From the NCBI RefSeq assembly GCF_900116685.1, contig NZ_FPBL01000002.1:124001-188000 (forward strand): 64,000 bases of DNA, in the 5' to 3' direction. Both the position numbers and the translations under genes were made by a program. Position 1 is the stretch's first letter. Each line of letters begins with the position of its first letter. Shown piece by piece: positions 1 to 64,000 of this stretch. The DNA is from Nitrosomonas eutropha. Its GTDB lineage: Bacteria > Pseudomonadota > Gammaproteobacteria > Burkholderiales > Nitrosomonadaceae. Under the pieces are notes generated by a model. It was not told the DNA's origin. It did not search any database and saw only the letters and a list, made by a program, of their open reading frames with translations.

Positions 1-1
1 G

Positions 2-1408
2 ATTCTGAATAGCTGCTTCCTGAATAATCACGAGACCATGCTCAAACCTTATCCGGCTTATCAGCATCTACGTGATCTGTATGATCATCTGCAAAAGACG
101 AATGACAAGGAACTGATGTATGTCTCCGGCCAATATCTGGCCGATCTGCTGGTGTGGTACCACCTCGCCTGGATGGGCGAAAGCGTGCGCCGGGAAAATG
201 AATGCATCGTACACCTCATGTCCCAGGAAAAACTGTTCAGCCATGGTGATCGTATCCTGCTGTTTAACCTTATTGGCGAACTCATCCAGGGTATTATTCC
301 GCGTTATCGCAAACTGGCAGAATCCGGCCAGATCGAGCTTTCCACCACACCGCACTATCACCCGCTAGCTCCCTTGCTGATTGATCTCACCTCCGCGCGG
401 GATAGCCTTCCTGAAACCCAACTGCCAGCCAACCCGATCTACCCTGGTGGGCGTAACCGGGTAGCGTTTCACCTGCAATCGGCCATTGACAGCCATCGAC
501 AGCGTTTTGGCAGCGAACCTTCCGGTGTATGGCCAGCCGAGGGCGCAGTATCAGAACCGTTACTGGATATCCTGGCCGGGCATGGTCGTCAATGGTGTGC
601 CAGCGGCGAAGGCGTGCTGGCCAACAGCCTGCACAAATCTTATCCTGACCAGCCCTTGCCTGCCCGCAGCGAATATCTTTATCGCCCTTATCGGTTTGAA
701 TCCGGTAATAACAGTATTCTGTGTTTCTATCGGGATGATCAGTTATCCGACCTGATCGGATTTGAATATGCAAAATGGTTCGGGCGTGATGCCGCAGAAA
801 ATCTTGTGCAGCGGCTTGAACAAATCCGTAACGAAACAAACGGCAATCCCGCTCCAGTCGTCAGTATTATTCTTGATGGAGAAAATGCCTGGGAAACCTA
901 TCCCTACAACGGTTACTATTTTCTGGATGATCTGTATGGAATACTTGAAAAAAATGCTGACATCCGTACAACAACCTTCCATGAACACATCACCGGGTTA
1001 TCCGAAAACAAAATTGAAATTACCCGATTACCGTCACTAACGGCCGGCAGCTGGGTATATGGTAATTTCTCCACCTGGATAGGGGATCGTGACAAAAATC
1101 TGGCATGGGATTTATTGTGTGCTGCCAAACAAAGTTACGATCTTGTCATGCAAGGATCGCGCCTGACGGATGAAGAAAAGGCGGCTGCCGGGCAACAGCT
1201 CGCTTCTTGCGAAAGTTCAGACTGGTTCTGGTGGTTTGGCGATTACAACTCGCCACACTCAGTAGAAAGCTTTGATCTGGCTTTCCGCAAAAACCTTGCC
1301 AACCTTTACCGCCTGCTGAACATACCTGTTCCGGTGACCATTCTCGAACCCATCAGTCACGGCGGCACATCCACAGGCAAAGGTGGCGCGATGCGGCACG
1401 CCTCCTAG
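2..1408 (+). CDS. Glycoside hydrolase family 57 protein (5' end cut by window edge)
   Basis: The reading frame is open back to the first base, so the gene starts outside the window; the Met at 38 follows in-frame codons for FLNNHET, as inside a GH57 domain. GH57 enzymes are retaining alpha-glucan hydrolases, branching enzymes or transferases with a (beta/alpha)7 barrel. Two expected catalytic motifs are visible: GVWPAEGAVSE, carrying the probable nucleophile Glu, and ILDGENAWE, carrying the probable acid Asp. A Trp-rich segment (SSDWFWWFGDYNSPHS) near the C-terminus is typical of the COG1449-type alpha-amylase/alpha-mannosidase branch. It has no signal peptide in the visible part and is probably cytoplasmic. 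A second GH57 gene follows 64 bases downstream, suggesting one alpha-glucan operon. The exact substrate cannot be read from the sequence. Confidence 0.88.
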   Translation: MLNSCFLNNHETMLKPYPAYQHLRDLYDHLQKTNDKELMYVSGQYLADLLVWYHLAWMGESVRRENECIVHLMSQEKLFSHGDRILLFNLIGELIQGIIPRYRKLAESGQIELSTTPHYHPLAPLLIDLTSARDSLPETQLPANPIYPGGRNRVAFHLQSAIDSHRQRFGSEPSGVWPAEGAVSEPLLDILAGHGRQWCASGEGVLANSLHKSYPDQPLPARSEYLYRPYRFESGNNSILCFYRDDQLSDLIGFEYAKWFGRDAAENLVQRLEQIRNETNGNPAPVVSIILDGENAWETYPYNGYYFLDDLYGILEKNADIRTTTFHEHITGLSENKIEITRLPSLTAGSWVYGNFSTWIGDRDKNLAWDLLCAAKQSYDLVMQGSRLTDEEKAAAGQQLASCESSDWFWWFGDYNSPHSVESFDLAFRKNLANLYRLLNIPVPVTILEPISHGGTSTGKGGAMRHAS

Positions 1409-1472
1409 AGGACTCACCAAAAATGTAATACAAACAATATGAAACAACCGATAAATATTTAAGGATATCCCG

Positions 1473-3500
1473 ATGACCTCATCCGTATCATTGCTGTTTG
1501 GTGTCCACGCCCACCAGCCGATTGGCAATTTCCCCGAGGTCGTCATTGATGCGCACGAACGCTGTTACAAGCCCTTCCTGCAAACCTTATACCGCTATCC
1601 GGAATTTCGTTTTGCCATCCATTTTTCCGGCTGGCTGTTGGATTTTCTATTTGAACACTACCCGCAAGATATGGCGTTATTACGCGAAATGGTCACACGC
1701 GGGCAGATCGAGATATTTGGTGCAGGCGATACCGAGCCGGTACTGGCAGCCATTCCCGAACGGGATCGCATCGGCCAGCTCAAGACTTTTTCGACTAAAC
1801 TCAAGAAAAAGCTGGGGCAACCGCCACAAGGCGCCTGGCTGACTGAGCGCGTATGGGAATCCACTATCGTACCCGCTTTGGTCAATTGCGGTATCCGCTA
1901 TGTCATTGTGGATGATTACCACTTCATTTGTGCCGGAAAAAATAAAACAGAGCTCGATGGTTACTTCACCACCGAAGAAGATCATCACACGCTTGATCTC
2001 TTTCCCATCTCCGAAGCATTGCGCTACCGGCTCCCATTTTCTCCTGCGCCGGAAGCCATTGCTTATATTGAATCCCTGATTGATCAGACTACAACCGAGC
2101 ATCAACCTGCTGCAGTCTATTTTGATGATATTGAGAAATTTGGCATCTGGCCGGAAACCTATCAGTGGGTTTACGAACACGGCTGGCTGGAGAAATTTAT
2201 CCAGGGCGTACTGGCTTCTCCTCATATCCAGCTGCAGCACTACCGGGATTACCATGCCAGCGAAAAAACCCGTGGCATTGTTTACCTCCCCACCACCTCC
2301 TATATCGAGATGAACGAATGGACACTGCCCGCTGAACCTGCTCATATTTATGATGATCTGGTGCAGCAAGCCAAGTCTACAGGTCAGTACGAACAAACCA
2401 GATCTTTCCTGCGCGGAGGAATGTGGAAAAACTTTTTTTCACGCTACCCTGAATCCAACTGGATGCACAAGCGTATGCTCGACCTGTCTGCACGTTACGC
2501 CAGTCTGCCGACCAGGCAACGCACTTCTGCCATGCAACAATGCTTGTACGCTTCCCAGGCCAATGATGCCTACTGGCATGGTCTGTTTGGTGGCTTATAC
2601 CTACCGCATTTGCGGCGCACCGTCTACAACAATCTGATTGAACTGGAAGCGCTGCTTGACCAGTGCACGCCCCGCTCTACCTCATATCGAGAAGATACCG
2701 ATCTGGATGGCACGGAGGAAATCTATCTGCAAAACGGGGCTGTGCAGGCAGTTCTGAAACTCAACAACCGTGCCAGTATTTGTGAGCTGGACAGCTATCC
2801 ACTCAAACACAACTTTGCCGATACTCTCGCCCGCCAGACTGAGCATTACTACCGAAAGATCCAACCGGATCTACAGGGAACTTCATCCCATCAGCAATCA
2901 GGAATAGCTTCAGCACATGATCGGGTAAGTTTCAAACATGCCATTAGCCAGGCAGATCTGGAACCGGATCTGTATGCACAGCACCTGTTTATTGACCATT
3001 TAAACGACGAGCTACTGGATTATCAACTGCAGCACCCCTCAGATCAAGCAGATGAAGTCATCTTTCAGGCGATGACAGATTTCGGGTCAATCAATAAATG
3101 CTTCCGGATTACCGGCAACCAACTGCTTGTCAGCTATGTATGCAGCGGAGAAGCCAGCGGGCACATGCAGACAGAAATCAATCTGGCTATGCCCAGTTGC
3201 GACGGACCGGGCGGACGTTACATCCGGAATCACACCGTGCTGTCCGGCTTCGGACAACCCATCGAACTGGATGATCTGACAGCCATAACACTGGAAGACG
3301 ACACGCTGGGCGGCAGTCTATCGCTTGAAATCACACCTGCGACAAAACTTCATGCCAGCCCGCACTTCACCGTCTCTCAATCGGAAGGTGGATTTGAAAA
3401 AATCATGCAGGCAGTCAAACTGACACTTACCTGGAAGGTAGTGGATGGCCAGCAACAACATATCACCCTTCATTTTGATGAAATGAACACCGCTGCCTGA
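1473..3500 (+). CDS. GH57 alpha-amylase / 4-alpha-glucanotransferase with DUF1925-DUF1926-type C-terminus
   Basis: A 675-residue protein with the five GH57 motifs in order: HAHQPIGNF (residues 12-20), GQIEIFGAG (77-85), AWLTERVWES (121-130, probable nucleophile Glu125), YFDDIEKFGIWPETY (216-230, catalytic Asp218 or 219) and MNEWTLPAE. The length and the long beta-rich C-terminal half match the 4-alpha-glucanotransferase/alpha-amylase subgroup typified by the Thermococcus litoralis enzyme, which has DUF1925 and DUF1926 after the barrel. Such enzymes transfer or hydrolyse alpha-1,4-glucan chains in the cytoplasm. The start ATG follows a weak AAGGA ribosome site. It sits between another GH57 gene and a GH63-like gene in the same direction, so a joint role in glycogen or maltodextrin turnover is likely; the preference for transfer over hydrolysis is unknown. 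Confidence 0.9.
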   Translation: MTSSVSLLFGVHAHQPIGNFPEVVIDAHERCYKPFLQTLYRYPEFRFAIHFSGWLLDFLFEHYPQDMALLREMVTRGQIEIFGAGDTEPVLAAIPERDRIGQLKTFSTKLKKKLGQPPQGAWLTERVWESTIVPALVNCGIRYVIVDDYHFICAGKNKTELDGYFTTEEDHHTLDLFPISEALRYRLPFSPAPEAIAYIESLIDQTTTEHQPAAVYFDDIEKFGIWPETYQWVYEHGWLEKFIQGVLASPHIQLQHYRDYHASEKTRGIVYLPTTSYIEMNEWTLPAEPAHIYDDLVQQAKSTGQYEQTRSFLRGGMWKNFFSRYPESNWMHKRMLDLSARYASLPTRQRTSAMQQCLYASQANDAYWHGLFGGLYLPHLRRTVYNNLIELEALLDQCTPRSTSYREDTDLDGTEEIYLQNGAVQAVLKLNNRASICELDSYPLKHNFADTLARQTEHYYRKIQPDLQGTSSHQQSGIASAHDRVSFKHAISQADLEPDLYAQHLFIDHLNDELLDYQLQHPSDQADEVIFQAMTDFGSINKCFRITGNQLLVSYVCSGEASGHMQTEINLAMPSCDGPGGRYIRNHTVLSGFGQPIELDDLTAITLEDDTLGGSLSLEITPATKLHASPHFTVSQSEGGFEKIMQAVKLTLTWKVVDGQQQHITLHFDEMNTAA

Positions 3501-3528
3501 CCCAGATAAAGAACAATGGAGCTACACC

Positions 3529-6219
3529 ATGACAGAAGAATCCAATCGTCTCAAACTATGTGATGAAGAGCAGATTCCCTGGAAAAAATGGGGGCCCTAT
3601 CTGAGTGAGCGACAATGGGGCACGGTGCGCGAGGATTACAGCGACAACGGCGATGCCTGGAATTACTTTCCACATAGTCAGTCTGGCGCTCGCGCTTATC
3701 GCTGGGGAGAAGATGGCCTGGCTGGTATTAGTGATGACCGACAGTTGCTTTGTTTCGCCCTGGCACTATGGAACGGCCGCGATCCCGTCCTGAAGGAACG
3801 TCTGTTTGGCCTGACCAATCCACAAGGCAACCATGGCGAAGACGTCAAGGAATATTATTTCTACCTGGACGCCACACCCACTCACAGTTATCTAAAATAT
3901 CTCTACAAATATCCGCAAACTGCCTATCCCTATGAAGATTTGGTCACCACTAGCGGGCGACGCTCCCGGCAGGAATCGGAATATGAACTGCTGGACACAG
4001 GCATCTTTGATGAAAACCGGTATTTTGATATTTTTGTGGAATACGCTCAAGCTGCGCCGGAAGATATCCTGATCCGCATCAGCGTCATCAACCGTGGCCC
4101 TGAAACAGCAGATCTGCGGCTGCTACCGACACTCTGGTTCCGCAATACCTGGTCATGGGAACCCGGTTCAGTCAAACCACAGCTATCCCAAGAGGGTAAT
4201 CAGAACGATTACCGGATCATTCGCGCCAGGCATAACGAACTGGGAGATTACCAACTATATTGTGCAGATACACCAACCCTGCTCTTTTGCGAAAACGAAA
4301 CCAATGCCTGGCGGCTGTTTCGCAGCAACAATAAAGGCCCCTACACCAAGGATGGCATTGACGACTATGTCGTTCATGGTAAAACAGATGCCATCAACCC
4401 TGCCAACAACGGCACCAAAGCAGTGGCAGACTATGCACTAAGCATCCTCTCCGGAGAAACTCGCATAATCAGGTTGCGGTTGTGCAAAGCTGATTCCGTC
4501 AAGGCAGATACATTTTTTACCGGTTTCGACGAACGCATCGACCAGAGAAAAAAGGAAGCAGATCATTTCTATGAATCACTGTCCGGCGACCGGTTGAACA
4601 AGGAACAGCAATGTATCCTGCGGCAGGCATTGGCCGGTATGATATGGACCAAGCAATATTACGAGTTTGATGTAGCGCGCTGGCTGAATGAGCACCCCCG
4701 GCACAGCACACGCAATGCTGACTGGCAACACATGCAATGCCGGGACATCATTTCCATGCCGGATAAATGGGAATACCCGTGGTTTGCCGCATGGGATTCC
4801 GCTTTTCACGTTCTGCCCCTGGCCATGATAGATCCTACCTTTGCCAAACAGCAGCTCAATCTGTTTCTGGGAAACCGCTACCAGCACCCGAATGGACAGA
4901 TTCCAGCTTATGAATGGAACTTCAATGATGTCAACCCGCCCGTTCACGCCTGGGCCGTCTATGTGGTTTATCAGATCTGCCAGGATTACCATAGCCAGAA
5001 CGACCTGACATTCCTGAAATCCGCCTTTGCCAGCCTGGAACATAATTTCTCCTGGTGGGAATCTCACCGTGAGCCGGATAAAAACGTGTACGAAGGCGGG
5101 TTTCTGGGACTGGATAATATCGGGGTATTCGATCGCAGTGCCGCGCTGCCAACCGGCGGCCATCTGGAACAATCAGATGCCACCGCCTGGATGACATTGT
5201 TCTCGCAGAGTATGTTGCAGATTGCATTGGAGCTCAGCCTGCACGATCCAGACTATGAACAAAGAGTGCTCTCCTACCTGAACAAATTCATGGCCACTGC
5301 CGCCGCCATGCAGGATATCAGCGACGAACACCGCGACATGTGGGACGAAGAGGATGGCTTTTTCTACAATGTCCTGCGTTTCCCGGACGGCCACTCCACC
5401 CGCATCAAGGTACGTTCACTCGTCGGGCTGCTGCCGTTATGTGCAGTGACTGTAGTAGAGGAATCCACGCTAAACAAGCTGCCGCAGGTTGCAAAATATT
5501 TTGAAAACCTGGTCAAACGCAGGAATCATCTAACCGCCCATATCTTTTGTCCAATCAAACCTGGCGTGGAAAATCGCCGTCTGCTGGCAATTATGGATGA
5601 AAAGAAATTGCGGCAAATATTGACAAAAATGCTCGATGAACAGGAATTCCTGAGCCCTCACGGTATTCGATCATTATCGAAATATCATCAGGAACATCCC
5701 TACGAATTTCACTGGAACGGACAGACTTTCTCTGCAAATTACCAGCCAGGTGAATCTGATTCAGCCATGTTTGGAGGAAATTCCAACTGGCGCGGTCCTG
5801 TCTGGGTGCCGGTCAATATCCTGATCATTCGCGCATTGCTGGCGCTGTATGCCTACTACGGAGAGAATTTCCAGATCGAATGCCCTACCGGATCTGGCAG
5901 GCAGTGCAACCTGTTCCAGGTTGCGAGAATGATTGCCGTAAGGCTACTCCATATCTTCCTGCCGGATGAATATGGCCGACGACCGGTGTTTGGCGGCACT
6001 GAAAAATTTCAGACTGATCCCCACTGGCGGGATTGCCTGCTGTTTTATGAATACTTCCACGGCGAGGATGGCTCCGGGCTGGGCGCCAGCCACCAAACCG
6101 GCTGGACAGGCGTAATGGCCGCCCTGCTGAGTATCTTCGGCTCCCTGGAAGAAGAGGAGCTGGCAGAACTGGGCATGCAGGAAATACCGGCCATCCTCGC
6201 AGGAAATAACAGCGTATAA
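3529..6219 (+). CDS. GH63-like (MGH1-type) glucosidase
   Basis: An 896-residue protein that starts 28 bases after the preceding GH57 gene. It resembles the large bacterial proteins annotated as MGH1-like glycoside hydrolase or glucosidase of family GH63: an N-terminal beta-sandwich (WGPYLSERQWGTVREDY, DAWNYFPHSQSGARAYRWGE) and a C-terminal (alpha/alpha)6 barrel with aromatic, acidic loops such as EYPWFAAWDSAFHVLPLAMI, HPNGQIPAYEWNFNDVNPPV and NSNWRGPVWVPVN. Inverting GH63 enzymes use two acidic residues in this barrel. There is no signal peptide, so it probably acts in the cytoplasm on a glucosylated compound or glucan end product. Family assignment is from motif recall; substrate is unknown. 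It is the last gene of the glucan operon. Confidence 0.85.
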   Translation: MTEESNRLKLCDEEQIPWKKWGPYLSERQWGTVREDYSDNGDAWNYFPHSQSGARAYRWGEDGLAGISDDRQLLCFALALWNGRDPVLKERLFGLTNPQGNHGEDVKEYYFYLDATPTHSYLKYLYKYPQTAYPYEDLVTTSGRRSRQESEYELLDTGIFDENRYFDIFVEYAQAAPEDILIRISVINRGPETADLRLLPTLWFRNTWSWEPGSVKPQLSQEGNQNDYRIIRARHNELGDYQLYCADTPTLLFCENETNAWRLFRSNNKGPYTKDGIDDYVVHGKTDAINPANNGTKAVADYALSILSGETRIIRLRLCKADSVKADTFFTGFDERIDQRKKEADHFYESLSGDRLNKEQQCILRQALAGMIWTKQYYEFDVARWLNEHPRHSTRNADWQHMQCRDIISMPDKWEYPWFAAWDSAFHVLPLAMIDPTFAKQQLNLFLGNRYQHPNGQIPAYEWNFNDVNPPVHAWAVYVVYQICQDYHSQNDLTFLKSAFASLEHNFSWWESHREPDKNVYEGGFLGLDNIGVFDRSAALPTGGHLEQSDATAWMTLFSQSMLQIALELSLHDPDYEQRVLSYLNKFMATAAAMQDISDEHRDMWDEEDGFFYNVLRFPDGHSTRIKVRSLVGLLPLCAVTVVEESTLNKLPQVAKYFENLVKRRNHLTAHIFCPIKPGVENRRLLAIMDEKKLRQILTKMLDEQEFLSPHGIRSLSKYHQEHPYEFHWNGQTFSANYQPGESDSAMFGGNSNWRGPVWVPVNILIIRALLALYAYYGENFQIECPTGSGRQCNLFQVARMIAVRLLHIFLPDEYGRRPVFGGTEKFQTDPHWRDCLLFYEYFHGEDGSGLGASHQTGWTGVMAALLSIFGSLEEEELAELGMQEIPAILAGNNSV

Positions 6220-6477
6220 ACCCATCTATCCCTATCAACCCCTTCTTGTTCACACCAATCGGCATACCGGTTATTAACGCCCTCCAAAAATAAACACATC
6301 ACTTGCCTGATCTCGCGCCGGAATGATGACGTGTTTTTTATCTCTTTTTCGCTATGGTCTGTTGATACAGAATAAAAGAACGCAACAACGGGATATATCA
6401 GACAAATAGGCGAGAGATGAGCTCTACGCAATGCTGCTAAAAAATCAGTTTCTAGAAGAGATTTTTATGTAAAAGAT
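6220..6477. other. Intergenic region without a recognised gene
   Basis: About 260 bases between the GH63-like gene and the promoter of the next small gene. I see no convincing ORF, RNA gene or clear terminator. It is AT-rich towards its 3' end. Confidence 0.6.
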
Positions 6478-6506
6478 TTGCACATGAGCAAGCGCAAGAC
6501 TAATAT
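6478..6506 (+). promoter_or_regulatory. Candidate sigma-70 promoter of the small exported protein
   Basis: A -35 like TTGCAC (6478-6483) and a -10 like TAATAT (6501-6506) are separated by exactly 17 bases. Transcription would start near 6513 and leave a leader of about 54 bases before the AAAGGAG ribosome site and ATG at 6567. Assigned by consensus match only. Confidence 0.5.
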
Positions 6507-6566
6507 TCTGAATAACCAGCTCTATAAGAGAGTTGGTATATTTAGATAAACTGAAAGGAGATCACG

Positions 6567-6836
6567 ATGAAAAAAATTACCGGAGCAACCATCCTCACCG
6601 CAGCCATGCTTTTCTCGTTTAATAGTGCATTTGCTGGCAATGAAGGATTACCAGCGGATCAGGTAATTTCAGCTGTTCAGGCAGCTGTTGCTGCAAATCC
6701 TGGAAATATCCATGAGGTGGAAATCGAAAAGGAACAAGGAAAGCTAATTGTCGAGGTAAAAATCATCGACGCCAACGGCAAAAAAATCAAAGTAAAAATC
6801 GATCCAGCAAAAAATGCAGTCATCCCGAACAAATAA
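6567..6836 (+). CDS. Small exported PepSY-like protein
   Basis: An 89-residue protein with a clear signal peptide (Lys-Lys start, hydrophobic core, cleavage likely after the FNSAFA sequence near residue 23). The mature part of about 65 residues has one PepSY-like unit: a helix (ADQVISAVQAAVAANPG) followed by two beta-strands (IHEVEIEKEQGKLIVEVKII, then KKIKVKIDPAKNAVI). PepSY domains are small periplasmic modules thought to bind or inhibit other proteins; the specific role here is unknown. A strong ribosome site (GAAAGGAG) precedes the ATG and it appears to be a single-gene transcript with its own promoter. Lys and Glu content is high and the gene is more AT-rich than its neighbours. Confidence 0.75.
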   Translation: MKKITGATILTAAMLFSFNSAFAGNEGLPADQVISAVQAAVAANPGNIHEVEIEKEQGKLIVEVKIIDANGKKIKVKIDPAKNAVIPNK

Positions 6837-6864
6837 CCCTGACTGACACCATTCGATAAAATTG

Positions 6865-6994
6865 CTGCTGGATTCTTTTACGCCGCTGGCATTCGCACAA
6901 TAACACCCCGCCTGTTATGGCAAGGTTCTGTCTTTGAGCCATCTGCACATAACCCCGTTATTGCGAATGTCGCAGACATGAAACAGTCCAGCAG
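6865..6994. repeat. 130-bp element with nested inverted repeats
   Basis: The outer arms CTGCTGGA (6865-6872) and TCCAGCAG (6987-6994) are perfect complements. An inner pair, CATTCGCACAATAAC (6890-6904) against GTTATTGCGAATG (6957-6969), pairs with a small bulge. The whole could fold as one long hairpin, the form of a small non-autonomous mobile element or a structured intergenic RNA. It fills most of the 354-base gap before rimO; no gene is seen there. Confidence 0.5.
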
Positions 6995-7190
6995 AGTCGG
7001 TAACATAAAAATCAGACCGTTATTCTCACTCCCTCGTTGCTACCCTTCTGCTGAATCCTGGTTTTTCCAGGAAAATGATTGAACCGGCAAAAATCTTGTG
7101 CAATATATTCCCCGGTGGCACCATACCGCCTTTCATCCGGAGCCAGGAAAACGGTGATGGATATAAACTATTGTATATACGGAAATCTGA

Positions 7191-8528
7191 ATGACATCTG
7201 CTCCATCCCCACACCCCCCTGCAATTCCGCGTGTTGGTTTTGTATCACTTGGCTGCCCCAAGGCAACGGTTGATTCCGAACGTATCCTCACCTGCCTGCG
7301 AGCAGAGGGCTACCTGATCTCACCCAACTACGCCGATGCTGATCTGGTGGTCGTCAACACCTGTGGTTTTATTGATAGTGCCGTGGCGGAATCACTGGAA
7401 ACCATTGGCGAAGCACTGACTGAAAATGGCAAGGTGATTGTAACCGGCTGCCTGGGTGCAAAAGAGGATGTCATCCGACAGGCGCACCCCAGCGTGCTGG
7501 CAGTGACCGGCCCGCAGGCAACCGAGGAAGTGATGGCCGCTATTCACCATCATTTACCCAAACCGCACGATCCTTATCTTGATCTGGTACCGCCACAGGG
7601 AATCAAGCTCACGCCGAAGCATTACGCCTATCTCAAAATTTCCGAAGGCTGCAATCATCGTTGCACGTTCTGCATTATTCCCAGCATGCGCGGTGATCTG
7701 GTCAGTCGACCGGTGGGTGGTGTACTGCAGGAGGCGCAAAGTCTGGTCGAAGCGGGCGTCAAGGAGTTGCTGATTATTTCCCAGGATACCAGTGCTTACG
7801 GAGTGGATATCAAATACCGGACCGGCTTCTGGCAAGGCAGACCAATTCGCACTCGCATCACCGAACTGGCGAACGCACTGGGGGAATTCGGTATCTGGGT
7901 ACGGCTGCACTATGTCTATCCCTATCCACATGTGGATGAACTGATCCCATTAATGGCAGAAGGCAAGCTCCTGCCTTATCTGGACATTCCTTTTCAGCAC
8001 GCCAACAAACGCATACTTAAGCTGATGAAACGCCCAGCCAACAGTGAAAACGTACTGGCGCGTATTCAGCAGTGGCGCAAAACCTGCCCGGACATTGCTC
8101 TGCGCAGCACTTTTATTGTTGGTTTTCCGGGAGAAACCGAAGCAGAATTCGAGGAACTGCTCGCTTTTCTGGAAGAAGCACAACTGGATCGGGTGGGGGC
8201 ATTTACCTACTCGCCGGTCAAAGGCGCGGCTGCCAATGTATTGCCTGATCATATTCCTCCTGAAATCCAGCAGGAACGACTGGAAAGATTAATGCAACAG
8301 CAGGAAATCATTAGCAAACAACGCCTGGCTGCGAAGAAAGGCCGACAGCTCAGAGTACTGGTGGATACCGTTGATGAAGAAGGTGCCATCGCCAGAAGTT
8401 ATGCCGATGCACCGGAAATTGACGGCGTTGTTTACATTAATGATGCCTCAGCCCTTAAACCAGGTGACTGGGCAGATGTGCGCGTTACCGATACTGACAT
8501 TCACGACCTGTGGGCAGAGAAAATCTGA
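7191..8528 (+). CDS. rimO: Ribosomal protein S12 methylthiotransferase RimO
   Basis: A 445-residue radical-SAM methylthiotransferase that adds a methylthio group to the conserved Asp of ribosomal protein S12. Domains in order: N-terminal UPF0004 domain starting [16 protein letters not shown] with its cluster-binding Cys residues (LGCPK, NTCGF, VTGCLGA); the radical SAM domain with the CNHRCTFC motif (CxxxCxxC) for the second 4Fe-4S cluster; and a C-terminal TRAM domain ([20 protein letters not shown] onward). Length is normal for RimO, and the [10 protein letters not shown] segment is typical of RimO rather than MiaB. It stands alone, bounded by palindromic repeat elements on both sides. Confidence 0.95.
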
Positions 8529-8544
8529 CGCGAACAGTAAACTC

Positions 8545-8653
8545 CTGGATTGCTTCGGCGACTGCCTGTCCGCAAAAGCGGCATTTGTATCATTGCCACT
8601 TTTTCCTCAATCTTTACAAGGTGCTGTGTTGAAGCAACGCCGAAGCAATCCAG
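8545..8653. repeat. Inverted-repeat element with CTGGATTGCTTCGGCG ends
   Basis: Perfect 16-bp inverted arms CTGGATTGCTTCGGCG (8545-8560) and CGCCGAAGCAATCCAG (8638-8653) flank 77 bases. The arm sequence resembles the widespread bacterial intergenic repeat built on CTGGATTGCTTC and GCAATCCAG. It starts 17 bases after the rimO stop and could also end rimO transcription. A related copy lies at 11294-11374. Confidence 0.6.
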
Positions 8654-8906
8654 TACCGCGTTGACCAGTAACTGATTCTGATTGAGTGGCTGTGCTTTTG
8701 CACGCCACTACTCGAAACCATTCCGTGTCATTGATTTGGCACAATGCCAAAGCCAAAATCCTCTCCAGCCCCACAACTTTTCCTATATTTCCTCGTATAA
8801 ACCAGCCCCCCTGGCTCTCCATACAAAATATCAATGGAGAAAACAAGAGTTCAGGTTATCTCCTTATAACAAACAAATTGCTATAAAAATTCCAGCAAGT
8901 ATCAAG

Positions 8907-8968
8907 GCTTGTCAGAAAAATTTACAAGCAAAGAATTGTTCTACTTAGCCACCCCTGCAAATAGAACA
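8907..8968. promoter_or_regulatory. Candidate upstream activator sites for the PEP-CTERM gene
   Basis: Two inverted repeats lie 45-105 bases upstream of the sigma-54 promoter: GCTTGT/ACAAGC (8907-8912 and 8924-8929) and TGTTCTA/TAGAACA (8937-8943 and 8962-8968). Enhancer-binding proteins such as PrsR need upstream sites of this kind, but I know no PrsR consensus to match, so this is position-based inference. The rest of the gap from 8654 shows no gene. Confidence 0.3.
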
Positions 8969-9010
8969 TATATCTATTAATGTCATGCACTTATATTGCA
9001 AATAAAGTGT

Positions 9011-9026
9011 TGGCATGTAATGTGCT
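9011..9026 (+). promoter_or_regulatory. Sigma-54 promoter (-24/-12) of the PEP-CTERM gene
   Basis: TGGCATGTAATGTGCT matches the sigma-54 form TGGCACG-N4-TTGC, with GG at 9012-9013 and GC at 9024-9025 at the required spacing. Transcription should start near 9037, leaving a 95-base leader before the AAGGAG site and the ATG at 9133. PEP-CTERM genes are known to be controlled by RpoN with the PrsK/PrsR pair, and a prsR gene lies at 39226. Confidence 0.72.
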
Positions 9027-9132
9027 TATAGTAAATCAAGGTTGTTCAGAATCGATGCTTCATTAGCCCTGATAGTCGGTAGTGGTAACCAATTAAATAA
9101 AAACAAAATTTTTAATCCGAAGGAGATTTACT

Positions 9133-10014
9133 ATGAAGAAAGCACTTATTGCAGCAGCTCTATTTGCAGCAATTGGAACAGCGCATGCTGATCCAGTTAC
9201 ATTGACCCATACAGATACATTTAGAAATGAACAAGTAGGAACCCTTCCTAATAATTCATCTTGGTCAGGAAACCCATGGAATCAGGGAAAACCTATTCAA
9301 GGAAATGTATATGCGGGAGAATTTAAATTCCAAACATCTGAAGGATTAGATTTTTACGCATTCTGTGCTGATATTTTCCATACGCTAAAATCTGGAACTA
9401 CATACCAAATGGATGCCCTGACAACAGGAAGCGTAGCTGGTATTGGTTCCTGGGAAATTGCCCGGATTGGTTACCTGTTCGATAATTATGGCAATTACCT
9501 TGACAAGTCGGCAAATGGAAAAGAATTGACGGCATTCCAGCTCACAATGTGGGAAATTCTATTTGAAAATGGCAAAAACCAGGGCAATCAAAACGGAAGC
9601 TCACTTTCAAAAGGCAACTTCCAGGTAGGAGGATTTGGTGATGCCGACGATCTGGCAAATACATGGATAAACGATATTTATAAAAATGCTAAAGAGGGCG
9701 AAGAAAGTAAGAAATATAATTTATTTTTCCTGACATCAAGCGAGCATGTATCTGGTAAAGAGTTGACTGGTTACGAACAAAAATGTAGTAAATATAAAAA
9801 TGGAGTCTGTACAAAATGGAAAGACGATAAAACCAAACCAATCTACCGTGATATATATACTCAAGACTCTCAAAACCTTATTTCCTGGGTGGCTAAAAAA
9901 GACATAGAGGAAGATCCAAACGCACCTAGCGAAATCCCCGAACCTATGCCATTGGTGCTTTTAACTGCCGGTTTACTAGCATTGGGATTCACCAGAAAGC
10001 TGCGCTGCTGCTAA
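9133..10014 (+). CDS. PEP-CTERM sorted exported protein with thioester-domain-like Cys and Gln motifs
   Basis: A 293-residue protein with a signal peptide (residues 1-19, cleavage near AHA-D) and a C-terminal PEP-CTERM sorting signal: PEP at 269-271, a hydrophobic helix, then basic residues and a Cys pair. Exosortase would process this tail and deliver the protein to the envelope or biofilm matrix. The mature part carries FYAFCADIF (Cys78) and, about 55 residues later, AFQLTMWEI (Gln136, Trp140), which resemble the paired Cys and Gln motifs of thioester-forming surface adhesin domains. The later part is Lys/Asp/Asn-rich. Codon use is clearly more AT-rich than the flanking genes. It has a sigma-54 promoter and its own terminator. 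PEP-CTERM status is firm; the thioester bond is a hypothesis. Confidence 0.88.
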   Translation: MKKALIAAALFAAIGTAHADPVTLTHTDTFRNEQVGTLPNNSSWSGNPWNQGKPIQGNVYAGEFKFQTSEGLDFYAFCADIFHTLKSGTTYQMDALTTGSVAGIGSWEIARIGYLFDNYGNYLDKSANGKELTAFQLTMWEILFENGKNQGNQNGSSLSKGNFQVGGFGDADDLANTWINDIYKNAKEGEESKKYNLFFLTSSEHVSGKELTGYEQKCSKYKNGVCTKWKDDKTKPIYRDIYTQDSQNLISWVAKKDIEEDPNAPSEIPEPMPLVLLTAGLLALGFTRKLRCC

Positions 10015-10023
10015 TCTACCATC

Positions 10024-10048
10024 AAGCCGGAGAATTTATCTCCGGCTT
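10024..10048 (+). terminator. Terminator after the PEP-CTERM gene
   Basis: A perfect 10-bp stem AAGCCGGAGA (10024-10033) and TCTCCGGCTT (10039-10048) with a 5-base loop starts 10 bases after the stop codon. Only a short T-run follows, so termination may be partial. Confidence 0.7.
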
Positions 10049-10300
10049 TCTAAAGTCATTTTCAGGCGAAGCACTGCGTTGCGTGGTACTCGCCCTTCCA
10101 ACCTATTCGGTATATTTTGCAGGCACCCTCAATTCGGCCTGCGCCTCCAAAAAAAGAACACCCTCCATATATTGATTAATATCTACAACTCATAAGAAAA
10201 TTGTCAATTTTTACAATTGACTGAACCCATTTTTCATAAAGAAGTCTCACCGGAAGCATATCAATCTGAGCCAGGAAATAACAACAGAAGATCACAATAC

Positions 10301-10618
10301 ATGACAGACATGAAGAACAGGATTGAAAGCAGGCTGCAATCGTTACAGCCGCAGTTTCTGGAAGTACTTAATGAAAGCCATCGTCACAATGTCCCGGTGG
10401 GATCCGAGTCTCATTTCAAGGTAACAATCGTATCCGCTGTATTTGATGACAAACCGCTGGTGGCGCGTCACCGGCTGATCAACGCCACACTGACGAATGA
10501 GATAATTCACTCCATTCACGCACTGGCGCTGCACACGTTCACACCTGCGGAATGGCAGAAACGTCATGATGCGACACGCACATCCCCACCCTGCCTTGGT
10601 GGATCGGCTGCCGAATGA
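10301..10618 (+). CDS. bolA: BolA family protein
   Basis: A 105-residue protein from the ATG at 10301; an earlier in-frame TTG exists but everything BolA-like begins at this ATG. The family pattern is clear: RIESRLQSLQPQFLEVLNES, then SHRHNVPVGSESHFKVTIVS, and HALALHTFTPAEWQ. BolA proteins work with monothiol glutaredoxins in iron-sulfur cluster handling and influence cell shape and biofilm in some bacteria. The SESHFKV segment holds the usual conserved His. The C-terminal 15 residues are a variable tail. It lies between the PEP-CTERM gene and lemA in the same direction. The gap upstream (10049-10300) holds no gene; it has a small AATTGT/ACAATT inverted repeat near 10203-10215. Confidence 0.9.
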   Translation: MTDMKNRIESRLQSLQPQFLEVLNESHRHNVPVGSESHFKVTIVSAVFDDKPLVARHRLINATLTNEIIHSIHALALHTFTPAEWQKRHDATRTSPPCLGGSAAE

Positions 10619-10676
10619 AGCCGGGAGTGATAACCTCACGCTGCGAAAACACCAATCAATTTTCGGAGAGATCTTT

Positions 10677-11282
10677 ATGCAAAAACTGTTAAGTTTTCTG
10701 ACACTTGCCAGCATTCTGCTGCTCAGTGGTTGCGGTTATAACACCCTGCAATCGACTGATGAGCAGATTAAGGCGAGTTGGGCGGAGGTGGTTAATCAGT
10801 ATCAGCGCCGGGCGGATCTGATTCCGAACCTGGTCAATACGGTAAAAGGTTTTGCCACACAGGAAAAAGAAGTGTTGCTGGGAGTGACTGCTGCCCGTTC
10901 CAGGGCAGGCAGTATTCAGGCGACGCCGGAACTAATCAACGACGCGGCAGCCTTTGCCCGTTTTCAGAACGCTCAGAGTGAGCTGACCGGTGCGCTTACT
11001 CGTTTGCTGGCGGTGGCGGAGAATTACCCGCAGCTCAAATCCAATGCCAATTTCCGTGATCTGCAGGCACAGTTGGAAGGTACCGAAAATCGTATCGCGG
11101 TCGCCCGTAACCGTTACATCCAGGCAGTACAGGAATATAACGTAACAGTTCGCTCTTTTCCAGGCAACCTGACTGCGATGATGTTCGGCTTTCAGATCAA
11201 ACCCAACTTCACGGTGGAAAACGAACAAGCGATCGCTGTTCCACCCACGGTAGAATTTGGTGTACCAGCAACCGCGCAATAA
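10677..11282 (+). CDS. lemA: LemA family lipoprotein
   Basis: A 201-residue protein starting at 10677 (MQKLLSFLTLA), chosen because a signal peptide with the lipobox LLSGC begins there. LemA proteins have a short membrane-anchored N-terminus and a long all-helical domain; the typical core is visible as KASWAEVVNQYQRRADLIPN, VKGFATQEKEVLLGVTAARS and YPQLKSNANFRDLQAQLEGT. The function of LemA is poorly known; it is often encoded next to TPM-domain proteins, as here with two such genes downstream. It is probably a lipoprotein on the inner or outer membrane. Confidence 0.92.
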   Translation: MQKLLSFLTLASILLLSGCGYNTLQSTDEQIKASWAEVVNQYQRRADLIPNLVNTVKGFATQEKEVLLGVTAARSRAGSIQATPELINDAAAFARFQNAQSELTGALTRLLAVAENYPQLKSNANFRDLQAQLEGTENRIAVARNRYIQAVQEYNVTVRSFPGNLTAMMFGFQIKPNFTVENEQAIAVPPTVEFGVPATAQ

Positions 11283-11293
11283 ATCAGCGTAAG

Positions 11294-11374
11294 ACACTGG
11301 ATTGCTTCATCGCTGCGCTTCTCGCAATGATTGGACAAGGTGGCAAAGTCCTCTGGGTTGTGGTGATCCAGTGT
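11294..11374. repeat. Inverted-repeat element of the CTGGATTGCTTC family
   Basis: Arms ACACTGGAT (11294-11302) and ATCCAGTGT (11366-11374) are perfect complements. The left side continues as GATTGCTTCATCGCTGCG and CTCGCAATGA, the widespread repeat motif of bacterial genomes. It sits in the lemA-to-TPM gap (11283-11476), which holds no gene. It is related to the element at 8545-8653 and may interrupt or modulate the lemA-TPM operon. Confidence 0.5.
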
Positions 11375-11476
11375 TATGACGGCAGCCCAGTGATGGGATG
11401 GCGATCCAGTAATGGATACTTCCTTCATTTCCCACAGGGATACCAGTTACCATGACTTTTAGCACGATAAGTTGAT

Positions 11477-12364
11477 ATGTCAGCTATCTTTACAGGGATC
11501 AAACAGTACGCCCGTTTGCTGGTGGTGGCATTGTTGTGCATCGCCAGCACCGGGACGCTGGCCGATGTCGCCATTCCTCCGTTTAAATCATACATTACCG
11601 ATCTGACCGGAACGCTCACCAAAATAGAAGCTACTAAACTGGAACAACAACTGGCCAATTTTGAAGCAAAAAAAGGTAGCCAGATCGCCGTATTAATTGT
11701 CCCCACCACACAGCCTGAAACGATTGAGCAGTACTCAATTCGTGTGGTTGAGGCGTGGAAACTCGGCCGCAAAGGGATCGATGATGGCGTATTGTTGCTG
11801 GTTGCCAGGAATGACAGAACCCTGCGCATTGAAACCGGCTACGGGCTTGAAGGTGCGTTACCGGATGCTATCACCCGACGGATTATTGATGAGGGAATTA
11901 CTCCGGAATTCAAGCAAGGCAATTTTTTTGGCGGTTTACAGACAGGGATCAGGCAGATTATCAGCGTAATTGAAGGTGAACCACTGCCTGCTCCTGCACA
12001 ACAAGCGAGAGAATCAACCGGCACGAACCTTGTGCTGGAGAACATTATTCCTGTTTTATTTGTCATGCTGATGCTGGGCAGGATGCTGCAAGCCACATTC
12101 GGGAAAATATCCGGTGCAACCATAACCAGTGGTATTGCAGGGTTGCTGATCTGGTTGATTTCCTCTTCACTGCTGATCGCTATCCTGATTGCCATCGCAG
12201 CATTCGTCATCAGCCTGTTTGAGCAGACAGGGAGAATCATTCACCAGCGCGGACCTAGGAGCGGATACGGAAACTGGCCGGGAGGAGGTGGTTTTTCCAG
12301 CGGTGGATTCCGTGGCGGGGGTGGCGGCGGCTTTGGTGGCGGCGGTGCTTCAGGAAGATGGTAA
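11477..12364 (+). CDS. TPM domain protein (YgcG type), membrane-anchored, Gly-rich tail
   Basis: A 295-residue protein with a signal peptide (about residues 1-29, ending near TLADVAIPP), then a TPM domain (about 30-155) recognisable from SYITDLTGTLTKIEATKLEQ, SIRVVEAWKLGRKGIDDGVL and RTLRIETGYGLEGALPDAIT. Two hydrophobic segments follow (near 190-205 and 215-245), so the domain faces the periplasm and the protein is held in the inner membrane. The C-terminus is a Gly/Ser-rich tail (GGGGFSSGGFRGGGGGGFGG), common in this family. TPM domains have been linked to phosphatase activity and membrane repair, but no specific role can be given. It forms a cluster with lemA and a second TPM gene. Confidence 0.9.
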   Translation: MSAIFTGIKQYARLLVVALLCIASTGTLADVAIPPFKSYITDLTGTLTKIEATKLEQQLANFEAKKGSQIAVLIVPTTQPETIEQYSIRVVEAWKLGRKGIDDGVLLLVARNDRTLRIETGYGLEGALPDAITRRIIDEGITPEFKQGNFFGGLQTGIRQIISVIEGEPLPAPAQQARESTGTNLVLENIIPVLFVMLMLGRMLQATFGKISGATITSGIAGLLIWLISSSLLIAILIAIAAFVISLFEQTGRIIHQRGPRSGYGNWPGGGGFSSGGFRGGGGGGFGGGGASGRW

Positions 12365-12377
12365 TCAGGAGGAATTA

Positions 12378-12881
12378 ATGAATTTGATGCGCATCATCTG
12401 CCATCTTGCAACTGGTCAATCAGTTGTAAAGCGTGCATTTCCGTCGGATACTCTGAACATAATCAAGCAGACAATTACGCACTCTGAAGCTACACATGAC
12501 GGTGAAATCGTTTTTGCAGTGGAAGCATCGCTTGATCTGTCATTGTTGCTGAAAAACCATTCCAGCCGTGAGCGGGCCATTGATGTTTTTTCCCTGCTGC
12601 GGGTCTGGGATACCGGACAGAACAATGGCGTGCTGATTTATTTGTTAATGGCAGATCACAGCGTAGAGATCATAGCGGATCGGGGTATTCACACCCGCGT
12701 GGAACAGGTAGAATGGGAAGCTGCCTGCGATACCATGGAAACTGCTTTCAGCCAGGGACAGTTTGAACAGGGCATTCTCACCGGAATTGATGCGATTACC
12801 AGAGTGCTACAGCAATATTTTCCATCCGACAGCGCTGACAAAAGGAAAAACGAACTTTCAGATAGCCCGGTCGTGTTATAA
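12378..12881 (+). CDS. Second TPM domain protein, soluble
   Basis: A 167-residue protein starting at the ATG at 12378, chosen because a perfect AGGAGG ribosome site lies just before it (12367-12373) and only 13 bases separate it from the previous gene. It is a single divergent TPM domain: HSEATHDGEIVFAVEASLDL, SRERAIDVFSLLRVWDTGQN, NGVLIYLLMADHSVEIIADR and GIHTRVEQVEWEAACDTMET. It has no signal peptide or membrane segment, so it appears cytoplasmic, unlike its neighbour. The lemA-TPM-TPM order is a recurrent bacterial cluster whose job is not established. Confidence 0.88.
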   Translation: MNLMRIICHLATGQSVVKRAFPSDTLNIIKQTITHSEATHDGEIVFAVEASLDLSLLLKNHSSRERAIDVFSLLRVWDTGQNNGVLIYLLMADHSVEIIADRGIHTRVEQVEWEAACDTMETAFSQGQFEQGILTGIDAITRVLQQYFPSDSADKRKNELSDSPVVL

Positions 12882-12900
12882 GCCCATCCTCCGCTTCTCT

Positions 12901-12971
12901 GACAATCTGTTCAATACCTCACTGAAGGGCGCATTACGGTGTTGAAATTGAACTCAAAATGCTCACCATAC
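12901..12971 (-). repeat. Decayed half copy of the CTGTTCAA MITE-like element
   Basis: The plus strand from 12901 (CTGTTCAATACCTCACTGAA, then GGGCGCATTACGGTGTTGAA) aligns with the reverse complement of the intact element at 52148-52290 over about 70 bases, with scattered mismatches. The distal half and second terminal repeat are missing, so this is a relic. The rest of the gap to 13160 contains no gene I can support. Confidence 0.65.
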
Positions 12972-13247
12972 GTTCTGAAAGACAGATCAGCCGGATCAGC
13001 ATAAATCCAATCAGGCTGATCTCCCCCTGGTCCACTACCTGATTCAATGTACCTGCTACACAGCAGGAAGTTATAATATTGCTGTCGTGGTGCTGTATAC
13101 CTCTATGTATCCGATAACGACGATGGCCGTTGCATTACCGAAAATGAATCATCAATTCCAAGGCAGGTTATTCTGGCTACTCGGCAAGAACTTTCTGATT
13201 TCCTGAGCGAAGTCGAGCTGCGCGCATACAAGCAAGCATTATTCGCG

Positions 13248-13748
13248 GTGCAGGATGAGCACACGGCACTGGATATCGTGCAGGACTCGATGATGAAGCT
13301 GGCCGAGAAGTATGCGCATAAACCGCCTGCCGAGCTCCCCCCCCTGTTTCAGCGCATTCTGCAAAATACGATTCGTGATTATTATCGACGGCAGAAATCC
13401 CGTTCACTCTGGGTGACGCTGTTCTCGGCATTTATGCCTGCTTCAGGTGAAAAAGATACTGAATATTCCGACATCCCCGAATCATTGCCGCTGGCGCAGG
13501 ATTTCGACCAGAAAAACAATCCTGGCGCTGCAGCAGAGCAATCTCAATTGATCGAACTGATCAGCAAGGCGCTGGAAACTTTACCACCACGTCAACGGGA
13601 GGCCTTCCTGTTGCGTTACTGGGAAGAGATGGATGTATCCGAAACAGCAAAAATCATGGATTGCTCGGAAGGAAGCGTAAAGACACATTGCTCCCGTGCG
13701 ACACACACACTTGCCGCTATATTAGAGGGTAAAGGAGTCAAACGATGA
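13248..13748 (+). CDS. ECF-type RNA polymerase sigma factor (start uncertain, probably upstream)
   Basis: The listed frame begins at a GTG (13248) and gives 166 residues, but coding similarity continues upstream in frame (QELSDFLSEVELRAYKQALF, about 13182-13241), which looks like sigma region 2.1. No ATG, GTG or TTG occurs in frame between the stop near 13074 and 13248, so either a rare start such as ATT or CTG is used, or a frameshift separates the true start. Region 2 is seen in DIVQDSMMKLAEKYAHKP and region 4 in LETLPPRQREAFLLRYWEEM and SEGSVKTHCSRATHTLAAI. Such proteins direct RNA polymerase to envelope or stress promoters. It overlaps the next gene by ATGA, as in other Betaproteobacteria where sigma precedes DUF3619. 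Confidence 0.85.
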   Translation: MQDEHTALDIVQDSMMKLAEKYAHKPPAELPPLFQRILQNTIRDYYRRQKSRSLWVTLFSAFMPASGEKDTEYSDIPESLPLAQDFDQKNNPGAAAEQSQLIELISKALETLPPRQREAFLLRYWEEMDVSETAKIMDCSEGSVKTHCSRATHTLAAILEGKGVKR

Positions 13749-14461
13749 ATAAAGAGGAAAAAACAGGGAGAACGATCGCAAGATTGCTGGATCACAGCCT
13801 GCATGACATTACCCCGGGTACTCTGTATCAACTGCGAGCTGCACGCAGAGCCGCCCTGGAAAGTTATCAACCGGCAGAAAAAATGCTGCACGCTGGCGCG
13901 GGAATATCAGCCCGGAACGGGCATCACTGGTTTGCCAATCATGCCGGCAAATTATTATTATCAGCCAGCTTTCTGCTTCTTCTGATAATTCATAGTTTCT
14001 GGCAGGTAAATTACAGGATTGAAGATAAATCGGCGGCATCGCATGCCATATTTACCAATAATGCACCTGCCGAATCATTCAGTACCGAGGACACTACCAA
14101 TTTCGAAGAAGATACTGACGATGGAACTTCTGATGAAACGGCTCCTCACGATACTGAAAATAATGATAATTCGGAGAACACGACTGATGTTTCCGAAACT
14201 GATGTCAATGAGGAAGCAGATTCTGATGCGATTACCGATTCCGTTGATTCCAGTGAAGCTCAGGATTCCGACTGGATGGATGAACCCTCCGATAGTAAAG
14301 ATGACAGTAATTCAGAAACGGATACCGTCCCTGATGAAACCAGTGATGTTCAGGATTTTGAGGAAGCGGGAGACGCTCATGATGCAGAATCCCCGGATAC
14401 AGATTCCGAAGACAGGGATATGCAGGATACAGAAATCGATAGTGAGATATCTGCCCCATAG
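13745..14461 (+). CDS. DUF3619 family membrane protein with long acidic tail
   Basis: A 238-residue protein, start overlapping the sigma stop (ATGA). Residues 1-65 form the cytoplasmic DUF3619-like part (GRTIARLLDHSLHDITPGTL, LRAARRAALESYQ), followed by one transmembrane helix (about 70-88). By the positive-inside rule the rest lies in the periplasm. DUF3619 proteins coupled to sigma factors are suspected anti-sigma factors; that role is inferred from position only. The odd part is residues 100-238: a Ser/Thr-rich stretch with dozens of Asp and Glu and almost no Lys or Arg, much longer than I expect for this family, which is normally about 130-150 residues. It may bind divalent metal ions or act as a charged spacer. 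Confidence 0.75.
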   Translation: MNKEEKTGRTIARLLDHSLHDITPGTLYQLRAARRAALESYQPAEKMLHAGAGISARNGHHWFANHAGKLLLSASFLLLLIIHSFWQVNYRIEDKSAASHAIFTNNAPAESFSTEDTTNFEEDTDDGTSDETAPHDTENNDNSENTTDVSETDVNEEADSDAITDSVDSSEAQDSDWMDEPSDSKDDSNSETDTVPDETSDVQDFEEAGDAHDAESPDTDSEDRDMQDTEIDSEISAP

Positions 14462-14555
14462 CCCAACCGATATATAACCGGGGATTTGATCCAGCTACTT
14501 CGGTTTCATCCCGGACGATAAAATTCATTTCTGCTTAAGCACTCTGCCCCAGCCA

Positions 14556-16868
14556 ATGCACTCCAACACCAGTGATTTACTCCACCTTGTTCCTACTGAT
14601 TTCCCATCCGCTTGGAACAGGCAAATTGAGCCCGCACTGATCAACCATGAACAGGTAATTGCCTGGCTGGAAACTGATCTCGATCATCAGTTACATTTCT
14701 CACCAGGGTTGATTGTGCTTACCACCCGGCGAATTCTGGGCAGAATGGCGGACAATGAGCACTGGCAGGCATGGCAGTATCAACAAAATATGAAACTGGC
14801 TTATCAGGATCACGCCGGAATTTGCAGCATCGAACTGTCTGACACAAGCGCCCGGCTGGCGCGCTGGCATTGCACATTGAGCAAACAGCAGGTAGTGGAT
14901 CAACTGATTATCCATTTTATCCGGCGAATTAATGCACTTGATACCCAGGCAGTCCTGCCAGCGGGAGGAGCGGCAGAACAAGCCAGCAATAATCAGAATA
15001 CTGCTGGCAACGATGATAGCGAAGCGGCACACGCTCACGATCAGGAAGCAATCTCCACTCCACCCTCCACCTGGACATTGTTTCGCCTGTGGCGCTTTGC
15101 CCGGCCGTACAAGTGGCAATTGTTTACCGGTTTTATGTTGATGCTGGGCAGTACGGCTGCTGCACTGGTGCCACCCTACCTGACCATGCCACTGATGGAT
15201 AATGTATTGATCCCTTATCAGAACGGCCATCCGATCGATGTTAATCTGGTGATATTTTATCTGTCCGGTCTGCTGGGAGCGGCAATAGTAGCCTGGATTC
15301 TCGGTTGGGCGCGCACCTATGTTCTGGCCAGGATATCAGAGCGCATCGGCGCTGATTTGCGAACAACAACTTACGAACATCTGCTCAAACTGTCACAAGC
15401 CTATTTCGGTGGGAAACGTACCGGGGATCTGATGGCGCGCATCGGTGCAGAAACCGACCGGATCAACCTGTTTCTTTCGCTCAACCTGCTTGATTTCGCT
15501 ACGGATGTGCTCATGATCGTCCTGACCGTCATCATCCTGGTTTCAATCGACCCATGGCTCGCGCTTATTACCCTGCTCCCATTGCCGATCATTGCCTGGC
15601 TGATTCATTTGGTGCGTGATCGCTTGCGCGTCGGCTTTGAAAAAACCAATCGTGTCTGGGCGGAAGTCAATAATGTTCTGGCTGATACTCTGCCCGGCAT
15701 CCGGGTGGTCAAGGCATTCGCGCAAGAAGTACGGGAAATCGAGCGCTTCCGTGCAGTCAATCAGCGTAATGTAGAGATCAATGATCGTGTCAACAAAGTC
15801 TGGGCATTGTTTACCCCTACGGTAACCCTGTTGACAGAATGCGGTCTGCTGGTTGTGTGGATTTTTGGTATCTGGCAAGTATCACAAGATCACATCACCG
15901 TCGGGGTACTCACCGCTTTTCTGGCCTATATCGGTCGCTTCTATCTGCGGCTGGATTCAATGAGCCGGATCGTTTCAGCCACACAAAAAGCAGCAGCTGG
16001 AACCAAACGGATATTCGATATTCTCGATCACGTTTCCAGCGTACCGGAACCGGTCAAGCCTGTTCATTTACCAGCTATAAAAGGCCATATTGAGTTGCGT
16101 AATATCGGTTTCCGTTATGGAACACGCCGGGTAATACAAAATTTCAATTTTTCAATTGAACCAGGCGAAATGATCGGGCTGGTCGGGCACAGTGGCTCAG
16201 GTAAAAGCACGCTCATCAACCTGATCTGCCGCTTTTATGATGTGACCGAGGGCGCTATCCTGATTGATGGCATCGATATCCGCTCATTGCCTATCGCAGA
16301 TTATCGGAAACATATCGGGCTGGTGCTACAGGAACCTTTTCTCTTTTTCGGCACGATTGCCGAGAATATTGCCTATGGCAAACCCGATGCTTCCCGCAAG
16401 GAAATTATTGCAGCAGCACGCGCTGCCCATGCCCATGAATTTATTTTGCGCCTGCCTTACGGCTATGATTCTCTGGTGGGCGAACGCGGCCAGGCACTCT
16501 CAGGTGGCGAGAGGCAGCGTATTTCCATCGCCCGGGCACTGCTGATTGACCCTCGTATCCTGATACTGGATGAGGCCACTTCATCTGTGGATACCCAGAC
16601 GGAACAGGAAATTCAAGGGGCACTCGATAATCTTGTTTCCGGTCGGACAACCCTTGCCATTGCTCATCGCCTGTCAACTCTACAGGAAGCAAACCGGCTG
16701 ATTGTACTCGACCACGGCAAAATCGTAGAAACGGGCAATCATGCGGAACTCATGGCCTGCCAGGGACATTACTACCAGCTTTATCAGTCACAGTCACGCA
16801 GCTCGGATAATGAAGAATCCTCTATTGAACCCGGTAACCTATCTGATATCAGGGGAAATCGTGTATGA
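14556..16868 (+). CDS. ABC exporter-like protein linked to cyanophycin metabolism
   Basis: A 770-residue fused ABC transporter half. Residues 1-130 form an extra N-terminal domain with a PH-like look (VIAWLETDLDHQLHFSPGLI, VLTTRRILGRM), then an ABC type-1 membrane domain with six helices (about 185-475) and an ATPase domain: Walker A GHSGSGKST, signature LSGGERQRISIARALL, Walker B ILILDEATSSVD and the H-loop IAHRLST. Exporters of this fold move lipids, peptides or drugs. In many Betaproteobacteria this gene with a DUF1854 gene sits beside cyanophycin synthetases, and it is annotated as cyanophycin-metabolism-associated; no transported substrate is known to me. It overlaps the next gene by ATGA. 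Confidence 0.9.
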   Translation: MHSNTSDLLHLVPTDFPSAWNRQIEPALINHEQVIAWLETDLDHQLHFSPGLIVLTTRRILGRMADNEHWQAWQYQQNMKLAYQDHAGICSIELSDTSARLARWHCTLSKQQVVDQLIIHFIRRINALDTQAVLPAGGAAEQASNNQNTAGNDDSEAAHAHDQEAISTPPSTWTLFRLWRFARPYKWQLFTGFMLMLGSTAAALVPPYLTMPLMDNVLIPYQNGHPIDVNLVIFYLSGLLGAAIVAWILGWARTYVLARISERIGADLRTTTYEHLLKLSQAYFGGKRTGDLMARIGAETDRINLFLSLNLLDFATDVLMIVLTVIILVSIDPWLALITLLPLPIIAWLIHLVRDRLRVGFEKTNRVWAEVNNVLADTLPGIRVVKAFAQEVREIERFRAVNQRNVEINDRVNKVWALFTPTVTLLTECGLLVVWIFGIWQVSQDHITVGVLTAFLAYIGRFYLRLDSMSRIVSATQKAAAGTKRIFDILDHVSSVPEPVKPVHLPAIKGHIELRNIGFRYGTRRVIQNFNFSIEPGEMIGLVGHSGSGKSTLINLICRFYDVTEGAILIDGIDIRSLPIADYRKHIGLVLQEPFLFFGTIAENIAYGKPDASRKEIIAAARAAHAHEFILRLPYGYDSLVGERGQALSGGERQRISIARALLIDPRILILDEATSSVDTQTEQEIQGALDNLVSGRTTLAIAHRLSTLQEANRLIVLDHGKIVETGNHAELMACQGHYYQLYQSQSRSSDNEESSIEPGNLSDIRGNRV

Positions 16869-17332
16869 AACTATCTGAATACAAACTGGAAAGGAATGCT
16901 TTCGGTCGGTTGGTAGCTATAGGCAAAGATCAGATCTACGAAAGCATCATACCCGTGCGTGCATTTCCAATTACTGCTGCCGATGAAGGAATAGCTTTGG
17001 TCGATGGTCATGGCCATGAAGTGACCTGGATTGACAATCTTGTTGAATTGCCGGAATCAGAGCGAACTTTGATCGAAGAAGAACTTGCCAGCCGCGAATT
17101 CATGCCTGAAATAAAGCGTATTGACAAGGTTTCCAGCTTCGCGACTCCCAGCACCTGGCAAATACAAACAAATCGAGGGGAAACCAGCCTCATCCTCAAG
17201 GGAGAAGAAGATATCCGCCGGCTATCACTCGCTACACTACTGATCACCGACAGCCACGGTATTCACTTCCTGATTCGCGATCGGTTAATGCTGGATCATC
17301 ACAGCAACAGATTGCTGGATCGTTTTTTGTGA
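16865..17332 (+). CDS. DUF1854 family protein, cyanophycin-associated
   Basis: A 155-residue soluble protein starting in an ATGA overlap with the ABC transporter gene, so the two are translationally coupled. DUF1854 features include GRLVAIGKDQIYESIIPVRA, FPITAADEGIALVDGHGHEV, TWIDNLVELPES and a C-terminal LLITDSHGIHFLIRDRLMLD. There is no signal peptide or membrane segment. The family has no established function; its constant pairing with this ABC transporter and with cphA suggests a regulatory or accessory subunit. The role is inferred from neighbours. Confidence 0.85.
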   Translation: MKLSEYKLERNAFGRLVAIGKDQIYESIIPVRAFPITAADEGIALVDGHGHEVTWIDNLVELPESERTLIEEELASREFMPEIKRIDKVSSFATPSTWQIQTNRGETSLILKGEEDIRRLSLATLLITDSHGIHFLIRDRLMLDHHSNRLLDRFL

Positions 17333-17360
17333 AATAAAACAAAAACAATATCCCCAAATA

Positions 17361-17567
17361 TCAACACATCAAGATTTTCTTTATCACGCTGCAGTAATTC
17401 CAAACAGATGGTGCAGAAATCGCGTGACCTGAATAACAGAGACCAGCACTAACCAGATTATTGAATGTGGCTGTATCCAAGAGTACGGGTACCAGACGGT
17501 TTTTGGCAACTGTGCAATCGGCAAACGGGAAAGGCACTTTCAACACCGTGAAGCGCTCATAATTCAC
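17361..17567 (-). pseudogene. MazF/PemK-like toxin remnant
   Basis: From the GTG at 17567 the minus strand reads NYERFTVLKVPFPFADCTVA and KNRLVPVLLDTATFN, which fits the N-terminus of MazF/PemK-type RNases (xxVPFPFxD...KxRPxxVL), though the usual RPA is changed to RLV. The remainder (NLVSAGLCYSGHAISAPSVW) keeps only traces and the ORF stops at about 68 residues instead of over 100, so it looks shortened and inactive. It overlaps the antitoxin-like frame at its start, as real toxin-antitoxin pairs do. Confidence 0.5.
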
Positions 17568-17730
17568 GATAAAATTTCTCATCAGTTACGTTTGCCCACT
17601 CGGGAAGCGTCCCTCCCACTGCTTTCAGGTATTCGATATCGAGCAGTTGTACACGCGGATGCATGTAAATATAAAACAACCCTCCACAACCAGCAGCAGT
17701 ATCAACAGCTGTGAATCCCTTCCTGTACGC
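17557..17730 (-). pseudogene. Antitoxin remnant paired with the MazF-like fragment
   Basis: The minus-strand frame ending at the TGA at 17557 reads HPRVQLLDIEYLKAVGGTLP then EWANVTDEKFYREL, the look of an antitoxin C-terminus that wraps its toxin. Upstream an in-frame TGA near 17733 and an apparent frame change leave no intact gene. It ends 11 bases inside the toxin frame. The rest of the 17333-17835 gap shows no gene. Confidence 0.4.
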
Positions 17731-17835
17731 TCACTCTCAGCAAAAAATAAGAGGTATCCAGAAATTCCGGATTCCTTGTAAACCGATTGAATACGTCTCG
17801 CGTTAATTGGAGGGTGTACATTCGGTTTTTCACTC

Positions 17836-20133
17836 ATGTTGATTCAATCTGATTTTCCCGCTTGCAGTAAAAAAGATTTTAGGTTTCTTGAGATTCGTTA
17901 TCTGAATGGCCCCAATACGTGGACGTACAACCCCGTCCTGGAGGCAATTGTTGATATCGGTGAACTGGAGGATTATCCATCAGATACGATCCCTGGTTTT
18001 TATGAGCGCTTGTCAGCCTGGTTGCCATCCCTAATTGAACATCGCTGCAGCTATGGTGAGAGAGGTGGATTTTTACGTCGAATCAGGGAAGGAACCTGGC
18101 CCTGTCATATTCTTGAGCATGTAACACTTGAATTGCAAAATCTTGCCGGGATGCGGGGAGGATTTGGCCGGGCACGCGAGACCACGGAGCGAGGAGTTTA
18201 CAAAGTAGTTGTCAGCGCGTGGCATGAGGAAATAACGCTCAAAGCTTTGTATCTGGCGCGGGAACTAGTATTGGCCGCAATGGGGTTTGACCAGGAACAG
18301 CCAGTTTATGATGTGGAAAATGCTATCGAGCAGTTGCGTGACATGATTGATTCACTCTGGATTGGTCCTTCTACCGCTTGTATTGTCGATGCCGCTGCAG
18401 CGCGCAACATTCCATTCATTCGTTTGCTGGATAAAGGCAATCTTATCCAGTTAGGGCAAGGAGCATGCAGTCGATATATCTGGACCGCTGAAACCGATCG
18501 GACCACCGCCATTGCTGAAAGTATTTCGCGTGATAAAGAACTGACCAAATCACTGTTGCGTGCTTGTGGCATACCGGTTCCGGAAGGACGTGTCGTGACT
18601 GACCCGGCAGATGCCTGGCTGGCCGCTGAAGATATCGGGTTGCCAGTTGTTGTCAAGCCCAGCGATGGCAATCACGGCCGCGGGGTGTTTATTGAGCTGG
18701 GTACGCGCGAAGAAATTGAATCTGCTTTCTCGATTGCACAACAGGAAGGCAGCGATGTATTGGTTGAGCGCTATATTCCGGGAATAGAACATCGCTTGCT
18801 TATTGTTGGTGGACGAGTTATCGCCGTAGCACGGGGAGATTCCGCACTTGTTACTGGTGATGGTGTTTCCACAATTGCAGAATTGATTGAGAATCAGGTC
18901 AATGCCGACCCGCGCCGGGGCACTACTGAAAATCATCCTCTCAATCTTGTCAAGCTGGACGATGCAGTCAAAATGGAACTCACACATCAGGGCTGCACCT
19001 GTGATTCTATCCCACCTGCTGATTCAAAAGTACGGGTACAGCGTAACGGTAATCACGCAATTGATGTCACCGATAGCATACATCCGGCCACTGCCGATCT
19101 GGCTACGCTGGCTGCACGAGTCGTTGGTCTGGACATTGCCGGGATTGATCTAGTGGTGGAAGATATTTCACGGCCGCTTGCCGAACAGGAAGGAGCCATT
19201 GTTGAAGTCAATGCCGGACCCGGTTTGCTGATGCATATCAAACCTGCTATCGGCAAACCACAGCCGGTTGGTGAAGCGATTATCAATCATTTGTTTCCGG
19301 ATCAGAATCAGGGCCGTATTCCCGTTGTTGGCGTTACCGGCAGTCATGGCAAAACCACTATCGCCCGTCTTGTTGCCTATCTGTTCATGCTTGCGGGTAA
19401 ACGTACAGGTTTAGCATGCAGCAATGGACTTTACCTCGACCACAAAAAAATTGATTACAACGACTGCGCCAATCACAAATCGGCTCGTCGCATTCTGATG
19501 AACCGTACCGTTGAAGCAGCTGTTTTTGAAAATGGTTTCAATAGTATGCTTGAGGAAGGGTTGGCGTATGACAGTTGTCAGGTAGGTATTGTTACCCGGA
19601 TTGAGCCCGCACAGTATATTGGCTATCGGGGAATTGAAACACCTGAGCAGATTTTCAAGGTGCTGAGAACTCAGGTTGATGTGGTTTCTCCCACCGGAGG
19701 TAAGAAAGATGACATCTTGCCGGAAGTTACGCTGCCAATCGGTACCGCTATTCTTGATGCGGGAGATCCTGCGCTGATCCAGATGGCAGATTTGTGCCAT
19801 GGTGAGGTCATTTACATCAGTCATAATCCCGAATTGCCTGCAATGAATACTCACCGGCAAGAGGGAACAGGTCCAACCCGTGGGAAACGGGCTGTTACTG
19901 TACGCAACTGGGAAATCCTGCTGATTGACGGCTCTGTAGAAACACCTCTTGTCCGGCTGGATAAGCTGCGGGCAGAAACCGGCAATCATATCGTGGAAAC
20001 GATACATCTTCTGGCGGGCGTTGGGGCCGGCTGGGCCTTGGGCATGTCGCCCGATCTCATCAAAACCGGTTTAACGGCCTTCTTGCAGGATCAGGAAGAC
20101 CATCCACCGGTATATCAAACTCTCGAAGGTTAG
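17836..20133 (+). CDS. Cyanophycin synthetase paralogue, shortened (CphA'-type)
   Basis: A 765-residue relative of the CphA downstream. It has the N-terminal domain (FLEIRYLNGPNTWTYNPVLE), the ATP-grasp domain (DKELTKSLLRACGIPVPEGR, VVKPSDGNHGRGV, EGAIVEVNAGPGLLMH) and a Mur-ligase-like central domain. Compared with the paralogue, the Mur P-loop reads GVTGSHGKTT (residues 499-508) in place of GTNGKTTT, and the C-terminal ligase domain of about 100 residues (starting PGRFN in the paralogue) is absent. Cyanophycin synthetases build the Asp-Arg storage polymer; a second, divergent synthetase is known in several proteobacteria and cyanobacteria, where CphA2 joins Asp-Arg dipeptides. Whether this one is catalytic, a dipeptide ligase or a helper subunit is open. 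Confidence 0.88.
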   Translation: MLIQSDFPACSKKDFRFLEIRYLNGPNTWTYNPVLEAIVDIGELEDYPSDTIPGFYERLSAWLPSLIEHRCSYGERGGFLRRIREGTWPCHILEHVTLELQNLAGMRGGFGRARETTERGVYKVVVSAWHEEITLKALYLARELVLAAMGFDQEQPVYDVENAIEQLRDMIDSLWIGPSTACIVDAAAARNIPFIRLLDKGNLIQLGQGACSRYIWTAETDRTTAIAESISRDKELTKSLLRACGIPVPEGRVVTDPADAWLAAEDIGLPVVVKPSDGNHGRGVFIELGTREEIESAFSIAQQEGSDVLVERYIPGIEHRLLIVGGRVIAVARGDSALVTGDGVSTIAELIENQVNADPRRGTTENHPLNLVKLDDAVKMELTHQGCTCDSIPPADSKVRVQRNGNHAIDVTDSIHPATADLATLAARVVGLDIAGIDLVVEDISRPLAEQEGAIVEVNAGPGLLMHIKPAIGKPQPVGEAIINHLFPDQNQGRIPVVGVTGSHGKTTIARLVAYLFMLAGKRTGLACSNGLYLDHKKIDYNDCANHKSARRILMNRTVEAAVFENGFNSMLEEGLAYDSCQVGIVTRIEPAQYIGYRGIETPEQIFKVLRTQVDVVSPTGGKKDDILPEVTLPIGTAILDAGDPALIQMADLCHGEVIYISHNPELPAMNTHRQEGTGPTRGKRAVTVRNWEILLIDGSVETPLVRLDKLRAETGNHIVETIHLLAGVGAGWALGMSPDLIKTGLTAFLQDQEDHPPVYQTLEG

Positions 20134-20153
20134 ATAACTTAAGGAAAGTATCC

Positions 20154-22742
20154 ATGAAGGTATTACAAGTTCGTGCACTGCGGGGACCCAACGTCTGGGG
20201 AAAACGTACCGCCATCGAAGCCACACTAGATCTGGAACAGAATAAACACACGCCTGACACTATTTCCTCCCTGGAAGAGCGCTTATGTAGCTATTTCCCG
20301 GATATTGCACAGCTGCAGCCAATTGATTGGCAAGAGACAACACCAGCCAATATTCTGGCATTTATTGCCCTGAAACTGCAAGAACAGGCCGGTTGCCCCG
20401 TAAGCTTCAGTTGTGTGGTCAGAATGGCCGAGCCGAATATTTGTCGTATCGTCGTGGAATACACTGAAGAAGCCGTTGGAAGAATGGCATTTGAACAAGC
20501 TCTTGCGTTATATCAGGCAGCAGCAGAATCTGCCCCATTCAATGTTGCTGAAACAATAATCCGTTTACATGAACTGTACGAGGATGTTCGTCTGGGACCT
20601 AGTACAAACTCGATCGTGCAGGCGGCTGTCCGACACAAGATTCCATATCGCCGTCTGACTGATGGAAGTCTGGTTCAATTTGGCTGGGGAAGCCGGCAGC
20701 GGCGTATTCTGGCTTCTGAAAGCGATCAAACCAGTGTGGTGGCAGAATCCGTTGTACAAGACAAGGATCTGACCAAGATACTTTTACACGCAGCCGGCAT
20801 TCCCGTTCCGACCGGGAGACCGGTGATCAGTGCTGATGATGCCTGGGTAGCAGCCTGCGAAATTGGCGCGCCTGTCGTTGTCAAGCCGCAGGATGGGAAC
20901 CATGGTAGAGGGGTTACAGCCAACCTCACTGATCGTGATCAGATAAGAACTGCCTATCATGTCGCAGCAGAGGAAAGTAGCAGTATATTGGTTGAACGTT
21001 ACGTAAGCGGATACGATTACCGATTGTTGGTCGTAGGCAACAAGTTGGTTGCAGCCGCAAGACGTGATCCACCCCAGGTGGTGGGTGATGGTACTCACAA
21101 TATTGCCCAGCTGGTGAATCAGATCAATAGCAGCCCGTTGCGCAGCGAAGGCCATGCAAATCTGCTGACCAAAATTCATTTGGATGAAATTTCTCTTGCA
21201 CACCTTGCATCGCAAGGATTGGGCGCCACCTCTGTCCCTGAAAAAGACAGGAAAATAGTATTGCGTAACAATGCCAATCTCTCTACCGGGGGAACAGCAA
21301 GAGATGTAACGGATGAAGTTCATCCGGATATTGCTGATTGCGCAGTGATGGCTGCCCGAATGGTTGGCATTGATATCTGTGGTATCGACGTAATATGCAG
21401 CAACATCTCGCAACCACTGGAAGAACAGGGTGGCGCAATCATCGAAATCAACGCCGCACCGGGTTTGCGCATGCATCTGCAACCTTCATTCGGCAAGCCG
21501 CGCGCAGTGGGAGAGGCTATCGTCAATCATCTGTTTGCACAGGATGAAGATGCCCGTATTCCAGTGATCGCAGTAACCGGCACCAATGGAAAAACTACTA
21601 CGGCACGCTTGATTGCCAACATACTGGAACACAACCGGATGCGGGTTGGTATTGCCTGCACAGATGGTGTATTTGTTAATAATCAGTGTGTGGATACGGG
21701 CGACTGCAGCGGCCCCAAGAGTGCCAGGAATATTCTGTTTCACCCCGATGTTGATGCTGCAGTGCTGGAAACTGCACGTGGCGGCATTCTGCGTGAAGGT
21801 TTGGGTTTTGATTACTGTGATGTGGCAGTTGTTACGAATATTGGCCGGGGAGATCATCTTGGTCTGGCTAATATTAATACAGCCGAGGAATTGGCGGCTG
21901 TCAAACGTACTATCGTGGAAAACGTCAATCCGGAGAAAGGTGTTGCCGTATTGAATGCTGACGATCCACTGGTTCTCGGTATGGCAAGCCACTGCCCGGG
22001 TTCTGTCACATTTTTTTCCTGCAATAGCCGTCATCCGGCGATTCTGGAACAACGCATCCAGGGAAAACGTGTGATCTACCTGGAAGAACAGCATATTGTT
22101 GTAACGGAAGCCGGAACCGAACGGCGGATACCTCTCAGTAACATCCAGCTGACGAAGAATGGAATGATCAGCTTCCAGATTGAGAATGTCATGGCGGCTA
22201 TCGGTGCAGGATTAGCATCCGGGCTGGATTGGTCAACTATTTGCGCGGGCCTGGCCAATTTTGTCAGTGATGCGCAGACTGTCCCGGGCAGATTTAATCT
22301 GTTTAATTATCGTGAAGCCACGCTAATTGCGGATTACGGACATAACCCGGATGCGATGGAAGCACTGGTATGTGCCATTGATCATATCCCGGCCAAGAAA
22401 CGTACAGTCGTCATCAGTGCAGCTGGAGATCGCCGGAATGAAGATATTCGGTTACAAACACAGATTCTGGGTGATGTCTTTGATGAGGTTGTTTTATTTC
22501 AGGATAAGTGCCAGCGTGGACGTGCTGATGGTGAAGTGCTTGGGTTATTGCGAGAAGGCCTGGAAAATGCAAAACGCGTACGCAAAGTCAGTGAAATTCG
22601 TGGTGAGTTCAAGGCGATTGATACCGCATTGACCAATCTGGAAGCCGGGGAGCTTTGCCTTATTCTGATTGATCAGGTGGAGCAGGCGCTTGGATACATC
22701 CACTCTCGCATTGCCGCTGATACTCGTATTGCCGTTGCCTGA
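20154..22742 (+). CDS. cphA: Cyanophycin synthetase CphA
   Basis: An 862-residue protein of full CphA length. It alternately adds Asp to the backbone and Arg to its side chain, forming cytoplasmic cyanophycin granules as nitrogen and carbon store. Domains: N-terminal (1-160), ATP-grasp (about 210-465; DKDLTKILLHAAGIPVPTGR, VVKPQDGNHGRGV, IIEINAAPGLRMH), Mur ligase middle domain with the P-loop AVTGTNGKTTTARL (473 onward), and Mur ligase C-terminal domain (VPGRFNLFNYREATLIADYG, HNPDAMEAL). It follows the shortened paralogue by 20 bases with an AAGGAAAG ribosome site, so the two are co-transcribed. No cyanophycinase gene is in the window. Confidence 0.95.
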   Translation: MKVLQVRALRGPNVWGKRTAIEATLDLEQNKHTPDTISSLEERLCSYFPDIAQLQPIDWQETTPANILAFIALKLQEQAGCPVSFSCVVRMAEPNICRIVVEYTEEAVGRMAFEQALALYQAAAESAPFNVAETIIRLHELYEDVRLGPSTNSIVQAAVRHKIPYRRLTDGSLVQFGWGSRQRRILASESDQTSVVAESVVQDKDLTKILLHAAGIPVPTGRPVISADDAWVAACEIGAPVVVKPQDGNHGRGVTANLTDRDQIRTAYHVAAEESSSILVERYVSGYDYRLLVVGNKLVAAARRDPPQVVGDGTHNIAQLVNQINSSPLRSEGHANLLTKIHLDEISLAHLASQGLGATSVPEKDRKIVLRNNANLSTGGTARDVTDEVHPDIADCAVMAARMVGIDICGIDVICSNISQPLEEQGGAIIEINAAPGLRMHLQPSFGKPRAVGEAIVNHLFAQDEDARIPVIAVTGTNGKTTTARLIANILEHNRMRVGIACTDGVFVNNQCVDTGDCSGPKSARNILFHPDVDAAVLETARGGILREGLGFDYCDVAVVTNIGRGDHLGLANINTAEELAAVKRTIVENVNPEKGVAVLNADDPLVLGMASHCPGSVTFFSCNSRHPAILEQRIQGKRVIYLEEQHIVVTEAGTERRIPLSNIQLTKNGMISFQIENVMAAIGAGLASGLDWSTICAGLANFVSDAQTVPGRFNLFNYREATLIADYGHNPDAMEALVCAIDHIPAKKRTVVISAAGDRRNEDIRLQTQILGDVFDEVVLFQDKCQRGRADGEVLGLLREGLENAKRVRKVSEIRGEFKAIDTALTNLEAGELCLILIDQVEQALGYIHSRIAADTRIAVA

Positions 22743-22760
22743 CAATGGGTATTATGTTGC

Positions 22761-22776
22761 TATCCTGAAGAGGATA
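22761..22776 (+). terminator. Weak hairpin between convergent cphA and nirK
   Basis: TATCCT (22761-22766) and AGGATA (22771-22776) form a 6-bp stem with a GAAG tetraloop, then TTTC, 18 bases after the cphA stop. It is a modest candidate; no stronger hairpin was seen in this 96-base gap. Confidence 0.3.
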
Positions 22777-22838
22777 TTTCATGGAGCCCTGAAGTACAGC
22801 CCCATGATGCTACAGTTACACAATGTTATTACAGCAGC

Positions 22839-23783
22839 TTATCTGACCAGGATATTGTCACCTTTACCAGCTTCCGGATCAGCATCATCACTAAACATGA
22901 TTACGGCGATTGCGCCAGTCAATGCATGATTCATGGCATGGTCAACGATTGCATTAGCGCCTGCAACTGGAGAAATCAGATCAAGTGTTGCCGCATCACC
23001 TGGTCCAATCGTATAGGATTGCAATGCATACTGGACATTCTTGGGATTTCCACTGGCGTAGACATTTTCCCAGATCCCGGCGATAGGATGCAGTGAGGAA
23101 AATTCATTGGGTCCAGCGTTGACAAAGTAGATACGAACCCGCTCACCCGGCTTGGCTTGCAACCAGCGTGTCGCTTCCGGATCATGTACCGGATCGTATT
23201 TGAAAACGCCACCATTAAAAACGGCATTGGACCACTGATTCTTCATCATGGCTGTTTTGTCATCCGGATTTTCGTAGTGCTCGGCCTGAATCAGCACATA
23301 TTCACGATCAGCCTTGGGCAAAGCATTCTCATCCTTCGGATCGACAATAATAACGCCATACATACCACGGGCGATATGCTGAATCATCGGATCCGAACCA
23401 CAGTGATAAAAGAACACACCTGGATTATCAGCAGTAAAAGTGAATTTTTTTGTTTCGCCTGGTTTGACAGAATCAAAATCCGTTACTACGTCCACTCTGG
23501 CGGCATGAAAATCCATACTATGTGAGTTTTTATTACTTTCTTCATTCACCAGAGTAAATTCGACTGTGTCACCTTCAGTAACACGCACAACCGGACCCGG
23601 AACAACACCACCAAAAGTCCATGCATGATAGGTGCTGCCCTTATTATCGTAGGCCACATCTTTTTCCACTGCATGAATCGTGACTGGTACCGTTTTAGCT
23701 ACGGCTTCTGCATGAAATCCTGGCAGGGCAACACTGGCTGCCAGTGCAGCAAAACTTGCATTAAATAATTTCTTATATTTCAT
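22839..23783 (-). CDS. nirK: Copper-containing nitrite reductase NirK
   Basis: A 314-residue periplasmic enzyme reducing nitrite to NO. A signal peptide covers about residues 1-29. Two cupredoxin domains carry the copper ligands: type 1 site His88, Cys128, His136, Met141 (SHSMDFHAA, FFYHCGSDPMIQHIARGMYG); type 2 site His93, His127 and His282 (VDHAMNH). Asp91 in HSMDFH and His232 in SLHPIAG match the catalytic acid and proton-relay residues of the family. It is the last gene of the ncgABC-nirK operon in which accessory electron-transfer proteins precede it. In ammonia oxidisers NirK affects ammonia oxidation efficiency and nitrite tolerance. The ribosome site is AGAGGAAG. Confidence 0.96.
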   Translation of the reverse strand: MKYKKLFNASFAALAASVALPGFHAEAVAKTVPVTIHAVEKDVAYDNKGSTYHAWTFGGVVPGPVVRVTEGDTVEFTLVNEESNKNSHSMDFHAARVDVVTDFDSVKPGETKKFTFTADNPGVFFYHCGSDPMIQHIARGMYGVIIVDPKDENALPKADREYVLIQAEHYENPDDKTAMMKNQWSNAVFNGGVFKYDPVHDPEATRWLQAKPGERVRIYFVNAGPNEFSSLHPIAGIWENVYASGNPKNVQYALQSYTIGPGDAATLDLISPVAGANAIVDHAMNHALTGAIAVIMFSDDADPEAGKGDNILVR

Positions 23784-23824
23784 ATTATTTTCTTCCTCTA
23801 CTTTATTTACAGATCAGCTTTTAA

Positions 23825-24208
23825 TTAATTTGAACCACACTTACAGATATGACGCAGGTAGGCAGCCAGCTGATCAACCTCTTCATCACTGAAAATTTCT
23901 CCCCAGGCTGGCATCAACACTGATTTATTGGCGGCAAGACCTCCTTTCTTGATTACTTCGATAATCTCGTCGTTGGGAATATCACCCATACCCTTCGGAT
24001 CGCTATGATCGCGCGGCTGAACAGATATAAAAGTACTGTTAAGACCATTGCCATCACGATCGGCACCATGACATTGTGCACAATACGTATCGTAGAGTTT
24101 TTCGGCATGTTTAAACTGGTCATCTGCTGCAGAAACTGGCGTAGCCAGTGATCCTAAAAAGATCAAACTCATTCCTGCAAGCAGTGAAACAGAACGACTG
24201 ATATTCAT
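23825..24208 (-). CDS. ncgC: Monohaem cytochrome c NcgC
   Basis: A 127-residue protein with a signal peptide (cleavage near VSAADD, residue 28) and one haem-binding motif CAQCH (Cys43, Cys46, His47). The downstream SVLMPAWGEIF holds the likely Met axial ligand, as in class I cytochromes c. It probably passes electrons in the periplasm to or from NirK or NcgA. Its start overlaps the ncgB stop by one base (TAATG), so translation is coupled. Confidence 0.9.
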   Translation of the reverse strand: MNISRSVSLLAGMSLIFLGSLATPVSAADDQFKHAEKLYDTYCAQCHGADRDGNGLNSTFISVQPRDHSDPKGMGDIPNDEIIEVIKKGGLAANKSVLMPAWGEIFSDEEVDQLAAYLRHICKCGSN

Positions 24209-24906
24209 TATTTACCCTCCTTTCCTTTCAATTGAGCAATATAGCCGGTCAGATTCTGCAAATCCTGCTCGGAAATTTTGAGTTTTGGCATCCAGATACC
24301 CTTATCAATTTTCTGCGGATCTTTGATATAGCTGTAAATGAAATCAGGCTGTAAACGGTCACCAGCTGTTTCTAGGCTCGAGCCAGATAACCCACCCTTT
24401 CCATCACCGGTTGAATGGCAGGCATAACAGCCACGCAGTTTGGTGAAGAGCATTTTTGCCATTGGAGATGGTTTCTTGCCTGCATCGTATTTTCCTGTCT
24501 CGATCAACCCTTCTGGTCCTTTCAGGGCCAGCAAGGCATCAGCAGCTGCTTCAGCATCGGCCTGTGCCAGTTTTGGATGTACCGTGAGCGTAGACTCATC
24601 CACAACATCCGTCTTATCACCCTTCTTGATATGTTTGCGATAGAACTCACCAGCCGGGCGAATTCTGGCCGGATCCTGCAGCCATTTCACCAGCCATGGC
24701 TTGTTAAATTTAACTCCGGCGTAATAAAGATCCGGCCCTTTACGTTCCCACAAACGATCCAGGGAAGTGTTTTCCGGCTGGGTCAGCGCATGACAGGAAG
24801 CGCATTGTGATTGCAGTATTGCGGATCCGTCCGCAGCGGAGGCTGTCAGCGATGATGCAAGAAAACCTGCACCAATCATCGCCGCAAGCAAATAGGCTTT
24901 CATCAT
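24208..24906 (-). CDS. ncgB: Dihaem cytochrome c NcgB
   Basis: A 232-residue periplasmic protein with a signal peptide (about 1-25) and two CxxCH motifs: CASCH (35-39) and CYACH (160-164), one in each half. Each half is a small cytochrome c domain. It lies between the multicopper oxidase ncgA and ncgC in the nirK operon, as in Nitrosomonas europaea. It is likely an electron carrier between the inner membrane pool or other cytochromes and the copper enzymes; the exact partner is not known from sequence. Confidence 0.9.
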   Translation of the reverse strand: MMKAYLLAAMIGAGFLASSLTASAADGSAILQSQCASCHALTQPENTSLDRLWERKGPDLYYAGVKFNKPWLVKWLQDPARIRPAGEFYRKHIKKGDKTDVVDESTLTVHPKLAQADAEAAADALLALKGPEGLIETGKYDAGKKPSPMAKMLFTKLRGCYACHSTGDGKGGLSGSSLETAGDRLQPDFIYSYIKDPQKIDKGIWMPKLKISEQDLQNLTGYIAQLKGKEGK

Positions 24907-24943
24907 ATTTCTTCTCCTTTGGTTGTTGTATTACACATACACA

Positions 24944-26005
24944 TCATTCTTCGATGAGTTCCCCTTTGAAAACTTTGGAATTGTGCATTCCGAAGTCTTT
25001 TTTCAGAGATTCTTCATAGTAGAAATCAGGTACAAATTTTTTGTCTTTCCATACATAGAAATCGTGGTCAAGCCCGACTTCCTCATACTCAATGGTTGTC
25101 ATGATTCCACCGTCAGGCTTGTCTCCATTGGTGGTATGCGTATCAACGTGATCATGTATCATCCATAAACCAGGGTTATCCATTTCGAGGATAACGTCAT
25201 AACGTTCGCCCGGGCCGATGAGGACGGTATCACCGAGGATCGGATTGGCCAATGGGAATCCATCCTTGAATACAATTTGCGAGATATGTCCGTGGGTATG
25301 AATGGCGTGAACATGATCCCCTGCACCGATGAGGCGTAATCGAATCACATCACCTTTTTTGACACGTATTGGCTGTGTTTCGGGGAAAGATTTACCATTG
25401 ATGGTGTAGTAATCAAATACATCTCCTGGAATACCGCCTTCGCCTGGCTTGTGTGCCCAGGACGATACCCAATCGGAAAGCATCATGATGTATTCCTTAG
25501 TTACCCTTTTCTCGATCGGAAGAGGATTTTTCGGTTCCACAATGAAGGGTCCCCACATGCCACGCATGGTAACGTGTTCATTAACGTTGACGTGGCAGTG
25601 ATACCACATGGTGCCGGAAGGTCCTGCCTTGAATTTATAAGTAAACGTATCACCAGGCTCTATCGCATGCTGGGTAGCGTGAGGAACGCCATCGTTCTGC
25701 CAGGAGCCATGCTGAAGCATGCCGTGCCAGTGGATGGTATGTGGCAGCGTGGTCATGTTGGTCACGTTTACTACGACGTCATCGTCTTCCTTGACGTGAA
25801 TAAGCGGCGCAGGAACCTGGCCATTAAAGGCAAATGTGTGAAAATCTCTCTTGCCGACCAGAACGATCCGGGTATCTTCGATTGACATATCGAATTCACG
25901 TTTTTCGGCCCAGCTTGTTGCAGGAATCATCACCAGTGCATACAGTCCAAGAATGATGCCGATGATGAATCGGTAATGCGGAAATATCGAATTTGAATTT
26001 CTCAT
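24944..26005 (-). CDS. ncgA: Two-domain multicopper oxidase NcgA (blue copper oxidase)
   Basis: A 353-residue exported protein with a hydrophobic N-terminus (about 12-33). Domain 1 carries HTIHWHG (89-95) and WYHCHVNVNEHVTMRGM (134-150), including Cys137, the type 1 copper ligand, plus trinuclear-centre His residues. Domain 2 has HAIHTHGH and MIHDHVDTHT but no Cys, so the type 1 copper is only in domain 1, the type C two-domain pattern that forms trimers. It oxidises a small reductant with O2; it is the first gene of the ncgABC-nirK operon and lies just behind the NsrR-controlled promoter. Confidence 0.93.
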   Translation of the reverse strand: MRNSNSIFPHYRFIIGIILGLYALVMIPATSWAEKREFDMSIEDTRIVLVGKRDFHTFAFNGQVPAPLIHVKEDDDVVVNVTNMTTLPHTIHWHGMLQHGSWQNDGVPHATQHAIEPGDTFTYKFKAGPSGTMWYHCHVNVNEHVTMRGMWGPFIVEPKNPLPIEKRVTKEYIMMLSDWVSSWAHKPGEGGIPGDVFDYYTINGKSFPETQPIRVKKGDVIRLRLIGAGDHVHAIHTHGHISQIVFKDGFPLANPILGDTVLIGPGERYDVILEMDNPGLWMIHDHVDTHTTNGDKPDGGIMTTIEYEEVGLDHDFYVWKDKKFVPDFYYEESLKKDFGMHNSKVFKGELIEE

Positions 26006-26112
26006 AAATCGGTCCTTTTAGTGTATATTTAATACGCCTTTGATGCACAAAACTCTCTTAGATACTGTGGTAATACCTCATCAACACTTGATAGATCCCT
26101 CCTTGCAGCGAT

Positions 26113-26137
26113 AAAGATATATTTAGAATGTATCTTT
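26113..26137. promoter_or_regulatory. NsrR operator of the ncgABC-nirK operon
   Basis: A 25-base near-palindrome: AAAGATATATTT (26113-26124), one A, then GAATGTATCTTT (26126-26137). It matches the NsrR consensus of two AAGATGYATTT half-sites as 11-1-11. It starts a few bases downstream of the predicted -10 box on the minus strand, so bound NsrR would cover the transcription start. The site is 108 bases upstream of ncgA. Confidence 0.85.
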
Positions 26138-26143
26138 GTGCGA

Positions 26144-26171
26144 ATTTTACTTATATCAATCCAATTGTCAA
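26144..26171 (-). promoter_or_regulatory. Sigma-70 promoter of ncgABC-nirK
   Basis: On the minus strand TTGACA (26171-26166) and TAAAAT (26149-26144) are 16 bases apart. The start of transcription would fall inside the NsrR operator at about 26137. This layout fits direct repression relieved by NO. Confidence 0.68.
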
Positions 26172-26294
26172 TAACTTTTATCGGGGGAAAACGAAATAAT
26201 CAGCCTGTTGCTCCCGGCACCTATGCTTTCCGGGCTGAAATAAAATGTGGGGGTATATTGTTATCCGCGCCTATTACTAAAGGGGGTATGCCTC

Positions 26295-26759
26295 ATGAAA
26301 CTGACGAATTACAGTGATTACGCTTTGCGTATCCTGATTTATCTCGGCTTAAAAAGAGAAAAATTATCTACCATTACTGAAATATCTGATTGTTACCGCA
26401 TTTCACGTAATCATGTCGTCAAGATCGTGCATCATCTAGGCCAACTCGGCTACCTGGATACATTGCGCGGAAAACACGGGGGCATTCGTCTGGCACGAGC
26501 ACCTGAAATGATCAATATCGGTGAAGTAATGCGTCATACGGAAGCTTCCATGGATCTCGTTGAGTGCTTCAGCGACCAGAATGCATGCATTATCTGCGAC
26601 AGTTGTGTGTTGCGCTCAATCATCGCGGAAGCGCTCGCGGCGTTTATGACCGTGCTTGATAGCTATACTCTGGCTGATCTGATGGTTCCTAAACGCCAGT
26701 TAAAAAAGCAACTACAAACTATGGGAATGTTCGATAACCTGACGGATCAATCAAACTGA
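26295..26759 (+). CDS. nsrR: NO-sensing Rrf2 family repressor NsrR
   Basis: A 154-residue Rrf2 regulator; the start at 26295 (MKLTNYSDYALRILIYLGL) is chosen because Rrf2 proteins begin this way and upstream codons lack similarity. The N-terminal winged helix is TITEISDCYRISRNHVVKIV. The iron-sulfur ligand region reads CFSDQNACIICDSC, with Cys91, 98, 101 and 104; NsrR normally uses three Cys here. NO destroys the cluster and lifts repression. It is divergent from ncgA, with the operator between them. Its last 13 bases overlap the 3' end of tamB on the other strand. Confidence 0.93.
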   Translation: MKLTNYSDYALRILIYLGLKREKLSTITEISDCYRISRNHVVKIVHHLGQLGYLDTLRGKHGGIRLARAPEMINIGEVMRHTEASMDLVECFSDQNACIICDSCVLRSIIAEALAAFMTVLDSYTLADLMVPKRQLKKQLQTMGMFDNLTDQSN

Positions 26760-29700
26760 AAGTCATAAAACAGATCAACCGCACTGTCATCTCCTGCCCG
26801 GGTCACCACTGAAACATGAGGAAATAAACTGTAAGTCAGCTTGGCGATCCCGGCCGATGCAGAAGTCAATCCATGCTCGAAACTCAGGTAGGCGCGTGAT
26901 GAAAGCCGTTTGCCGATCGTGCCCACCTGATCGGTCAAAGAACCGCCCTCCTGCTGCCGGATTGAGAAATCATCAATACCCAACCCTTGGGTAATACTGT
27001 CCAGAATACCTTCATCAGACCCACCCAGAATACTGCCAGCCGCACTCAACAATAATCCGCTGTCCAGACCGCTTTTATCGGCAGGCCTCCCCAATACAAT
27101 CCAGGACAACTTCTCAGAATCAGGGACTTCCGGCTGAGACACCAGATTGATTTTAGGCTGCCTGACTGTCCCTGTGATCTCCACACCGGCTTCCACACGC
27201 AAACCGCTGCTGCGTACAGTCAATGCGTTAACACTACTATTCTGAGAAAGTTCATCAATACTCCTGGATGCTTCGGTTTCGGAACCCGGTGGAAGATTTG
27301 TACGCACCGCCAAGATATTTAGCCCCGGATTATCAAGTGGTCCATCAAAGTTCACAATACCGCGCCGTACCTGCAAACGCTGGCCATAGGCTTCAAAGCG
27401 GGTGTCGCGAGTGGCGATGGTTCCGACGGCACTGAGTAGTTGATCCGGTTTGCTGTGCAGATGCAGTTGGCCGGCTAATCGCCCTTCCAACCCGGATGCC
27501 CGTAAAAAGAACCGATCTCCCAGATCAAGAGTTGCATCCAGATTCATTTTCAGAGCCTGGGATTTTGGCTCAGGTTCTGCTTTGCCCGTAATAATGACAT
27601 CATCTGCCAGCCCGGGCATTCCGGCTTCCGGCTGCTTGATAAAGCCAATATCTGTCATGATTTTCCCAGTGATATCAAGTACATTATCCCTGAAGCCAAC
27701 CGAACTGTTTCCGGAAACGACGATCCAGCGATCTTCCTGTTGTGCAACAGGCAAATGATCAATTTCAATGGCAAGATTACTGTGCTGGTTATGGATATCT
27801 ACACTACCATGCGCACTTAGCCGGCCGGACTTCTGCCTCAACTTCAGTCCTTTAAGCAATTTATCCTTCGTGGGTTTCTCAAGCGGCGCAGTAAAATTGA
27901 GCGTTTCAAGCAAAACTCTATCCTGGTTAAAATCCACAACAAGCTTGCCTTCTTTTAATTGCAACCCCTGATCCAGCAGCGCAATCACCAATGCATCCCC
28001 TGTCATACTGCCCTGCAGCTCGGGTTGTTCAAGCGTTCCTGTCAACCGGGCACGTGCAGCTAGCCGCCCCTCACTGCGCAGATTATCGCCTATAACCGAG
28101 CCAACCCAGGTAAGATCAGGCAGATTGAGGTGCAGATCTCCATTCAACGGGGCATTTTTCCGGATTTCCCAGGCGGAACCAGCTGGCTGCAACGGGATAC
28201 TAACCCTCGCCGTGGCTTCGCCGACGTGCTCCCCACGAATAACCAACTGTCCGTTCAGATTATTATTTTCAGCCAGCAGATTGAGTGCAAGCGTTTGTAA
28301 ACCTAATGCAAACGGTGTTTCTGTCGGCAGGATAAAGTCCCCTTTCTCTCGCTGTACATGCAGACGCCCGGTTAAGTGTCGATCAGCTGCAAACTGCCAG
28401 TCTCCACCCAGTTTCAGTGGCTCAGAATTTTTCGGAGGCAGCCCGCCCGATTGCAATGCAATACCGGAAAAATTACCCCGGGTAGACCATTGTTTGGGGG
28501 CCCAGCGTGCATCAAGAATATTAATATCGCCTGCAGCAACCTTTATACGAGTATGCCCCAATACAACCGCCTCTGGACTGATCCGGACACTTGGCTGAGT
28601 TACCAGATCAAGGGGTACCGAGCCAGTCAGAGCAAGTTTATCGATGACCCCATCCCATTGAAAATGCTGTGCATCCCCATGACGGGTGATCAACCCTCCT
28701 TTTGCCTGAAATTGTGCTTCAGTTGCCTGGTCGATCTGACTGTTGACCGATAGCTGGTGATTTGATTGAGTCCCGGCCAATCCGATTGATAATTGCTGCA
28801 AGAATATTTCTGTACCTTGTTGATAGGCTCCTGTCTGAAGATCAAGTTGAATGGCAGTTCCACGCAAACTGCCCTTGACTTTGAGCTGGGCAAGCTGATG
28901 TTTATTATCAAAATTGAAATGATCTGAATCAAGCTCAAATGCCACATCCGGACGATCAATCTTACCGCTTAGCTCAATCCGGGAATGCATATCGCCTTGC
29001 AGCCCGAATCCGATCTGGGCCAATTTGGGTGCAGCCAGTACCACTGACAGATGATCCTCTGAACCGCCCAATGCCCCCTTTATCTCAAGCTGGTTATCCC
29101 CCAGACGCAAGCGGGTATCACTTTTAACTCGCCTGGATTGCAGTAAAGCCAAAGCCCCCTGACCAGTCACCGGCTGGTTAGAGAAGTGACTTTGATCAAT
29201 CGAAAAATCAATATTAGCAATTGGCTGTGGTACCAGCTGCCCCCCCAGATTAAATTTGGCATTGAGATTGGAGGATGGCACATCAGCAAATGCAGAAACG
29301 TCAAACTGTTTAAGTAACCCCTCAAACGTAAAGGGCTGTGATTCATCCAGCTGCAATGCACCGTGACCTGACAGATTGGAATCCCCTCGGGTGAGATCAA
29401 GTTTTCCGATGGTGATGGTTGAAGCTGTACGCACCAATGCCATATCCATATTCATTTGTAACGCTTCATCACGCAGCTTGATCATTCCCTGCTGAGCATC
29501 CTGATCGCCTGCAAAACGCAGATTCCCAGACAGATTTGCCGGATGTAAATCACTTTTTAAAGAAGCCGGATTCAATTGCCGGACCTGAATGTTTATCTGC
29601 CCTGTTTTAGTGCTGATTTGCCAGTTGGCTTTTCCTGTCAGGCTGCCAGGCGCAGCTTCCTGTTCCGACAAACGCAACGCGATATCATCCAGCTGAATGT

Positions 29701-30736
29701 CATCACCGGTAAATAAAAATTGTAAACGTGCCTCTTTCAGTGGAATACCTTCCTGATCCAACGGATGTGCCATAGCATTACTCACAGCAATACGCCCTTC
29801 CAGGCGCTCAACCTGTGTTTGCTCAAGATAGCTGCGAATACTCAGATCAGCTTTGGGTAGATCTGGAGAAAAAACATGAGGATTCAGTCCATTGAATACC
29901 AGACGGGCATCAAGTAAAGGTAATTTATCAAAAGGACGAATGGTAAAAGTACCTGCTCCATTCAATTCACCATCTTTTACAGCCAGTTTTGCCTTTACCT
30001 GTTGCAAGTTACCGCCCAGCTGAAGCACTGCATAACTTGGTTTATTGTCAGTATTGACGGCATTCGTCCAGCTGTAAAACACCAGTTGTGATGTCAGGTC
30101 AAACGGTGCATCGGGAGCAATCTCCAGATTGCCTGCAATTTTTCCCTGCGCCAGTTCAAGTGCCAGTGTTTGCAGACGATGGCGCTTGCCATCACTGTCC
30201 AGCCGCAAGGCAAGATCAGAGATTTCCAGATCTGGCCGATCATTACCCAATGTATAGGTCTTGAGGGAGCGGATACCGAATTTCTCGATTACCATACCGA
30301 TTGGCAGCGACAGGGTTTCAGGTTGTGTAGCTGGCTCTTCAGCTTCTTCAGATGGCGCACTATGTACTGCAACCGATTGAATGGTCAGCGCTTCAATCAA
30401 CAGATTACCCGTTAGCAGGCGTTGTGGTTGCCAGCGAAAATCCAGATTTTCTACCCGGGCATCCAGCTCATCACTTTTGAAAGTGATGAGCTGCGCATGA
30501 AAAGCATGCTGCAAACTGCCGGATACACCTGAAAATGTCAGCGCACCATCCGTAGCTCGGGAAGCAGTTGCAAACAACCAGTGCAGGCCGGAAGAAGTAA
30601 AAACCAGCCAATAAAAACCACCTGTCATGGCCAGCATCAACGTGACCAGTATTACTGACAGCCATTTCCTGAAACGCCGTGGAGGTTTTACAGAAGATTG
30701 CGCTGCCGGATTTTCGTTATCTGTTTGATGATCCAT
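26747..30736 (-). CDS. tamB: Translocation and assembly module inner-membrane component TamB
   Basis: A 1329-residue protein from the ATG at 30736; upstream in-frame codons overlap tamA and are not TamB-like. One N-terminal membrane helix (about 23-46: WLSVILVTLMLAMTGGFYWL) anchors it in the inner membrane, followed by a very long repetitive beta-strand body that forms a groove across the periplasm, and the conserved C-terminal DUF490 domain (NFDGPLDNPGLNILAVRTNL, GTVRQPKINLVSQPEVPDSE, LSWIVLGRP) ending in Phe. With TamA it helps outer-membrane protein assembly and phospholipid transport to the outer membrane. tamA lies one base upstream, so the pair is an operon. It ends in a 13-base convergent overlap with nsrR. 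Confidence 0.95.
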   Translation of the reverse strand: MDHQTDNENPAAQSSVKPPRRFRKWLSVILVTLMLAMTGGFYWLVFTSSGLHWLFATASRATDGALTFSGVSGSLQHAFHAQLITFKSDELDARVENLDFRWQPQRLLTGNLLIEALTIQSVAVHSAPSEEAEEPATQPETLSLPIGMVIEKFGIRSLKTYTLGNDRPDLEISDLALRLDSDGKRHRLQTLALELAQGKIAGNLEIAPDAPFDLTSQLVFYSWTNAVNTDNKPSYAVLQLGGNLQQVKAKLAVKDGELNGAGTFTIRPFDKLPLLDARLVFNGLNPHVFSPDLPKADLSIRSYLEQTQVERLEGRIAVSNAMAHPLDQEGIPLKEARLQFLFTGDDIQLDDIALRLSEQEAAPGSLTGKANWQISTKTGQINIQVRQLNPASLKSDLHPANLSGNLRFAGDQDAQQGMIKLRDEALQMNMDMALVRTASTITIGKLDLTRGDSNLSGHGALQLDESQPFTFEGLLKQFDVSAFADVPSSNLNAKFNLGGQLVPQPIANIDFSIDQSHFSNQPVTGQGALALLQSRRVKSDTRLRLGDNQLEIKGALGGSEDHLSVVLAAPKLAQIGFGLQGDMHSRIELSGKIDRPDVAFELDSDHFNFDNKHQLAQLKVKGSLRGTAIQLDLQTGAYQQGTEIFLQQLSIGLAGTQSNHQLSVNSQIDQATEAQFQAKGGLITRHGDAQHFQWDGVIDKLALTGSVPLDLVTQPSVRISPEAVVLGHTRIKVAAGDINILDARWAPKQWSTRGNFSGIALQSGGLPPKNSEPLKLGGDWQFAADRHLTGRLHVQREKGDFILPTETPFALGLQTLALNLLAENNNLNGQLVIRGEHVGEATARVSIPLQPAGSAWEIRKNAPLNGDLHLNLPDLTWVGSVIGDNLRSEGRLAARARLTGTLEQPELQGSMTGDALVIALLDQGLQLKEGKLVVDFNQDRVLLETLNFTAPLEKPTKDKLLKGLKLRQKSGRLSAHGSVDIHNQHSNLAIEIDHLPVAQQEDRWIVVSGNSSVGFRDNVLDITGKIMTDIGFIKQPEAGMPGLADDVIITGKAEPEPKSQALKMNLDATLDLGDRFFLRASGLEGRLAGQLHLHSKPDQLLSAVGTIATRDTRFEAYGQRLQVRRGIVNFDGPLDNPGLNILAVRTNLPPGSETEASRSIDELSQNSSVNALTVRSSGLRVEAGVEITGTVRQPKINLVSQPEVPDSEKLSWIVLGRPADKSGLDSGLLLSAAGSILGGSDEGILDSITQGLGIDDFSIRQQEGGSLTDQVGTIGKRLSSRAYLSFEHGLTSASAGIAKLTYSLFPHVSVVTRAGDDSAVDLFYDFQFD

Positions 30737-30737
30737 A

Positions 30738-32549
30738 TCAGAACGCCACCGCAATGGAGAAATGCACCCGTAATGTGCCGGTATCGTGCCGCCTGGCCAG
30801 ATCCAGTGCAAACGGGCCAGCCGGGCTGCGCCAGCGTGCACCCACCCCGTAACCTAGCGCCAGTTTAAAATCTTCCCACCTGTCTGCCGCATCACCCGCA
30901 TCAACAAATGCCGCCCCGCCCCAGTCATTCGAGAACCAGTGAACATATTCAGCCGTTCCAGTTGCCACAACACGTCCGCCAACAATAGCATTCCCTTCGC
31001 GCACGCCCAGACTCAGAAAATCGTAACCCCGGATAGATTGAATGCCCCCGGCACGAAACAGGTATTCCTGTGGAATCCCCTGACGCGAGGAAGCCAGGGT
31101 ATAACCAGCCTCTGCACGGAAATACAATGTATCCCGCCGGCCAACAGGAAACCACTGTTGATGTCGCAGGTAGCTGCGGACAAAGTTCCGATCAGACAGC
31201 ACATAGCTGGAACCGCCACCCAATCGCACCTCTGAAACAAAACCACTGTGAACATTTACCGGATCGTCAATATCGTGGTAGCGATACCATGAATCCAGTG
31301 CCAGGGTTTCATTCACGGTATTGGGTGCGCCAGAAGGTTCCCGTTCCTCGCGCTGCCAATTGACGCCCACTTGCAAAATGGAATGAGCCGTAGTGCGTAT
31401 TCTTGAAAAATCTACGCGCTGATTAAAGGTTTTCAGGTTCTTGATATCAGTCTTCTCGACGCGTACACCAGATGAATACTGGTAACGATTGGCATCCGGC
31501 AAGGTATCCACTCTGGCGGAAAACGTCTGACGTTTTTGCTCCAGGCGCAGCAGACTACCCAAGTTCCAGGCACGTCCCAGAAAATTGTAATCACGATAAT
31601 TGATTTCACCGCGTGCGCCATTATTGGAACTGTAACCAACACCTGCACCAAAACGTTTGGATTTAGCCTCGGTTAGCGTGACGATCACCGGCACGGCTTC
31701 GTGCAAGGCGGGATCGGGTTTGATCGTGACAGCAGCCGAGTTAAATAACTGGCCATTTTGCAGCACTGCCTGGAAAGCAAGCAACTGATTCCGACGATAG
31801 GGATCACCCGGACGGAAAGGTACGCTGTTTTGAATCACATCCAGCTGATAGCGCTCCAGTCCGGTAATTTGTAACGCGCCATACCGGAATGCCGGGCCAG
31901 AATCAATAATGATCGACAAGGTTGCCTGAGCAGCATCAGGATCCACTTTTGCCTGGCTCTCAACGATCCTGGCTGCGGCGTAATCTACATCCGCCACATT
32001 GGAAAGCAGGGCAGATTTAGCATCTTCCCAGCGCGCGCTGCGAAAAATCTTGCCCGGCTGCAATGGCCATTCGGCACGCAACTGCTCTACCCGTGCGCGC
32101 TGTTCAGGTTCATCCATCGCCAGATCCCCCCGAAATTCGATAGATACCGCAGTGACACGTGTGCGGGGGCCAGGTGTAACGCGCAATTCATACGCCTTAC
32201 TATTACTTTCCCGTTCATCAAATTCAATTTCGGGGGTAAAGTATCCTTCTGTTGCTAGCAGCTCAGTGGATTCCTGTTTGATTTTGCGTGCATAAGCCGC
32301 TCGACTGATTTCATCCTTGAATGGCTTGACCGGAGGGGTAATATATTTTTCCAGCAGCTTTTTGGCAGTTGAGGGTGCAATAATCGTCACTTCAACAGGA
32401 TCCGGTTTCTTTTCTTTTTCTGCATCCTTGCCAGTGGCAGAAGCTGCCAAAGCAGTACCACAGCAGGATAAATACAACAAACAGAGCAATAACAACGCAG
32501 CACGCCAGTTACATTTTGCCTGGTCAAAAAACTTGTCCAGCCTGTTCAT
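30738..32549 (-). CDS. tamA: Outer membrane TAM component TamA (Omp85 family)
   Basis: A 603-residue protein from the ATG at 32549 (MNRLDKFFDQ), chosen because a signal peptide with core ALLLLCLLYLSCC follows; the longer frame adds residues unlike the family. Three POTRA domains (about 45-255, for example VTIIAPSTAKKLLEKYITPP and RYGALQITGLERYQLDVIQN) are followed by a 16-strand beta-barrel with the Omp85 motif GGIQSIRGYDFLSLG and a C-terminal strand ending VAF. It sits in the outer membrane and works with TamB. The 5' flank (32550-32692) is a divergent promoter region with the uracil-DNA glycosylase gene. Confidence 0.95.
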   Translation of the reverse strand: MNRLDKFFDQAKCNWRAALLLLCLLYLSCCGTALAASATGKDAEKEKKPDPVEVTIIAPSTAKKLLEKYITPPVKPFKDEISRAAYARKIKQESTELLATEGYFTPEIEFDERESNSKAYELRVTPGPRTRVTAVSIEFRGDLAMDEPEQRARVEQLRAEWPLQPGKIFRSARWEDAKSALLSNVADVDYAAARIVESQAKVDPDAAQATLSIIIDSGPAFRYGALQITGLERYQLDVIQNSVPFRPGDPYRRNQLLAFQAVLQNGQLFNSAAVTIKPDPALHEAVPVIVTLTEAKSKRFGAGVGYSSNNGARGEINYRDYNFLGRAWNLGSLLRLEQKRQTFSARVDTLPDANRYQYSSGVRVEKTDIKNLKTFNQRVDFSRIRTTAHSILQVGVNWQREEREPSGAPNTVNETLALDSWYRYHDIDDPVNVHSGFVSEVRLGGGSSYVLSDRNFVRSYLRHQQWFPVGRRDTLYFRAEAGYTLASSRQGIPQEYLFRAGGIQSIRGYDFLSLGVREGNAIVGGRVVATGTAEYVHWFSNDWGGAAFVDAGDAADRWEDFKLALGYGVGARWRSPAGPFALDLARRHDTGTLRVHFSIAVAF

Positions 32550-32692
32550 ACAAGCGAAACAGTATTTGAATATATACCACGAATACATATCCCGTTTGCT
32601 TGAGACGCTGGTATAAATTTTTGTGGTGAAAGGGAAATTCATGGATAGCATGGCTGCGGTAAGTAACCCCCATTTTACAACAAGAGGACAAC

Positions 32693-33343
32693 ATGTCTGT
32701 ATCAAGACTATTCCAGCAGGATTGTCGTGACTGCCCGCGCCTGGCACAACATCTGGATCAGGTTAAAATGGATCACCCGGATTATCATGCCCGGCCGGTT
32801 GCCCCCTTCGGAGATACTTCAGCAAAGTTACTGATCATCGGGCTCGCACCCGGATTGCATGGCGCTAACCGAACCAGCCGCCCGTTTACCGGTGATTACG
32901 CCGGTATCTTACTGTATCAAACATTACATAAATTTGGCCTCGCCAACCATAGTAAATCTGTTGCGGCCGATGATGCACTTCGCCTGATTAACTGCCGGAT
33001 AACCAATGCAGTCAAATGTTTACCACCTGCCAACAAACCACTACCGGCAGAAATACGGCAGTGCAATGTCTTTTTGGCGTCCGAACTGCACGATTTTGCG
33101 AACAATGGCGGGCAGGCATTACTGGCACTGGGAACGATTGCCCATCAGGCTACATTAACAGCCTTGCAACATCGAAAAGCAGATTATCCCTTCAGTCATG
33201 GTGCTGTTCACCCTGTTGCGGGAGGATTGAGGCTTTATGACAGCTATCATTGCAGTCGCTACAATACCCAGACCAAACGCCTGACGGAATCCATGTTTGA
33301 ACAGATTTTTGACAGAATTTGTCAGGATATGGCTGCAACTTGA
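32693..33343 (+). CDS. Family 5 uracil-DNA glycosylase (UDGb)
   Basis: A 216-residue protein with the type-5 UDG motif GLAPGLHGANRTSRPFTGD (about 49-67) in place of the family-4 motif, plus the product-site segment YHCSRYNTQTKRL near the C-terminus (usually HPSRxN; here Cys replaces Pro). N-terminal Cys residues (DCRDCPRL) and CRITNAVKCLPPANK provide the likely 4Fe-4S ligands. UDGb enzymes remove uracil and also hypoxanthine and other deaminated bases from DNA. It starts the repair group UDGb-tautomerase-uvrC; the ribosome site AGAGGACA precedes the start. Confidence 0.92.
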   Translation: MSVSRLFQQDCRDCPRLAQHLDQVKMDHPDYHARPVAPFGDTSAKLLIIGLAPGLHGANRTSRPFTGDYAGILLYQTLHKFGLANHSKSVAADDALRLINCRITNAVKCLPPANKPLPAEIRQCNVFLASELHDFANNGGQALLALGTIAHQATLTALQHRKADYPFSHGAVHPVAGGLRLYDSYHCSRYNTQTKRLTESMFEQIFDRICQDMAAT

Positions 33344-33362
33344 TAAATAACAGGAGATAAAG

Positions 33363-33551
33363 ATGCCTTATGTGAACATCCGGCTGGCTGGTACACTAAC
33401 CAACGAACAAAAGCAGCAGATCGCTACTGAAATTACCGATACGCTGGAACGTATCGCGCACAAGCCTAAATCTTACGTTTATATCGCCTTTGACGAAATG
33501 CCACATGAAAGCTGGGCAATCGGCGGCAAATTGCTGGGTGACGACAAATAG
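33363..33551 (+). CDS. 4-oxalocrotonate tautomerase family protein
   Basis: A 62-residue protein whose second codon gives Pro, the catalytic residue of the tautomerase superfamily once Met is removed. PYVNIRLAGTLTNEQKQQIA and YVYIAFDEMPHESWAIGGKL fit the short 4-oxalocrotonate tautomerase fold, which works as hexamers. The substrate is unknown. It sits 19 bases after the UDGb gene with an AGGAG ribosome site and 15 bases before uvrC, so it is part of that transcript by position only. Confidence 0.88.
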   Translation: MPYVNIRLAGTLTNEQKQQIATEITDTLERIAHKPKSYVYIAFDEMPHESWAIGGKLLGDDK

Positions 33552-33566
33552 TGAGGTAATTCTGTC

Positions 33567-35381
33567 TTGCCGGATTCCCTTTTTGACGGTAAAGCATTTG
33601 TTCTGACGCTCCCTTCACAGCCGGGCGTATATCGCATGCTGAATGCGGCCGGCGATGTGATTTATGTAGGCAAAGCCATTGATCTGAGGAAAAGGGTGTC
33701 ATCCTATTTTCAGAAATCAAATCTGTCGCCACGTATCCAGCTCATGGTGTCGCAGATTATGGGGATTGAGACGACAGTCACCCGCTCCGAAGCGGAAGCG
33801 CTGCTGCTTGAAAATAATCTGATCAAAAGCCTTGCACCCCGCTACAACATCCTGTTCCGGGATGACAAATCCTACCCCTACCTGCTACTGACGAATCATG
33901 CTTTTCCCAGGTTGGCATTTTATCGCGGTGCACTGGATAACCGTCACCAGTATTTTGGTCCATTTCCCAATGCAGGCGTGGTCAAATCCAGCATCCAGCT
34001 GTTGCAGAAAATTTTTCGCCTGCGCACCTGTGAAAATTCGGTGTTCAATAACCGTACACGGCCATGCCTGCTTCACCAGATCAAGCGCTGCAGCGCGCCA
34101 TGCGTTAACCTGATCACTCCGGAAGCGTATCGGGAAGATGTCAACAGTGCAGCCCTGTTTCTGCAAGGCAAACAGGACGAAGTATTAAAAACCATAGAAC
34201 AGAAAATGTTTGAAGCATCGGATCGGCAAGCGTATGAACAGGCAGTGCTGTTCCGTGACCAGATGCAGGCTTTACGCATGATTCAGGAAAAACAGTTTGT
34301 TGACAGCGGCAGAGCACTGGATGCTGATGTTATCGCCTGCACAACCGGGACAAACAAACATGCTGTTGCGGTCAACCTGGTCATGATCCGCAGCGGACGG
34401 CATCTGGGTGACAAAACCTTTTTCCCACAGAACACACATGAAGACAACATCAGCACTGTACTGGAAGCTTTTGTCAGCCAGCATTACCTGAATCGCAGCG
34501 TTCCACCACTGATCATCCTGGGCAAAAAAATTCGGGTGACACTCCTGCAAACATTGCTATCCGAACAGGCTGGTCATAAAGTCACCCTGACGATCAATCC
34601 AATTGGAGAACGACGCAAGTGGCTGGACATGGCAACCGAAAATGCACAACTGGCGCTGCAGCAAAAACAAATCCAGCAAGCCAGCCAGGAAGAGCGGTTG
34701 CAGGCACTGCAGGAAGTTTTGAATCTGCCAGGTCTGGCACGTATCGAATGTTTTGACATCAGCCATACCATGGGAGAAGCAACGATTGCCTCCTGCGTGG
34801 TGTATGACCATTATGCCATGCGTAACGGTGAATATCGGCGTTATAACATTACCGGTATCACGCCGGGAAACGACTATGCAGCGATGCGTGATGTATTACA
34901 ACGACGCTACGCAAAAATTGCCATGGAAGAAGGAAAGCTGCCCGATCTGATCCTGATTGATGGTGGCAAAGGGCAAATAGGCGTTGCCAGCGAAGTAATG
35001 ACAGAACTGGGACTAAACGACATTCCATTGGTGGGCGTTGCCAAGGGAGAAACACGTAAACCAGGACTGGAACAGCTGATCCTCCCCTGGCAGGAAGAAA
35101 CCTTGCATCTGCCAAATGACCACCCGACGCTGCACCTTATCCAGCAGATTCGTGATGAAGCACACCGTTTTGCCATCCAGGGACATCGAGCAAAACGTGC
35201 CAAAACTCGTAAAACCTCCTCCCTTGAACAGATTGCCGGCATCGGCAGCAAACGCCGCCAGAACCTGCTCACCCGCTTTGGCGGGCTTAAAGGTGTAAAA
35301 AATGCCAGCATCGAAGAATTGCAGCAGACAGAAGGGGTCAGCCGGGCGCTGGCAGAAAAAATCTACCGGGAATTACACTGA
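33567..35381 (+). CDS. uvrC: Excinuclease ABC subunit UvrC
   Basis: A 604-residue UvrC that makes the 3' and 5' incisions in nucleotide excision repair. Start is a TTG with GAGGT ribosome site about 10 bases ahead; the GIY-YIG domain follows at once (SQPGVYRMLNAAGDVIYVGK). Further domains: UVR motif for UvrB binding (about 200-235), the RNase H-like nuclease domain (CFDISHTMGEATIASCVVYD, PDLILIDGGKGQIGVA) and tandem helix-hairpin-helix motifs at the C-terminus (IAGIGSKRRQNLLTRFGG). Length and domain order are complete. Confidence 0.96.
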   Translation: MPDSLFDGKAFVLTLPSQPGVYRMLNAAGDVIYVGKAIDLRKRVSSYFQKSNLSPRIQLMVSQIMGIETTVTRSEAEALLLENNLIKSLAPRYNILFRDDKSYPYLLLTNHAFPRLAFYRGALDNRHQYFGPFPNAGVVKSSIQLLQKIFRLRTCENSVFNNRTRPCLLHQIKRCSAPCVNLITPEAYREDVNSAALFLQGKQDEVLKTIEQKMFEASDRQAYEQAVLFRDQMQALRMIQEKQFVDSGRALDADVIACTTGTNKHAVAVNLVMIRSGRHLGDKTFFPQNTHEDNISTVLEAFVSQHYLNRSVPPLIILGKKIRVTLLQTLLSEQAGHKVTLTINPIGERRKWLDMATENAQLALQQKQIQQASQEERLQALQEVLNLPGLARIECFDISHTMGEATIASCVVYDHYAMRNGEYRRYNITGITPGNDYAAMRDVLQRRYAKIAMEEGKLPDLILIDGGKGQIGVASEVMTELGLNDIPLVGVAKGETRKPGLEQLILPWQEETLHLPNDHPTLHLIQQIRDEAHRFAIQGHRAKRAKTRKTSSLEQIAGIGSKRRQNLLTRFGGLKGVKNASIEELQQTEGVSRALAEKIYRELH

Positions 35382-35443
35382 TCCTCGCTCACCTCTCGTG
35401 AACGTAAAATCCAATCTGATTAGCAATGAACGTCAGCAACGTC

Positions 35444-35463
35444 ATTCCGGCATAAGCCGGAAT
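35444..35463. terminator. Palindromic hairpin between uvrC and the convergent UDG-like gene
   Basis: ATTCCGGC (35444-35451) and GCCGGAAT (35456-35463) pair around ATAA. The core ATTCCGGCATAAGCCGGAAT is a common bacterial intergenic repeat. It can end transcripts from both sides, though T-runs are missing. Confidence 0.5.
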
Positions 35464-35468
35464 TCAGC

Positions 35469-36080
35469 TCAGCTATCTGATTCAAGAATTACCGCTACAC
35501 GCTCCCGCAGAGCAGGAATAACTTCTTCCATAAACCATGGATTACGCTTCAGCCAGAGATTATTACGCGGGCTTGGATGTGGAAGTGGCACAACATCTGG
35601 CCAAAATTCCCGCCACGCACGAATATTTTCAGTGAGTGATGCACCAGGTTTTCTGCCTGATTCCTCCTTTTCTTTAGCAAAAGAATAAGCTTGTGCATAC
35701 TGGCCCACCAGCAGCGTCAGCCGGATACTTTTCAGATATGACAGTAACTCCGATCGCCATGCAGGCGCACATTCAGGTCGAGGAGGAAAATCACCGGATT
35801 TACCTGTTCCCGGAAAACACAAGCCCATGGGTAAAATAGCTATCTGACGCGAATCGTAAAATTTTTCACGAGACACGCCCAACCACTCGCGCAACCGGTT
35901 GCCACTGGGGTCATCAAACGGCACTCCGGTTTCATGAACCCGCCTGCCGGGTGCCTGGCTGGCAATCAGAATGCGGGCTGATTCATGCAATTGAAATACT
36001 GGTTTTGGCCCCAGCGGTAAATGTTCAGCACATAAAGTACACCGGCGTACCTGGTGAATCAGTGATATGAAATCATCCAT
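35469..36080 (-). CDS. Uracil-DNA glycosylase superfamily protein
   Basis: A 203-residue protein of the UDG superfamily, of the group with an N-terminal CTLC motif (RRCTLCAEHLPLGPKPVFQL). The glycosylase-like core reads ILIASQAPGRRVHETGVPFD and DPSGNRLREWLGVSREKFYD, with PLPHPSPRNNLWLKRNPWF as the product-binding loop. It lacks the usual four iron-sulfur Cys of family 4, so its activity is uncertain; relatives are annotated simply as UDG family. It is convergent to uvrC, giving two UDG-superfamily genes within 3.4 kb. Confidence 0.88.
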   Translation of the reverse strand: MDDFISLIHQVRRCTLCAEHLPLGPKPVFQLHESARILIASQAPGRRVHETGVPFDDPSGNRLREWLGVSREKFYDSRQIAILPMGLCFPGTGKSGDFPPRPECAPAWRSELLSYLKSIRLTLLVGQYAQAYSFAKEKEESGRKPGASLTENIRAWREFWPDVVPLPHPSPRNNLWLKRNPWFMEEVIPALRERVAVILESDS

Positions 36081-36540
36081 ATTGGTTTGATCTGCCGCAA
36101 AATGGTTTTCTATTCACTTTAAAATCAGAAATAACACAAAAATTCATGCCTGATTATGGCTTTGAGAAAGATAGAAGTTCCAATTTTTTCTATCTGCCAG
36201 GAACATTTCTCTTGACAGGTATAAAAATATCCACATTTTTTACCCGAGGTATTGACAACTCCCCAAACCCGCGTCAATACTGGTTGTAAATATAACATAC
36301 TGTTTCTAATGAAAAAAATAAGTGTGCAAAATTTCAGCAGATTTCAAAATCCTGTTTGAAAAGACACCCTTAAGGCAATCATCCTCAAGTTATACACAAA
36401 CTTATCCACAGGAATTGTGGACAAGTATGCGCGTGATCGAAGTATAAGTACTTAAGGAACCTCTGGATAAACTTTCTAAAAACAGACAGCGTGATTGTTA
36501 CAATCCCACCCGTTTCAATTTCTCTAAATTTATTGTTGAT
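36081..36540. other. AT-rich 460-bp gap with DnaA-box cluster
   Basis: The gap holds no gene. DnaA-box-like 9-mers: TTATACACA (36390-36398), the perfect consensus TTATCCACA (36402-36410), the inverted TGTGGACAA (36416-36424, one mismatch) and ATATCCACA (36227-36235, one mismatch). The first three lie within 35 bases, and the second and third face each other around GGAAT. The DNA before them is AT-rich. There is also an 8-bp inverted repeat GTATTGAC (36249-36256) and GTCAATAC (36273-36280). No dnaA, dnaN or parAB gene is nearby, so this need not be the chromosomal origin. Confidence 0.55.
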
Positions 36541-38919
36541 ATGTTGCGTAAATTTCTGCTTTTTCTGCTCGTACTCATAGCGATTATCCCGGCTGCTGCG
36601 TGGTTATTTCTCAGAGGTAGCCTGCCCGTTTATGAAGGAAACCTGCCGCTTCCCGGGTTGGCTGATACGGTGACGGTTGAACGGGATGCACTCGGCACGG
36701 TAACACTAAGTGCCGAGAACAGACTTGATCTGGCGCGCGGCCTGGGTTTCATTCATGCGCAGGAACGTTTCTTTGAAATGGATCTGATGCGTCGCAAGGC
36801 CGCCGGAGAACTGGCGGAACTATTCGGCGCGGCCGCATTACCGGTGGATCGCAAGGCGCGTGCTTATCGGATGCGTACCCGTGCACAGTCAATGCTGCAA
36901 AAGCTGCCGCAAGATCAGCTTCGCCTGCTTGAAGCATATCGCGACGGAGTCAATACTGGGCTGAACAATCTCAAAATTAAACAATTTGGTTACCTGCTTA
37001 CACAAACATCACCCCGACCCTGGCGTAGCGAAGATAGCCTGCTGATCGTGCTTGCTATGCACATAACACTGCAGGAAAACAGCATTGATCGTGAACTGGG
37101 ATTATCAATGATGCATGCTTCCCTGCCGGAATCTGCCTACCGTTTTCTGACTGCCAGCGGCGGGGAATGGGATGCCCCCCTGGATGACAGCCAATTTGAA
37201 TGGCCACCCTATCCTCCTGCTTCCGATATTGATTTGCGCTCAATCAACCGGCAAACCTTGTCAGATAACAGTTTTCAGGAATTACCTGCAATCGGCAGTA
37301 ATGCTTTTGCGGTTGGGGGTAATCTGACTAATGGCAGCTCATTGGTCGCCAATGACATGCATCTGTCTCTGCGCGTTCCTGGCTTATGGTTTCGTACTCG
37401 CCTGGTTTATCCGGATCCTTCGCATGTGAATCGGAAGATCGATATCACCGGGGTCAGCCTCCCTGGTAACCCGGTTATTGTTGCCGGTTCCAATCGTCAT
37501 ATTGCCTGGGGATTCACCAATTCTTATGGAGATTTTGCCGACTGGGTTAGAGTCAAGCCTGACCCGAATAACCCCGCCCGTTATGCCGATCATGGTGAGT
37601 GGAAAGCAATCAAGGTATGGCAAGAAACGCTGCATGTACGTGATGCGCTCGATGAAAAGCTCGAAATCCATGAAACTGAGTGGGGCCCTATCCTTGCTAG
37701 AGATTATGATGACATCCCTCTGGCACTGGTCTGGACAGCTCTCCAGCCGGACGCTGTCAACCTTGATATTATTGAATTGGAACAGGCAGATAATCTGGAA
37801 GAAGCAGTCAAGATTGCGCAAAGGATGGGCATTCCAGCACAGAATTTTATTGCAGGCAGTAGAAATGGCGATATCGCCTGGACAATTGCCGGCCGCATTC
37901 CTGTACGCATGGGCAGCTATGATGCAAATCTGCCCGCAAATTGGGGTCAGCAGACAATCGGTTGGAGTAGCTGGCTTGCGCCTGCTGATTATCCATTGGT
38001 TATCAATCCGCCAGAGATGCGGCTCTGGAATGGCAATTCCAGGATGATTGATGGCACTTTACTGAAAAAACTGGGGGATGGCGGGTATGATCTCGGCGCA
38101 CGCAGTCAGCAGATCCGTGATCAATTACATGTGCTCAATCATGCTGCACCAAAAGATCTGCTGGCCATACAACTGGATGATCGCGCACTGCTGCTTGCTC
38201 GCTGGAAACAATTGCTGGAAGAAACATTGCAAAAAACCTCACCAGTTGCGTGGCGCCAGGAAATGCAACAAGCCTTACGCGACTGGGATGGCCACGCATC
38301 ACCTCAATCGGTAGCTTATCGCGTTGTGCACGGTTTTCGTTACGCTGTTATGGAACATACTCTCAGTGCCTTCGCGGCAATAGTAAAGCTCGATTACCCT
38401 AATTTTGTGCTGCCCCGCCTGAGTCAGATTGAACATGCAGTCTGGGAGCTGATCAAGCACCGCCCGCTACATTTATTGCCCCCCGGTGATGATAGCTGGG
38501 ACGATATGCTCGCAGCTTGTGCACAGCGTGTGACAGAATGGCTGCAAGCGCAGCCAGGTGGCATTAGCGCGCGCAGCTGGGGGGAAGAAAATACTGCCGC
38601 TATCCAGCATCCACTCAGCCGCGCCCTGCCAACATGGATTACTGCATGGCTGGATATGCCTGCAGATCAATTGCCTGGAGATCACCACATGCCTCGTGTC
38701 CAGACACCAAATTTTGGTGCATCTCTGCGTTTTGTAGTTGCACCCGGAGAAGAAGAAAATGGCTATTTTCAGATGCCGGGAGGACAAAGCGGCCATCCGC
38801 TCTCCCCTTACTACGGCAGCGGCCATTCTGATTGGGTGGCAGGAAATGCCAGCCCGTTCCTGCCGGGCCCACCACAACAAACTTTGTACCTGCACCCCAC
38901 CGAAATTAAGCCATATTAA
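36541..38919 (+). CDS. Penicillin acylase family protein (Ntn hydrolase)
   Basis: A 792-residue exported precursor with a signal or anchor helix (about 4-26). The family's alpha part (TVERDALGTVTLSAENRLDL, GFIHAQERFFEMDLMRRKAA) is followed by the processing site near PAIGSNAFAVGG, where Ser253 would become the N-terminal nucleophile after self-cleavage. Later family landmarks are LPGNPVIVAGSNRHIAWGFT and the C-terminal YFQMPGGQSGHPLSPYYGSG. Such periplasmic acylases cleave amide bonds of penicillins, acyl-homoserine lactones or other N-acyl compounds; the substrate cannot be told. It is a single gene behind the DnaA-box region. Confidence 0.9.
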   Translation: MLRKFLLFLLVLIAIIPAAAWLFLRGSLPVYEGNLPLPGLADTVTVERDALGTVTLSAENRLDLARGLGFIHAQERFFEMDLMRRKAAGELAELFGAAALPVDRKARAYRMRTRAQSMLQKLPQDQLRLLEAYRDGVNTGLNNLKIKQFGYLLTQTSPRPWRSEDSLLIVLAMHITLQENSIDRELGLSMMHASLPESAYRFLTASGGEWDAPLDDSQFEWPPYPPASDIDLRSINRQTLSDNSFQELPAIGSNAFAVGGNLTNGSSLVANDMHLSLRVPGLWFRTRLVYPDPSHVNRKIDITGVSLPGNPVIVAGSNRHIAWGFTNSYGDFADWVRVKPDPNNPARYADHGEWKAIKVWQETLHVRDALDEKLEIHETEWGPILARDYDDIPLALVWTALQPDAVNLDIIELEQADNLEEAVKIAQRMGIPAQNFIAGSRNGDIAWTIAGRIPVRMGSYDANLPANWGQQTIGWSSWLAPADYPLVINPPEMRLWNGNSRMIDGTLLKKLGDGGYDLGARSQQIRDQLHVLNHAAPKDLLAIQLDDRALLLARWKQLLEETLQKTSPVAWRQEMQQALRDWDGHASPQSVAYRVVHGFRYAVMEHTLSAFAAIVKLDYPNFVLPRLSQIEHAVWELIKHRPLHLLPPGDDSWDDMLAACAQRVTEWLQAQPGGISARSWGEENTAAIQHPLSRALPTWITAWLDMPADQLPGDHHMPRVQTPNFGASLRFVVAPGEEENGYFQMPGGQSGHPLSPYYGSGHSDWVAGNASPFLPGPPQQTLYLHPTEIKPY

Positions 38920-39033
38920 TAAAACAGGCCTGGCTGATACATTGCGTTGCTCTAGCGGTATTTGAGTATCAGCAAGTAACTGTTTTCTTCCTGATTAATT
39001 CGATTTAGCTTAATATTTTTGCAATGGTGTCGA

Positions 39034-39151
39034 TAAAACTTACACAATTTAATGACAGCTTAATAGCCGCATTCTTTAAAGATAGCAGTATGCTGAAATC
39101 GGTTAAATTTGACTGAGATTCAATTTTCGGCTGAAAACCAATTTTGGTTTT
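39034..39151. promoter_or_regulatory. Upstream region of prsR with a perfect palindrome
   Basis: The 38920-39225 gap has no gene. It contains AAAACCAA-TT-TTGGTTTT (39134-39151), an 18-base perfect palindrome about 75 bases before prsR, a candidate operator. A second inverted repeat GCTGATAC/GTATCAGC (38933-38940, 38966-38973) follows the acylase stop and may act as a weak terminator. Confidence 0.4.
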
Positions 39152-39225
39152 AATGTCAGTAAATTATACGTAGAACAGCAAAACTATTCCGTTATCCATA
39201 TTAAATTCACAATGGCGGTCACGAT

Positions 39226-40584
39226 ATGAAAGCAAATGAAACACAAAAAAAATTGCTTGTTGTAGAAGATGATCCCGGGCTCCAGAAACAATTGCGCTGG
39301 AGTTTTGATGATTGCAACGTGGCTGTTGCTTCTGATCGTGAAAGTGCGTTGGCACAAATCCGCCGGCATGAACCCGCAGTTGTAACCATGGATCTTGGTT
39401 TGCCCCCCGATCCGGATGGGGCAACAGAAGGCCTGGCAACTTTGCAGCAGATTCTTGCATTGGCTCCCGACACCAAGGTAATTGTGCTGACCGGCAATCA
39501 GAATCATGAGAATGCGCTGAAAGCAATTGACATGGGTGCTTATGATTTTCATCAGAAGCCCCTTGATGCGGGCGTACTTAACCTGATCGTCAATCGGGCC
39601 TTTTATCTGCACCGGTTACAAAGGGAAAATTATAAGCTGCAACAAGCCGGCCTGATTTCGTCCGTTCCTGGATTTATTACCGGAGATCCGGGAATAGCCA
39701 AAATCTGTCAACAGATTGAACGTATTGCATCTTCTGATGTTGCAGTTGCATTGCTGGGTGAAAGCGGTACTGGAAAGGAAGTACTGGCTAAAGCACTTCA
39801 CCTACTCAGTGGTAGAAACAGTAAACGCATGGTTGCAGTAAATTGCGCAGCAATTCCGGAATCGTTACTGGAAGCCGAATTGTTTGGTTACGAAAAAGGA
39901 GCTTTTACCAATGCTGCAAAACAAACCCTCGGTAAAATCGAAACCGCACAAGGGGGCACATTTTTTCTGGATGAAGTTGGTGATCTACCTCTCTCACTGC
40001 AGGCCAAGCTGCTAAGATTCTTACAGGAGCGCGTTATTGAACGTATTGGCGGCAGAGAAGAAATTCCGGTGGATGTGCGTATTATCTGTGCAACCCATCA
40101 AGATCTGAAGAAAATGATCGATGCCGGTACTTTCCGAGAAGATTTGTTCTATCGGCTGTGCGAGATCAGCATTCATATACCACCAGTGCGTGAACGTATC
40201 GGTGATGCCGTATTGCTTGCGCATCACTTCAAGAATCAGTTCCGTATCAAGGAAAAGCGCCAAACACTCAACTTCAGCCAGGATGCACTGAACGCAATCA
40301 GTAACCACCGCTGGCCGGGTAATGTCCGGGAAATTGAAAATTGCATCAAGCGTGCTGTCATTATGGCGGAGGGTTCCCAAATTACGGCCCAGGATCTGGG
40401 ATTGAAACCAGCAGATAATCCTGAGCAACCCGTCACCCTGCGTGAAGTCCGGGAACAGGCAGAACGCGAAGTAGTCGCCAAGGCTTTAGCTCGGATGGAT
40501 GGTAATATCGTTAAAACTGCGGAACTGCTCGGCGTCACCCGGCCGACACTTTACGACCTGATGAATCGCCACGGACTTAAATAG
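39226..40584 (+). CDS. prsR: PEP-CTERM-box response regulator PrsR (sigma-54 activator)
   Basis: A 452-residue enhancer-binding protein. Receiver domain 1-125 (acidic pocket Glu14-Asp15-Asp16, phosphoacceptor Asp56 in VTMDLGLP, Lys111); AAA+ domain with Walker A GESGTGKE (178-185) and Walker B FFLDEVGD; C-terminal Fis-type helix-turn-helix (GNIVKTAELLGVTRPTLYDL). It matches the PrsR family, which with the PrsK kinase switches on sigma-54 promoters of PEP-CTERM and exopolysaccharide genes. The sigma-54 contact loop reads GAFTNA (225-230) in place of GAFTGA. prsK is not upstream here. The next three genes belong to the same exosortase-A associated set. Confidence 0.92.
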   Translation: MKANETQKKLLVVEDDPGLQKQLRWSFDDCNVAVASDRESALAQIRRHEPAVVTMDLGLPPDPDGATEGLATLQQILALAPDTKVIVLTGNQNHENALKAIDMGAYDFHQKPLDAGVLNLIVNRAFYLHRLQRENYKLQQAGLISSVPGFITGDPGIAKICQQIERIASSDVAVALLGESGTGKEVLAKALHLLSGRNSKRMVAVNCAAIPESLLEAELFGYEKGAFTNAAKQTLGKIETAQGGTFFLDEVGDLPLSLQAKLLRFLQERVIERIGGREEIPVDVRIICATHQDLKKMIDAGTFREDLFYRLCEISIHIPPVRERIGDAVLLAHHFKNQFRIKEKRQTLNFSQDALNAISNHRWPGNVREIENCIKRAVIMAEGSQITAQDLGLKPADNPEQPVTLREVREQAEREVVAKALARMDGNIVKTAELLGVTRPTLYDLMNRHGLK

Positions 40585-40625
40585 ACTATAAAATCTACCA
40601 ACCTCGTTAGTTACCAAACCAACTC

Positions 40626-42215
40626 ATGACTTCTCTTTTTCACGAACTGGTTTATCAGTCTGTCGATCGGAATATAAACCCTATAGCTCTGATCGATCGG
40701 AAACGTCATTTATCTTATCCAGCGCTGGCCGAAGCAGTGCAATCATTCGCTGGTACTTTGCATACATTAGGGCTAAGCCGGGGAGAGCGTGTCGCCGTTT
40801 ACCTTGAAAAGCGGCTTGAAGCGGTTATTGCCCTGTTTGGCACATCTGCCGCCGGAGGGGCATTTGTACCGGTCAACCCGTTGCTCAAAGCTGAACAGGT
40901 GGCCTATATTCTTAACGATTGTAACGTTAGAGTACTGGTCACTTCCATTGATCGATTCAGCCTGCTCAACCCGGCATTATCACAATGTCATGATTTGCAT
41001 ACTGTAATCACAGTTGATGAAGCACAAGAATCATCGTCAACACCCGGGCTCAATGTCATCTCATGGAGACAAACACAAACATCCTCTTCTGAAGCTGTAC
41101 GCTTACCACGTTGCATCGACAGCGATATGGCGGCAATTTTGTACACCTCCGGCAGCACCGGCAAACCCAAAGGAGTGGTACTTTCCCACCGCAACCTGGT
41201 AACTGGCGCCAAAAGTGTTTCGCAATATCTGAACAATCAATCGAATGATCGGATCCTAGCGGTACTGCCACTTAGCTTTGATTACGGATTGAGCCAGCTG
41301 AATACTGCGTTTTATGTGGGTGCCACTGCCGTTCTGATGAATTATCTACTGCCACGTGACATTCTTTCCATCATCAAACGTGAGCAGATCACCGGGCTGG
41401 CGGCTGTCCCGCCACTGTGGACACAACTGGCACAACTGGACTGGCAAGGTGCACAGACACTGCGTTACATCACCAATTCCGGGGGAGCCATGCCGCGAAC
41501 CACCCTGGCATGTTTACGCGAAGCACTACCAAGTACAGAGATCTTTTTAATGTATGGTCTGACGGAGGCTTTTCGTTCAACCTATCTGCCGCCGGAAGAA
41601 GCGGATAAACGCCCGGATTCCATGGGCAAAGCAATTCCCAATGCTGAAGTTATGGTATTGCGGGAAGATGGCTCCCATTGCGCACCAGGTGAACCAGGCG
41701 AACTGGTGCACCGTGGGCCACTGGTCTCGCTGGGTTACTGGAACGATCCGGACAAAACGTCAGCTCGCTTTCGCCCCCTTGCTCCCCGTCAGTCCGGATT
41801 GACCATTCCCGAGCTGGCTGTCTGGTCAGGTGATACTGTGCGGATGGATGAAGAAGGCTATCTGTATTTTATTGGCCGGCGTGATGACATGATCAAAACC
41901 TCCGGTTACCGTGTCAGTCCGACAGAAATCGAGGAAGTTATCTATGCAACAGAAACAGTCGCAGAAACTGCTGCATTTGGAGCACCACACCCAACGCTTG
42001 GCCAGGCAATTGTTGTTATTGCCGTCCCCAAAACAGGAATCGAACTGAAACAGGATACCCTGATGGCTGCCTGCAAAAATCATTTACCTGCTTTTATGCA
42101 ACCTGGTTTGATTGAGTTACGACAGACCAGTCTGCCGCGTAACCCGAATGGAAAGATCGATCGAAAAAGTCTGGCCAGTGAATTTCAACAAATTTTCCAA
42201 ACAGAAAAAATATGA
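40626..42215 (+). CDS. Acyl-CoA ligase (AMP-forming), exosortase A system-associated
   Basis: A 529-residue adenylate-forming enzyme. The AMP-binding P-loop is ILYTSGSTGKPKGVVLSHRN, followed by MYGLTEAFRSTYLPPEEADK, and the C-terminal subdomain shows GRRDDMIKTSGYRVSPTEIE and NPNGKIDRKSL with the catalytic Lys. In exosortase-A clusters this ligase, a PLP decarboxylase and an amidotransferase recur together and probably make a modified building block of the exopolysaccharide or an aminoacyl group. It lies 42 bases after prsR and overlaps the decarboxylase gene by ATGA, so both are translated together. Confidence 0.92.
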   Translation: MTSLFHELVYQSVDRNINPIALIDRKRHLSYPALAEAVQSFAGTLHTLGLSRGERVAVYLEKRLEAVIALFGTSAAGGAFVPVNPLLKAEQVAYILNDCNVRVLVTSIDRFSLLNPALSQCHDLHTVITVDEAQESSSTPGLNVISWRQTQTSSSEAVRLPRCIDSDMAAILYTSGSTGKPKGVVLSHRNLVTGAKSVSQYLNNQSNDRILAVLPLSFDYGLSQLNTAFYVGATAVLMNYLLPRDILSIIKREQITGLAAVPPLWTQLAQLDWQGAQTLRYITNSGGAMPRTTLACLREALPSTEIFLMYGLTEAFRSTYLPPEEADKRPDSMGKAIPNAEVMVLREDGSHCAPGEPGELVHRGPLVSLGYWNDPDKTSARFRPLAPRQSGLTIPELAVWSGDTVRMDEEGYLYFIGRRDDMIKTSGYRVSPTEIEEVIYATETVAETAAFGAPHPTLGQAIVVIAVPKTGIELKQDTLMAACKNHLPAFMQPGLIELRQTSLPRNPNGKIDRKSLASEFQQIFQTEKI

Positions 42216-43447
42216 CGACGAATCAACCTAAACATGCGCCGATGACACAGTTTCCGGTACAGGATCATTGCCTTGTTATCGGCGGCATTCCACTCACACG
42301 ACTGGCTCAACGGGTTGGAAGCACTCCTTTCTACGTCTACGATCGCCAGTTGATTTCCACGCGCGTACAGTCCCTGAGACAACACCTGCCGTCAGGTATA
42401 CTTCTGCACTATGCGATGAAGGCCAATCCGATGCCGGCTGTGGTACAACACCTGGCTGGCCTGGTAGACGGGATTGATGTCGCCTCGGTTGGTGAAATGA
42501 AAGTAGCACTGGACGCAGGCGTGACTCCAGAGAATATCAGTTTTGCAGGCCCCGGCAAAAGTCGTCAGGAGCTGGCCTGTGCCATTGCTGCTGGCATTGT
42601 TATTAATATGGAATCCGAACAGGAGCTGGAAATAATTGCTCAACTGGCAGACGAAACCGGTTTCCATCCTAAAGTCGCAGTACGGGTCAATCCTGATTTT
42701 GAGCTGAAATCTTCCGGCATGAAAATGGGAGGAGGCTCCAAACAGTTTGGTATCGATGCCGAGCACGTCCCGGCCGTGTTGCAACGTATTGCGCAATTGA
42801 AACTGGATTTTGAGGGATTGCATATCTTTAGCGGCTCACAAAATCTCAGAGTGGAAGCCATTCAGGAAGCACACGAAAAGACACTGCAGCTCGGCTTGCA
42901 GCTTGCTTCAATCTCACCCGTTCCAATACGCACAGTCAACATCGGCGGTGGATTCGGCGTTCCTTATTTCCCCGGTGAAAACCCGCTCGATTTGAGTGCC
43001 GTTGGCACTAATCTGAAACAATTGCTGGCAGAAATCCCTGCTTCTTCCCCGAATATCCGGTTCGTGGTTGAGCTGGGACGCTATATCGTGGCAGAAGCGG
43101 GTATTTATGTATGCCGTGTACTGGAAAAGAAACTATCAAGAGGGCAGGTTTTTCTTATTACCAATGGTGGTTTACATCATCATCTTGCCGCTTCAGGAAA
43201 TTTTGGCCAGGTTATCCGCAAAAATTACCCTGTTGCGGTCGGAAATAAAATGTACATCAGTGAAGCTGAAACTGCCTCAGTGGTCGGGCCACTTTGCACG
43301 CCACTGGATTTACTCGCCAACCAGATGGAACTGTCCAAAGCTGAACCCGGGGATCTGATCGTTGTTTTCCAGTCCGGTGCCTATGGATTAACAGCCAGTC
43401 CCACCTCTTTTCTTAGTCACCCTGCCCCGCTGGAAATACTGGCCTGA
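42212..43447 (+). CDS. PLP-dependent decarboxylase, exosortase A system-associated
   Basis: A 411-residue fold-type III decarboxylase related to diaminopimelate and ornithine decarboxylases. The PLP lysine is Lys70 in HYAMKANPMP; TVNIGGGFGVPYFPGE supplies the phosphate-binding Gly loop, and VGPLCTPLDLLA holds the conserved Cys at the dimer interface. The start overlaps the ligase stop. In PEP-CTERM clusters this subgroup is thought to act on an amino acid that is then loaded by the neighbouring ligase. The substrate is unknown. Confidence 0.92.
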   Translation: MTTNQPKHAPMTQFPVQDHCLVIGGIPLTRLAQRVGSTPFYVYDRQLISTRVQSLRQHLPSGILLHYAMKANPMPAVVQHLAGLVDGIDVASVGEMKVALDAGVTPENISFAGPGKSRQELACAIAAGIVINMESEQELEIIAQLADETGFHPKVAVRVNPDFELKSSGMKMGGGSKQFGIDAEHVPAVLQRIAQLKLDFEGLHIFSGSQNLRVEAIQEAHEKTLQLGLQLASISPVPIRTVNIGGGFGVPYFPGENPLDLSAVGTNLKQLLAEIPASSPNIRFVVELGRYIVAEAGIYVCRVLEKKLSRGQVFLITNGGLHHHLAASGNFGQVIRKNYPVAVGNKMYISEAETASVVGPLCTPLDLLANQMELSKAEPGDLIVVFQSGAYGLTASPTSFLSHPAPLEILA

Positions 43448-43604
43448 GAATCTGCTGCCAAACTGATACCTTTCTCTGCAATGATACAACATGCAAATCA
43501 AATAGCCATTGGTAACAAGTACAAGAAAGTAAATAAATTAAGTATACCCAGGTGCTATTATGACGACAGCATTTAGGGGCAATCCGGAAAGATGAGGAGA
43601 TGAT

Positions 43605-45476
43605 ATGAGTGGTATATGTGGCTGGCTGAGTGTTGAGCATTCAGCAATAGAGAACCAACAGGTTGTTGATCGTATGGCCCGTTTGCTAACCCGTTTTGAC
43701 AGCAATCCTGCACAAACAGCAGCACAAGGCAGCGCAGCCCTGTCTGTTGTTGCAAAAGCAAGCCATGCTCATCTCTATGAAAAAGATGGTTTGTTAGTTG
43801 GTATCTGGGGAAGGATAAAATCCCGGAATAAACAGCTGCAGGCAGATATTGATGTCAAAGGAATGGCTGCAACCCTTGCAGATCTATGGCGGCAGAAAGG
43901 TGAAAAATTATTCTCTGACCTCGCCGGTGAGTTCGTGTGCTGCATCGTGGACAGCCATGCACGCAAAGCCGCTCTGGCCATTGATCCACTGGGGACACAT
44001 ACGCTCTACTATCAACAATTGGATAATGGAATCCTGTTTGGCTCCTCGGCTGATGTCTTGCTCGCACATCCGCAAGCCAGCCAGGAAATCAATCCACAAG
44101 GGCTGCTCAACTACCTTTATTTTCACATGATCCCGGGGCCTGGCACCATTTATCAGGCTCAACAGCGTTTGCTTCCCGGTGAATGCCTGTATTTTCACGA
44201 TGGCCGTGCAGAAATCAATCGCTACACGCAGGCTCAGTTTAATGAGGATATAAAACGTCCGTTTCCAGAGCTCCAACAGGAATTTCTCTCGCTGCTTAAA
44301 AAAAGTGTCAGTGAAGTGATACAAGATCAGCAAGCTGGAGCATTTCTAAGTGGGGGCACAGATAGCTCCACTCTGGCAGGGATACTGACAGAAGTTACCG
44401 GAAAACCGGCTAAAACCTATTCAATCGGTTTTGAAGCAACCGGCTATGACGAGATGTACTACGCACGGATTGCTGCTCGGCATTTCTCGACAGATCATCA
44501 CGAATACTATGTCACACCGGATGATGTAGTCGAAACTATCCCACTGATCGCCTCGGTCTTTGATCAACCTTTTGGCAATGCATCGGCACTACCAGCCTAT
44601 TACTGTGCACGCATGGCCAGGAAAGATGGCCTGGATCTGTTGCTTGGAGGCGACGGTGGTGACGAGTTGTTCGGTGGCAATGTGCGTTATGCAAAACAGT
44701 ATATTTTTTCGCTGTATGACAGAATTCCGGCGCCCTTGAGAAATTATCTGCTCTCACCGCTTATCCTGTCTATCTCGCCCGATACCGGCCCTAAATTGCT
44801 CCGCAAGGCACGCAGTTATGTCGCACAGGCAACTGTCCCCATGCCTCATCGGATGGAAACTTATAATCTATTGACGCATTACGGTTTTGAGACTGTATTT
44901 TCACCGGAATTACTGGCACAGGTTAATACCGGGCAACCTGCGCAGTTGATCGAACAAACTTACCACGATGCTTCTCATGCACGCAGCCTGATCAACCGCA
45001 TGCTTGCCTTCGACTGGAAATTTACGCTAGCGGACAATGATTTTCCCAAAGTAGTCCAGGCCTGTCGTTTGGGAGGTATGGAAGTAGCTTTTCCGTTTGC
45101 CAATGATGAAATACTCGCTTTCTCTCTCGCTCTGGATCCGGATCAGAAGTTGAAGGGGACACAGCTGCGCTATTTCTTTAAACAAGCATTACGGGGGTTT
45201 TTGCCGGATGAGATCATCGCCAAGCAAAAACAGGGATTTGGCTTGCCGTTTGGTGTCTGGCTGCAATCACATAAACCATTACGGGAGATTTCTGCAGACA
45301 GTTTGAGCGATCTCAAGGCCCGCAACATCATACGGAACGATTTCATCGACAAGCTGCTTGATCAGCACCTTCACGAACACGCCAGCTACCACGGTACCAT
45401 GGTATGGCTGTTAATGATGCTGGAATACTGGTTCAAACAGCATCACCCGGCAAAAGTGCAAACCTCATTCAACTAA
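43605..45476 (+). CDS. Asparagine synthetase-like amidotransferase, exosortase A system-associated, nucleophile Cys missing
   Basis: A 623-residue class II amidotransferase/asparagine synthase-like protein. The N-terminal glutaminase-type domain begins MSGICGW: position 2, normally the nucleophile Cys (MCGI), is Ser, and a Cys appears at position 5. The C-terminal synthase domain keeps the ATP pyrophosphatase loop AFLSGGTDSST and LLLGGDGGDELFGGN. In this state glutamine hydrolysis is doubtful and free ammonia may be the amide donor. The 157-base gap before it has no gene; the ribosome site GAGGAGA lies close to the ATG. It follows the decarboxylase as in other exosortase-A clusters. Confidence 0.9.
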   Translation: MSGICGWLSVEHSAIENQQVVDRMARLLTRFDSNPAQTAAQGSAALSVVAKASHAHLYEKDGLLVGIWGRIKSRNKQLQADIDVKGMAATLADLWRQKGEKLFSDLAGEFVCCIVDSHARKAALAIDPLGTHTLYYQQLDNGILFGSSADVLLAHPQASQEINPQGLLNYLYFHMIPGPGTIYQAQQRLLPGECLYFHDGRAEINRYTQAQFNEDIKRPFPELQQEFLSLLKKSVSEVIQDQQAGAFLSGGTDSSTLAGILTEVTGKPAKTYSIGFEATGYDEMYYARIAARHFSTDHHEYYVTPDDVVETIPLIASVFDQPFGNASALPAYYCARMARKDGLDLLLGGDGGDELFGGNVRYAKQYIFSLYDRIPAPLRNYLLSPLILSISPDTGPKLLRKARSYVAQATVPMPHRMETYNLLTHYGFETVFSPELLAQVNTGQPAQLIEQTYHDASHARSLINRMLAFDWKFTLADNDFPKVVQACRLGGMEVAFPFANDEILAFSLALDPDQKLKGTQLRYFFKQALRGFLPDEIIAKQKQGFGLPFGVWLQSHKPLREISADSLSDLKARNIIRNDFIDKLLDQHLHEHASYHGTMVWLLMMLEYWFKQHHPAKVQTSFN

Positions 45477-45507
45477 CATAAAAACAACACCGAAAATATC
45501 ATTAATT

Positions 45508-45525
45508 TGTCATGTTTTGATGACA
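45508..45525. promoter_or_regulatory. Inverted repeat upstream of the acyltransferase gene
   Basis: TGTCAT (45508-45513) and ATGACA (45520-45525) are separated by six bases. It lies about 210 bases before the start of the acyltransferase gene in a 262-base AT-rich gap that holds no gene. It may be an operator; nothing else supports it. Confidence 0.25.
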
Positions 45526-45738
45526 TGAGTATAGTTGTGTATGTCTTATTTTAACGACACAGTTATCCTGCTCTTATTCTATTGTTTAACATCCTCCAAA
45601 ATATGATCAACTGCAATCACGCCAGCAGAAAAATGCAAATAAAATATAAAGTCATATCGTTGACATATTCCCTGAATTGAAAACTGGTTCAGGCAATAAA
45701 ATTTATCCTATTTAAACAGGATTTAGTCAGGGGAAAAT

Positions 45739-46554
45739 ATGAAACATATGAACAATCTTGAAGCAGCTTTTCACCAGTATTTTGAAATTGTGCATGCCAA
45801 CACACCGGAGTTGCTTAAAGAGGCTTTCAGTTTACGATTCCGAGTTTTGTGCGTACATAACGATATCTCTGGCTTCAATTCAGTAAATTATCCGAACAAA
45901 CTGGAAAGTGACGAATACGATAGTCGCTCTGTGCATCTCTTGCTGCGCCATCGGCCAACCGATACATTTATCGGGACCACTCGCCTGATTCTGCCTGATT
46001 CGCAACACCCGGAAAATAAACTGCCAACCGAGCTGCATACCCGGTTTTATCCTGAATTTCAGGTAGATCCATTATCTCGTAAACATACTGCTGAAATATC
46101 CCGCTTTGCCATATCAAGTAATTTCTTTAAACGCAAGAATGAACACTATACGTTAGCTGGACCTGTTGATATACCCACTCGATCCGTTGACAAACCTCAG
46201 GAACGACGTCATTTTCCTCACCCGATGTTGGCGCTTGTCGTCGGAATTATACAAATATGTGCCCAGTATGAAATTTATCATTTACTTTCATCCATGGAAC
46301 CAGCCTTGAACAAATTACTGGGATTTTACGGCTTGCAATTAAATGCCATTGGCCCATCAACTGATTACCACGGACTTCGCAGCCCTTATCATGTCTGCCT
46401 GCTGGATGTTCTGGATAGAATTTACCGCAATCAGCAAGTGATCTGGGAACTTGTTACTGACCATGGGAATATCTGGCCGGCCGATCTAACTTTTCTGCGT
46501 CAACAAAACAGACTACAACCGGTTGGCTCCGATAGTGTTTGCATACCGGGATAG
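45739..46554 (+). CDS. PEP-CTERM/exosortase system-associated acyltransferase
   Basis: A 271-residue GNAT-fold protein of the exosortase-associated acyltransferase family, distantly like acyl-homoserine lactone synthases. Family landmarks are LKEAFSLRFRVLCVHNDISG, FIGTTRLILPDSQHPENKLP and AEISRFAISSNFFKRKNEHY. Soluble, no signal peptide. Its product is unknown; its constant presence with exosortase genes points to a role in the EPS/PEP-CTERM pathway, perhaps a modified lipid or signal. The GGGGAA ribosome site precedes an ATG shortly followed by a second possible ATG. Confidence 0.88.
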   Translation: MKHMNNLEAAFHQYFEIVHANTPELLKEAFSLRFRVLCVHNDISGFNSVNYPNKLESDEYDSRSVHLLLRHRPTDTFIGTTRLILPDSQHPENKLPTELHTRFYPEFQVDPLSRKHTAEISRFAISSNFFKRKNEHYTLAGPVDIPTRSVDKPQERRHFPHPMLALVVGIIQICAQYEIYHLLSSMEPALNKLLGFYGLQLNAIGPSTDYHGLRSPYHVCLLDVLDRIYRNQQVIWELVTDHGNIWPADLTFLRQQNRLQPVGSDSVCIPG

Positions 46555-46572
46555 CCAATAACATTCACTATT

Positions 46573-47028
46573 GTGACGGGAATTTTTACTTACTGCCTTC
46601 GGGGTATTCTTCTCCCCGCACTGCTAATCATACTTCTTTTCACGGATAATGCCTTATCCTCCGGTGAGGCAGTCGAAGTAATTACTCATCCCGGTACCAA
46701 TGTAAATTATCTTTCCAAGAATTTATTACGTTCTGTCTTTAGTATGCGCCTCAGAACCTGGCAGAACGGTGTACCAATCCGGGTTTTCGTGCTGCCCGAC
46801 GATGCACCGTTACACAATATATTTGCCAAAAAAAAACTCAACGTCTTCCCTTATCAATTACGCTCTGCATGGGATCGCCTGGTCTATTCAGGAACCGGGC
46901 AAGCACCACTTGTCGTGCACTCTGAAGAAGAGATGCGCACAAAAATTGCGACGACACCGGGGTCAATCGGCTATTTAAGTGAAATCAAGATTGATGGAAG
47001 CGTCCAGATCGTTCATATCAATGAATAG
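46573..47028 (+). CDS. Small periplasmic binding protein-like (PstS-type) protein
   Basis: A 151-residue exported protein starting at a GTG at 46573, 18 bases after the acyltransferase stop; a signal peptide covers about residues 8-31. The mature part is a single lobe of the phosphate-binding-protein type: VEVITHPGTNVNYLSKNLLR, SVFSMRLRTWQNGVPIRVFV, RSAWDRLVYSGTGQAPLVVH and TTPGSIGYLSEI, where the GSIGYL segment is typical of PstS-like proteins. At half the usual length it probably is a sensor or accessory protein, not a transporter component; no permease genes are near. Its stop overlaps the next start by 8 bases. Confidence 0.8.
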   Translation: MTGIFTYCLRGILLPALLIILLFTDNALSSGEAVEVITHPGTNVNYLSKNLLRSVFSMRLRTWQNGVPIRVFVLPDDAPLHNIFAKKKLNVFPYQLRSAWDRLVYSGTGQAPLVVHSEEEMRTKIATTPGSIGYLSEIKIDGSVQIVHINE

Positions 47029-48247
47029 CAAAAAGTTTTTCACCAATCTTTTTTTGAGCATCGCGGGGTTACTCCTGACGCTTTCCGCACCTTCCGGATT
47101 TGCCAATGAGCATCAGGGAGTGCAGATTCTGAAGCAGCTGCAGGTACATGGCTTCCTCAGCCAAGGATACATCAAGACAACCGGAAACAATGTTTTCGGT
47201 CACAGCAACAACTCGGGCAGCTTTGATTTCAGGGAAATTGGCCTGACAGCCTCTCTGCGCCCACTGCCCGGGTTGCAACTTTCCGGGCAATTACTTCATC
47301 GCAGGGCGGGAGAAGGCAGTGACGGTGGCATCCATATCGATTTTGGCTTCCTTGATTACAATTTTATTAATATGCCTGAGGTAGAGCTCGGCGTACGCCT
47401 GGGCAGAATGAAGAATCCATTTGGGTTCTATAACGATACCCGTGATGTGCCTTTTACCCGACCAAGTATACTGTTACCTCAATCAATCTATTTCGATCGG
47501 ACCCGTAACCTGGCACTGGCTTCGGATGGTGTTCAGCTGTACGGAGAATCACGTACAGATTGGGGAAACATTACCATTCAGCTTGGCGCTGCTTTTCCGC
47601 AGGTGGATGACAAAGATTCCGAAACATCTATTTTTGGTCATATGACCCCCGTCCGGGGAGAGCTGAAAAGCAGGCTCTCATATATCGGCCGCATCCTCTA
47701 TGAGCTACCTGACGGGCGGCTACGCCTGGCTGTCAGCAGCGCTCAACTCAATGTTGGCTATGACCCCAGCCAAAATGATATTTTTGAATCAGGTTCATTC
47801 AGATTTTCTCCCCTGATTCTGTCAGCGCAATACAATGCAGAACGCTGGAGCATAACGTCAGAATATGCGTTACGTTATTCTCGTCGTCATGGGTTTGGCA
47901 ATCCCAGACTTGATCAGAGTTCTACCGGGGATAGCTTCTATCTGCAGGGTATCTACCGTTTTTTACCAAACTGGGAAGCCGTATTACGCTACGATCTACT
48001 TTTCGCCAACAAAAAGGATCGCAATGGCAAGAAGTTTTTGGCGGCGAGCAGTCATCCGGCATACAGTCAGTACGCCAGAGATCTGACGGTAGGATTACGC
48101 TGGAATATAACCCCATCCATTATGCTGAGTACTGAATATCATCGGATCAATGGAGCCGCCTGGCTTTCTCCACTGGATAATCCGGACATTGACAGTGCCG
48201 AGAAAAACTGGAATCTGTTTGCCGCACAAATTTCCTACCGGTTCTGA
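47021..48247 (+). CDS. Outer membrane porin-like beta-barrel protein
   Basis: A 408-residue protein from the ATG at 47021, chosen because a signal peptide (MNSKKFFTNLFLSIAGLLLT) begins there, inside the last codons of the preceding gene. The mature part is an alternating beta-strand protein ending in Tyr-Arg-Phe, as in outer-membrane porins. Strand-like segments include FDFREIGLTASLRPLPGLQL, VELGVRLGRMKNPFGFYNDT, LTVGLRWNITPSIMLSTEYH. The GRMKNPFGFYN segment resembles anion- or phosphate-type porins and other porins of unknown specificity. The gene's stop overlaps the next ATG by one base. Confidence 0.85.
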   Translation: MNSKKFFTNLFLSIAGLLLTLSAPSGFANEHQGVQILKQLQVHGFLSQGYIKTTGNNVFGHSNNSGSFDFREIGLTASLRPLPGLQLSGQLLHRRAGEGSDGGIHIDFGFLDYNFINMPEVELGVRLGRMKNPFGFYNDTRDVPFTRPSILLPQSIYFDRTRNLALASDGVQLYGESRTDWGNITIQLGAAFPQVDDKDSETSIFGHMTPVRGELKSRLSYIGRILYELPDGRLRLAVSSAQLNVGYDPSQNDIFESGSFRFSPLILSAQYNAERWSITSEYALRYSRRHGFGNPRLDQSSTGDSFYLQGIYRFLPNWEAVLRYDLLFANKKDRNGKKFLAASSHPAYSQYARDLTVGLRWNITPSIMLSTEYHRINGAAWLSPLDNPDIDSAEKNWNLFAAQISYRF

Positions 48248-51198
48248 TGCAAAATCAAGTGAAACCTGCCGTTTCCGAGGAGCCAGTTGATTTAAAAAAT
48301 ACTGGCCATAAATTTTCCCGGATATTTGTCGGACTAAGCTGGAAAATTTCCCTGCTGAGCAGCCTGATTTTGCTGCTTGTGGTAACAGCGTTCAGCATGA
48401 TCAACTACAACAGTCTGATCGACAGCATTGATCAGCAAAGAGAAACGCAATACCAGCGCTACGCTAGAGAAATAGAAAGCCTGATCGGGCGCAATTCTGA
48501 AAATCTACATGGACTTGTCAGAATTATTCCCTATCTGAAAGGAATGAAAACCAGCCTGCAGGCAGATGATTCTCAAGAAATACTCACCACCTTTGAACGG
48601 TACTGGACATTGTTCCAGATTCAGAGTGATATCGAAGATATCCGTTTTTATAACTCTTCCGGATCATTGCTCGCACAGTGGGGTAATTTTGATGCCAATG
48701 CATACCGGGACAATCTTATTCTTGAGCATGTTCGTGAAGTCAATGCACGTGAACAGCCTGCTACGCTGATGATCTGTGTTGAAAGCTGTACCCAATATAT
48801 TATTGAACCATTGCTGATTAATGGAATACGAACGGGTGCCGTTGTCATTGGTTCTTCTCTGGTTGATGTTTTTTTAAATTTCAAACGTGCTTCCGGTTCT
48901 GATATTGGCTTGTTTGTTGGATATGCCGCTAATGACTCACACAGCATACTGTCAGATAACGCTGCTTTTATGGGGATACCCGAATGGAATGTCAGTATTA
49001 CGGCTCTGACAAATAGCGTCAAAAATCTCACCATCCTGAGTAGAGCAGCCAAAAGCTACCCGAATCTTGCTAAGATCGAACAGGGTATCCAATATGAATG
49101 GAATAACAGACATTATCAGATCAAGTTGCTCCCGTTGCACGGTATCCGTATACCTGACCAAGGGCAGCTGGTTATCATTACCGAAGTAACTGATACTGTC
49201 CAGGCAATCCAGAATTCCATCTGGCGTATTGTCGTCATCGGGCTGATCGGGATGGTATTTTCAGAGATCATCTTGTTTAGCATGATTTCAAGGCCGCTAT
49301 CCCGCCTCAAATATATCGTATCTCTCCTGCCATTGCTGGCCGGGAGAGGATTTAGCAATTTCCGCAGCGCTCTTTCCTCACGCTGGCGAAAGCGTCGGTT
49401 AAGTGATGAAATTGATCTCCTGCACGATGCATCACTCGCACTTTCACATAAGCTTGAAAAATTGGAAGAGAAAGTTGCCTATCGCACCCGCATGCTGGTT
49501 CAGCAGCGCGACGAACTCAGCAAGGAAAAAGATTTCATTGAGAATCTGCTGGATACCGCACAAGTTATCGTCCTGACACAGGATGCCAGCGGAAAAATAA
49601 TCATGACCAATACATACGGCGAAATACTGACCCGGTATAGTGAAGAGGAACTGCAGGGCAAGCACTTTATGGAACTGCTGGCGCCGGATGGCGAGCAATA
49701 CAACCTGGATGTATATTTACTGGAAATCCGCCAGGGAAATCGCGATCAATTGCGGCATGAAGCAATCGTGCTATGTAAAGATGATTCAAAACGGAATGTT
49801 GCCTGGCTCCATTCTCGCTTGACGTGGCAATCCAAGGATGATCCTTCCGTGATTCTTTCCGTTGGACTCGACATCACCGAGTATAAGCGGGTGGAAGGTC
49901 ATCTAGCGTGGCTTGCTGACCATGATCCACTGACAAACCTGTACAACCGCCGCCGTTTCAGTGAAGAATTGGAGCAGATTCTCAGTTGGGCAGAAAGATA
50001 TCAGCATCCTGGGGCATTACTGTTTTTCGATCTTGATCGATTCAAGTTTGTGAATGACACCAGTGGCCACCAGGCGGGTGACGCGATGTTGAAAATGGTC
50101 GCTGATATGTTATCCCGTACCGTTCGTACTGCTGATATTGCTGCTCGGTTGGGTGGGGATGAATTTGCTGTTATCCTGCCTGAAATTACGCCCGAAGCAG
50201 CCATTGAGGTTGCCAAAAAAATTCTGGCCAGGCTGAATGAAACCCAGCTTTCACTTAATGGCAGAACACACAGTATTTCAGCCAGTATTGGCATTGCGGT
50301 CTTTCCCGAACATGGCAATAATGTTCACGATTTGCTGGCCGCTGCTGACCTCGCAATGTACCAGGCCAAGGAAACGGGACGTGGAACCTGGCATCTGTTT
50401 TCCAGCAATGATCAGTCGCGTGAGCGCGTGCGTACACTGGTTTACTGGAAAGAAAAAATTGAATATGCCAATGCGCATGACCGGTATCTGCTCTATCTGC
50501 AGCCCATTCAAACCTTGCGCGACGGAATAACCCATCATTACGAAGTCTTGCTGCGTATGCAGGATGAAGATGGAACCATTCATTCTCCCGGAGCATTCAT
50601 CCGCGCAGCAGAACACACCGGCCTTATCCATAAAATCGATCATCTGGTGTTACACAAGGCAATTGCATTGGCCGCAAGAATCAATCAAGCAGAAAACAGA
50701 CGTATTGGTCTGTCCATTAACCTGTCAGCACACGCCTTTAACGATCCGGAATTATTACCGACCATCAGCCAGGCGCTTTCAGTTAACCAGATTGATCCTG
50801 GTCTGTTAATGTTTGAAATAACAGAAACAGCCGCCTTGGATAATTTGCCTGGGACACGCGGCCTTTTGTACGATCTCAAGCAACTTGGTTGTGGCTTTGT
50901 ACTGGATGATTTTGGGGTGGGGTTCTCTTCCTTCTACTATCTTCGCGAATTGCCGGTTGATGCGGTCAAGATCGATGGCTCGTTTATCCGTAACCTGGCG
51001 AGCAATCCCGATGATCAGATACTTGTCAGTGCATTGTGCAGCGTAGCAAAGGGATTTGGTAAAAAGATCACTGCAGAATTTGTTGAAAACAAGGAAGTAC
51101 TAAGCATCCTTGATAAGCTGGAGGTTGATTTTGCACAGGGCTATTACATCGGCATGCCAACCTTGGCAGAAAAACTCTTTCCTGATACTAACGACTAA
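48247..51198 (+). CDS. Membrane-bound PAS-GGDEF-EAL c-di-GMP protein
   Basis: A 983-residue protein. Transmembrane helices at about 34-56 and 318-341 enclose a periplasmic sensor domain of about 260 residues. A coiled coil and a PAS domain (about 430-545) follow. The GGDEF domain has an intact site GGDEF (636-640) and an RTAD allosteric I-site five residues before it. The EAL domain keeps EVLLR, SINLS, FEITET, DDFGVGFSS, VKIDGSF and AQGYYIG; the usual AEGVE reads AEFVE. Both synthesis and breakdown of c-di-GMP seem possible. It is coupled to the upstream PBP-like and porin genes, so the periplasmic domain may read the state of those proteins. Confidence 0.92.
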   Translation: MQNQVKPAVSEEPVDLKNTGHKFSRIFVGLSWKISLLSSLILLLVVTAFSMINYNSLIDSIDQQRETQYQRYAREIESLIGRNSENLHGLVRIIPYLKGMKTSLQADDSQEILTTFERYWTLFQIQSDIEDIRFYNSSGSLLAQWGNFDANAYRDNLILEHVREVNAREQPATLMICVESCTQYIIEPLLINGIRTGAVVIGSSLVDVFLNFKRASGSDIGLFVGYAANDSHSILSDNAAFMGIPEWNVSITALTNSVKNLTILSRAAKSYPNLAKIEQGIQYEWNNRHYQIKLLPLHGIRIPDQGQLVIITEVTDTVQAIQNSIWRIVVIGLIGMVFSEIILFSMISRPLSRLKYIVSLLPLLAGRGFSNFRSALSSRWRKRRLSDEIDLLHDASLALSHKLEKLEEKVAYRTRMLVQQRDELSKEKDFIENLLDTAQVIVLTQDASGKIIMTNTYGEILTRYSEEELQGKHFMELLAPDGEQYNLDVYLLEIRQGNRDQLRHEAIVLCKDDSKRNVAWLHSRLTWQSKDDPSVILSVGLDITEYKRVEGHLAWLADHDPLTNLYNRRRFSEELEQILSWAERYQHPGALLFFDLDRFKFVNDTSGHQAGDAMLKMVADMLSRTVRTADIAARLGGDEFAVILPEITPEAAIEVAKKILARLNETQLSLNGRTHSISASIGIAVFPEHGNNVHDLLAAADLAMYQAKETGRGTWHLFSSNDQSRERVRTLVYWKEKIEYANAHDRYLLYLQPIQTLRDGITHHYEVLLRMQDEDGTIHSPGAFIRAAEHTGLIHKIDHLVLHKAIALAARINQAENRRIGLSINLSAHAFNDPELLPTISQALSVNQIDPGLLMFEITETAALDNLPGTRGLLYDLKQLGCGFVLDDFGVGFSSFYYLRELPVDAVKIDGSFIRNLASNPDDQILVSALCSVAKGFGKKITAEFVENKEVLSILDKLEVDFAQGYYIGMPTLAEKLFPDTND

Positions 51199-51223
51199 CG
51201 CTTAAAGAATTATGCGAATAAAA

Positions 51224-51243
51224 AACCGCCCCGAGGGGCGGTT
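51224..51243. terminator. Bidirectional terminator
   Basis: AACCGCCC (51224-51231) and GGGCGGTT (51236-51243) form an 8-bp stem around CGAG. A five-A run before it acts as a T-run for the minus strand, so it likely ends the small lipoprotein gene too; it lies 26 bases after the GGDEF-EAL stop. Confidence 0.75.
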
Positions 51244-51267
51244 AGAAAATTTGAACCATATCTCTTC

Positions 51268-51438
51268 TCAATTTTTGTTTTGTTCCGTCTTATGTTCAGA
51301 CTTATCTACGTTGTCAGGCATGGAATCACGTTCCATTGACATGCTGGGCGGATAGTTAGCAGGTTTGTCCGTATCAAGACATCCAGTCAAAGTAACAGCT
51401 GTAATCATTGCAGCAATCAGTATATGTAAGAGCTTCAT
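51268..51438 (-). CDS. Very small lipoprotein, 56 residues
   Basis: The minus strand from 51438 encodes MKLLHILIAAMITAVTLTGC followed by LDTDKPANYPPSMS and a hydrophilic tail ending EQNKN, then TGA at 51270-51268. LTGC is a proper lipobox (Cys20), and a purine-rich ribosome site (GGGAGACAGGGA) lies upstream. The mature peptide would be about 37 residues with many Met, Asp, Glu and Lys, tethered to a membrane. It sits against the shared terminator on its 3' side. The family is not recognised. Confidence 0.7.
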   Translation of the reverse strand: MKLLHILIAAMITAVTLTGCLDTDKPANYPPSMSMERDSMPDNVDKSEHKTEQNKN

Positions 51439-51485
51439 TTTCCCTGTCTCCCTATAGATATTTAAAAATAATATAGTGTCTTTTT

Positions 51486-51614
51486 CTACACTTTTTCTGC
51501 CTGGCCTTCGTTCTCGAAGAACCAGCGCTCACTATTATTATCAGAATCAAAATTTATTGTCCAGATATTTATAAGCGGCGTGTAGACCGACTTTGGGATC
51601 GTTTTGGAACTCAT
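51486..51614 (-). CDS. Short hypothetical ORF, perhaps a gene remnant
   Basis: The minus strand from the ATG at 51614 gives 42 residues (MSSKTIPKSVYTPLINIWTI, then NFDSDNNSERWFFENEGQAE KV). The frame stays open upstream to about 51665 with coding-like text (LKQGGDVDFSKFS; possible TTG start at 51653), so it may be the 3' part of a lost gene. The Trp-, Phe- and Asn-rich composition looks like protein, but I recognise no family. Confidence 0.35.
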   Translation of the reverse strand: MSSKTIPKSVYTPLINIWTINFDSDNNSERWFFENEGQAEKV

Positions 51615-51675
51615 TGAAAATTTGGAAAAATCAACATCCCCACCTTGTTTCAATCTGTATTTTTAAGGTGCCTGT

Positions 51676-52092
51676 TTAACCAACAATGACTTCATAATCG
51701 TGCGTGATGTTAACTGTTGCCTTAAGCATTATGGAAGCAGAGCAGTATTTTTCAGCAGATAAATTGATGGACCGTTCCACTTGCCGCGAATCCAGATTTT
51801 TCCCGGTAATGATGAAATGCAAATGAATATGGGTGAACACTTTTGGATCTTCAATTGCGCGTTGCGCATCCACTTCAACCTGGCATCCGGTAATTTCCTG
51901 ACGACCTTTACGCAAAATATGTACGACATCAAAGGAGGTACACCCTCCCAGGCCCAGCAATATCATTTCCATTGGACGTGGGCCCTGATTTTTCCCACCG
52001 GCTTCCGGTGCGCCATCCATGAGTACAGAATGCCCACTCCCAACCTGTCCAAGAAAACTGACTCCTTCCTGCCATGCGATTTTTGCTTTCAT
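51676..52092 (-). CDS. OsmC family peroxiredoxin-like protein
   Basis: A 138-residue protein of the OsmC/Ohr superfamily, YhfA-like subgroup. The two redox Cys lie in LGLGGCTSFDVVHIL (first) and SAEKYCSASIML (second). The N-terminal strands WQEGVSFLGQVGSGHSVLMD and the RPMEMILL helix are typical. These dimeric cytoplasmic enzymes reduce organic hydroperoxides or serve thiol protection; substrate unknown. It is a single gene lying between the short ORF and the MITE-like element. Confidence 0.93.
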   Translation of the reverse strand: MKAKIAWQEGVSFLGQVGSGHSVLMDGAPEAGGKNQGPRPMEMILLGLGGCTSFDVVHILRKGRQEITGCQVEVDAQRAIEDPKVFTHIHLHFIITGKNLDSRQVERSINLSAEKYCSASIMLKATVNITHDYEVIVG

Positions 52093-52147
52093 TTATTTTA
52101 TGAGATAAGTTGATCGTAGATAGAAAACTATTCTTTTCGATTACCTT

Positions 52148-52290
52148 AGAACCTGTTCAAGGTCTCGATCAGGGGATGCAGTGCAAGGCAAAATTGAACG
52201 AGAAAGCGGAGCATATTTGAAGTATGTGAGTATTTTGAGTTTAATCTCAACACCGTAATGCACCCTTCAGGGTGATATTGAACAGGTTCT
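52148..52290. mobile_element. Intact 143-bp MITE-like element with AGAACCTGTTCAA ends
   Basis: The 13-bp terminal inverted repeats AGAACCTGTTCAA (52148-52160) and TTGAACAGGTTCT (52278-52290) are perfect complements. The interior has no gene. No clear target-site duplication was seen (flanks TTACCTT and GACAACG). A decayed half copy lies at 12901-12971. Form and size fit a miniature inverted-repeat element moved by a transposase elsewhere. Its right end encodes the last residues of holA. Confidence 0.75.
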
Positions 52291-53311
52291 GACAACGATT
52301 GTCATTAACAGCAAAATACATCCCGAGTTTCAAAAGCTCTTCCCAGACATCTCCTTTCGCGACTCCCTTGATCATTCGATCAATGGCAGCCGCCCGCAGC
52401 AAAGCCTGCACCAGTAATTGATAGTGAATACGGTGAAAGACACTTGCAATCAGTTTTTGCCTTGAAGGCCACACGCGCAATGCTGCCATGGCTTGTTCCA
52501 GCGTCATGCTCCGACTGGAGTTCTTGGCCAGATGGATTTTTATCAGCAAACGAATCTGCTCTGACAAAACAGCCAGGATCAGCGGCGGAGCTGTCCCCTC
52601 CCCCTGCAACCCCTCCAGAATACGGTTATAACGTACCATATCGGCTGTCAACATGGCTTCCGGCAACTGCAGTACATCAAAACGTGTAACATCCAGAATG
52701 GCATTCCTGATCTGCTCAAAAGTCAGTCTACCGGCAGGATAGAGTAATCCCAGCTTTCTTATTTCCTGATGAGCTGCCAGCAGATTACCTTCGACCTTAT
52801 CCGCAAAGAATTGCAGCGTATCCCGATCTGTCGTTTGTTTCTGTTGTTCAAGACGCTGTTTAATCCAGTGGGGCAGCTGATCACGCCTGACCGGTTTTAT
52901 TTCAGCGATCCGGCCAGTACGTTCGAGTGCCTTGAACCACTTGCTGGCACGTCCCTGTTTATCAATTTCCGGTAACGTCACAATGGTTACCGTATCACGC
53001 GGCAGATCCTGACAAAATTTTTCGATAGCCGCACTGCCTTCCCTGCCCGGTTTGCCGGTTGGAATACGTAAATCAAGTGTACGGCGTTCGCTGAACAGGG
53101 AGGATTGACGTCCCCAATGAAACAGGTTTACCCATTCAAATCGCTGATCAACCGTAAAGATTTCGCGCTCAATGTAACCCTGATCCTTGGCATGGGCACG
53201 AATCCGGTCGGTTGCTTCCATAACCAGCAGTAACTCATCTCCCAGCACGATATACAGAGAGGCAATACTTTCACCAGGTTGACTGGTCAAAGACTTCGGA
53301 TCTAATCGCAT
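52247..53311 (-). CDS. holA: DNA polymerase III delta subunit HolA, 3' end inside a MITE
   Basis: A 354-residue delta subunit of the clamp loader, which opens the beta clamp. Features: N-terminal AAA+-like domain (LYIVLGDELLLVMEATDRIR, IFTVDQRFEWVNLFHWGRQS), the SLFSERRTLDLRI clamp-contact segment, and the C-terminal helical collar (LAVLSEQIRLLIKIHLAKN). The native C-terminus should end near WEELLKLGMYFAVN; the final 14 residues (QNLFNITLKGALRC) and the stop come from the element at 52148-52290. The protein likely still works since this gene is essential. It is the third gene of leuS-lptE-holA. Confidence 0.93.
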   Translation of the reverse strand: MRLDPKSLTSQPGESIASLYIVLGDELLLVMEATDRIRAHAKDQGYIEREIFTVDQRFEWVNLFHWGRQSSLFSERRTLDLRIPTGKPGREGSAAIEKFCQDLPRDTVTIVTLPEIDKQGRASKWFKALERTGRIAEIKPVRRDQLPHWIKQRLEQQKQTTDRDTLQFFADKVEGNLLAAHQEIRKLGLLYPAGRLTFEQIRNAILDVTRFDVLQLPEAMLTADMVRYNRILEGLQGEGTAPPLILAVLSEQIRLLIKIHLAKNSSRSMTLEQAMAALRVWPSRQKLIASVFHRIHYQLLVQALLRAAAIDRMIKGVAKGDVWEELLKLGMYFAVNDNRCQNLFNITLKGALRC

Positions 53312-53325
53312 GAGTTATACACATT

Positions 53326-53829
53326 TCACCCGGAAGCGGCAGCCGTAATCTGGCGAAGAATCTGTTGCACGGCATCTTTTTGCATATCTTTATACAACAT
53401 TTCCTCCTCTGCTGCCTTGGCCAGCTCCTGTGCATCCAGGTACGGAAGAATACGTGTCAATCTGATTTCCTGCAAAGGTGCCAGCTCGGTATTGTGTGAA
53501 TCCAGCAATCGGGCAGCTACCCGGTAAATTAGCTCAAACTCACGCACCCTTCCCCCCTCCGAGAGAGAAAGGATTCTTTTTTCCCTGATCGCATGCACAA
53601 TCTGAACAACTGCGTCAGATTTTTCGATCTTCTTTACTACCCGTGCTTGCGTATGGGTACTAATTACTCGTTCAAGATCAGAGCCAATAGTCATCCCTGC
53701 AGGTGCCGTAATATAGATCCGCTCAAAAGGGAGTTCGGAAACCTGTCCGCGCAACTTAAAGCCGCAGGCAACCAGATTCAATATCAGCAAGATGGACAGT
53801 AAAGCTCGCAACGTTATCATCCGCAGCAT
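53326..53829 (-). CDS. lptE: LPS-assembly lipoprotein LptE
   Basis: A 167-residue outer-membrane lipoprotein that plugs the LptD barrel and helps insert lipopolysaccharide. The start at 53829 (MLRMITLRALLSILLILNLV) is chosen because a lipoprotein signal with lipobox NLVAC follows and a GAGGCAGG ribosome site lies just before it; a longer frame adds an unlikely leader overlapping leuS. GFKLRGQVSELPFERIYITA is the typical start of mature LptE. It sits between leuS and holA, the usual proteobacterial order. The C-terminus is rich in Lys, Glu and Ala. Confidence 0.92.
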   Translation of the reverse strand: MLRMITLRALLSILLILNLVACGFKLRGQVSELPFERIYITAPAGMTIGSDLERVISTHTQARVVKKIEKSDAVVQIVHAIREKRILSLSEGGRVREFELIYRVAARLLDSHNTELAPLQEIRLTRILPYLDAQELAKAAEEEMLYKDMQKDAVQQILRQITAAASG

Positions 53830-53839
53830 ACCTGCCTCG

Positions 53840-56443
53840 TTAAACAACAATATTGACCAGTCTTCCCGGCACGATAACCACCTTCCTGATCGGCTGCCCG
53901 GCAATATTTTTCTGAACATGCTCATGCTCCAGCGCTACCCGCTCAATAGTGGCCTGATCTGCTTCCCTGGCAATACGTATTTGTCCGCGTAACTTGCCAT
54001 TGATTTGAACCACGATTTCGATCTCATCCTGGATCAGCGCCTGCTCATCCGCCTGTGGCCAGGGCTGATCAAGCAGCTCGGTACCAGGTCTGAGTTCACG
54101 CCACAAGACATGACAGATATGCGGAACAATGGGTGAAAGTAACAGCACGCTGTTCTCCAGTGCTTCCTGCATGAGCTGGCGTGCAGCCGGGCTGATATCT
54201 TGTATGCTGGCTAGCTTGTTCATCAGCTCCATCACCGCAGCAATTGCGGTATTAAATGTATGGCGCCGCTCAAGATCATCACTCACTTTGACTATTGTCT
54301 GATGCAATTGACAACGTAAATCCTGCAGATCAGTCGGATACTCCTGATACGGTATTACATCTGCAGACATGTCACCTTCTTGCTGCTTGTGCAGATAAAC
54401 CTGTCGCCATAACCGTTTGAGAAAACGGAAAGCACCTTCGACACCGGCATCTGACCATTCCAGCGTCTGCGTGGGTGGGCTGGCAAACATCATAAACAAA
54501 CGGGCAGTATCAGCACCATATTGTTCGATAATTTCCTGCGGATCGATACCATTATTCTTTGATTTCGACATGGTACCGATACCACCAGATTCAACCGGTT
54601 GACCATCCGCCTGCAGCACGGCACCGGTTTTTTTTCCTTCTGTATCATGCTGCACATCAACTTCTACCGGACTAAAGTACTGAATACGGCCGCTGCCGGT
54701 TTTACGGAAAAATATTTCATTCAGCACCATACCTTGCGTCAACAGATTGGTAAAAGGCTCATCGAATGACACCAGCCCGAGATCACGCATAACCCTGCTC
54801 CAGAAACGTGAATACAGCAGATGCAGGATGGCGTGCTCAATGCCACCGATATATTGATCAACCGGCAGCCAGTAATTGACTCGCTGATCAGTCATAGCGG
54901 CCTGCTGATCCTGACAAGCGTAACGGATGAAATACCAGGAAGAATCAACGAATGTATCCATGGTGTCAGTTTCACGACGCGCCTGCTGCCCGCAGCGCGG
55001 GCAGGTACATTCATAGAACGAAGGTGTTTTTGTCAGTGGATTACCAGAGCCATCCGGCACCAGGTCTTCCGGCAGGGTAACGGGTAACTGATCATCCGGC
55101 ACCGGTACCACACCACATTGGTCACAATGAACCAGCGGAATCGGACAACCCCAGTAACGCTGCCGTGAGATACCCCAGTCACGCAGGCGATACCGCACAC
55201 GCTTCTCCCCCTGTTCCTTCAGCTTCAGCTTGGTAGCGATAGCATCAACCGCATCCCTCGATTTCAGGCCAGAAAATTCACCGGAATCGAATGCCACACC
55301 ATAGTCAGTAAAAGCTTGCACAAATGGTACAGGCAATTCATCATCTTCCGGTCTAATAACAGGTCTGATTGGCAAAGCATACTGGCGGGCAAAATCAAAA
55401 TCGCGTTCATCATGCGCCGGTACCGCCATGACAGCCCCTTCGCCATAGCTCATCAGCACATAGTTGGCGACCCACACCGGCAAGCGTTCGCCCGTCAATG
55501 GATGCAGGACATAAAGCCCGGTAGCCATTCCTTTTTTTTCCTGGAGCGCTAGCTCAGCTTCCATGGTGGCACCTTGCCGGCAGGATTCAATAAAAGTGAT
55601 CAGATCAGGCTGATTTTGTGCTGCGTGCAAAGCAACTGGATGTTCTGCAGCAACTGCCACATAAGTCACCCCCATCAGCGTATCCGCCCGGGTAGTAAAG
55701 ACTTTCAGCGCTTGTGGCATTCCGGATACAATATCAGGTGAGAAGGTAATATCCACGCCGAAGCTTTTGCCAATCCAGTTGGCCTGCATAGCTTTTACGC
55801 GCTCTGGCCAGCCCGGTAATTTCTCTAGATCAGCCAGCAGTTCATCCGCATAACGGGTAATAGCCAGGTAATAACCGGGGATTTCTCGTTTTTCGACCAC
55901 CGCTCCGGTACGCCAGCCGCACCCATCAATGACCTGTTCATTGGCCAGTACGGTCTGATCAACCGGATCCCAGTTAACTACCTGTGTTTTCTGATAAGCA
56001 ATACCCTTTTCCAGCATGCGCAAAAATAACCACTGATTCCAGCGATAATATTCTGGATCACACGTGGCCAATTCCCGTTTCCAATCAATAGCAAACCCCA
56101 GGCTTTGCAACTGGCCGCGCATGTAGGCGATATTGTCATACGTCCATTTTGCAGGCGGCACACCCTTCTGGATGGCAGCATTTTCAGCCGGTAATCCGAA
56201 TGCATCCCAGCCCATCGGCTGCATAACGTTATACCCCTGCATACGACGATAACGCGACAACACATCCCCAATCGTATAGTTGCGCACATGCCCCATATGT
56301 AACTTGCCGGAAGGATAAGGAAACATGGACAGGCAATAATATTTCGGCTTATCAGGTATTTCAGTTGTATTGAAAATGCCCGTTTCCTGCCAGCTTTGCC
56401 GGGCCTGCTGTTCTATTTCCTGTGGATGATATTTTTCTTGCAT
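53840..56443 (-). CDS. leuS: Leucyl-tRNA synthetase
   Basis: An 867-residue class I synthetase charging tRNA-Leu. The HIGH-type motif is [16 protein letters not shown] and the KMSKS loop is [17 protein letters not shown]1 editing domain ([20 protein letters not shown]) and a zinc-binding region ([20 protein letters not shown]) are present. Length and domain order are normal. It is first in the leuS-lptE-holA operon; the gap to the divergent queA (56444-56600) has room for both promoters. Confidence 0.97.
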
Positions 56444-56600
56444 GGATAGATGAAGTTTTCTGCCGAATAATAAAAATTAAAAAATTAATTATACAGTCAA
56501 CCATTCTGACTGGCAGAAAGCTCCTTGCAAAAACCTCTCATCCCAGCACTCTCTCCTAAAAAACACAGGCGCTTTACTGGTCACCGGTATAATCCGCAGC

Positions 56601-58723
<2,123 letters not shown>

Positions 58724-58787
58724 AACTTCATGCTAAAATACACAACGATTCAGTTTTCATTCATACCCGATTGAAGGAGAAGACCTT

Positions 58788-59252
58788 ATGCTCATAAAAG
58801 AAGCTTTCGCCCAGGCTGCCAATGGCGCGGCTCAGACTTCCGACCCCACACTGATGAGCTTTCTGCCCATGATTGGTATCGTGGTCATTTTTTATTTTTT
58901 GCTGATCCGTCCACAAACCAAGCGGGCTAAAGAACAAAAACAAATGCAGAACGAATTACAGAAAGGTGACGAGATCGTCATCAGTGGAGGAGAACTGGGC
59001 CGAGTTGTAAGTGCCGGGGACAGCTACCTCACCATGGAAATTGCAGTAGGCGTTGAAATTACCGTACTCAAATCTTCTGTTCAAACATTATTGCCTAAGG
59101 GAACACTCAGAAGCATAGAAACCGGCAAAAGCAGCCGGGCACTCAAAAACGGCAAGCAGAAATCTAATGAACCCCGCCAGGCCGAACCAGAAAATAAGGA
59201 AACTGAAATCAGTCAAGCCGATTCAACAAAACAGGATAACGAAAAGAATTAA
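58788..59252 (+). CDS. yajC: Sec translocon accessory protein YajC, long form
   Basis: A 154-residue protein with one transmembrane helix (about 23-42, SFLPMIGIVVIFYFLLIRPQ) followed by KRAKEQKQMQNELQKGDEIV and ISGGELGRVVSAGDSYLTME, the conserved YajC region. YajC associates with SecDF at the inner membrane. The usual length is about 110 residues; here a hydrophilic Lys/Glu/Asn-rich C-terminal extension of about 45 residues follows the conserved part. A GAAGGAGA ribosome site precedes the ATG. Confidence 0.93.
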   Translation: MLIKEAFAQAANGAAQTSDPTLMSFLPMIGIVVIFYFLLIRPQTKRAKEQKQMQNELQKGDEIVISGGELGRVVSAGDSYLTMEIAVGVEITVLKSSVQTLLPKGTLRSIETGKSSRALKNGKQKSNEPRQAEPENKETEISQADSTKQDNEKN

Positions 59253-59339
59253 TTTACCGGTATGCTCCGCTCTTTTTTAATTATCTGAAATTGTGGCGTA
59301 ACTTCCGGCACCCCCTTTTCTTCTGAAATACTGGCCATT

Positions 59340-61187
59340 ATGAACCGCTACCCCCTCTGGAAATATATTGTCATCGCCGTTTCGATCCTGCTTGGATTGC
59401 TGTATACCCTGCCTAATTTTTTTGGTGAATCCCCCGCCGTTCAGATTTCACCACTACGAACTGACGCACGGACCGATGCAGCACTTTTGCAACGTTTGGA
59501 ACAAGTCCTTAACCAGCAAAATCTCCCGTATAGCGGAACAATATTGGAAGCAACCGGGATTAAAATTCGGTTTGCCGATACAGATACCCAGATCAAGGCG
59601 AAAGATATTCTAAGTTCCGAGGTTGGTAGCGATTATGTTGTTGCATTAAACTTGCTGCCAAATTCCCCGCAATGGATGCGTCATATCGGTGCTTTACCCA
59701 TGTATCTGGGTCTGGATCTGCGCGGTGGAGTTCATTTCATGTTGCAGGTGGATATGGAGGGCGCACTCACAAAATCCCTCGATCGTTTCAGCGCCGATCT
59801 GCGCAGTACACTGCGTGAACAAAGAATCCCGTCTGCCGGTATTGAGCGGGATCGGTCAAAAATTGTAATCAGATTCCGTGATGAGCAGGCACGGGAAAAA
59901 GCAATTACGGAATTTGGAAAAGCATTTGAAGATCTCGCCTTTCAATCAGGAGATGCTGGCGGAGAGGCACGTCTGACAATCTCCATTAAGCCGGAAGCGC
60001 TAGTGCGTATGCAAAATACTGCCGTCCAGCGCAATATCACCACGCTGCGCAACCGAGTCAACGAGTTGGGTGTAGCAGAACCAATTATTCAGCAGGCAGG
60101 AGCTGATCGGGTAATCGTGCAGTTACCGGGGGTACAGGATACTGCCAAGGCGAAGGATATTCTGGGCAGAACCGCCACGCTGGAAGTACGCATGGTAGAT
60201 GAAGAGGGTGATATTGATGCTGCCTTGCGCGGATCAGTTCCCCCTGGTACCGAACTGTTCACCGAGCGTGGGGGTGGCCCACTCTTGGTCAAAAAACAGA
60301 TCCTGCTTACCGGTGACCGCATTACGGACGCCCAACCTGGATTTGATCAGGATCACCAGCCTGCTGTCCATTTAACACTAGACAACAATGGTTCACGAAT
60401 TTTCAAACAGCTAACACGTAATAACGTAGGTAAGCGCATGGCCATTCTGCTGGTGGAAAAAAACCTGACCGAGGTGGTTACCGCACCAGTCATTCGCGAA
60501 GAAATCGGTGGTGGGCGCGTACAGATCAGTGGAAAAATGAGCAGTATCGAGGCACGTGATGTTGCTCTGCTGTTGCGTGCGGGCGCGCTGGCTGCCCCCA
60601 TGGAAATTGTCGAGGAGCGTACAATAGGACCAAGCTTGGGGGCTGAAAATATCTCCAAAGGTTTCAATTCAACCCTGTTTGGTTTCCTGGCGGTAGCCAC
60701 ATTCATCATGGCTTATTACTCGGCCATTGGTGTCATCTCTGTCGTGGCACTCGCCGTCAACCTGCTATTTCTCATTGGATTGCTCTCAATCCTGCAGGCG
60801 ACATTAACGCTCCCCGGAATGGCCGGAATGGCGCTGACTGTTGGGATGGCGATTGACGCAAACGTACTGATCAATGAACGTATCCGCGACGAAATACGTC
60901 ATGGTGCTTCGCCACAGGCAGCTATCCATGCTGGGTATGAGCGCGCATGGGATGCGATTATCGACACCAACCTCACCACATTACTGGCCGGTCTTGGCCT
61001 GATGATATTCGGCAGCGGGCCGATAAAGGGTTTCGCCATCGTGCTATGTCTGGGAATTTTGACCACGCTCTTCAGTGCGGTCACCGTTTCGCGCGCGATG
61101 GTTAATCTGTTGTACGGCAACCGCAAACTTGCGCGTGTCCCGATTGGAACCATAAAAATGCCGAAGAAAAGTAACCACAAATATTAA
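59340..61187 (+). CDS. secD: Protein translocase subunit SecD
   Basis: A 615-residue inner-membrane protein with six transmembrane helices and a large periplasmic P1 domain (after LGLDLRGGVHFMLQVDMEGA). With SecF it uses the proton gradient to pull proteins out of SecYEG. Other landmarks are TTLRNRVNELGVAEPIIQQA, TLPGMAGMALTVGMAIDANV and NERIRDEIRHGASPQAAIHA. It is 22 bases ahead of secF. Confidence 0.96.
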   Translation: MNRYPLWKYIVIAVSILLGLLYTLPNFFGESPAVQISPLRTDARTDAALLQRLEQVLNQQNLPYSGTILEATGIKIRFADTDTQIKAKDILSSEVGSDYVVALNLLPNSPQWMRHIGALPMYLGLDLRGGVHFMLQVDMEGALTKSLDRFSADLRSTLREQRIPSAGIERDRSKIVIRFRDEQAREKAITEFGKAFEDLAFQSGDAGGEARLTISIKPEALVRMQNTAVQRNITTLRNRVNELGVAEPIIQQAGADRVIVQLPGVQDTAKAKDILGRTATLEVRMVDEEGDIDAALRGSVPPGTELFTERGGGPLLVKKQILLTGDRITDAQPGFDQDHQPAVHLTLDNNGSRIFKQLTRNNVGKRMAILLVEKNLTEVVTAPVIREEIGGGRVQISGKMSSIEARDVALLLRAGALAAPMEIVEERTIGPSLGAENISKGFNSTLFGFLAVATFIMAYYSAIGVISVVALAVNLLFLIGLLSILQATLTLPGMAGMALTVGMAIDANVLINERIRDEIRHGASPQAAIHAGYERAWDAIIDTNLTTLLAGLGLMIFGSGPIKGFAIVLCLGILTTLFSAVTVSRAMVNLLYGNRKLARVPIGTIKMPKKSNHKY

Positions 61188-61209
61188 AACTTACTGAAAC
61201 CAGATAACC

Positions 61210-62142
61210 ATGGATTTTTTCAGATTCGAACGCGATATTCCCTTTACCCGCTGGGGAAAGTTATCAATGACTTTTTCCCTAATCATCTCTATCCTGGCGA
61301 TTTATTCTCTCGTCACGAAGGGGTTAAATCTCGCCGTAGATTTTACTGGTGGTACTGTGATGGAAATCAGCTACCAGCAACCTGCTGATCTTAATAAAAC
61401 CCGCAAAATCCTTGCTGACATTGGAATGCCTGATGCAATCGTGCAGAATTTCGGTACATCCCGAGATGTCATGATCAGACTCCCTGCCAAGGCAGAACAC
61501 ACTGGGGGCAATCTGTCCGAAGCTGTTATAGCTGCGCTCAAGAAAGACGATCCTTCAGTTGAAATGAGGCGAGTGGAATTCGTGGGCCCGCAGGTTGGAG
61601 ATGAATTACTGGAAAATGGCTTATTGGCAATGCTGTTTGTTTCCATGGGTATAGTTGCCTATCTGGCTTTCCGATTTGAATGGAAATTTGGTGTTTCTTG
61701 TATAGTTGCCAACCTGCATGACGTATTAATTATTCTGGGTTGTTTCTCCTTTTTTCAGTGGGAATTCGACCTGACTGTTCTGGCTGCTGTACTAGCTATC
61801 CTGGGCTATTCGGTAAATGAGTCTGTAGTCATCTCTGATCGGGTTCGGGAAAATTTCCGCAAACTACGCAAAGCAGATGTAACAAGAGTGATTAATAACG
61901 CAATTACCGAAACCATGTCGCGCACTATAATTACTCATGGAAGTACGCAACTGGTGGTGGTTTCCATGCTTCTATTTGGCGGAGAAGCATTACATAATTT
62001 TGCGTTGGCACTCACCATTGGCATTTTGTTCGGTATCTATTCTTCCATTATGATTGCCAGCCCGATACTTATATTGTTAGGGGCTAAACGAGAGGATCTG
62101 GTCAAAATTGAGCGTAAACCTCAGGAAGAAGCTGTGCCATGA
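61210..62142 (+). CDS. secF: Protein translocase subunit SecF
   Basis: A 310-residue partner of SecD with six transmembrane helices. The SecF start FERDIPFTRWGKLSMTFSLI, the periplasmic DFTGGTVMEISYQ and the later LAILGYSVNESVVISDRVRE and NNAITETMSRTIITHGSTQL are typical. It ends the yajC-secD-secF set. Confidence 0.96.
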   Translation: MDFFRFERDIPFTRWGKLSMTFSLIISILAIYSLVTKGLNLAVDFTGGTVMEISYQQPADLNKTRKILADIGMPDAIVQNFGTSRDVMIRLPAKAEHTGGNLSEAVIAALKKDDPSVEMRRVEFVGPQVGDELLENGLLAMLFVSMGIVAYLAFRFEWKFGVSCIVANLHDVLIILGCFSFFQWEFDLTVLAAVLAILGYSVNESVVISDRVRENFRKLRKADVTRVINNAITETMSRTIITHGSTQLVVVSMLLFGGEALHNFALALTIGILFGIYSSIMIASPILILLGAKREDLVKIERKPQEEAVP

Positions 62143-62180
62143 TGTTATTTTTGATGTCTTGAATAAAAAATTCCAATTTT

Positions 62181-62558
62181 ATGGCCGGACTCAATCCACA
62201 AACGCCCATTCCCACAGAGTTAAAGCTGCACCGTAAATCAGGGATGTTGAGTGTAACCTTCAATGATGGAAAATCTTTCAGCTTCCCGTGTGAATTCCTG
62301 CGAGTTTACTCTCCTTCTGCTGAGGTACGTGGCCACGAGCCTGGTCAGGAAGTTTTGCAAACCGGTAAAAAAGACGTAACTATCACGCATATTGAACCGG
62401 TTGGCCGGTATGCTGTTAGGCTGGATTTTTCTGATAGCCACAATACTGGATTGTATTCATGGGACTTGCTTTATGATTATGGCTTGAACCAGGGAATCAT
62501 GTGGCAAGATTACCTGCAACGACTGGAAGCTTCCGGCAGCAGCCGCGAAGTAAAATAG
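62181..62558 (+). CDS. DUF971 family protein
   Basis: A 125-residue soluble protein of the DUF971/GBBH-like domain family: PTELKLHRKSGMLSVTFNDG, SFPCEFLRVYSPSAEVRGHE and GRYAVRLDFSDSHNTGLYSW with the conserved WDLLYDYG. The fold occurs at the N-terminus of gamma-butyrobetaine hydroxylase and binds zinc or iron-sulfur partners in some proteins. It lies 38 bases after secF and just before ubiE, an order frequent in Betaproteobacteria; no specific job is known. Confidence 0.9.
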   Translation: MAGLNPQTPIPTELKLHRKSGMLSVTFNDGKSFSFPCEFLRVYSPSAEVRGHEPGQEVLQTGKKDVTITHIEPVGRYAVRLDFSDSHNTGLYSWDLLYDYGLNQGIMWQDYLQRLEASGSSREVK

Positions 62559-62610
62559 TAATACTTTTTACCAGACATAAATTACTCATTCGGAATATAT
62601 CTCCAGAACA

Positions 62611-63342
62611 ATGAATACCACACACTTTGGTTTCGCAACTGTTTCAGAAACAGAGAAAGCTCGTAAGGTTGCAGAAGTCTTCCACTCAGTAGCGGCACGT
62701 TATAATCTGATGAACGATCTGATGTCCATGGGATTGCACCGTTTGTGGAAGAAATTTGCAATCGATGTCAGCGGTGCAAAAAGAGGTGACAAGGTATTGG
62801 ATATCGCCGGTGGAACCGCTGATTTAACTGCTTTGTTCCGGGAGAAAGTGGGGGACACGGGGGAAGTCTGGCTGACCGACATCAACAATTCCATGCTGTC
62901 GATTGGCCGTGATCGTATGCTGAATGATGGTAAGAGTGTGCCGGTGGCTCAATGTGATGCTGAAAAGCTACCCTTCCCGGATAATTATTTTGATCGAGTT
63001 TGTGTCGCTTTTGGTTTGAGGAACATGACGCACAAAGATATTGCTCTCCGGGAAATGTGGCGTGTGTTATCTCCAGGTGGTTCGCTCATCGTGCTGGAAT
63101 TCTCCAAAGTGTGGAAACCACTGCAGCCTTTATATGATACTTACTCCTTTAAGGCCCTCCCGTTCATGGGGAAAATTGTTACCCGTGACGATGCTAGTTA
63201 CCGCTACCTCGCGGAATCCATTCGGATGCATCCCTCCCAGGAAGATCTAAAACAGATCATGCAGCAGGTTGGATTTGAACGGGTTGAATATTTCAATCTG
63301 ACAGCGGGTGTTGTAGCACTGCATCGCGGATACAAATTCTGA
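62611..63342 (+). CDS. ubiE: Ubiquinone/menaquinone methyltransferase UbiE
   Basis: A 243-residue class I SAM-dependent C-methyltransferase of quinone synthesis. Landmarks: [34 protein letters not shown], the SAM motif [15 protein letters not shown], and [20 protein letters not shown] at the C-terminus. In an aerobic ammonia oxidiser it serves ubiquinone. It is convergent with the agmatinase gene, with a 29-base gap. Confidence 0.96.
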
Positions 63343-63371
63343 TCTCGTTGATTATTATATTCAAACAGGAT

Positions 63372-64000
63372 TTACAACAACCCCTCAGCTTTGCGTTTTG
63401 CCAGCAGACAAATCAGATCACAAGCAATATGTGCCGCAGCCAGTGCGGTTATCTGGCTGTGATCGTAGGGCGGAGATACTTCTACGATATCCATTCCAAT
63501 CAGGTTGATCGCAGTAAGCCCACGAATGATTGATAACGCTTGTGCAGTTGATAGCCCCCCACAAACCGGCGTGCCTGTACCCGGTGCATAAGCTGGATCA
63601 AGGCAATCGATATCAAACGTAAAATATGCTGGCTGATTACCAACGATACGTTTAATTTCTGCAACCACCGCATCTGTCCCCTGCCGATGTACTCGATCAG
63701 CATCCAGAATATTAATCCCCATGAAATTATCATTCCAGGTACGAATGCCAATCTGTACTGAATGCTCGATATCAATCAAACCATCCTGTACCGCCTTGTA
63801 AAACATGGAACCATGATTCAGTGAAGCGGGTGAATCATCCGGCCAGGTATCGCAATGCGCATCAAAATGGATTAAAGACAGTGGAGTTCCAGTTTTCTCT
63901 ACATATGCTTCCAACAACGGATAAGAAATAGAGTGATCACCACCGAACGTCAACATGCGTGCACCAGATGCCAGAATATGTCGGGCATGATCGATAATCG
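63372..64000 (-). CDS. speB: Agmatinase SpeB (5' end beyond window)
   Basis: The frame continues past the window end (HARHILASGARMLTFGGDHS), so the start is outside. Ureohydrolase metal sites are visible: GGDHSI, HFDAHCDTW and TFDIDCLDPAYAPGTGTPVCG, binding two Mn ions. The GLSTAQALSIIRGL and VEVSPPYDHSQIT segments fit agmatinase over arginase. It hydrolyses agmatine to putrescine and urea in the cytoplasm. In an ammonia oxidiser the urea could feed ammonia production if a urease is present. Confidence 0.92.
   Translation of the reverse strand, partial: IIDHARHILASGARMLTFGGDHSISYPLLEAYVEKTGTPLSLIHFDAHCDTWPDDSPASLNHGSMFYKAVQDGLIDIEHSVQIGIRTWNDNFMGINILDADRVHRQGTDAVVAEIKRIVGNQPAYFTFDIDCLDPAYAPGTGTPVCGGLSTAQALSIIRGLTAINLIGMDIVEVSPPYDHSQITALAAAHIACDLICLLAKRKAEGLL

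Follow-up and report, generated by a model that had tools for sequence, protein, structure and literature searches.

A predicted N-acyl amino acid synthase gene recurs beside a putative VpvABC-like envelope sensor in ammonia-oxidising bacteria

Described systems and the Nitrosomonas eutropha locus

The closest described system is VpvABC of Vibrio cholerae. In the available part of its description it consists of a porin, a periplasmic binding protein and a diguanylate cyclase, and the vpv operon is reported in Gamma- and Betaproteobacteria, with vpvAB also found without vpvC (PMC12456836). The accessible sections of two reports tie VpvABC to the biofilm matrix (PMC12456836, PMC8754643). In V. 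cholerae E7946, deletion of vpvABC is described, in the same portion of the second report, as leaving the c-di-GMP level and rugose switching unaffected (PMC8754643), and the effects of systems of this kind may therefore be small. In NspS-MbaA, known from Vibrio cholerae and Sinorhizobium, a periplasmic binding protein likewise acts on a membrane c-di-GMP enzyme in control of biofilm and EPS (PMC9993111, PMC8967002).

We analysed a window of 64,000 nucleotides from Nitrosomonas eutropha (contig NZ_FPBL01000002.1, positions 124,001 to 188,000), in which an initial annotation had described three overlapping genes, whose products it read as a small periplasmic protein, a barrel in the outer membrane and a c-di-GMP enzyme. 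The overlaps are confirmed, at 8 bases between genes 1 and 2 and 1 base between genes 2 and 3 (Table 1). An acyltransferase gene that had been overlooked is part of the same conserved block. Upstream of the block, a scan of its strand for the sigma-54 pattern gave no site, and a sigma-70 scan stayed at chance level. The 2.34-Mb genome to which the window belongs has only six GGDEF matches, so the block's enzyme represents a large share of its c-di-GMP network. At positions 22839-26759 of the window there are genes of the copper oxidase type together with a diheme-type cytochrome and a regulator of the Rrf2 type; we take this group to resemble the nirK cluster of Nitrosomonas.

Table 1. Features of the four-gene block in window coordinates
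Feature	Position	Strand	Remarks
Acyltransferase gene, TIGR03694	45739..46554	+	ends 18 bases upstream of gene 1
Gene 1, small periplasmic protein	46573..47028	+	GTG start, 151 aa
Gene 2, porin-like outer-membrane beta-barrel	47021..48247	+	ATG start, 408 aa
Gene 3, membrane c-di-GMP enzyme, TM - dCache_3 - TM - PAS - GGDEF - EAL	48247..51198	+	ATG start, 983 aa
Periplasmic dCache_3 sensor domain, residues 57-317	48415..49197	+	AlphaFold pLDDT 89.7
Invariant CX3C pair (C177, C181) on a beta-hairpin turn of the sensor domain	48775..48789	+	flanked by strands in the AlphaFold model
PAS domain	49537..49881	+	Pfam
GGDEF domain, GGDEF and RxxD inhibitory site intact	49915..50385	+	RTADIAARLGGDEF at residue 627
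EAL domain	50461..51159	+	metal and catalytic motifs EVLLR, NLS, EITE, DDFG, KID, EFVE, QG
Likely terminator hairpin	51224..51243		downstream of block; 8-pair GC-rich stem; weak evidence, site number not above shuffles

The initial annotation was not aware of any described system composed in just this way. That statement was wrong, because VpvABC has been published with the same three parts and, as far as the available text goes, the same relay model, in which solute passing the porin reaches the enzyme through the binding protein (PMC12456836). By that partial description, genes for a porin, a periplasmic binding protein and a membrane-bound c-di-GMP enzyme are clustered in both loci (PMC12456836). 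They differ in gene order: as far as the names used in the accessible vpv text imply, VpvABC has the porin first and the binding protein second, whereas the binding protein comes first here; the porin-first order is seen in another set of relatives. VpvC appears in the accessible sections of its report as a HAMP-GGDEF protein without EAL, the GGDEF domain ending at residue 411, whereas the enzyme here is dCache_3-PAS-GGDEF-EAL and has no HAMP (PMC12051071). The vpv descriptions, in their available parts, mention no synthase gene, whereas one is present beside the trio here. NspS-MbaA also differs, since NspS binds polyamines and the pair has no barrel, while only one PstS lobe is found here (PMC9993111, PMC8967002). 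Judging by its make-up, we regard the locus as a variant of the VpvABC kind and do not file it as an orthologue.

Conservation of the trio and its fourth partner

We found that the three genes, whose joint occurrence elsewhere the initial annotation had made the test of its proposal, recur together in other genomes (Gammaproteobacteria). Within a class sample of 229 genomes, the small protein is matched in 54 (own genome included); 23 genomes match the barrel and 18 the sensor domain. Leaving aside the genome of the window, there are 18 sensor-domain matches, and 12 of them belong to a block of small protein, barrel and enzyme (in one of these the contig begins within the barrel). Two more stand beside the small protein only, one is divergent in the same locus, one is at a contig break, and two are weak and stand alone. 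At genus level, 34/37 genomes (own included) carry the small protein at E below 1e-25. All 20 genus neighbourhoods that were fetched contain the barrel and the enzyme, and 19 contain the small protein with the acyltransferase upstream; in the exception, the contig ends inside the small-protein gene. Named contigs were scanned with a 10-row alignment, and the best 80 loci come almost entirely from Nitrosomonas, Nitrosospira or Nitrosovibrio. The small-protein frame is present in 79 of these 80; in 75 the acyltransferase directly precedes it, and the full trio is seen in 73. Contig ends are near in two of the four named loci without the upstream acyltransferase and in five of the six without the full trio. 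The order small protein - barrel - dCache_3 enzyme is thus conserved across many families and in nearly all ammonia oxidisers.

The acyltransferase belongs to TIGR03694 (266.9 bits, curated cut-off 111.95), and its E119 (46093-46095) lies within the motif AEISRF, the E-x-S-R motif being present in 153/155 relatives. We take TIGR03694 to be the N-acyl amino acid synthase family of Craig, Cherry and Brady (2011). It is present in 9/19 sampled barrel-bearing genomes (co-occurrence, Fisher p=7e-5) and in six of these nine, which are distant genomes, it adjoins the trio (6 or more: binomial about 5e-14, an estimate that assumes independent genomes and random gene position). The other 10/19 trio-bearing genomes lack TIGR03694; hence, the synthase is not required by every version of the trio. 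Where linked, the synthase lies upstream on the same strand in the ammonia oxidisers and three further loci, is divergent in three loci, and is downstream on a plasmid of Halomonas PA16-9 (192.9 bits). In the synthase tree, 3 changes suffice for the unlinked label versus 23 in shuffles, and trio-linked synthases fall in three separate places, although a single ancient linkage followed by losses could also give this pattern. Nor do the synthase-linked trios form one clade in the barrel tree, a scatter compatible with repeated gain or loss. The synthase is a newly found fourth partner, repeatedly linked to the trio, and among the papers listed in our literature search on N-acyl amino acids and c-di-GMP, we saw no description of a TIGR03694 synthase next to a VpvABC-like trio.

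Overall, we consider it probable that the four-gene unit combines a predicted N-acyl amino acid synthase with a VpvABC-like three-component envelope sensor that relays to a c-di-GMP output. A functional tie between such a sensor and a lipo-amino-acid synthase is the best-supported reading of the locus.

Components of the putative sensor and the proposed relay

The small protein had been described as a half-sized periplasmic binding-type protein, and the structural model bears this out as one lobe of PstS (AlphaFold, pLDDT 91.2). An N-terminal signal helix is predicted. Against Pfam, the protein matches PBP_like_2 only below the cut-off (19.3 bits, E=0.0011), while the best Foldseek matches are PstS targets of 259 residues (from E=4.5e-8; TMq is about 0.6 and TMt 0.36), and in profile alignments it covers PstS lobe 2, from about residue 78 to 190. 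PstS closes two lobes on its ligand, and the 151 residues here amount to about one. The PstS phosphate loop (REDGSGT; R-x-x-G-S-G-T) aligns to VLPDDAPLH (LPDDxPxH in the profile alignments), so that the Arg and SGT ligands are gone. With the loop replaced, phosphate is an unlikely ligand, and phosphate sensing was dropped as the first-choice reading.

These matches bear on an alternative in which the trio senses a nutrient or an ion, such as phosphate by way of a phosphate-type porin and the PstS-like protein, and is co-transcribed with a biosynthetic gene by chance. It would account for the fold and profile matches to PstS, for the Porin_O_P matches of some barrel relatives and for the many trios without a synthase nearby. 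However, the loss of the phosphate loop and of a second lobe that could close on a ligand argues against it, as does the recurrence of synthase adjacency in three arrangements, and we consider this explanation unlikely.

The neighbourhoods of the small protein suggest what it may do. Without the dCache_3 enzyme, the small protein and barrel stand beside a hybrid histidine kinase in one locus, a dCache_2 histidine kinase in another and chemoreceptors in five, and the order in these kinase and chemoreceptor versions is often barrel - small protein. In two further cases the small protein accompanies the enzyme and no barrel is present. Since it pairs with the barrel alone, with the enzyme alone and with other receptors, the distribution suggests that the small protein is what connects the barrel to the receptor. 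The relay through the small protein proposed in the initial annotation agrees with these pairings with porin, enzyme, histidine kinases and chemoreceptors. Duplicated forms also occur: two loci (L056, L207) have the small PstS-like gene in three copies each, some as barrel - small protein pairs, and at L039:3029-8956 the small protein - barrel pair is duplicated in tandem upstream of a single GGDEF-EAL gene. At L062:5952-7354, the small PstS-like protein adjoins a gene of the PF12261 'thermostable hemolysin' family. We take this family to be GNAT-like, and the gene is possibly another acyltransferase linked to the small-protein module.

Gene 2 alone has no Pfam match above the cut-off, and its relatives match Porin_O_P/Porin_4 weakly, in line with the outer-membrane barrel originally assigned. 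It adjoins the small protein in nearly all loci. PDB sequence searches with the barrel and the sensor domain gave no credible match.

The periplasmic domain of the enzyme, originally placed at residues 57-317, is correctly delimited: Pfam assigns dCache_3 (PF14827) to residues 64-316 (E=1.5e-21; 77.6 bits against a gathering cut-off of 25.7), followed by PAS at 431-545 (1.1e-5), GGDEF at 557-713 (9e-50) and EAL at 739-971 (4e-64). Foldseek matches the model of the domain to dCache ligand-binding domains, from E=2.2e-7. Its C177, C181 and P188 are invariant in 105/105 sequences, and the position of the two cysteines about the modelled hairpin turn suggests a possible disulphide or redox switch. 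The GGDEF, ExLxR and DDFG motifs are kept in 94/94 full-length relatives and the RxxD site in 91/94, so both c-di-GMP synthesis and degradation may be possible, judging from these motifs.

In the relay that we propose, a solute would enter the periplasm through the barrel, and the single-lobe PstS-like protein would carry or detect it and dock on the dCache_3 domain. The signal would then cross the membrane to the PAS-GGDEF-EAL output, which would shift c-di-GMP up or down by making or degrading it. The ligand may be related to the product of the synthase, and the output may act on EPS or aggregation.

The synthase product and the exosortase link

What N-acyl amino acids do when they come from exosortase-linked synthases is not clear (PMC4897644), and c-di-GMP networks had, according to a 2022 review, yielded no identified sensor domain for lipids (PMC8846402). 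The recurrent position of a synthase beside a complete envelope sensor offers one testable answer on both points. The synthase product would be a plausible ligand of the trio. More tentatively, and with the odds rather against it, the cell may read its own N-acyl amino acid signal out as c-di-GMP, which would in turn set EPS and aggregation. Ammonia oxidisers may thus make and sense a lipid signal of their own. Such autocrine signalling would resemble BDSF-RpfR and the dCache AI-2 receptors, where a self-made signal shifts c-di-GMP through a PAS or dCache sensor; the ligands and anatomy of those systems are different, and the parallel is one of working and not of family (PMC8846402, PMC7584622). 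If true, DSF and AI-2 signalling would have a lipid-amino-acid counterpart whose receptor resembles neither of theirs. Nearly all ammonia-oxidising bacteria have the block, and it may therefore matter for how flocs and biofilms form in nitrification.

Fusions of such synthases to PilZ have been reported (NAS-PilZ, PMC4897644), which ties them to c-di-GMP. One could also imagine a block for export, in which the barrel and small protein help the N-acyl amino acid to reach the outer membrane. The enzyme would then regulate synthase activity or EPS via c-di-GMP, without sensing of the product. The second TIGR03694 gene of the window's genome, which is followed by a 513-aa Porin_O_P barrel (L202:6361-8944), would suit such a role. 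However, the barrel and small protein are paired more widely with sensors (diguanylate cyclase, kinase, chemoreceptor) than with the synthase, and no PilZ domain was found in the window's synthase against Pfam; an export block thus has, in our estimate, a low probability. Both synthases of this genome lie near a barrel gene.

Returning to the sensor tied to a synthase, its relation to the exosortase system is looser than had been assumed. The available text of two papers cites a link of TIGR03694 N-acyl amino acid synthases to PEP-CTERM/exosortase (PMC4897644, PMC11072679). In Methylomonas LW13, a methanotroph, knockout of the ExoAT synthase abolishes the normal polysaccharide band (PMC11072679). 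The initial annotation had placed the trio next to exosortase accessory genes, and in Nitrosomonas the block does lie downstream of other such genes, but the conserved neighbour is the TIGR03694 acyltransferase alone. That the trio simply belongs to an exosortase/PEP-CTERM EPS regulon and is not specifically linked to the acyltransferase is suggested by this Nitrosomonas arrangement but is quite improbable, because 30 named loci have the block at a distance from any other exosortase genes and because it also occurs in five genomes in which exosortase (PF09721) was not found, some of them draft or metagenome assemblies where absence is not proof. Three of the five (G052, G174 and Nitrosomonas MAG_42, G300) keep the acyltransferase with the full trio, and two (G076, G196) have the acyltransferase, the small protein and the barrel before the contig ends. 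These five genomes indicate that the synthase has a tie to the trio, over and above its tie to the exosortase system. Compared with the exosortase tie known from the accessible literature, the tie seen here is to a c-di-GMP sensor. An AMO/pmoA-family gene is present in G174 and in G028, both of which are probably methanotrophs.
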